Below, one piece after another: positions 1 to 26,386 of a DNA stretch of 26,386 nt. Location: positions 1 through 26,386 of IMG/VR virus record IMGVR_UViG_3300032236_000653; one strand, 5' to 3'. The translations under genes were made by a program, and so were the position numbers. Under the pieces are notes generated by a model. That model did not search any database. It was not told the origin of the DNA and was given only the letters and a program-made list of their open reading frames with translations. Source of the DNA: a virus. The first letter of the stretch is position 1; every line of letters begins with the position of its first letter.

Positions 1-399
1 ATTGAAGTCCAATCCCCAGTGTCCGTATCTTAATATGTTACTTGGTGCATCTATTACGCCGATAACCTCTGGCCTGTATGGAAGCTCACTAACCAAATGG
101 TTAATGGACTCGTAGCCTGAGTAATATCTAAACGGATTAGTCCCTGTGTTATCAAGATAATCCATCGTTTCAGAAAGTTGTTCGTCTGTCAATTCGTAAG
201 AAACCAACTCCAACGTAACACCGCGGTTAGTTGTGTAAAGGTACAACGCGCTTAGTATGTCGCGTCTAACCTTTTTTTCTACTTGAACAAACGGAATTAA
301 CTTATACTTCTTTTTTACATTGAGCTCTACAGTCAAGAATATGTCTGCCACTACAAGTATTCTTTTGGGGAGCTCGTTGCTGATATCCCCGTTACGCAT
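1..399 (-). CDS. Unrecognised protein, C-terminus cut by window edge
   Basis: An open frame starts at ATG 399 and stays open to base 1, giving 133 residues with no stop, so the gene continues beyond the window. It starts directly after the TAA of the SWIM-finger gene (TAAATG) and so belongs to the replication-type operon. The N-terminus is MRNGDISNELPKRILVVAD, followed by a hydrophobic strand, a basic stretch (KKKYK) and an alternating alpha/beta pattern ending in VIGVIDAPSNILRYGHWG. This suggests a soluble alpha/beta enzyme or nucleotide-handling protein. I do not recognise the family. A HAD-like or nucleotidase fold was considered, but the DxDx(T/V) motif is not present. Confidence 0.75.
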   Translation of the reverse strand, partial: MRNGDISNELPKRILVVADIFLTVELNVKKKYKLIPFVQVEKKVRRDILSALYLYTTNRGVTLELVSYELTDEQLSETMDYLDNTGTNPFRYYSGYESINHLVSELPYRPEVIGVIDAPSNILRYGHWGLDFN

Positions 400-708
400 T
401 TAGAAAACCTCTATTTTCCCAAATTTAATCACGAACTCTCTGAAGTCTTCATCAGAAAGCTTAGCCTTAATCGTATCTTCGTTCGTTGCTCGTTTAGAAA
501 TTTCTAATGGATAGCTACCATTGTTTTGATCTATACGGGCTTGAACAAATTTAGTGTGCTTGCAGGTACTTCTACCTTTGAATCCAGGACAAGTGCAGAA
601 TAAACGACCTAGTAAATCTGAGGTAACCTCATAGATACCTGGGCCAGGTGTGTGGGCTTGGCTTAAGAATACCTGTACCAACCTTGACGCCTGCACTTCG
701 TTCCTCAC
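400..708 (-). CDS. Small SWIM-type zinc-finger protein
   Basis: This 102-aa protein has the signature CxCx(n)CxH: Cys38, Cys40, Cys49 and His51 in the segment FCTCPGFKGRSTCKH. That is the pattern of SWIM zinc fingers, which mediate DNA or protein contacts in bacterial SWI2/SNF2 ATPases and other proteins. Here the finger is nearly the whole protein, with no fused ATPase. It starts at GTG 708, which overlaps the TGA of the AAA+ gene (GTGA), so the two are probably translationally coupled. Its place behind a helicase-loader pair suggests a DNA-binding accessory of phage replication or recombination. The finger is seen directly; the role is inferred. Confidence 0.8.
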   Translation of the reverse strand: MRNEVQASRLVQVFLSQAHTPGPGIYEVTSDLLGRLFCTCPGFKGRSTCKHTKFVQARIDQNNGSYPLEISKRATNEDTIKAKLSDEDFREFVIKFGKIEVF

Positions 709-1394
709 TTTCTTAAATCTTCCGTAGCAGCTATAGGTAAATAATAAAACGCTTCGTTAGCAAAACTTTCTGTAGCGTCACCATATTCGCTAGCCCAGTT
801 CTCTAACTTAATGTTAGTGGTAACTATAGTAGGCAATCCGTGGTTAAAACGTGTGCGCAAGATGTGGTGAAGCATGCTGCTCTGCCAACCTGACAATGAG
901 GTGTGTTCTTTGCCAAGGTCATCAATAATCAAAACTCTAATGTTATACGCATCATTCTTGCATTCTCCAAGCATGCCTTGAAACAAAGTCTCTTGGTCAT
1001 CAGTAGCAACACCTTCAATGGTTAAACCTTTCAACGCTAAGATATCATTGAAGGTTGCAAAATAACATGGGCGGTTAAGAACCTTTCCGCTATCAACTTT
1101 AAAAGGTTCAATAGGAAACGTAGTCATAATTTCTTGAATTAAAGAAACTGAAAGAGTTGTTTTGCCATGACCAGGTTCTCCCCAAAGAAGTAAACCTTTA
1201 CCGCAACGCTTATTACCTGATGCGCGAATCACATCTCCAGATTTAACGTAATCAATCCACTGACGAATGCGCTCCATCTTTTTTGGGTCAACTTCAGTGC
1301 AGTCATCTAAAGTCCAACCAAGTCTTGCTTCAGGAATGTTTGCAACGCGTACCCAAATTTTACGAACAGGTTTCAAATCGTCTAGTTCAAACAT
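705..1394 (-). CDS. DnaC/IstB-like AAA+ ATPase, probable helicase loader
   Basis: A 229-aa P-loop ATPase. Walker A is GEPGHGKTT (about residues 72-80), Walker B is VLIIDDLGKE (about 154-163), and a sensor-I-like TIVTTN lies near residue 189. This matches the DnaC/IstB family, whose members load the replicative helicase. An upstream GTG at 1409 would add five residues, but ATG 1394 is preferred: it overlaps the TAA of the previous gene (TAATG) and has GGGAG eight bases upstream. The gene next to it encodes a winged-helix protein, as in phage primosome cassettes with a DnaD-like protein followed by a DnaC-like one. No transposase is nearby, so IstB of an insertion sequence is unlikely. A deviant initiator ATPase is a less likely alternative. 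Confidence 0.88.
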   Translation of the reverse strand: MFELDDLKPVRKIWVRVANIPEARLGWTLDDCTEVDPKKMERIRQWIDYVKSGDVIRASGNKRCGKGLLLWGEPGHGKTTLSVSLIQEIMTTFPIEPFKVDSGKVLNRPCYFATFNDILALKGLTIEGVATDDQETLFQGMLGECKNDAYNIRVLIIDDLGKEHTSLSGWQSSMLHHILRTRFNHGLPTIVTTNIKLENWASEYGDATESFANEAFYYLPIAATEDLRK

Positions 1395-2218
1395 TAATAC
1401 TTCTCCCACTGCTTGTCTGAAATATCTTCGGCTGCTGCAATATCTGCAGGTGTGACTGTACTACGTTCTACATCCAACAGTAAGCTACCAAAGTCGCGGA
1501 TAAACATTTTCCAAATTATCTCTGGGTCGTTGATGTGCTTATTGTGCTCTAGACCTGCAAAGAACCGATCCATCATCTTCAACTCTACATCGCCTGTGGT
1601 GCCGTGAGTTTTGCGAGCCTGACCAAAAGCGCCACGAAACCTTGTCCGCGCAACTCTCCAAGGGGTGACGTGCCACATACCTTCCATGCGGTTAGCGAAC
1701 TCGTTTACCGATTCGTCTGTAGTCCAGTCAATCGGTAACTTGCTCATCTTGGCTTCTCGCTTCCTGTTGTGCTCTTGCTCCTTTGCCAAAGCGTATTCGG
1801 CACTCTTGCGTTCGCGCTCCTTGCGAATCTTGGCCTTTAGCTCATCCTCTTCGCTTTCATAACTTAGCGCTCTAAATTCGTTATCCATCATTCCCTCCTT
1901 GGGTTCCCCAAGTAATCTTTCTTGCTTTATATATGAATATGCATTTAAGTTTAAATAGCTATTCAGCTGTGTCTGCTGTATCAGATGACCAACTTCTGGT
2001 CGCCAGAGATTGGGCTCCACAAGGCGATTTACGGTCATGATTCTGTTGCCAATCCGCTCCTTCTTAGAAGAGATCATGTTGTAGTCCTTCAGCTCCTTAA
2101 GAGCCAACCTCATGGAATTCCTACCCTCCCCAAAAACCTTGGAAAGGCTCTCAGCGCTTATAACGGCTCCTGAGGCATAGAGATACAAGTAAACCCCTAG
2201 GGCACGGGCTGTAATCAC
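1394..2218 (-). CDS. Winged-helix replication-type protein (DnaD-like)
   Basis: A 274-aa protein starting at GTG 2218, which overlaps the TGA of the gene before it (GTGA). Residues 1-70 read as a winged helix-turn-helix: ALGVYLYLYASGAVISAESL, then a recognition-helix-like segment (GRNSMRLALKELKDYNMI) and a basic wing. Residues 120-160 are a highly charged, coiled-coil-like Lys/Glu/Arg stretch. The C-terminal 100 residues are helical with several Trp. A wHTH N-terminus with a helical C-terminus directly before a DnaC-like ATPase is the usual layout of phage replication initiation or primosome proteins. I infer origin recognition or helicase-loader recruitment. A transcriptional regulator is the main alternative. 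Confidence 0.7.
   Translation of the reverse strand: MITARALGVYLYLYASGAVISAESLSKVFGEGRNSMRLALKELKDYNMISSKKERIGNRIMTVNRLVEPNLWRPEVGHLIQQTQLNSYLNLNAYSYIKQERLLGEPKEGMMDNEFRALSYESEEDELKAKIRKERERKSAEYALAKEQEHNRKREAKMSKLPIDWTTDESVNEFANRMEGMWHVTPWRVARTRFRGAFGQARKTHGTTGDVELKMMDRFFAGLEHNKHINDPEIIWKMFIRDFGSLLLDVERSTVTPADIAAAEDISDKQWEKY
1403..1407 (-). promoter_or_regulatory. Ribosome binding site fixing the AAA+ start
   Basis: GGGAG lies eight bases upstream of ATG 1394, inside the last codons of the preceding gene. It would overlap the alternative GTG start at 1409, which therefore has no comparable site. This supports ATG 1394 with TAATG coupling. Confidence 0.6.
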
Positions 2219-2793
2219 GTCCTAGACCCCTTAGAAGCCTTTTTAGAGGCATCTAGTTCGGTTAGCACAGCCTTGGTTACACGGCGGATTATGTCGTCCA
2301 CGTCTATAACGTCCTCTTCAGGCTCTAAGACAGGTTCAATTGGTTCCTGTTCCCGTTCCCTTGCAACCCCATATTCTGGGGCGGGGGGAATTTTATTTAA
2401 ACCCTCACTCAGGTCATAAGGAGTTATGTCGTGTTGGAGCATAGTGTTTAGAAGGTCGTTGTCAGGTTCGTCTTTGTTCCATAGTACAAAACCTGCGGTC
2501 TTAACCTTACCCGCGAACTTGCAAGCCTCCTCTAATGGATTATCTGTTTCAATCATGCTGGCTGAAGAGATGCCATCATGCTTTGCACCCTCGTTGGAAA
2601 AGATAACAACATCTTTGCTTTTATCTTTTGCCCATTGACTAATGAACACTTGTCCAGGCGCGGGAGATGTTTCATAAGGAAGCAAGAAAGTTACATCTTG
2701 TCCATTTGCATACACGTAGTCATCTATAAGGGCTTCTACGTTAGCCCGACTGGTGCGTCCTGCACCAGCTACCATCACATAATATTTGTCCAT
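2215..2793 (-). CDS. Unknown alpha/beta protein with acidic linker
   Basis: A 192-aa protein, family not recognised. Residues 1-135 look like a Rossmann-type alpha/beta domain: strand YYVMVAGAG followed by a helix, then strand DVTFLLPYE, strand DVVIFSNEG and strand GFVLWNKDE. After that comes a Pro/Glu-rich acidic linker (about 145-165) and a C-terminal amphipathic helix (VDDIIRRVTKAVLTELDASKK), a plausible partner-binding tail. It is the first gene of the replication-type group and has the strongest ribosome binding site there (AGGAGG), which lies in a potential hairpin. A nucleotide- or ligand-binding (SLOG-like) fold is possible from the early glycine pattern, but this is not established. 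Confidence 0.7.
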   Translation of the reverse strand: MDKYYVMVAGAGRTSRANVEALIDDYVYANGQDVTFLLPYETSPAPGQVFISQWAKDKSKDVVIFSNEGAKHDGISSASMIETDNPLEEACKFAGKVKTAGFVLWNKDEPDNDLLNTMLQHDITPYDLSEGLNKIPPAPEYGVAREREQEPIEPVLEPEEDVIDVDDIIRRVTKAVLTELDASKKASKGSRT

Positions 2794-2817
2794 AGGACCT
2801 CCTGTTAGGGGAGGCCT
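2794..2817 (-). promoter_or_regulatory. Hairpin covering the ribosome binding site of the 192-aa gene
   Basis: On the minus-strand RNA, AGGCCUCC (2817-2810) can pair with GGAGGUCCU (2802-2794) around a 7-base loop, with a single bulged U. The pairing buries the AGGAGG ribosome binding site just before ATG 2793. No U-tract follows, so it is not a typical terminator. It sits exactly at the border between the tail/membrane genes and the replication-type genes, so control of translation there is plausible but unproven. Confidence 0.45.
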
Positions 2818-2832
2818 ACATTAGCACAAGGT

Positions 2833-3102
2833 TTACTTTTGTCTAATCACAGCGGGGCGATAGGTAGAAAGCCGCTCTGCCCCAGTCAATAGAACCCTGC
2901 TTAGGAAAGCGCAGGCTACTGCCCTGAGTATTAGTTCTTTAACAGGAAATCCGATAAGGGCATTCCCACCAAAGGAAAGTCCTACCGCAAAAATGGCATT
3001 GACTGCCATAGCACTAGTAAAGATTTCAAGGACTTCTGCTATTGGTTGTAGAAGAGCAAGAAAAAACGCTACCGCCATTGATACAAGAAATAAATTAAAC
3101 AT
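2833..3102 (-). CDS. Small multi-pass membrane protein
   Basis: An 89-aa, very hydrophobic protein. Likely membrane segments are at about residues 2-24, 31-52 and 55-73, followed by a short basic tail (ERLSTYRPAVIRQK). It lies between the last tail gene (stop at 3115) and the replication-type genes. No convincing Shine-Dalgarno precedes ATG 3102, so translation may depend on coupling to the long gene upstream. Size, topology and basic tail would suit a holin, but no endolysin is visible beside it and other phage membrane proteins look alike. It is annotated as a membrane protein only; holin is a low-confidence option. Confidence 0.65.
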   Translation of the reverse strand: MFNLFLVSMAVAFFLALLQPIAEVLEIFTSAMAVNAIFAVGLSFGGNALIGFPVKELILRAVACAFLSRVLLTGAERLSTYRPAVIRQK

Positions 3103-3114
3103 GGCGTAATACTA

Positions 3115-5634
3115 CTACGTCTGTGGTTGTGCTATATACACTGCCGCTGTAGAGCCCATAGGCAGTTCAGCGTTTAGTGTTGCTCCAAACAATCTTGTTT
3201 GAACTGAGAATCTATTTTTGTAATAGTGGCTACGAGCAGCGTTTGGTACGCCACCTTCCCAGAACAAGTCATAAACAGTTCCGTTACCGTTAGAGCCATC
3301 AAAGTAATCTAAAACTTGTCCATTGTTTTCAAAGAGTGCTTCGTCTAAAACTAATATGTTTCCAGAGGTAGTTGCCCAATCAAGTTCTACGCTGGCATAG
3401 GCAGCTGTAGCTGGGGCTGTTCCAATCACGTAAGGGCGCGCCCAAGCTGTTGTAGAGACTTCGGTTGAGGTTCCTACTGAAGAACTAATCAATGAGTAGC
3501 TGGTGTCATACCAGTTGATTTTGACTGTTACGTTTTCTGCAGCAGTTCCTGCTTGAGCATAAACACTAAATGTGTAAGAAGTATTTGGGTAGTAGATTCC
3601 CATAAGTTGTGATGTGGTTGAACCATCCCAAGAAGCTACAGATACTGAAGAACCAGTGGCAGTCAGCTTTAATGAATTTCCTGTTCTGTACACAACACCC
3701 GAAGTAACAGTTGAATTGCTAGCCGTTACAGAATAGGTAAAGGTAGTTAGAGTTACAGCAGTGATGGTTCTTACACCATTGTAGTTTGAGGCTCCTGTGC
3801 CTGTGACCCCGCTGATAACAACGGTCTGTCCAACTTGATAACTATGAGGATTTGTAAGAGTGACTGTTGCTACGTTGGTAGAAATGCTGGCTGAGGCAAT
3901 TGTAAATAAATCTACATTTGGTTCTTCATAGGTATTGATAACTGATGTTGAAGCGTTGGCTGCATTCCAAGGGGTAATAGGGGATGCAAAGTGTGGGTTT
4001 AGTAATTCATTGATTCTATTAGCGCGCAGAATAAGGTGTAGTTGGCGAGCTTCATCAAAAGAAGTGGCAGAAGACGAAGCCTCAAATTGAGCCGCGTCAA
4101 AGTAATGGTGCTCATTGCTGGCTGAACCACCTACAGATGCTATAGAAATACCAGGGCAGGCATAGTAGGCACCAGTAGGGGCTGAAGCAGTTACTGATGG
4201 GCGATAAGAGCCAGAGAAAGTAGCAGTGTTATCAGAAACCCCAGTGCCAGAAGACGTAGATAGATAAACACCAAAACGGTTAAACCATTTAATCTTTGCA
4301 GTAACGGTACGAGCCGTAGCTCCTTTAGCCGCGTAGATGCTAAATGTGTATTGAGTTCCAGCGGTTACAGGAATACCTTTAGTAATAGGGGCGTCATCAC
4401 CACAATAGGTATTAATTGTTTGGGCGCTAGTAGATAAGTTATATACAGAAAACACGCCATTAGTTTTATTAGGAAATAGTTCTGGTGCAGTTGACTCTAC
4501 CCATGGTGCTGGATATGGGGTCACTAACCCATAGGCTCCTGTGGATACGTTATACCCAGATATTGAAGAGAAATCAGCTGTAGTAATACTAAAACTAATA
4601 GATGTATTTTGATCAACCGCGGTTAAGGTAACAGGGGTAGCGCTATTGAACAAAGGCAAAGATAAACCACTAATTACCACCTTGTTGCTAACGTCATAGT
4701 TATGTGGGCCAATAATTAAAGTAGCTACATTAGAGGTAACTGACAAAGATTTTATATTAAATACTTTAAGGTGGTCTAGGTCAGCGGTGCCATCGGTAGA
4801 TACCCAATGCCCAATACCCTCTTCAAATGAAGAATCGTTGTAATCAAGCATTATGTTATGCCCTACAGTAATTCCGTTAACGCTAGGGTTAGGTGTGCCG
4901 TTAATAGGGACAGGTATGCCCCAACCAGTAAAGTCTTTTATAAATGCAACAAGTCCGTCTTTAGACCCTTTTTCTTTAGTCAAAGTTATTGCGTCTCTTA
5001 AAAGCACTCTATTTTGTTGTAAACCAATGGCTGGTTCATATGTTTGACCAAATTGGTTCATCATTGTTGGTACAAGCGCACCGCTTACTCTTTGAACATC
5101 GTATTTATTAATTAAGTTTTCAATTAAACTTTGCTCGTAATCTAATTCAAAACCAAAGTTTTCTAAAAACGCATACAGGTCTGGGTTATACCAATCAGAT
5201 GTAGCTGAGTAGGGTTGAGATATTTTGTAAATTTCTGGAAGATAGCTATACAACTTGTCTGTGTTACCGTGGTCTTTGACAGATAAAGCATACGCATTGC
5301 CAGCATTGACCCAAGAGTATTGAACAGTGCTAAATACAAATATAGAATAATAGTAAAAATTACCTTGAGTTAAACCTGTTTCATCAATATATACAACAGG
5401 ATCGGCTCCGTTATACACTGTTAATATTCTGGTTCCATCCCAAGCATCTATTGGGAATCCATAAGAATTTCTTACAATAATTAACTCAGACCAGTCACCA
5501 GTAGGGTCAGCCCAATTTAAAAGTATTTTTCCTTGTTTGTATGGCTTTGCGGTAAAAGGTGCGGCATCATACTTAAGAGGGTTATCACTACCGTAATAAC
5601 CCACACCATAATAATCAATACCGTAACGTGACAT
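3115..5634 (-). CDS. Large gpI-like baseplate/tail protein with duplicated carbohydrate-binding-like modules
   Basis: An 839-aa protein directly after the baseplate-J gene, the usual place of P2 gpI / Afp12-type proteins. The N-terminus is Tyr/Gly-rich (MSRYGIDYYGVGYYG), followed by an Fn3-like beta domain (about 30-115). Residues 120-245 form the gpI-like region (YLPEIYK, DLYAFLENFGFELDYEQ, QFGQTYEP, LLRDAITLTKEKGSKDGL, FTGWG). Two tandem modules follow (about 262-530 and 542-780). Both resemble jelly-roll carbohydrate-binding domains, with matching strands YTFSIYAAKG / YTFSVYAQAG and KIKWFNRFG / KINWYDTSY. Each is interrupted by a roughly 70-residue beta insert (297-370 and 583-652). The protein likely links the baseplate to fibres and may bind surface sugars. 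Confidence 0.82.
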   Translation of the reverse strand: MSRYGIDYYGVGYYGSDNPLKYDAAPFTAKPYKQGKILLNWADPTGDWSELIIVRNSYGFPIDAWDGTRILTVYNGADPVVYIDETGLTQGNFYYYSIFVFSTVQYSWVNAGNAYALSVKDHGNTDKLYSYLPEIYKISQPYSATSDWYNPDLYAFLENFGFELDYEQSLIENLINKYDVQRVSGALVPTMMNQFGQTYEPAIGLQQNRVLLRDAITLTKEKGSKDGLVAFIKDFTGWGIPVPINGTPNPSVNGITVGHNIMLDYNDSSFEEGIGHWVSTDGTADLDHLKVFNIKSLSVTSNVATLIIGPHNYDVSNKVVISGLSLPLFNSATPVTLTAVDQNTSISFSITTADFSSISGYNVSTGAYGLVTPYPAPWVESTAPELFPNKTNGVFSVYNLSTSAQTINTYCGDDAPITKGIPVTAGTQYTFSIYAAKGATARTVTAKIKWFNRFGVYLSTSSGTGVSDNTATFSGSYRPSVTASAPTGAYYACPGISIASVGGSASNEHHYFDAAQFEASSSATSFDEARQLHLILRANRINELLNPHFASPITPWNAANASTSVINTYEEPNVDLFTIASASISTNVATVTLTNPHSYQVGQTVVISGVTGTGASNYNGVRTITAVTLTTFTYSVTASNSTVTSGVVYRTGNSLKLTATGSSVSVASWDGSTTSQLMGIYYPNTSYTFSVYAQAGTAAENVTVKINWYDTSYSLISSSVGTSTEVSTTAWARPYVIGTAPATAAYASVELDWATTSGNILVLDEALFENNGQVLDYFDGSNGNGTVYDLFWEGGVPNAARSHYYKNRFSVQTRLFGATLNAELPMGSTAAVYIAQPQT
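3679..3888 (-). repeat. Beta insert module, copy 2 (gpI-like protein)
   Basis: Encodes about residues 583-652. The pattern is STNVATVTLTNPHSYQVGQ, then TVVISGV, YNGVRTITAV, FTYSV and a terminal GVVY. It shares its layout (TNVATV, PH.Y.V, VVISG, a central Asn/Gly, TAV, F.Y) with the copies at 4525-4746 and 5744-5941. It sits inside the second carbohydrate-binding-like module. Confidence 0.65.
4525..4746 (-). repeat. Beta insert module, copy 1 (gpI-like protein)
   Basis: Encodes about residues 297-370: TSNVATLIIGPHNYDVSNK, VVISGLSLP, TPVTLTAVD, SISFSITT and a closing GAYG. It is the most diverged of the three copies, with GQ replaced by SNK, but it occupies the same place in its host module as copy 2 does. 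Confidence 0.6.
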
Positions 5635-5635
5635 G

Positions 5636-7381
5636 TTAGCTTAAAATTCCTCCGCTAGGATTAACCGTTAATGTTCCAATATTAGGTATTGAATACAGTG
5701 TTGGAATTTCATTAGTAGCGCAAACAATGTCATTTACAGTTAACGCTGTAACAGAGCCTGTTGCAGATGTAGAGCTTACAGGACTAGCAACTAACGCATA
5801 AGAGAATGTATTAGAGGTTACAGCCGTTACAACAAATGTTCCATTAAATGTTGCATCTACGTTAGTTACAGATACTGTTTGGCCAACTGTTAAATTGTGA
5901 TTTACAGAGGTTGTCAATGTAGCAGTATTAGAAGTTAAAGCTTTGTTGTTTACCGTAAAGGTTTGGTCTTGATCAGCTCTAACTAACTTTTGAATTTGTT
6001 GATACGCAACACCATCAACAGATGCTATTGTTGCATGTACGTCAGATACAGAAATTGTGTCTTTAAATACAACGTTGTTTATATTGAATAGGTTGTTTAA
6101 TGCAGCAGTAACATTTGCGGTTACTGATGATTGTCTGTATTGGGTAGCTACTGTTATATTTACCGTTAGTTTAACTCCTACATAGGTAGGTGGTTGAAAT
6201 GTAATAGTTGTATTAGCAGGAGCTTTATCAACTAATGCAGCTAATACCTTTGGAACAGTGTTATTAAATACTGCGCTTGGGGTAACGTTGTCTGATGCAA
6301 CACCAGGGTCTCCAGCTGGTACAAAGTACAAAGTTACCGAAGTGTAAACATCAGCAGAAGCAATAGCTTTAGATACCCCAGTTACCTGCACAGCTAAGTA
6401 TGCATAGTCAGTGAGGGATACTGCTCTGTTGATTGCTCTAATGCTTAATGGGGCGTTAATTCTTATAGAGTCCGTAGATTCTTCGTCAGAACCCCCTGTT
6501 GCCGCGCCATCACCTGAGATACTTATATCTTGATTAGCTACTGTTAGACCAGCAGGGATTGTTCCAGAAGGAACACTAATAATATATTTAATAGTATTAG
6601 ATGCGACGTTACCTATGGTTCCTCCGCCTACACGGTATGTTGCGTAAATCTGTATTCCATTAGGTGGAATACGACCACTTATTCCATCTCCAAACAATAC
6701 ATAGCTAATACCTTCGGCATCAGTAAATACAGAAAATACTGGATCATAACTATTAGCATCAATCAAATACTCAACACGTTGGTATTCAACACCATTGATT
6801 GAAATTTTAACAGAGTCATTAATTACAGAAGTGCTGCTTAGTTGAAACGATTGATTTGCGGTTCCATTAGATGCACCAACAATTTCATCAGCAATAGTCG
6901 TACCTTGTGTGGCTTTTACTGTAGCTGAGCCATTAGTTGCACCACTTTTTGCTGGAACTATTACATCACTATCTGTTTCAAATACAATTTGAGCGGTTGA
7001 CGCGTTAGCTACTAATGAAGTAGCTACTTTTGTTAAAGCTGATACTGTAATAGCCGATGTGGTTGAGTTTTGAAAAGTAAGAGTAACTGTTGAAGCAATA
7101 TTGTTGATTGGGGTGTAGCCAAGAAGATTAGCTAATCTCAATACATTTTGACGTTGAGTTGCGGTGGTAATAAATGATTCATTTGCCGCGCGGTCAATGT
7201 AGTAGTTAAGAAGGTCACCCATGTAGGCAAAGAGCTCAAGCATGGTCATGCCAAAGTCGGCAGGGTCACGGTTGGTCCACGCAGGTGAGAAGGCGGGAAT
7301 GAGAGTTGTCATATCCGCTAGGATTGACGAATAATCCCTAGAGGTGTAGTCCACCGAAGGAACGTAATTATTGGTTGCCAT
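5636..7381 (-). CDS. Baseplate J-like (T4 gp6-like) wedge protein
   Basis: A 581-aa baseplate wedge protein. The N-terminus contains the family-typical region DYTSRDYSSILADM then DPADFGMTMLELFAYMGDLL and YYIDRAANESFI. The middle has the conserved FGDGISGRIPPNG and a GGSDEES/R region typical of Baseplate_J. The C-terminus ends in EIPTLYSIPNIGTLTVNPSGG, as in gp6-like proteins. In contractile tails this protein forms the wedge that surrounds the hub and triggers sheath contraction. A strong GGAGGT site precedes ATG 7381, and the gene overlaps gp25 by 14 nt. Oddly, a small beta module (about 481-546) is inserted just before the C-terminal segment and is absent from the simple family plan. Confidence 0.93.
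   Translation of the reverse strand: MATNNYVPSVDYTSRDYSSILADMTTLIPAFSPAWTNRDPADFGMTMLELFAYMGDLLNYYIDRAANESFITTATQRQNVLRLANLLGYTPINNIASTVTLTFQNSTTSAITVSALTKVATSLVANASTAQIVFETDSDVIVPAKSGATNGSATVKATQGTTIADEIVGASNGTANQSFQLSSTSVINDSVKISINGVEYQRVEYLIDANSYDPVFSVFTDAEGISYVLFGDGISGRIPPNGIQIYATYRVGGGTIGNVASNTIKYIISVPSGTIPAGLTVANQDISISGDGAATGGSDEESTDSIRINAPLSIRAINRAVSLTDYAYLAVQVTGVSKAIASADVYTSVTLYFVPAGDPGVASDNVTPSAVFNNTVPKVLAALVDKAPANTTITFQPPTYVGVKLTVNITVATQYRQSSVTANVTAALNNLFNINNVVFKDTISVSDVHATIASVDGVAYQQIQKLVRADQDQTFTVNNKALTSNTATLTTSVNHNLTVGQTVSVTNVDATFNGTFVVTAVTSNTFSYALVASPVSSTSATGSVTALTVNDIVCATNEIPTLYSIPNIGTLTVNPSGGILS
5744..5941 (-). repeat. Beta insert module, copy 3 (baseplate-J protein)
   Basis: Encodes about residues 481-546: TSNTATLTTSVNHNLTVGQ, then TVSVTNVDATFNGTFVVTAV, TFSYALV and a closing GSVTA. 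It matches the two inserts in the neighbouring gpI-like protein in order of motifs. It separates the strand QTFTVNNK from the conserved C-terminal segment LTVNDIVCATNEIP. Confidence 0.65.
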
Positions 7382-7781
7382 ATGGTACCTCCGTTATTAC
7401 ATCACCAGATTGGCTAAGAATATCAGTTTTAATACTTACAGTCTCAGGGTTCGCAGAAGAACCGTACTTATAATTGATTACGATGTTTAAATGCCCGTCT
7501 ATAGGGTCAAGTTTTACATCTGTGTTCAACAGGGTCAGATACGGAAACCAATCACTAAACCCCGCAGAGACCTCCTGTTGTATTAAAGAGCTGGCTGCTG
7601 AGATGTTCTCAAATACACTGCCTTTTATATGGGTACCGTAACGTGGGCGCATAACACGCTCACTTGTATAGGTCATCATCGCAAGGACAATTCGGTCTTG
7701 AATTATCTTCTTTTGGTCCAAAGTACTTGCCACCGCACCATTAACGTCAAAAGAAAATGGCAAAGAGATTGCTTTACTCAT
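7368..7781 (-). CDS. gp25-like baseplate wedge protein (lysozyme-like fold family)
   Basis: A 137-aa protein with the GPW/gp25 family plan: LPFSFDVNGAVAST, then IIQDRIVLAMMTYTSERVMRPRYGTHI, where R-P-x-Y-G-(T/S) is the family hallmark, and a C-terminal region VKLDPIDGHLNIVINYKY. T4 gp25 / Afp9 proteins link the wedge core to the sheath and nucleate sheath assembly. The start at 7781 overlaps the OB-spike gene by 8 nt and the end overlaps the baseplate-J gene by 14 nt, the usual tight order hub-spike-gp25-gp6. Confidence 0.92.
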   Translation of the reverse strand: MSKAISLPFSFDVNGAVASTLDQKKIIQDRIVLAMMTYTSERVMRPRYGTHIKGSVFENISAASSLIQQEVSAGFSDWFPYLTLLNTDVKLDPIDGHLNIVINYKYGSSANPETVSIKTDILSQSGDVITEVPYGNQ

Positions 7782-8130
7782 TCAGTCCTACTCCCATCCA
7801 TACTGGAAAATTAGGGTCTCCAGCAATAAACATAACCCAAACTTTTTGTCCTATTTTTGGAACTTTTACATGGTCAGAGTGAGAAGCATTCAATGTAACT
7901 GTATGCGTATGCGCAGATAATCCTGATAAAGCGCTACTACTTGTAACCACATCTGTGTGAGCATCATGAGTAGAGTTGTCTGTAACAGGCAGACATGCTG
8001 CTGACCAGTTAGTCTCGTAATCTCCCAAAACTTGTGGCACTTTTAATTTAATCTTATATAAATTATCTGGGTCTTCATTATTGGTACAAAGACCTTCATA
8101 GATGCCATAAAACCTTTTATCGTATGTCAT
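7774..8130 (-). CDS. gp5-like OB-fold spike protein
   Basis: A 118-aa protein starting FYGIYEGLCTNNEDPDNLYKI and containing KLKVPQVLGDYETNWSAACLP. This is the N-terminal OB-fold pattern of T4 gp5, VgrG and Afp8 (Y.G.V....DP...gRvkV..P). It continues to KVPKIGQKVWVMFIAGDP and PVWMGVG. A His/Ser-rich loop (about 52-85: THDAHTDVV, SAHTHTVTL, SHSDH) interrupts the fold. No triple-stranded beta-helix or PAAR tip follows, so this is a minimal hub-capping OB protein; the tip must come from another gene or from the His-rich loop. It overlaps both neighbours (hub gene by 4 nt, gp25 by 8 nt). Confidence 0.85.
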   Translation of the reverse strand: MTYDKRFYGIYEGLCTNNEDPDNLYKIKLKVPQVLGDYETNWSAACLPVTDNSTHDAHTDVVTSSSALSGLSAHTHTVTLNASHSDHVKVPKIGQKVWVMFIAGDPNFPVWMGVGLNE

Positions 8131-9458
8131 AGGATACCTGGAGTTCTATTTAATAATCTTTTTGGTTGAGCGCTTGTGCTCTTATTTGATTGCTGTACAG
8201 GGTTAAGGTTAGCAGTCGCCGTTTTCCAAACAGGGCTGCTTAAATTACTTTTAGCTCTATTTTTTACGTTACCAAATGAACCTTTATTTTGAGGACCTAA
8301 GTTTGGTGCTACTTTTACAATCCTAGTTTTAGGTACAACATTTGTTTGACGAACGCCTGGGATTATGGTTCTTGATGCTCTAGAATTTGTTTTTTGAACA
8401 ACGTTGCCGTTATTCCATTTAGTAGACGGTCCTAATGAGTCAGAGCCTAAATAAAGAACAGTTGTGTATTTATGGCTATTTCTTTTCTCTTCTACAACAA
8501 TGTGTTGGGTTCCAAGCACCGTCCAATAGCCTGAATATAAAGAACCAACACCCTCTAAATATACTGGAAGGTCTGGGCGTAGAAATGGGTCTCCAGCTAC
8601 TTCAGCTACTGCCCTATAAGGAAATTGACTTCTATTTTCCGCGGCCTCAGATTCATATTGAGCAATTGCTGCATTAGTAGCCACAACACTTGTGTCATAT
8701 TTATCAAAAAACTCACGAGAATACTTTAATTTAGTATTTTTATTAGGTTTTTGAGAAGTAGATGAGATATTACTATTTGTTGCAGAATCAAACCCAGAAA
8801 TAGCAATAGCAGCTTTACTATCTCCATCGTATTCTAATGATTCACTTATAGTTGGAGAAAAAGAATAAATTGTAGAACCGCTAGGGTCATTAGCATCCCG
8901 CATTACAAACAATGGTGCTTCACTTTTTTTATTTTCATATTCGTGAAGGAGCGGTTGAAAGTAAATTTCAGTGTTTTCAGTACGCAGACTATAACCAGAT
9001 TGCTTAGCTAATCTGACCATTAATTCCCAATCTGTATGGCCAGCTTGAGATACCTGATCATAGATGCGTGGATGAGGTACAGTATATGCCGCAAAACCAT
9101 GAGCATTAGCAATATTTTGAATTATTCCATCAGCCGATAGGTTAGTCCATACTTTTTGAGATTGATTTTTTAACAACATAGACGAGCTTAAAACCACTAC
9201 TTCTGTTAAAAAAGAACCAGGTTCCCGATTTACATTAACGTGGTGAACATACCCATAAAATGTTCTTGCTTTTCCAGAATCATTTAAAGTAAATGTAACA
9301 GGAGAGCCGTTTTGTACAACATCATATTCAATTCCCCAATCTCTAAATTGAAGTACAGCTATCTCATGTTCGTATCTAGTTTGGTAAAAGTCTAAAGAAT
9401 ACACATGGGCTGGTGGGGTTGATGTGTCAGGAAAGCTGGCAACTACGTAATTAAACAT
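8127..9458 (-). CDS. Baseplate hub protein (gp27 / late control D-like)
   Basis: A 443-aa hub protein. The first 340 residues show the GpD/gp27 plan: SLDFYQTRYEHEIAVLQFRD, then FTLNDSGKARTFYGYVHHVN, SLRTENTEIYFQPLLHEY and a C-terminal YSGYWTVLGTQHIVVEEKR segment. In contractile tails this trimer joins the tube to the spike. After residue 350 the sequence becomes basic and low in complexity (TKWNNGNVVQKTNSRASR, then many Asn/Ser/Lys), a probably disordered tail of about 90 residues that is unusual for the family. The gene overlaps the LysM gene by 8 nt and the OB-spike gene by 4 nt. Together with the OB protein it equals a split Afp8/VgrG. Confidence 0.87.
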   Translation of the reverse strand: MFNYVVASFPDTSTPPAHVYSLDFYQTRYEHEIAVLQFRDWGIEYDVVQNGSPVTFTLNDSGKARTFYGYVHHVNVNREPGSFLTEVVVLSSSMLLKNQSQKVWTNLSADGIIQNIANAHGFAAYTVPHPRIYDQVSQAGHTDWELMVRLAKQSGYSLRTENTEIYFQPLLHEYENKKSEAPLFVMRDANDPSGSTIYSFSPTISESLEYDGDSKAAIAISGFDSATNSNISSTSQKPNKNTKLKYSREFFDKYDTSVVATNAAIAQYESEAAENRSQFPYRAVAEVAGDPFLRPDLPVYLEGVGSLYSGYWTVLGTQHIVVEEKRNSHKYTTVLYLGSDSLGPSTKWNNGNVVQKTNSRASRTIIPGVRQTNVVPKTRIVKVAPNLGPQNKGSFGNVKNRAKSNLSSPVWKTATANLNPVQQSNKSTSAQPKRLLNRTPGIL

Positions 9459-9732
9459 TTGGTATCTTTAATACTGTGCCAGTAGGGATGTTTGTAAAGT
9501 CTGTTATTTGAGGGTTGTACTCAGGTATCAACCACCAAGCTTGTGGGTTTTTATAATATTTAGCCGCTATTTGCTCAAGGCGTTCCCCTTGAACATATGT
9601 GTGCTCATAGTAGGTGACTTTACCAATGTCACTAAACTCATAAAATACAATAGGGTTTGAACTGCCGTGCAACTTTGTAGAAACAAAGTCAACAACTGAG
9701 TATTCGTATCTAGAGCCTTTGTATATAGTCAT
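9451..9732 (-). CDS. LysM-domain baseplate protein (gp53-like)
   Basis: A 93-aa protein whose C-terminal half is a LysM-like domain: HTYVQGERLEQIAAKYYKN, then QAWWLIPEYNPQ, ending GTVLKIPNV. LysM proteins in contractile tails (T4 gp53, gpX of P2, the C-terminal LysM of Afp7) clamp wedges to the hub or sit at the tube initiator. The N-terminal 40 residues (YKGSRYEYSVVDFVSTKLHG) form a short beta region. The gene lies between the tube-initiator-like gene and the hub, exactly where Afp7 carries LysM as part of one longer protein. Confidence 0.87.
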   Translation of the reverse strand: MTIYKGSRYEYSVVDFVSTKLHGSSNPIVFYEFSDIGKVTYYEHTYVQGERLEQIAAKYYKNPQAWWLIPEYNPQITDFTNIPTGTVLKIPNV

Positions 9733-9734
9733 AG

Positions 9735-10949
9735 TTAGTTCTTACTCGTTAGGGCTACGCGTGAGAAGCCGTTGAAGGTGACTGTTACTTCGGTGTGGAT
9801 AGGTATCATATCCTCAGTAAACATCGTATGGTTTACATTAAGGCTTTCAATCCAACCCACATAAGACAAGCTATCTGGATTTGGTCCTAATTTTAAAGCA
9901 ATAGCTGTTGGAGACAAAAACGCTAAATCTGCTGTTTGTCGTCCCAAACCATTTGCCCATACTTTTCCTTTTTGACCAGAGCCGTTAATCATTTTATAAA
10001 TGTATTCAACGTCAGCCATTGTTCCCATAGTCATTAAATCTTTTAGTTGATCTGCTGGGTCTTCTTTAGGGTTAGGGGTTGAAGGGTACCCATTTGTATA
10101 ATATTTAGATGCAATATCAGACAAAATATTTTTAGTAATATTTAATGAACTTGCGGTAGTTGAATAATATGAAAATAAACCTTTTAAAAATGCAAAATCG
10201 TTTACTCTATCAATTGTTATAGTAAATTGAATAGATTCCATTGCTGTAAACAACCCGTTTAAACTTGCGTGCTTATCTAGTAAGCTTGGAACTACATTTG
10301 AATTTCTAGTCAACACCGTTTGAAAAGCTTGAGGATTCCATAAAAACTGAAAACCCCAATAGTTGTCTTGAGGCGTTGTTTTATACACGTCCCCAACAGC
10401 AGTTTGAGAAGCTGTTGAGCCAGCGGTATTTGCTCCAAGTAAAATACCAGCATCTGTTGTGTCAGCCCCACCGTAATACCACATAATAGCTCGGCGCTTG
10501 CTATGGTCTACAGAATTGCTATTTACATAGTTTGATGTGTTTAAATTGGCAGGGTTTATTGGCAAACTCCATTGGTGCGGAGGTAGGTTAAACTTCATTT
10601 GATTTGGCGTTGTATAAATTACAGAAGTATCGCTAGTCGTACTTGTTGTTGTTTTTGAACTAGGTTTTACTTGTTTTTGACGTTCAAGATATGCTTGTAC
10701 GTATGCGCCAGAACCATATGTAGGAACAGCGTCTGCATGCACTTGTTGATACGATTTTCCTTTTTTAGCGGCATCAATATAGCCAGCCCACGCAGGGTTT
10801 ACATAATTTGTATCAGGTTTTAATGTTGGAAGCGTGGCTTTTTTATAGGTGTTTCCTTGCCCAGTTACACCAGCCCATGCAGGATTACTCCAACCCGTGC
10901 TAGTTCCTGCAGCGGCGCCTTTTCCTGAACTTAAAGGTTTTGATGTCAT
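9735..10949 (-). CDS. Tube-initiator-like baseplate protein (Afp7-type)
   Basis: A 404-aa protein. Residues 150-404 resemble the tube-initiator (CIS-tube/Afp7) domain: KFNLPPHQWSLPINP, then FQFLWNPQAFQTVLTRN, and a C-terminal YVGWIESLNVNHTMFTEDMI followed by PIHTEVTVTFNGF, typical of the tube-like barrel that connects hub to tail tube. The N-terminal 130 residues are low in complexity and probably flexible, with two NPAWAG motifs (22-27 and 51-56) 29 residues apart. The LysM usually fused to Afp7 proteins is encoded by the next gene. Starts at ATG 10949, two bases after the tape-measure stop. Confidence 0.75.
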   Translation of the reverse strand: MTSKPLSSGKGAAAGTSTGWSNPAWAGVTGQGNTYKKATLPTLKPDTNYVNPAWAGYIDAAKKGKSYQQVHADAVPTYGSGAYVQAYLERQKQVKPSSKTTTSTTSDTSVIYTTPNQMKFNLPPHQWSLPINPANLNTSNYVNSNSVDHSKRRAIMWYYGGADTTDAGILLGANTAGSTASQTAVGDVYKTTPQDNYWGFQFLWNPQAFQTVLTRNSNVVPSLLDKHASLNGLFTAMESIQFTITIDRVNDFAFLKGLFSYYSTTASSLNITKNILSDIASKYYTNGYPSTPNPKEDPADQLKDLMTMGTMADVEYIYKMINGSGQKGKVWANGLGRQTADLAFLSPTAIALKLGPNPDSLSYVGWIESLNVNHTMFTEDMIPIHTEVTVTFNGFSRVALTSKN

Positions 10950-10950
10950 A

Positions 10951-13032
10951 TTAACTCTTACCTAGATTCTTGATAGCGTCCGCAACAGCGGCTCCAGTTT
11001 TGTTAGGGTCTTTAGCAGCAGTTATTTGTATAGTAACTCCACCAAGATTATAGTTGTAACTAGCGCCAGTGGCACCACCAGTAGCACCGCTAAATGCAGC
11101 AGCCTGTGCAGCTTCAAATCTAGCAGCTGCTGTGGCATCACGAACACTCATTGACATAGCAGAACTGCCGCCGACAGAAACCCCACCAGCATCAGATATG
11201 CCAAGTTTTCTAGCTGTATTAGTCCAAGCATTGCTCCACACAGTTCCACCATGGGAGATGTCGTATGCAATTTTAGCGTTAATTGCTGGGTCATAGAGGC
11301 TCTGTGGTCCCTTATAACCAATAGATGCATAGTCTTTTAAATATTGAGCGTTTCTTTGTTGCCCTAAATTGCCAATCATGTTAATTTGAAATAGGCCTTG
11401 AGAATAATCTCCTGTACTAGAGGTGTTATTTAGCGCCCCAGTGCGACCCCCAGACTCCATACGAGCAACTTTAAACGCGGTATCTAGAGAACTACCTTTA
11501 AATCCTGCGGCTTTAAGTACGTTCTTTAATTGATCGTCAGACAATGCGGTTTTAGGACCAGATGCTCCATAAGAAGATGCCCCACCACCATCAGCTTTGA
11601 ACATGCTGTTAGGTAAAACAGTTCCATCTGTTTTAGGAATAAATAGTTCAGGACCCTTTTCACCAACAACATAAGGCATTGATTTGTCAGCTGGTCCACC
11701 TTCAGCTAAAAATCCAGCAAGTAAAAATGGCAATATTTTTTCTACTATGGCTGGCATTTCTTTTCCAAAAATAGATGATGTTCCACCCTTAAGTAAAGAA
11801 CTTAATCCAAAACCGCCACCAAGTTTTAAAGCCGAGCCCATAGCTCCATTACCAAGCCCTGTTACTCCTGACAAAAATCCTTTACCGCCGCCTAGCACAG
11901 CTGTTAGGTCACTCATAGCAGCGGCTAAATTATTCATACCAGTTCCAATGTCAGCCGCTCCAGCGTAGCCACCAGCGGTAGCTGCAGCTGTAGAAACAAG
12001 TGTTCCAGTTGCAGCGGCATTTTGACTAGCAATGTTTCTTACGGTTGCTGATTGAATTCCAGCTTTAACCATTTCAGAGGTTGTTATATTACCTAATGGC
12101 TTTCCACCAAAACTTGCTTTTGCAAGAAGTGCATCAGAAACCATTTTAATCATAACTGGGTCTCCATTGAAGAGACCGTTTAACATATTATAAATACCGT
12201 AGCCAGGTTGCATAGAGTATTGAAGCGACTGCTTATCCATACCTTGACCGTTACTATTGCGGCTAATGAAAGCCCAAATCTTATCTACCATCTGCGGGAA
12301 TGGAAGCATTGTTCCATCAGATTGACGGATATTAATACCAATTGTGCGGGCAAGGTTAACGGTATTAGCAGAGTTCATAGTTCCACCAATGGCAGAAGTT
12401 GCTTCAGTAATACCGATACCTGGGGTTATTTGAGAAGCTGTAGCTGCTCCTTGCATAACTTGATTAAGGTTACCAACGCCAGTAAGTCCTGTGCTCTGAG
12501 CCATAAGTAAAGCTCTTGTGGTATCCATGTTATTTAAAGCAAAGCCTTGCTTAGCAAGTTGCTTTTGCAGTGAATTTACCGCTGCTGGATTTCCCCCGCC
12601 TATTCCATAGAAAGCAGAGCGTTGTGTTAAGAAATCTTGTTCAACCGCGGTTGGTACGCTAGGCATAGCGTTACTAGCAATTTTGGCAAGGGGTATGGAT
12701 GCAGATGCGTACATGGCAGACCTAGAGCGACCATTGTCTGCAATTACGTTATCGTTGCCGCCGTTACCGCCAGCCGCTCCACCGCCAGTGGAAGGCACAT
12801 CATTAGCGCCTTGAGATACTTTTTGAGAAGCTTGAGAGCTTAGAGGTCGTCCGTTTCTATCAACTAGACCACCAAAGGCATTAGCGCTCCCGTTAAGAAG
12901 CGTTGCCATTTTTTGAATCTTTGGAAGTAAGGTGTTTTCAATTACGTTGGCTAAACCAAGTAAATCATTTTTAAGGTTGGTAACGGTACGAGACATGCCG
13001 CCTAGACTAAAGGCGGTTTTGATATCGTCCAT
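10951..13032 (-). CDS. Tail tape measure protein with lytic transglycosylase domain
   Basis: A 693-aa protein between the tail chaperone genes and the baseplate genes, the standard place of the tape measure. The middle is Ala/Gly-rich and helical, with a hydrophobic stretch (about 425-445, KILPFLLAGFLAEGG). The motif VGEKGPELFIPKTDGTVLPN (456-475) is common near the C-terminus of tape measure proteins. Residues 505-600 form an SLT/GH23-like lysozyme domain: ARMESGG with candidate catalytic Glu526, then GDYSQGLFQINM and AYDISHGG. Tape measures set tail length and some digest peptidoglycan during DNA entry. At the usual 0.15 nm per residue, the length suits a tail of roughly 100 nm or less. The start overlaps the previous stop (TAATG). 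Confidence 0.9.
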   Translation of the reverse strand: MDDIKTAFSLGGMSRTVTNLKNDLLGLANVIENTLLPKIQKMATLLNGSANAFGGLVDRNGRPLSSQASQKVSQGANDVPSTGGGAAGGNGGNDNVIADNGRSRSAMYASASIPLAKIASNAMPSVPTAVEQDFLTQRSAFYGIGGGNPAAVNSLQKQLAKQGFALNNMDTTRALLMAQSTGLTGVGNLNQVMQGAATASQITPGIGITEATSAIGGTMNSANTVNLARTIGINIRQSDGTMLPFPQMVDKIWAFISRNSNGQGMDKQSLQYSMQPGYGIYNMLNGLFNGDPVMIKMVSDALLAKASFGGKPLGNITTSEMVKAGIQSATVRNIASQNAAATGTLVSTAAATAGGYAGAADIGTGMNNLAAAMSDLTAVLGGGKGFLSGVTGLGNGAMGSALKLGGGFGLSSLLKGGTSSIFGKEMPAIVEKILPFLLAGFLAEGGPADKSMPYVVGEKGPELFIPKTDGTVLPNSMFKADGGGASSYGASGPKTALSDDQLKNVLKAAGFKGSSLDTAFKVARMESGGRTGALNNTSSTGDYSQGLFQINMIGNLGQQRNAQYLKDYASIGYKGPQSLYDPAINAKIAYDISHGGTVWSNAWTNTARKLGISDAGGVSVGGSSAMSMSVRDATAAARFEAAQAAAFSGATGGATGASYNYNLGGVTIQITAAKDPNKTGAAVADAIKNLGKS

Positions 13033-13034
13033 TA

Positions 13035-13229
13035 TTATTTCCTACCTCTTCTACTTCGTTCTATCCAATTTAACCGTTCTCTAGCGGACATAGATTTAAT
13101 GTCCGCTAAAGTCCATCCAGTAAAAGTTCTAGTTAGAATCTCGTACTGGTCAAGCAGGTTTTCGTAATCTTTTTCGCTATACGCGAAACAAATCAACAAG
13201 ACTAAGTGGTAGAGCGATAAACTCACCAC
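13035..13229 (-). CDS. Second tail chaperone ORF, overlapping in another frame
   Basis: This frame overlaps the end of the gp26-like gene by 53 nt. It is in the +1 (equivalently -2) frame and is open from 13247. Its C-terminal part, SEKDYENLLDQYEILTRTFT then GWTLADIKSMSARERLNWIE, has the GW...EI..M...ER..WI pattern of second tail-chaperone ORFs. The start is uncertain. GTG 13229, or GTG 13226 with AAGG six bases upstream, would give separate initiation. Alternatively, ribosomes shift frame near the upstream TAG, as in gpG-gpT type systems, giving a fused product. The N-terminal hydrophobic residues read from GTG (LYHLVLLICFAY) may not be real protein. The gene ends in TAATG at the tape measure start. 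Confidence 0.65.
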   Translation of the reverse strand: MVSLSLYHLVLLICFAYSEKDYENLLDQYEILTRTFTGWTLADIKSMSARERLNWIERSRRGRK

Positions 13230-13968
13230 AAGCCTTGCAAGCCTTCTTCACCTCCCCAAGGCGTGGGCCTGGGTTACGTGAAATAATCTCTTCAACAATC
13301 TTTGAGCGGTCTTGCATACCCAAAGAAAGAACAGTGCTTGCGCCCATTGATGGTTCATCATTTACAGCTAATACACAACCAGCTAATAGGACCGTATTAA
13401 GTTCTGCCGCGGTTTTATCAGCGTTCTCCAATAGTTTCTTTTGAGTAATACCTGTTGGAAGACCTACTGTGACATAGCCCTTCTTGGTCTTTACTCTCCA
13501 TTCTCTATCAGAGATAGCATCATCTAGCTTCTTTACTGGTACATCTTCGGTTAGGTCAATTGATACTTCTTGCTCTACTCCGCAGCTGCCGCATTGGGTA
13601 CCTAGTTCAATAGTCTCTCCAAAAGTAATCTTTCGGATGCCTACCAAAATAGCGTCACGATCACCAGATAGTAGAGTGTCAAGGTCAGCTAAAGTAGCTT
13701 CTCTTGATCCAACTTTTACCAAACCGCGTTGAAGAAGAATACTAAGAGCTTTACCCGTAGTTGATGCTTTAGCAATAGCTTCTTCATCAACACCGTTTAG
13801 TTCTCTTACTTCTACTGTAGTAACTAAAGCTCCGTTATCTACAAAGCCTCCTGGTAGTTGTACTTCAGGTCCTGAAGGAGCCTTGGTCGCTACGACCTGT
13901 GCAGGCTCCTCCATTGCTTTTTGTACATACTGATTTACTAGTTCTGCATCTGTAATTGTTGTTGTCAC
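13177..13968 (-). CDS. Tail assembly chaperone / T4 gp26-like baseplate protein
   Basis: A 263-aa protein between tube and tape measure genes, where contractile phages encode tail chaperones or T4 gp26-type proteins. Recognisable parts are VEVRELNGVDEEAIAKA, LLQRGLVKVG, LSGDRDAILVGIRKITFGE and two CxxC pairs (Cys126/Cys129 in CGSCG, and Cys244/Cys247 in CKACG) that probably bind zinc. The start is GTG 13968 with AGGAG eight bases upstream; no ATG in frame fits as well. The end overlaps a second ORF in another frame, the arrangement expected for chaperone pairs. It is assigned from position and pattern and not fully certain. Confidence 0.75.
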   Translation of the reverse strand: MTTTITDAELVNQYVQKAMEEPAQVVATKAPSGPEVQLPGGFVDNGALVTTVEVRELNGVDEEAIAKASTTGKALSILLQRGLVKVGSREATLADLDTLLSGDRDAILVGIRKITFGETIELGTQCGSCGVEQEVSIDLTEDVPVKKLDDAISDREWRVKTKKGYVTVGLPTGITQKKLLENADKTAAELNTVLLAGCVLAVNDEPSMGASTVLSLGMQDRSKIVEEIISRNPGPRLGEVKKACKACGEFIALPLSLVDLFRV

Positions 13969-13993
13969 GTCTTGTTCTCCTATTAATTAGTTA

Positions 13994-14662
13994 TTAGTAT
14001 AAGTTTTCGTTTGAAAGGTCGGTTGGTGTTCCATCTCCCTTTACAAAGTAAGCAGAGATTCCTTCGTGAACTAGTTGCATTGTTTCAAATAGAAGTGCTC
14101 CATTTGTAGCATCTAGGTCAGTGTAGTTAAGAGAAGTAATCCAAGCGTTATGGATTTTGAACTTCATCTTTGGGACATCTTTGTTTGCATTTGTATTTGG
14201 GTGATCATTTACGCTGATAACAATATCAACACGGAAATTGCCGCCAGAAAAGCTTGGAGCATTTGCCGATAGAGAGTTGTTCAGACCTGAACCTTGGGCA
14301 GCTGAGAAGAGGCCACGCATCCAAGCAAGAGCTTGGTCGTTTCCAAATAGAACTCCGCGGCTAAAGGTTACTGGTGTAAATGTTGTCATTCCTGGAATCT
14401 GGTGAACAGTGGTGTTGTAGCCACCTTCACGGTATTGGATGTTTTGAGTGTTAATGCTCAATCCACCAATACTGCTGAAACCGCCTACCCAACCAGTTGA
14501 CTTACCTGATGAAGGAGGGGTTACTGTTCCATTTGCGTCAATGATACGACCATCAAATGGGTCTCCTCCACCAGCTGTGGTAAAGGATGCGGTAAATCTA
14601 AACCCACGTAATGGGTCTGTTACCAGACTTGAGTTGTATGTGCTTAGGGTTGAACTTGCCAT
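13994..14662 (-). CDS. Tail tube protein (T4 gp19-like)
   Basis: A 222-aa protein directly after the sheath gene. It shows the tube family plan: SLVTDPLRGFRFTASFTT, then FSSIGGLSINTQNIQYREGG, VHQIPGMTTFTPVTFSRGVL and ALAWMRGLFSAAQ, followed by FKIHNAWITSLNYTDLDATN and MQLVHEGISAYF. Hexameric rings of this protein form the inner tube that the sheath drives through the host envelope. A strong AAGGAG site precedes ATG 14662. It is longer than a minimal T4 gp19 (163 aa) because of a Gly/Ser-rich loop near residues 40-60 and another near 125-145. Confidence 0.93.
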   Translation of the reverse strand: MASSTLSTYNSSLVTDPLRGFRFTASFTTAGGGDPFDGRIIDANGTVTPPSSGKSTGWVGGFSSIGGLSINTQNIQYREGGYNTTVHQIPGMTTFTPVTFSRGVLFGNDQALAWMRGLFSAAQGSGLNNSLSANAPSFSGGNFRVDIVISVNDHPNTNANKDVPKMKFKIHNAWITSLNYTDLDATNGALLFETMQLVHEGISAYFVKGDGTPTDLSNENLY

Positions 14663-14677
14663 TTTTACCTATCTCCT

Positions 14678-16183
14678 TTAAGCCACAGTGATGGTGGTTC
14701 CACCGCTGTATTGACCGATATTGATTACAACGAATTCAGCTGGACGTTGTAGAGCAACACCAACTTGAATATTTACAATTCCATTATCAATAGCTGATTG
14801 TGGATTGTTTTCCGCATCAACTTTAACAAAGTAAGCCTGTGAAGGGTTACCACCTGTTAAGCCGCCTTGAGACCAAAATGATGTTAGGAATGCACTAACG
14901 GTTGCGTTAATGCGTGACCATAGACGAGCATCGTTTGGTTCAAATACTGCGAATTGAGTTAAGTCCTTTAGAGACTTTTCCAAGTAGATTAGTGTACGAC
15001 GAACTGGTACATAACGATCTACATAACCAGCCTTCAAGGTACGAGCGCCCATAACAACAATTCCTGAACCAGAGATATAACGGATTGCGTTAACTGGTGG
15101 GTTAGAGCTGTTTAGAGTATCAAGGTCTGAATTTGTTAGTGGGGTTACTGAAACCGCACCAGCAAGACGAGCTTGAAGTCCAGCAGGAGCTTTGAATACT
15201 CCGCGTGAAGAGTCAGTAGCTGCATACAAGCCTACGACAGCAGCGCCAGCTCCTAGAGTCTTGGTAGCGCCAGCAGGTGCTCCTACTCCAAGTGTTGGGT
15301 CAGCGATTGTGATTTGTGGATAGTAGACAGCAGCTTCAGAGCTTGCTGTGTAGGTAGCAGCCAAGGTTAGTTGGTTAGCAACTGTGTCATTGATACCATC
15401 AACAACAACAAATACATCTCCGCGACCTGTTGCATATGAGATAGCAGCATTTACGGTTGTAGCATCTGTGTATCCTGGGATGTTAAGTACCAAAGATTGT
15501 GCAACGGTGTCATATAGAGGAAGCGCAGCTGTGATGGCTGTGCTATCAACTGTTGCTCCATCAGCACCTGTGCTTAGAGCTTGGTTGGTAAGTGTTGATG
15601 GGTTCTTTGTAGAACCAGTTGATGAAGAGGCTAGGTCTACTAGTGTAATGTAGTTAGAGTTGTTGTTTACAACTGAAAGCGCATAGCGGCTGTCTGTTGA
15701 AACCATTGTAATGTCTGTCCATTGTTCAACAATGTTTGCTGAAGTTGAACCGCCTGAGTAGACAATTAGGTTAAAGTAACCTGAAGTTGTTGAGTTAGTA
15801 ACGCTGATGTTTAGACCGTTACCCCAGGTACCAACGTTAATGGCACTAACCTTTAACGTTGCTTGTGGAGAACCTGCGCGGTCATTTAGGCTACGGGTAG
15901 CTGCGTTAGCTCCGCTTCCTGAAACACGAGTTACAAATGCTTGATTTCCGCCATTAGCAAAGAATAGATAAACAGCTAGTGGTAGATCATTTCCTGTGTT
16001 TGTATTCCAAGAACCAAACTTTGAAACGTATTGGCTCCAAGAAGTAACTAGTGTTGGAACTTCTGGACCACGGTCGTTTGCTCCGATAAAAGCGGCGACA
16101 GTGTTTGATGAAGGACCAACTACTGGTGCGATAGGGTTTAGCGTTTCTTGAACGTACACCCCTGGGCGTAGATATGCTGTCAT
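14678..16183 (-). CDS. Contractile tail sheath protein
   Basis: A 501-aa sheath protein. The N-terminus is the family hallmark YLRPGVYVQETLNPIAPV, followed by VAAFIGANDRGPEVPTLVTS. The C-terminal domain contains YVPVRRTLIYLEKSLKD, FEPNDARLWSRINATVSAFL, AYFVKVDAENNP, a region VNIQVGVALQRPAEFVVINI and a final beta strand. The sheath polymerises around the tube and contracts to inject the genome. The middle (about 110-330) is Thr/Ser/Ala-rich and beta-rich, the variable outer domain. AAGGAG precedes ATG 16183, after a 38-nt gap without a gene. Confidence 0.97.
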   Translation of the reverse strand: MTAYLRPGVYVQETLNPIAPVVGPSSNTVAAFIGANDRGPEVPTLVTSWSQYVSKFGSWNTNTGNDLPLAVYLFFANGGNQAFVTRVSGSGANAATRSLNDRAGSPQATLKVSAINVGTWGNGLNISVTNSTTSGYFNLIVYSGGSTSANIVEQWTDITMVSTDSRYALSVVNNNSNYITLVDLASSSTGSTKNPSTLTNQALSTGADGATVDSTAITAALPLYDTVAQSLVLNIPGYTDATTVNAAISYATGRGDVFVVVDGINDTVANQLTLAATYTASSEAAVYYPQITIADPTLGVGAPAGATKTLGAGAAVVGLYAATDSSRGVFKAPAGLQARLAGAVSVTPLTNSDLDTLNSSNPPVNAIRYISGSGIVVMGARTLKAGYVDRYVPVRRTLIYLEKSLKDLTQFAVFEPNDARLWSRINATVSAFLTSFWSQGGLTGGNPSQAYFVKVDAENNPQSAIDNGIVNIQVGVALQRPAEFVVINIGQYSGGTTITVA

Positions 16184-16221
16184 TTAATTGACTCCTTATA
16201 TTTATACATAGTTTACGTTTA

Positions 16222-16848
16222 TTAAATCGGTATGTAGCCAGACGGGATATACGATGTAGTAGTGTTGATTTGCACTTCATCAACTAGCTTGATAGCTGTT
16301 GCTGCCTGATCAGGCGTCATTTCGCTAAGCACTCTAATTGATAGTACATTTCTTAAAAGACGACGGTTTCCAGTTTCGCTGTCTACCGCATCTCTTTTTA
16401 CAAACCCATCAAGAAACATGCTACGGCTACTTGTCTCAGTACCTAATTCATTAGGCACTAATAGATAACCGTACTTTGATGGAAACTTATTCATTAGTTG
16501 AAACATGATTGCGCGGTCATGTCGTGGGTGGCGGGAATAGGAAGTTATTTGATACACAAGGTCATAGGCAACTGGGGTGATGTAGGTATATGCCTGACCT
16601 TCAACAGGTGCGATAGTTCCGCGGTAATCTGAGTCTGTGTAGTATCCGTAGTTCTGACGGTCGTTGCCAGGAACAATGTCAATCAAATCAATTGTGATGA
16701 ATGGAAAGTCTTGGGTACGGATTTCAACATCAGGGTAGCCAAACCATACCTTTACAACGCGGTCTTGGTTCTTATCATCCTTTACAGTAACCCCTTGGGT
16801 ATGAGTTTTAAGGGCTAGGTCCTCAGCAACAATAAATGGATTTCCCAT
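16222..16848 (-). CDS. Probable tail terminator / neck protein
   Basis: A 208-aa protein directly before the sheath. The pattern VWFGYPDVEIRTQDFPFITI followed by DLIDI, and AYDLVYQITSYSRHPRHDRA then MFQLMNKFP, fits tail terminator or completion proteins, which bind the top of the tail and stop tube and sheath growth. The C-terminus (about 180-208) is Thr/Ile-rich and probably flexible. The start overlaps the stop of the gene before it (TAATG). Family assignment rests on position and on alternating strand/helix features; T4 gp15-like neck protein is the nearest alternative. Confidence 0.6.
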   Translation of the reverse strand: MGNPFIVAEDLALKTHTQGVTVKDDKNQDRVVKVWFGYPDVEIRTQDFPFITIDLIDIVPGNDRQNYGYYTDSDYRGTIAPVEGQAYTYITPVAYDLVYQITSYSRHPRHDRAIMFQLMNKFPSKYGYLLVPNELGTETSSRSMFLDGFVKRDAVDSETGNRRLLRNVLSIRVLSEMTPDQAATAIKLVDEVQINTTTSYIPSGYIPI

Positions 16849-17186
16849 TAGATTACCCCCATTTCTAATAGCATGCTTGGAAGTATCTTTTGTTCTAGGA
16901 CTAATCCTATCATCCCAGGAGCGCGGAGAAGAAAAGGACGAATAGCAGCATTAGGAAGACCGTTAAGGTCGCCGTACTCTAGGTCTTCTATATCTTCTTT
17001 AACATCATCTGGATAGTCAACAAGAAGGTTGTAATCATTATCAAAAGTAACGTTCATCTTCTGAACAAGGTGAGCAGGCCAGCCTGAGTTATAGGCGGTC
17101 ATACGAAGGTACTCAGTTAAAGGAACAATAAGTTCTTTAATAGACTTTTCAGTAAGAGATTCTAGGTTATCGTTTTTTAGTAGCAC
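16848..17186 (-). CDS. Neck-region protein of unknown family
   Basis: A 112-aa protein starting at GTG 17186 with GAGGT upstream, inside the end of the 49-aa gene (20-nt overlap). Mostly helical at the N-terminus (LESLTEKSIKELIVPLTEYL), then AYNSGWPAHLVQKMNVTFDN, an acidic stretch (DDVKEDIEDLEYGD) and a helical C-terminus ending MLLEMGVI. It precedes the terminator-type gene and the sheath, so a head-tail joining role is likely by position. No diagnostic motif is visible. Confidence 0.65.
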   Translation of the reverse strand: MLLKNDNLESLTEKSIKELIVPLTEYLRMTAYNSGWPAHLVQKMNVTFDNDYNLLVDYPDDVKEDIEDLEYGDLNGLPNAAIRPFLLRAPGMIGLVLEQKILPSMLLEMGVI

Positions 17187-17316
17187 TTCTAATAACCTCT
17201 GACGCTACATAAGCCGCTCCCAGCGATTTCAAGATGCTTTTATCCGATTCAGGAATGTTCTGAACAATAGCTTTGGCAAACTCAATATCTGAGGGCCTAT
17301 CTATTCTTTCCGCCAT
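17167..17316 (-). CDS. Small hypothetical protein, first gene of the tail unit
   Basis: A 49-aa protein that begins MAERIDRPSDIEFAKAIVQN and ends in SATKKR. ATG 17316 has AGGAG seven bases upstream. It is the first gene after the terminator and inverted repeat at 17362-17421, and its last 20 bases overlap the next gene, so it leads the tail operon. The sequence suggests a short amphipathic helical protein. No family recognised. Confidence 0.7.
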   Translation of the reverse strand: MAERIDRPSDIEFAKAIVQNIPESDKSILKSLGAAYVASEVIRSATKKR

Positions 17317-17361
17317 GGATAATCTCCTAGGGAGTAGCAATGTAAAACGCAGGGGTTGTGC

Positions 17362-17384
17362 TTAGTTTCCCGCATGGAAACTAA
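17362..17384 (-). promoter_or_regulatory. Inverted repeat in the leader of the tail unit
   Basis: TTAGTTTCC and GGAAACTAA (9-bp stem, 5-base loop) lie between the terminator and the first gene of the tail unit. It has no U-tract. It could be an operator or a 5' leader hairpin. A TATATT box lies just upstream (17383-17388), but no fitting -35 box is visible, so I do not call a promoter. Confidence 0.4.
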
Positions 17385-17391
17385 TATAAGG

Positions 17392-17421
17392 ATAAAGCAA
17401 AAGAGCCCCTTTCGGGGCTCT
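17392..17421 (-). terminator. Rho-independent terminator with GAAA tetraloop
   Basis: In the minus-strand RNA an 8-bp perfect stem AGAGCCCC/GGGGCUCU (17421-17414 and 17409-17402) closes a GAAA loop and is followed by UUUGCUUUAU. It starts a few bases after the stop of the 67-aa micro-gene (17427), so it ends the adhesin/fibre/micro-gene transcript and separates it from the tail module. Confidence 0.88.
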
Positions 17422-17426
17422 AATGT

Positions 17427-17630
17427 TTACTTCTTTTTGATCCGCTTTGCTAGTGCTTTATCCATTTTGGCATCTGCCTTAGGCGATGGGTGCTTCGCAT
17501 CCATCTTCTTATCGGACTTCTTAAAAGCCGCCTTTTGCTTTGAGGTCATACCCTTCATGACTTTAGCATCTTGCTTCTCATCAGATTTCTTTGACATCTT
17601 TTTTCCCATACATCCGCAGGTTGCACACAT
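17427..17630 (-). CDS. Lys-rich small protein with CxxCxC head
   Basis: A 67-aa protein, last of the micro-gene stack and directly before the terminator. It starts MCATCGCMGKKMSKKSDEK, with a CxxCxC head like that of the 32-aa Cys-rich peptide two genes upstream, followed by a highly basic Lys/Asp/Ala-rich helix ending ALAKRIKKK. About a third of residues are Lys. The Cys triplet plus Met may bind metal, and the tail may bind nucleic acid or simply be disordered. It starts two bases after the previous stop. No characterised family recognised; the MCATCGC start recurs in small phage proteins, as far as I know without an assigned function. Confidence 0.8.
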   Translation of the reverse strand: MCATCGCMGKKMSKKSDEKQDAKVMKGMTSKQKAAFKKSDKKMDAKHPSPKADAKMDKALAKRIKKK

Positions 17631-17632
17631 AG

Positions 17633-17773
17633 TTACATTCCCTTCTTACGGTTCATTGACATTTTCTTACCTTTAGCTCCCTTAAGAGCTTTGAAGTCAG
17701 CGCCTGTAATCTTGTTAGTAGGAGCAGCAGCGCCTGCAATCTTCTTTTGCTTTGGTGATAGTTCTTTAGCCAT
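17633..17773 (-). CDS. Lys-rich 46-aa small protein
   Basis: Reads MAKELSPKQKKIAGAAAPTN, then KITGADFKALKGAKGKK and ends MSMNRKKGM. ATG 17773 overlaps the TAA of the Cys-rich peptide (TAATG). The form SPKQxKIA...P.NKITGADF is one I associate with small conserved phage proteins of unknown function. It is strongly basic and probably mostly helical. Confidence 0.7.
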   Translation of the reverse strand: MAKELSPKQKKIAGAAAPTNKITGADFKALKGAKGKKMSMNRKKGM

Positions 17774-17871
17774 TACTTAGCCTTTCTAGCAGCTTTGCAA
17801 GTTGCACAGGTGCACTTGCATCCTTTTGCTGGTTTTCCAGCCTTACATTTACATCCGCATTTAGCACACAT
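17773..17871 (-). CDS. 32-aa mirror-symmetric Cys-rich peptide (metallothionein-like)
   Basis: ATG 17871 overlaps the TAA of the gene before it (TAATG) and its own TAA overlaps the next ATG. The peptide has eight Cys in 32 residues, at positions 2, 5, 7, 9, 18, 20, 22 and 25. This gives CxxCxCxC, an eight-residue KAGKPAKG spacer, then CxCxCxxC, a mirror image. The rest is Lys/Ala/Gly. Two four-Cys clusters are ideal for holding one Zn, Cu or Cd ion each, as in metallothioneins. No aromatic residue is present. The frame is clear and the coupling is strong; the metal-binding role is inferred from composition only. Confidence 0.72.
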   Translation of the reverse strand: MCAKCGCKCKAGKPAKGCKCTCATCKAARKAK

Positions 17872-18032
17872 TATTTCTTACCCTTCTGAGCCATCTTTTC
17901 CATTTTCTTAACGCCATACTTCTTGATGCCAGCAGCCGCAGCTACAGCAGCAGGATTCTTAGCGCCAGACTTTTTAGCTTCAGCTTCAATCTTTTTAAAG
18001 CGGGAGCCACTACCGAGCTTTGCTTTTGCCAT
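17871..18032 (-). CDS. Basic 53-aa small protein
   Basis: Starts MAKAKLGSGSRFKKIEAEAKKS, continues GAKNPAAVAAAAGIKKYGVKKME and ends KMAQKGKK. It overlaps the gene before it by 23 nt and the next by one base. The pattern LGSG.RF......G.KNPAA.AA.IG.KKYG recurs in small phage proteins of unknown function. It is highly basic and helical. Confidence 0.75.
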   Translation of the reverse strand: MAKAKLGSGSRFKKIEAEAKKSGAKNPAAVAAAAGIKKYGVKKMEKMAQKGKK

Positions 18033-18153
18033 TTTTCTTTCCTACTTTCTTAGGCAATTTTTTGCCTTTAGGCGTTTCTTCTTGCCACTGTTTTGCCATC
18101 TCTGGATGAGTAGCATACATCCAACCCTTTTGGGCTTGTGATTTAAAAGGCAT
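18010..18153 (-). CDS. Basic 47-aa small protein (MPFKSxAQ type)
   Basis: Reads MPFKSQAQKGWMYATHPEMA, then KQWQEETPKGKKLPKK and ends GKSKAR. ATG 18153 overlaps the TAA of the collagen-like fibre gene (TAATG), so it is probably translated by ribosomes finishing the fibre. The form MPFKS.AQ..WM.A.HPEMAK.W...TP....LP.K is a recurrent small phage protein, function unknown. It overlaps the next gene by 23 nt. Confidence 0.8.
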   Translation of the reverse strand: MPFKSQAQKGWMYATHPEMAKQWQEETPKGKKLPKKVGKKNGKSKAR

Positions 18154-19979
18154 TATCGTGCAATCTCCGTAATCTTTACATAGAAGGCGCCGTCAGCATA
18201 GACACTTAAAGTATCATCTGAAGAATCTCTACGAGCGTTTATTGCCAAGGTATATCCAGTAGGACTGCTATTTGTAATTCTACCAGCAAGCGGGAATAAG
18301 GTAGAGCTGCGAGTTCCCCCACCTGAAAAGTTTCCCCAATATTGGCGTTGAGCCGCAAATTCATTAGAGTTCCATGTTAATTGGGAAAAGAAAGAGTCTT
18401 CCGCTCCACCGTTTACATAATAGCGAGCATATACTTCAACAAAAATATAAGAAGATGATGAAGCTGGTGTGTATGTTTTAGAAGCAATAGCTGAATAAGT
18501 ATTTGTGCTTTGTGTATATGTAGAAGTAAATCCCATATCTGAAGCAGACCATATTGTTGTTTTAATATGTTGCCCTGCCGTATAAGCTCCAGGGGTAATA
18601 GCGCCAGATGTTCCTAAAGCACCGCCATCACTTAAAGATAAGATAGTAGTTGAATAGGCATTATCAATAACTTCAATACCGCCCGTATTGTTCATACGAA
18701 TAGACTTCTTAGGGTTTGAGGCGCCAGAGATAGTGCTTTGAAGAGTCACTAATCCAGCGTAAGAAGAGCCACCATGTTGGTTACCAGATGTAATGGTAAG
18801 TGGGTCGGTAGTTGTTGCACTGTAAGCAAGAGTTAATGGGGCAGTAGGAAGAGGGCCTTGTGTGCCTTGAACGCCTTGCGTTCCTGTAGAACCTTGTAAG
18901 CCTTGAGTACCTTGAATAGAGCCAGCTACTTGAGTAAGTGTAATAATGGCTGATGGCACAGCAGGAGCAGGAGAAGCTGCAGCAATGTAATCAATAACGA
19001 TATTAGTGTTATCTGTTTGCCACACTAATTCAAGATAATCATTAGCTGCTAGTTGAAGAGTAAAATTCCAAGCGGCGACTATATAAGGACTATTAGTGAT
19101 TACCGCAATGTTTGTGTTGGTATCTGGGACAGTTGTACCGTTCTTTTTTAACCAAATTTGTACAGTATTTCCACTCCCACCGCCGCCAGTGTTATGAAGT
19201 TGTAAAGAGAATTGAAGGTTATAAACACCTGCAGTAAGAACTTTTAATTGAGAACCGTTTTGTAGAGTTACTCCCTGACCGTTTGTATCTGTGTGGTCAA
19301 GCGTTATTGCATAAGGGGTGTTTGTATATGTAGCGCTTTGGGTAGTGTCTGACCACCAAGCTCCCCAGTTAGCAACAGTTCCGCCAGCGCCTTGAGCACC
19401 TGTTGTGCCTTGCGCTCCTGTGTAACCTTGAACACCTTGCGTTCCTTGTGTTCCTGTAAATCCAGTTGTACCAGTTGTACCTTGTGCACCCTGCGCACCA
19501 GATGTTCCTGTGTAACCTTGAACGCCTGTGGCTCCTTGAGAACCTGTTGCACCTTGCGTACCTTGCGCACCTGTTGTGCCTTGTGCACCATTTAAACCAT
19601 TTGCGCCTTGTGTACCAATTGCACCTTGTGTACCAGTTGCGCCAGATGTTCCTTGAGTTCCTTGAGCACCAGTGTTACCAGTAGAACCAGTTGAGCCTTG
19701 AGAACCTGTAGAGCCTTGAACACCCTGAACACCTTGACTGCCTGTTGTTCCTTGAAAACCTACATTGCCCTGAACACCAGTGCCACCTTGTAGCCCTTGA
19801 GTTCCCTGAGCGCCTGTAGAGCCCTGTAAGCCCTGTGTACCTTGTACGCCTTGTCCTGTTGTGCCTTGCGCTCCCTGGGCTCCCTGAGAGCCTGTAGCGC
19901 CCTGTGCACCGTCATTTCCTGCGGGACCTGGAGAACCTTGTGGCCCTACAGTCGCCCCTGTATAGAGAATATGTGCCAT
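18153..19979 (-). CDS. Collagen-like tail fibre with C1q-like domain
   Basis: A 608-aa fibre protein. After MAHILYTGAT, residues 12-200 are about 62 Gly-X-Y triplets, mostly with Gln or Thr in the third position (GAQ, GTQ, GVQ, GTT) and almost no Pro. One two-residue break lies near 42-43. Residues 203-352 form a beta-rich C1q/TNF-like domain (YAITLDHTDTNGQGV, AGVYNLQFSLQL, VQIWLKKNGTTVPDT, NDYLELVWQTDN), which in related fibres trimerises and seeds the collagen triple helix. A second short collagen stretch (354-377) leads to a C-terminal head (378-608) that could bind the receptor. The gene is coupled to its neighbours by TAATG on both sides. Confidence 0.9.
   Translation of the reverse strand: MAHILYTGATVGPQGSPGPAGNDGAQGATGSQGAQGAQGTTGQGVQGTQGLQGSTGAQGTQGLQGGTGVQGNVGFQGTTGSQGVQGVQGSTGSQGSTGSTGNTGAQGTQGTSGATGTQGAIGTQGANGLNGAQGTTGAQGTQGATGSQGATGVQGYTGTSGAQGAQGTTGTTGFTGTQGTQGVQGYTGAQGTTGAQGAGGTVANWGAWWSDTTQSATYTNTPYAITLDHTDTNGQGVTLQNGSQLKVLTAGVYNLQFSLQLHNTGGGGSGNTVQIWLKKNGTTVPDTNTNIAVITNSPYIVAAWNFTLQLAANDYLELVWQTDNTNIVIDYIAAASPAPAVPSAIITLTQVAGSIQGTQGLQGSTGTQGVQGTQGPLPTAPLTLAYSATTTDPLTITSGNQHGGSSYAGLVTLQSTISGASNPKKSIRMNNTGGIEVIDNAYSTTILSLSDGGALGTSGAITPGAYTAGQHIKTTIWSASDMGFTSTYTQSTNTYSAIASKTYTPASSSSYIFVEVYARYYVNGGAEDSFFSQLTWNSNEFAAQRQYWGNFSGGGTRSSTLFPLAGRITNSSPTGYTLAINARRDSSDDTLSVYADGAFYVKITEIAR
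18852..18920 (-). repeat. Second short Gly-X-Y stretch
   Basis: Encodes residues 354-376 of the fibre (GTQGLQGSTGTQGVQGTQG), a short collagen-like link between the C1q-like domain and the C-terminal head. Confidence 0.8.
19380..19946 (-). repeat. Collagen-like Gly-X-Y repeat tract
   Basis: Nine-base repeats encoding about 62 Gly-X-Y triplets. Several six-residue units recur (GAQGTQ, GTTGAQ, GVQGYT), giving imperfect DNA repeats where slippage or recombination could change fibre length. Confidence 0.9.
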
Positions 19980-20266
19980 TATCTAGTGACTCTTAAAACC
20001 GCGACGTAACCGCTAGATGCATGTGAAAGAGCGTAGACCTCATCGTATGGTGGTAGGTCATCAATAGTAAGAGTTCCACCAGCGGAGATAGCGCAACCAT
20101 AAGATATGTTTGTTACACCTTGGGCGCCCACATATACGGCGTCAGTGCCAAGGTTTTGAATTTGAAGTGTGCAGTTGGTCTTAGGTCCCAATGCCGCCCA
20201 TGAGTCAGGAGTTACCTTTGTTGGTGTTGTGTCATTAATTGAAATGCGCGCGTGTGAAAGTGACAT
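19979..20266 (-). CDS. Small beta-rich virion-type protein
   Basis: A 95-aa protein beginning MSLSHARISINDTTPTKVTP, then NCTLQIQNLGTDAVYVGAQG, and ending YVAVLRVTR. The alternating strands (TLQIQNLG, VYVGAQGV, SAGGTLTIDDL, VYALSHA) fit small beta-sandwich virion accessory proteins that phages often encode next to fibre genes. AGGAG lies five bases before ATG 20266, and the stop overlaps the fibre start (TAATG), suggesting stoichiometric production with the fibre. Function is inferred from position only. Confidence 0.7.
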   Translation of the reverse strand: MSLSHARISINDTTPTKVTPDSWAALGPKTNCTLQIQNLGTDAVYVGAQGVTNISYGCAISAGGTLTIDDLPPYDEVYALSHASSGYVAVLRVTR

Positions 20267-20274
20267 TCAAACTC

Positions 20275-20799
20275 CTAGTTAGCGTATTGTAAGAATTGTG
20301 GATCATTGACCATTTCTTCAGGCATAACCTGAGTACAGTCAAGTGCAAGCAAAGTAAAGCCTTCAGAGACAACACCCTTTTGCTGTGCTTGGTAAGGGCG
20401 CCATACTTCACCCTTCCATACAATTCTATGACGACCAGCATCATCTGGGTTGTTCATAATGCCTGGAACTAACTTCTCCATATCAACAGAGTTAACTGTT
20501 AGGTGTAGGAAGTCAGCGTTGTAGAAGCCTTGTTGGCTAGTCTTTGCTTGGCCTTGTGTAATAACTGCGCGGACGATAGGAACCTTATAAGGTCCAGTCC
20601 AATGCTTACCGCCAGTAAATGTAGGAAGAGAATCACCTACATCGTAAATAGGATCAACCGCGGTTGTAATAGAGTCAAAAAGCCACCACTCAGCCAGAGT
20701 TCCAACAGGATTACGTAAATCCATGGTGATAGCGCTAGCGATAGCTTGGGTCTCAAAGTCGGTGGAGAAACGTCCACCAGGGCTACAGGCGCGGGTCAT
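20275..20799 (-). CDS. Virion-type structural protein, unknown family
   Basis: Chosen start ATG 20799 (MTRACSPGGRFSTDFETQ, 174 aa) has GGGAG nine bases upstream. An earlier in-frame ATG at 20886 would overlap the glycosyltransferase by 44 nt and has no better site. Further features are DLRNPVGTLAEWWLFDSITT, HWTGPYKVPIVRAV, and a C-terminal WKGEVWRPYQAQQKG then LLALDCTQVMPEEMVNDPQF. It is soluble and beta-rich with many aromatics, and sits before the small beta protein and the fibre. It could be a fibre-attachment or head-tail protein. No family is certain. Confidence 0.7.
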   Translation of the reverse strand: MTRACSPGGRFSTDFETQAIASAITMDLRNPVGTLAEWWLFDSITTAVDPIYDVGDSLPTFTGGKHWTGPYKVPIVRAVITQGQAKTSQQGFYNADFLHLTVNSVDMEKLVPGIMNNPDDAGRHRIVWKGEVWRPYQAQQKGVVSEGFTLLALDCTQVMPEEMVNDPQFLQYAN

Positions 20800-20808
20800 G
20801 TTTATATT

Positions 20809-20813
20809 CTCCC
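20809..20813 (-). promoter_or_regulatory. Ribosome binding site fixing ATG 20799
   Basis: GGGAG, nine bases upstream of ATG 20799, is better placed than any site before the in-frame ATGs at 20817 or 20886. Confidence 0.6.
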
Positions 20814-20842
20814 GCATAGGGAAAGAAAATAAAGGGCAAAAA

Positions 20843-21532
20843 TTAAGGGTTGCTATTCCACCACATGTTGTAATACCTAGCGTCAAGATTAAAGCGCTTC
20901 ATATGTTGCGCTATGGCGCCAGTGTGGGCATAGACAGGTATGCCAGCGGCTTTAAGTTTGCGGAAGAAGACCACATCCTCACTGACGTACTTATTGTTAA
21001 GACCTTCTTGCTCAGCAAACATAGATTGCTCTGGGTACTTCTCGCGGAGAATAGGGATGATTGATTTATGCATAAGAACTAAACCCATTCCCGCGCAGTC
21101 AATTTTAATCAATTCATTGTTAGGTAGCGGGTGAATATGCTCAATAGTGAACTCATCAACATCATTAAATATCTGTGGCATTGGGGCGGAAAGTTCTCCT
21201 TCAGGCGCCTTTGAAATAAAGTAGATACCAGAGACAACTGGACGGATAACTTTGTTCTTGGCTTCCCATAGCTTTTGTAAAATGTCTAGAGTAAGAACTA
21301 CATCGCTATCTACCCAAAGCAACCAATCGGTTTTTAAATCATCAGCCCAGCCATCAAACAAAGCTTGGCGTTGTCTACCAATTTGATTACCAGCGCATCT
21401 ACCAAAGTTGGTTATATTAATGCCCATCTTCTGCGCATCTGAGATTGTATAAACAAGACCTTGGGCGAACTTACCATCCACCATACCGCCGTCGCACCAA
21501 CCGATAGTTAGTGTGTCCTTGCTTGATGCCAT
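20843..21532 (-). CDS. GT-A-type glycosyltransferase
   Basis: A 229-aa protein. Residues 1-100 read as the nucleotide-sugar-binding half of a GT-A fold: TLTIGWCDGGMVDG, RCAGNQIGRQRQALFDGWAD, then TDWLLWVDSDVVLTLDIL with the metal-binding DxD-type motif DSD (75-77). Residues 140-200 hold the acceptor half: IDCAGMGLVLMHKSII, YVSEDVVFFRKLKAAGIPVY with an acidic SED, and a His-containing AHTGAIAQH. No membrane segment is seen. The start overlaps the stop of the DUF6065-like gene (TAATG). Placed among fibre and adhesin genes, it may glycosylate virion proteins or host surface polymer; the target is not shown by the sequence. Confidence 0.83.
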   Translation of the reverse strand: MASSKDTLTIGWCDGGMVDGKFAQGLVYTISDAQKMGINITNFGRCAGNQIGRQRQALFDGWADDLKTDWLLWVDSDVVLTLDILQKLWEAKNKVIRPVVSGIYFISKAPEGELSAPMPQIFNDVDEFTIEHIHPLPNNELIKIDCAGMGLVLMHKSIIPILREKYPEQSMFAEQEGLNNKYVSEDVVFFRKLKAAGIPVYAHTGAIAQHMKRFNLDARYYNMWWNSNP

Positions 21533-22314
21533 TATTTGTATTCCTTTGGTTGACGATATTGTGCTTTATATGAATCAAAGAAACGAGTACGAAGTTTTCT
21601 AGTTACGTTATTCTGTTCTATTAAATCTTTTTGTTCTCCAATGACCATCTCCCATGATTCACGCTTGAATGGGATTACTTGTGCCATTGGAGTACCAGCA
21701 GGGATCAATCCTTCAAACTCCCAGTTGTTTAATACAAATGGAAAGTTTACTGGGGCTGTATAAGTGTCGGTATCTACGATGCCAGGAAGAATTGTGAATG
21801 GAGATTCTCTATGCATTGGTTGTAAAAACAAAACTGAGTACCCTGGTTCTGTCTTAATTGACCACGGATTAATCCATTTAGGATATGAACCTTCGTGACC
21901 ATTTCGTCCTGGAAGAGTTGGTGCTTGTTCTACTGGATGAAATTGAATTGGACCATATGATGGCCATTCATAATAAGGCGTAGTTGGCTTTAACTTTTTT
22001 CTTTTAATTTGAGCAGCGGTTAAGAGTTTAGTCTCACCTGTTTTTTCATAGTGCTCTTTGTTACCGTAGTCAACTTTTTTTTGAGACACATAGACATCAG
22101 CATTTGTGTAGAGAATATAACCACCAGTTATGGCGTCAAAAACAGGCATACAACGTTTTATAGTCCCTGTGGTATTGCCATCACCTGAAGGTTTTTTATC
22201 TCCCCCAAGATATGATTCCATGTTCTTATACCAATCAGGTACAGATGAAGTAGCGGGTTTAGGAGCGAATTCTTCTGGCACCCCTACGGTGTCTGTAAAG
22301 ACTATTTTTGCCAT
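21532..22314 (-). CDS. DUF6065-like protein
   Basis: A 260-aa soluble protein. Residues 1-80 include SVPDWYKNMESYLGG and IKRCMPVFDAITGGYILYTN. The centre has HPVEQAPTLPGRNGHEGSYP, and then PWSIKTEPGYSVLFLQPMHR, ILPGIVDTDTYTAPVNFPFV, GLIPAGTPMAQVIPFKRESW. This block resembles DUF6065-type proteins I know from phages, including cyanophages; the biochemical function is unknown to me. A good AAAAGGA site precedes ATG 22314 after a 59-nt gap. It is coupled by TAATG to the glycosyltransferase, so the two probably act together. Confidence 0.72.
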   Translation of the reverse strand: MAKIVFTDTVGVPEEFAPKPATSSVPDWYKNMESYLGGDKKPSGDGNTTGTIKRCMPVFDAITGGYILYTNADVYVSQKKVDYGNKEHYEKTGETKLLTAAQIKRKKLKPTTPYYEWPSYGPIQFHPVEQAPTLPGRNGHEGSYPKWINPWSIKTEPGYSVLFLQPMHRESPFTILPGIVDTDTYTAPVNFPFVLNNWEFEGLIPAGTPMAQVIPFKRESWEMVIGEQKDLIEQNNVTRKLRTRFFDSYKAQYRQPKEYK

Positions 22315-22373
22315 TTAATTTTCCTTTTATTATTTGTAAATGATGCTCCTAGTGTGTTTCGTATACTACAGTA

Positions 22374-23795
22374 CTATTTAACGTAGAGAATAACCACGCC
22401 ATTTCCACCTGTTACAGCAGCACTGCCTCCAGCGCCTCCTGCTTTATGCTGGTTAGACGCAAATGCACCACCGCCACCGCCGCCGCCAGCGTTACCATAA
22501 CCACTACCTGTAGGGCTTCCTCCGCCGCCACCAGCGTTACCGATACCAGAGTTTGAGTTACCGCCGTTACCACCATTACCGCCTAGAGGAGAACCGCTAC
22601 CTCCACCACCACCGCCACCTTGTCCAGTTGTAGTAGAATAACCGCCACCGCCACCACCGCCACCTTGTCCAGATGCAGGTAAGTTAACCGTTCCTAATCC
22701 TGCCAATGTCATACTTAAACCATTAGTTGCAGTACTTGCACCACCAGCACCGCCTGCTCCTGGATTATTATATGAACGACCAGCACCGCCACCGCCTCCA
22801 GCACTAGGAGTTCCTGCAGCCGCTAGATAGGCGTTGACATTTGATGTGTAAGTTCCAACTGAGCCGCCAGCAGCAGCGCCGCCGTTTGCAGTAATTATAT
22901 TTCCAATAGAACTAGCATTTCCAGCAGTATCAGAGTTCCCTCCAGTACCAACGGTGATTGCATAAGTATCCCCTGGATTTACAGGAACATCTACAAATGC
23001 AACGTATCCTGCACCAGAGCCACCAGCGCCACCGCTACCTGAAAATGCTCCGCCTCCTGATGTACCACTACCTCCGCCACCGCCACCACCGACAACAAAT
23101 GCAGCAATGCTTGATGCACCAGCAGGAATGGTGTAACTATCGTTTGAGGTATATGTTCCCACTAATGAATATGTAGGTTGAGGTGTCACTGAATTGCTTG
23201 CGCTAGATGCTGTGGATGATCCATTAGCATTAACTGCAGTTAAATAAAAAGTGTAAGAAGTATTAGCAGCAAAAACACCAGATACAGAGACAGGACTTGA
23301 TGTCCCTGAAACAGTACAGGTAACTGATGGACTAGATGTAACTGTATATCCAGTAATAGCAGAGCCACCTGAAGCTCCAGGGGTAAATGTCACAGAAACA
23401 ACACCAGCGGTTCCACCAGAAGCTGTGCCAATGGTAGGTGCTTGTGGCACTGTTGTTGCTGTTACAGATGCGCTAGATGAAGAAGCTGAGCTTGTACCAG
23501 TAGCATTAGTTGCGGTGGCAGAAAAAGTATAAGTTGTCGCACTTTGTAAACCAGTAACTGTTACTGGTGATGTTGTACCAGTCGCGGTAAAAGAACCAGG
23601 TGTACTAGTAACTGTGTAAGATGTTGGAGTACCACCAGTAGCTGCTTTAGTAAATGAAACTGTAGCCGCGCCATTGTTATATGCGCGGGAAGTCCCTACG
23701 TTAGATGCGGTTGGGGTATTAGGGGTATCTGGAACATCGCTAATGGCAACAAGAATACCATCTACGTTCTCTTCAGTACTATGGCGAATGCTCAT
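22374..23795 (-). CDS. Fn3/Gly-rich adhesin-like protein, paralogue B
   Basis: A 473-aa protein. Two tandem fibronectin-III-like domains (22-114, 116-205) show the pattern Y-TVTS-P...T.SPV.V.G, then Y.F...A.NA.G.S..S. From 208 a Gly-rich domain begins with SNDSYTIPAGASSIAAFVVG and continues in Gly runs to the end (GNGVVILYVK). That is the plan of Gly-rich phage adhesins, where polyproline-II-type glycine helices expose variable loops for receptor binding. It has the same architecture, and closely similar Fn3 parts, as the next gene upstream (23808-25217). The last four residues form a hydrophobic strand shared by all three adhesins of the window. Confidence 0.85.
   Translation of the reverse strand: MSIRHSTEENVDGILVAISDVPDTPNTPTASNVGTSRAYNNGAATVSFTKAATGGTPTSYTVTSTPGSFTATGTTSPVTVTGLQSATTYTFSATATNATGTSSASSSSASVTATTVPQAPTIGTASGGTAGVVSVTFTPGASGGSAITGYTVTSSPSVTCTVSGTSSPVSVSGVFAANTSYTFYLTAVNANGSSTASSASNSVTPQPTYSLVGTYTSNDSYTIPAGASSIAAFVVGGGGGGGSGTSGGGAFSGSGGAGGSGAGYVAFVDVPVNPGDTYAITVGTGGNSDTAGNASSIGNIITANGGAAAGGSVGTYTSNVNAYLAAAGTPSAGGGGGAGRSYNNPGAGGAGGASTATNGLSMTLAGLGTVNLPASGQGGGGGGGGYSTTTGQGGGGGGGSGSPLGGNGGNGGNSNSGIGNAGGGGGSPTGSGYGNAGGGGGGGAFASNQHKAGGAGGSAAVTGGNGVVILYVK
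23181..23732 (-). repeat. Tandem Fn3-like repeat pair (paralogue B)
   Basis: Two roughly 92-residue Fn3-like units, each with YTVTS-P, SPVTV or SPVSV, G, YTF and a closing Ser/Ala run. They are similar to each other and to the pair at 24600-25154. Confidence 0.75.
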
Positions 23796-23807
23796 TAGAA
23801 GTTATCC

Positions 23808-25217
23808 TTACTGTACATAAACTATTACCTGCCCTGGTCCACCAACTCCACCTACACCGCCAACTTGTGATCCGTTTGGATTGCGGCCTCCGCCGCCACC
23901 CCCGCCGCCTCCGCCACCAATACCTGTAGCATCACTGCCAGTTCCTCCAGCGTAAACTGTTGAGGAGTTAGTTCCAATAGCAGTTCCACCGCCACCGCCT
24001 GAACCACCATAAGTAGTTCCACCTGTACCGCCACCAGCGCCACCTCCAGAATAACTATTACCGCTATAAGCACCAGCACCACCGCCGCCGCCTCCACCAC
24101 CAAATGGCACAGTAACGTTACCTACTCCAACAAGGGATAAAGATAAAGATGTTTCATTTCCGCCGCTATTTCCTGCGTTACCTGCTCCTTGGCTAGGATA
24201 ACTGCTGCTACCACCAGAACCACCACTGGCACCGTTATATGCGACATAAGATGTAGTTAAATTGGTTGAGTATGTTCCTCCAGAAGCACCTGACCCACCA
24301 TTGACGGTTGCTAAATTACCGAAGGAAGAAGCGTTACCTGATCCAGGTCCAGAGTTATATCCGCCATTTCCACCAGTGCCTACCGTCACTGTGTACGTTT
24401 GACCAGGGGTTACAGAATAGTCATAAAATGCAATTCCTGCTCCACCGCCACCGCCTGAACCACCGCTATGAGAACCGCCTGCTCCAACGCTGTAACCGCC
24501 TTCACCTCCAGCAACAGCAAATACAGCAATCTTACTTGCTCCAGATGGAACTGTGTATGTTCCGTTAGAGTTAAAGGTTTGAGATAGTGAGTATCCAACT
24601 GGTATTACTGAGTTAGATGCGCTAGAGGCTGCCGATGAGCCATTAACATTTACTGCTGTAATGTAAAAACTATACGAAGTTCCTGCCGCAAATGTTCCTG
24701 TAACAGTTAATGGGCTAGATGTTCCTGAAGTAGATAAAGATACTGAAGGGGAACTTGTTACGGTGTAAGAGGTTATTGAAGAACCACCTGTAGCACCAGG
24801 AGTAAATGTAAGGCTTATAGTAGAAGTGTTAGTTACTGTAGCCGTACCAACAGTAGGTGCTTGTGGCACAGTTGTAGCAGTAATGCTATTAGTTGATGTT
24901 GTAGCAGGAGATGAGCCCGAAGAATTTGTTGCTTGGGCGGTAAAAGTATATGCAGTACCAGATTGAAGACCAGTAACAGTAACAGGAGATGTACCAGTAC
25001 CAGTAAAACCGCCAGGTGAAGATGTGACTGTATAACCAGTTACAGGGCCGCCAGTTGCAGCGTTTCCAGTAATGGTTACAGTAGCCGCACCATTGTTATA
25101 GGCACGACCTGTTCCTACGTTAGTTGCGGTACCAATAGTTGGCGCATCAGGAATATCAAAGATAACTCTTGAAGGGTCGCTAATGCTGGCACCACGGAGG
25201 TACTTATAGTTAGCCAT
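23808..25217 (-). CDS. Fn3/Gly-rich adhesin-like protein, paralogue A
   Basis: A 469-aa protein with the same plan as its neighbour: a short N-terminal lead (MANYKYLRGASISDPSRVIF), Fn3-like domains at 22-115 and 117-206, then a Gly-rich domain opening SNGTYTVPSGASKIAVFAVA and ending PGQVIVYVQ. The shared N-terminal segment GRAYNNGAATV and the linker TATTVPQAPT show that the two genes arose by duplication, while the glycine-rich loops differ. A GGA-type ribosome site precedes ATG 25217. Likely a receptor-binding tail protein; the attachment point is not shown. Confidence 0.85.
   Translation of the reverse strand: MANYKYLRGASISDPSRVIFDIPDAPTIGTATNVGTGRAYNNGAATVTITGNAATGGPVTGYTVTSSPGGFTGTGTSPVTVTGLQSGTAYTFTAQATNSSGSSPATTSTNSITATTVPQAPTVGTATVTNTSTISLTFTPGATGGSSITSYTVTSSPSVSLSTSGTSSPLTVTGTFAAGTSYSFYITAVNVNGSSAASSASNSVIPVGYSLSQTFNSNGTYTVPSGASKIAVFAVAGGEGGYSVGAGGSHSGGSGGGGGAGIAFYDYSVTPGQTYTVTVGTGGNGGYNSGPGSGNASSFGNLATVNGGSGASGGTYSTNLTTSYVAYNGASGGSGGSSSYPSQGAGNAGNSGGNETSLSLSLVGVGNVTVPFGGGGGGGGAGAYSGNSYSGGGAGGGTGGTTYGGSGGGGGTAIGTNSSTVYAGGTGSDATGIGGGGGGGGGGGRNPNGSQVGGVGGVGGPGQVIVYVQ
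24600..25154 (-). repeat. Tandem Fn3-like repeat pair (paralogue A)
   Basis: Two Fn3-like units with the same strand motifs as the pair at 23181-23732. The four units provide blocks for homologous exchange between the two adhesin genes. Confidence 0.75.
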
Positions 25218-25241
25218 TAGTTTCCTTTCTTAGTTCAAACC

Positions 25242-25436
25242 TTATTCTGTTGGTAATACTGGCTCTGGGCCAGGAGCACGTTCCACTGTGTCTGAGATTA
25301 TGGTTTCTTTTACTAGTTCGTAATCTGCATTTCCGCATTGATTACAAGTAGGAAAGAACATAGGTTCATCCGCAGCACGTTGTTCAATGTACTCGTGCCC
25401 ACAGCATGCTGACTTGTATTCATATTTAACTGTCAT
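25242..25436 (-). CDS. Small zinc-ribbon protein
   Basis: A 64-aa protein starting MTVKYEYKSACCGHEYIEQR. Cys11/Cys12 and Cys31/Cys34 (TCNQCGN) form a zinc ribbon like that of FmdB-type small proteins. The acidic C-terminus (ERAPGPEPVLPTE) is probably disordered. AGGAG lies six bases before ATG 25436. It sits between the first adhesin and the two Fn3 adhesins, 16-24 nt from its neighbours, so it is co-expressed with them. Role unknown; an assembly helper for adhesins or a transcription accessory are both guesses. Confidence 0.8.
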   Translation of the reverse strand: MTVKYEYKSACCGHEYIEQRAADEPMFFPTCNQCGNADYELVKETIISDTVERAPGPEPVLPTE

Positions 25437-25452
25437 TTTTATCTCCTAAGAA

Positions 25453-26361
25453 TTAGTAGTACAGAAGGATACAGCCCGTGCCACCTACGCCACCAACAGC
25501 ACCTGATGTGTTGGTTCCACCAGCACCGCCACCGCCACCGCCACCAGAGCCACCTGCTCCACCGTTACCGCCACGACCTGAACCTCCGCTTGGAGCACTT
25601 CCTCCAACAGAACCTGCGGCTAATACTCCGCCGCCACCAGAGCCGCCTGAATAAGTAGCGCCATTCGCAGCACCACCAGCGTAAATACCTGAGCCACCAG
25701 CAGCACCAGATGCAGGAGAACCTCCACCTGCGCCACCGCCACCAGTAAACCCACCATTACCGCCAACCTGTGCTGTTCCATTTTGCCAATTGTAATTGGA
25801 GCCTGCGCCTCCGCCTGCTAGAGCACCAGCACCTCCTGCGCCACCACTGTTACTGTAATATTGGTCATTTGCTCCCGAACCTCCACCACCACCTGCTCCA
25901 ACGCCTCCTGCGGCTGTGTAGTTCGTGCCTGTAGTGTGTCCACCGCCAAGTCCAGCAGCGATTCCTCTTAAACTACCACCATAGCCACCATTGTTAGAAC
26001 CATAACTAGCGCCGCCACCGCCACTGCCAAAACTTCCATTGTTATTAGCGCCACCACCTCCACCACCAATTAGTCCTCCGTAAAAGGTATTGCCACCAAT
26101 TCCACCATTAGTTGTTCCACCTGCACCAATTGAACATACAGAATTTGCACGAACCCAACCGTAGTCAACTCCACCGCCACCACCACCTGCGTCAGAGTTT
26201 CCACCACCGTTACCGCCGCCTCCACCGCCACCTACTACTACAGCCCATACCCAAGTGACACCTGAAGGGATAGTGACTGATGTGCCTGATGTAATTGTCT
26301 GTTGAAGAGTTAATTTGGTTGGGTTAAATCCTCCACCAAGACTTGCATATGAAAGGGCCAT
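25453..26361 (-). CDS. Gly-rich adhesin-like protein without Fn3 domains
   Basis: A 302-aa protein. After a short lead (MALSYASLGGGFNPTKLTLQ) comes TSGTSVTIPSGVTWVWAVVV, the opening strand pattern of Gly-rich adhesin domains, then about 250 residues dominated by Gly with Asn, Ser, Ala and Tyr, ending GGTGCILLYY. It is the same domain type as the C-terminal halves of the next two adhesins. ATG 26361 is preferred over ATG 26376 because GGAG lies nine bases upstream of it. It is the first gene of the window in transcription order, but the operon may begin further right. Confidence 0.83.
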   Translation of the reverse strand: MALSYASLGGGFNPTKLTLQQTITSGTSVTIPSGVTWVWAVVVGGGGGGGNGGGNSDAGGGGGGVDYGWVRANSVCSIGAGGTTNGGIGGNTFYGGLIGGGGGGANNNGSFGSGGGGASYGSNNGGYGGSLRGIAAGLGGGHTTGTNYTAAGGVGAGGGGGSGANDQYYSNSGGAGGAGALAGGGAGSNYNWQNGTAQVGGNGGFTGGGGAGGGSPASGAAGGSGIYAGGAANGATYSGGSGGGGVLAAGSVGGSAPSGGSGRGGNGGAGGSGGGGGGGAGGTNTSGAVGGVGGTGCILLYY

Positions 26362-26370
26362 TAATTTACT

Positions 26371-26374
26371 CTCC
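26371..26374 (-). promoter_or_regulatory. Ribosome binding site fixing ATG 26361
   Basis: GGAG sits nine bases upstream of ATG 26361 and inside the reading frame of the alternative start at 26376, which favours the shorter protein. Confidence 0.55.
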
Positions 26375-26386
26375 ATCCGTAGGTAG

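Follow-up and report, generated by a model that had tools for sequence, protein, structure and literature searches.

Metallothioneins typically hold zinc clusters, which are unusual among structural zinc sites, and one of them, SmtA, has a zinc site resembling a treble clef (PMC3197139). The bacterial metallothioneins SmtA/BmtA (Pfam Metallothio_Pro; PDB 1JJD) are small, cysteine-rich proteins of cytosolic type. The 32-residue phage peptide described here shares these traits, but differs from SmtA/BmtA in the fixed mirror spacing of its cysteines and in being encoded in phage virion modules.

The window, that is, the whole 26,386-nucleotide stretch analysed, is a 26.4-kb record of a contractile-tailed phage with sheath, hub, baseplate and fibre genes. 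The 8-Cys gene lies in a cassette of tiny genes, and the features referred to below are as follows.

5636-7381: baseplate J gene
8127-9458: GPD-type hub gene
14678-16183, minus strand: gene of the tail sheath, located on the downstream side of the cassette; a cysteine-independent marker for relatives
17427-17630, minus strand: cassette member of 67 residues, an MCATCGC head followed by tail (a), KQDAKVMKGM..KAAFKKSDKKMD..ALAKRIKKK
17633-17773, minus strand: cassette member of 46 residues, tail (b) SPKQKKIAGAAAPTNKITGADFKALKG without a cysteine head; its ATG overlaps the 8-Cys stop by one base
17773-17871, minus strand: 8-Cys mini-protein gene of 32 residues, MCAKCGCKCKAGKPAKGCKCTCATCKAARKAK, identified by ORF translation, relatives and dN/dS
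17797-17820, minus strand: second cysteine cluster, CKCTCATC (residues 18-25), with a helix predicted at residues 23-30
17845-17868, minus strand: first cysteine cluster, CAKCGCKC (residues 2-9), with a knuckle-like CxxCG
17871-18032, minus strand: cassette member of 53 residues, a basic protein (GSGSRFKKIEA..) whose stop overlaps the 8-Cys ATG by one base
17881-17887, minus strand: Shine-Dalgarno-like AGAAGGG, 9 nt 5' of the 8-Cys ATG, from sequence reading
18010-18153, minus strand: cassette member of 47 residues, a basic protein (MPFKSQAQKGW..) matching phrog_1375 (E 7e-5), function unknown
18153-19979, minus strand: collagen-like tail fibre gene, the upstream flank of the cassette

Translation of the ORF, whose strand the initial annotation had not given and which runs on the minus strand from an ATG at 17871..17869 to a TAA stop at 17775..17773, confirmed the peptide described in the initial annotation: 32 residues, eight mirror-symmetric cysteines, a KAGKPAKG spacer and no aromatic residues. 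The cysteines occupy positions 2, 5, 7, 9, 18, 20, 22, and 25, giving the spacing CxxCxCxC-x8-CxCxCxxC. Every mirrored pair of positions adds up to 27, and the second cluster is thus the exact reverse of the first. Cysteine makes up 8 of the 32 residues (25%) and forms four CxC pairs, a combination typical of metallothioneins. The peptide lacks histidine and contains 10 lysine or arginine residues and no acidic residue, which puts its net charge near +10. For the pattern itself, the number of chance occurrences expected in a random window of the same composition is about 4e-8. The one-base overlaps of its ATG with the upstream stop and of its stop with the next ATG are as would be expected for translational coupling.

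Relatives were sought in IMG/VR viral contigs with the strict pattern ATG-C-x2-C-x-C-x-C-x7-G-C-x-C-x-C-x2-C, used in place of a loose cysteine pattern without the ATG and Gly that yielded many poly-Cys chance translations. At least 119 stretches matched. With other loci included and a poly-Cys artefact, one of 98 rows, left out, the family comprises at least ~97 distinct proteins of common frame and spacing. Across 84,980 prokaryote genomes the strict pattern had zero matches, which serves as empirical evidence that it seldom arises by chance. An 80-residue head-plus-tail form also had no relative in prokaryote genome contigs. Among the matches listed, pooled dN/dS was 0.12-0.15 over the 19 codons left free by the search pattern, and in the relatives the entropy of codon position 3 was 1.56 versus 0.82-0.83 at positions 1 and 2; these are summary values over related sequences, not a formal test. 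Both cysteine codons are freely used among relatives. The recurrence of frame and spacing, the low dN/dS and the third-position variation establish that 17773-17871 encodes a genuine, strongly conserved gene. The initial annotation had named a lack of conserved frame or cysteine spacing in related phages as grounds for refutation; this check left the annotation standing.

Exactly one 8-Cys gene was present in each of the 14 contigs searched for further copies. Neither the 32-mer nor the 80-residue form had a direct tblastn match in cultured phages, a search in which the low-complexity filter of BLAST can hide queries of this kind and which thus falls short of establishing absence. Streptomyces phage BRock, among the closest cultured sheath relatives (~40%), lacks a tiny Cys-rich ORF in the surroundings of its sheath gene. 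One family member (ICSKCGCGCKAGKPAKGCKCTCATCKAARKKK; L125, 5296) has no ATG at the usual place, perhaps due to a non-ATG start or a sequence error.

The cysteines were required by the pattern scan, and their invariance in the resulting alignments is therefore ascertained; the family HMM and a set of loci chosen by tail-sheath homology alone are free of this effect. Reading upstream of the sheath gene in 31 such loci revealed all eight cysteines in 12 and 6 or 7 of the eight in none. Nearly all of the loci lacking the 8-Cys template have other cysteine heads. The family HMM returned only full-pattern members at E below 0.38. Separate scans of 2.9 million viral contigs for spacers of 4-7 and 9-15 residues turned up nothing that was a genuine family member in frame. 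Since neither other spacers nor forms with 6 or 7 cysteines were found, the cysteines form an all-or-none set and the spacer has a fixed length of 8. Outside the cysteines, G6 of the CxxCG is conserved in 71 of 81 relatives and A28 in 76 of 81. K16-G17 is invariant in alignment A1, G17 being itself part of the search pattern.

An AlphaFold2 model built without metal from 46 relatives has a mean pLDDT of 87 and a pTM of 0.51, and contains a helix at residues 23-30 that starts inside the second CxxC. The same head assignment and three helices are predicted for the 80-residue head-plus-tail form. The only bridge in the model involves residues 10 and 13 and does not indicate the symmetric hairpin, centred at 13.5, that might be expected. 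Foldseek searches against the PDB returned nothing for the 32-residue peptide and only matches at E>6 for the 80-residue form. The CxxCG resembles a zinc knuckle, and the predicted CxxC-helix resembles a treble clef. Together with the fixed spacing, these two elements are easier to reconcile with a compact zinc mini-domain than with a flexible metallothionein. The fixed spacing and all-or-none cysteines also point to structural rather than storage zinc.

With cysteines spaced in mirror fashion, the two CxxC pairs could make up an outer site and two CxC pairs an inner one, which leads to the proposal of a Zn2Cys8 domain. The eight cysteines would bind two Zn(II) ions, with C2, C5, C22, and C25 forming the outer site and C7, C9, C18, and C20 the inner site. 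The constant 8-residue spacer may serve as a turn, and the last CxxC may cap the short helix. The initial description of the peptide as a metal-binding mini-protein is partly upheld: the conserved frame and spacing support a real phage cysteine mini-protein, which probably binds metal.

The genomic context was assessed in 132 member loci, some overlapping on one contig. They comprise 85 loci with a myovirus sheath, 11 with a siphovirus capsid-connector region, 14 with Phage_capsid_3 and fibre genes, 18 others whose neighbours are genes for terminase, Dps, DUF6321 or lysis proteins, and 4 that fit no class. The sheath gene is on the 8-Cys strand in 76-77 of the 132 loci, the siphovirus major capsid or connector gene in 11, and Capsid_3 and fibre genes in 14; the close neighbours detected at member loci are all on this strand. 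Some members adjoin lysis or Dps genes, not head or tail genes. DUF6321 genes lie within 0.72 kb of the 8-Cys gene in ~42 of 132 loci, for example at L079 1123-1398 and L069 2261-2563. In PHROG profiles, DUF6321 is the C-terminal domain of much larger phage proteins.

WhiB is an actinophage marker in the literature (PMC10202952, PMC6802176). It occurs in 15 of 24 large contigs with members, including one of 95.8 kb that shares 77% sheath identity with the window, and the hosts are thus probably actinobacterial. For the window, itself a fragment in whose 26.4 kb no WhiB was seen, this assignment would follow from its relatives.

The cassette that holds the 8-Cys gene encodes tiny basic proteins and is surrounded by virion genes. 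In 29 of the 31 sheath-chosen loci, one or more tiny proteins begin with MCxxC.C. Cassette heads are of the 8-Cys type, the 6-Cys type (MCKSCGCGCSKPNCNGACKK) or the MCxxCGC type, and are interchangeable on shared basic tails. Tail (a), KQDAKVMKGMSPKQKSAFEKADKKMD..ALAKKVKKK, is found with all three heads and also headless; in the window it is carried by the protein at 17427..17630, and in relatives it is joined to the 8-Cys head. Tail (b), SPKQKKL..DGKLEGSDFAALRKKKK, occurs with several heads, and tail (c), AANKKFAKK.., with the MCxxCGC head. The 6-Cys and MCxxCGC proteins share the genomic place, the N-terminal MCxxC.C start and the tails of the 8-Cys proteins, but have 3-6 cysteines and no second mirrored cluster. 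Homology of their heads to the 8-Cys head is plausible, although the matches are sub-threshold (E 0.4-10).

Tail (b) is EF-hand/dockerin-like with a best E of 0.003, below Pfam cut-offs, and this assignment is only a lead. Three Cys-headed tiny proteins (L158 829-1002, L143 2980-3144, and L093 962-1114) carry a DxDxDGxLxxxDF loop in their tails that is EF-hand/dockerin-like at sub-cut-off level. The acidic ligands of this loop are absent from the window copy of tail (b) (17633-17773).

In siphoviruses, the 8-Cys head forms the N terminus of proteins of 138-352 residues, the genes for most of which lie after one of the major capsid and head-tail connector genes and before the other. Some of these long fusions contain glycine-zipper stretches. 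In L029 5046-6104, L113 2826-3641, and L237 466-1509, V[ES]K[GSA]/[IV]SKA motifs recur and parts of the sequence are rich in glycine. The repeats may represent protease sites, or the fusions may be membrane-active virion proteins.

The reading we favour, to which we give somewhat less than an even chance as a whole, is that the peptide is a compact metal-thiolate mini-domain, likely Zn2, and a late accessory protein associated with the virion or DNA. It would be synthesized late, translationally coupled to the other tiny basic proteins of the virion gene module. It would then contact nucleic acid or a virion protein, either by itself or when it forms the N terminus of a longer protein. The place in virion modules, the basic coupled neighbours, the net charge and the position at the N terminus of head-module proteins all favour this role. 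The basic residues and neighbours suggest nucleic-acid binding. The earlier proposal of a virion component fits this context, both in the virion modules and in the fusions to head-module proteins, and the peptide may reside in the virion.

A speculative extension, which we consider unlikely, is that many actinophages shuffle metal-binding heads (8-Cys, 6-Cys, and MCxxCGC) on basic or EF-hand-like tails as virion-packaged, metallated DNA-binding mini-proteins, sometimes with Dps, that condense or protect the genome. We know of no comparable phage system.

The main rival to the virion- or DNA-associated role is metal or thiol buffering. The peptide would form a metallothionein-like, multi-metal thiolate cluster of zinc or copper, sequestering metals or scavenging oxidants, either in the late phase of infection or inside the virion, beside Dps-type iron proteins. 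This reading is possible, albeit on the unlikely side. The cysteine content of one quarter, the CxC pairs and the lack of aromatic residues agree with it. Its best support comes from Dps-type ferritin genes, which share the strand of the 8-Cys gene and lie ~0.8 kb or nearer to it in 9-10 member loci (for example L079 1408-1842 and L264 2195-3115) and occur in several different contexts. Freshwater phages also carry several ROS-defence and redox genes (PMC6802176), the former being in line with buffering. However, the virion modules in which most members lie have no Dps gene, and some members form the N terminus of a longer protein. The linkers of metallothioneins are tolerant of length change, unlike the spacer fixed at 8 found here, and intermediates with 6 or 7 cysteines were not encountered in the 31 sheath-chosen loci. 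The lack of histidine and of any match to metallothionein models or SmtA further argues against buffering.

The initial annotation had also suggested that the peptide loads metal into zinc proteins, pointing to several CxxC or SWIM proteins in the window. No specific support for such loading was found, and the accompanying count was only partly right. The window encodes one SWIM-like protein, a 102-residue protein at 400-708 (minus strand) with CTCPGFKGRSTCKH and a CxC...CxH motif, and one protein with two CxxC pairs (CGSC and CKAC), a 263-residue protein at 13177-13968 (minus strand) between the presumed tail tube and tape measure genes. The MCATCGC ORF (17427-17630) makes a third. A homologue of the 13177-13968 protein is retained on the same strand in 52 member loci.

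It is quite unlikely that the peptide is a zinc finger for regulation or host takeover, which as a small and basic protein would alter late expression by binding RNA polymerase or the nucleic acid of host or phage. The charge of about +10, the predicted treble-clef-like CxxC-helix and the single copy per contig are consistent with such a finger, but all context classes place the gene in a virion or lysis cassette, the head is fused to head-module proteins, and there is no similarity to regulators.

A role in thiol-disulfide redox through CxxC/CxC, or as a released peptide with four disulfides, is very unlikely. Although CxxC and CxC are redox-type motifs and redox genes occur in freshwater phages (PMC6802176), the sequence is basic and of cytosolic type with no visible signal peptide, there is no thioredoxin-like fold, and the joined Lys-rich tails have no further cysteine.

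A chance ORF or a nucleic-acid element instead of a protein can be dismissed as extremely improbable: the ORF is very short and missing from Pfam, PHROGs, and NCBIfam, but its codon-level conservation refutes the first reading, and an RNA structure was rejected since folding of ten homologues did not go beyond dinucleotide shuffles (z of -1.57 for the window and -1.4 to +2.0 for the other homologues).

The family was finally compared with known proteins. Members follow MC-x2-C-x-C-x-C-x7-GC-x-C-x-C-x2-C, and their shared reading frame is under purifying selection. None of 46 members matched any Pfam or PHROGs v4 family at E<=10, and phrog_28167 appeared only at E 0.015 for one long fusion (L113). 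No NCBIfam model or PDB structure matched the peptide. The peptide and cassette matched no PADLOC family, which led us to reject a connection with the defence families of PADLOC. Nothing relevant on metallothioneins of phages, on small phage proteins rich in cysteine or on DUF6321 was found in the literature. The 8-Cys family is thus new, being in no public protein-family library searched. With 32 residues, eight cysteines and a fixed mirror spacing, it is among the smallest candidate metalloprotein folds. The domain is widespread in phages yet absent from these libraries, and it is simple to synthesize. Its location among virion genes and at the N terminus of head-module proteins also offers a way into many phage proteins that are tiny, basic and of unknown function, among them the DUF6321 and phrog_1375 families encoded nearby.

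The second half of the peptide (GCKCxC..C) resembles the Cys loop of PhnP-type MBL-fold hydrolases (GCxCxxC). PRK02113 was matched by 12 of 46 members and PhnP by one, at chance-level E (0.88-2.2); the resemblance is short, local and non-significant, and the MBL fold is absent. Metallothionein as a family assignment is not supported either. SmtA, whose letters were verified against 1jjd, aligned with alignment A1 over 1 column in hhalign, and the 8-Cys peptide has no sequence or profile similarity to SmtA/BmtA, no His ligands and another order of cysteines. The treble clef and zinc knuckle are resembled in the N-terminal CxxCG and in the CxxC at a helix N terminus, by sequence and AlphaFold2 model. 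The 8-Cys peptide differs from them in its two extra inner CxC pairs, its length of only 32 residues and the lack of a Foldseek match to solved structures. The only viral match in the structure search was A0A6J5RC25 (UniProt), from an uncultured Caudovirales phage, which shares 64% identity over 31 aligned columns and has a TM-score of 0.81 to the model. The family is absent from Pfam and PHROGs, but this entry indicates that so short a gene, which the initial annotation had thought liable to be missed, is not always overlooked by gene callers. A0A6J5RC25 is longer (61 residues) and uncharacterized, and is very likely a database member of the 8-Cys family.
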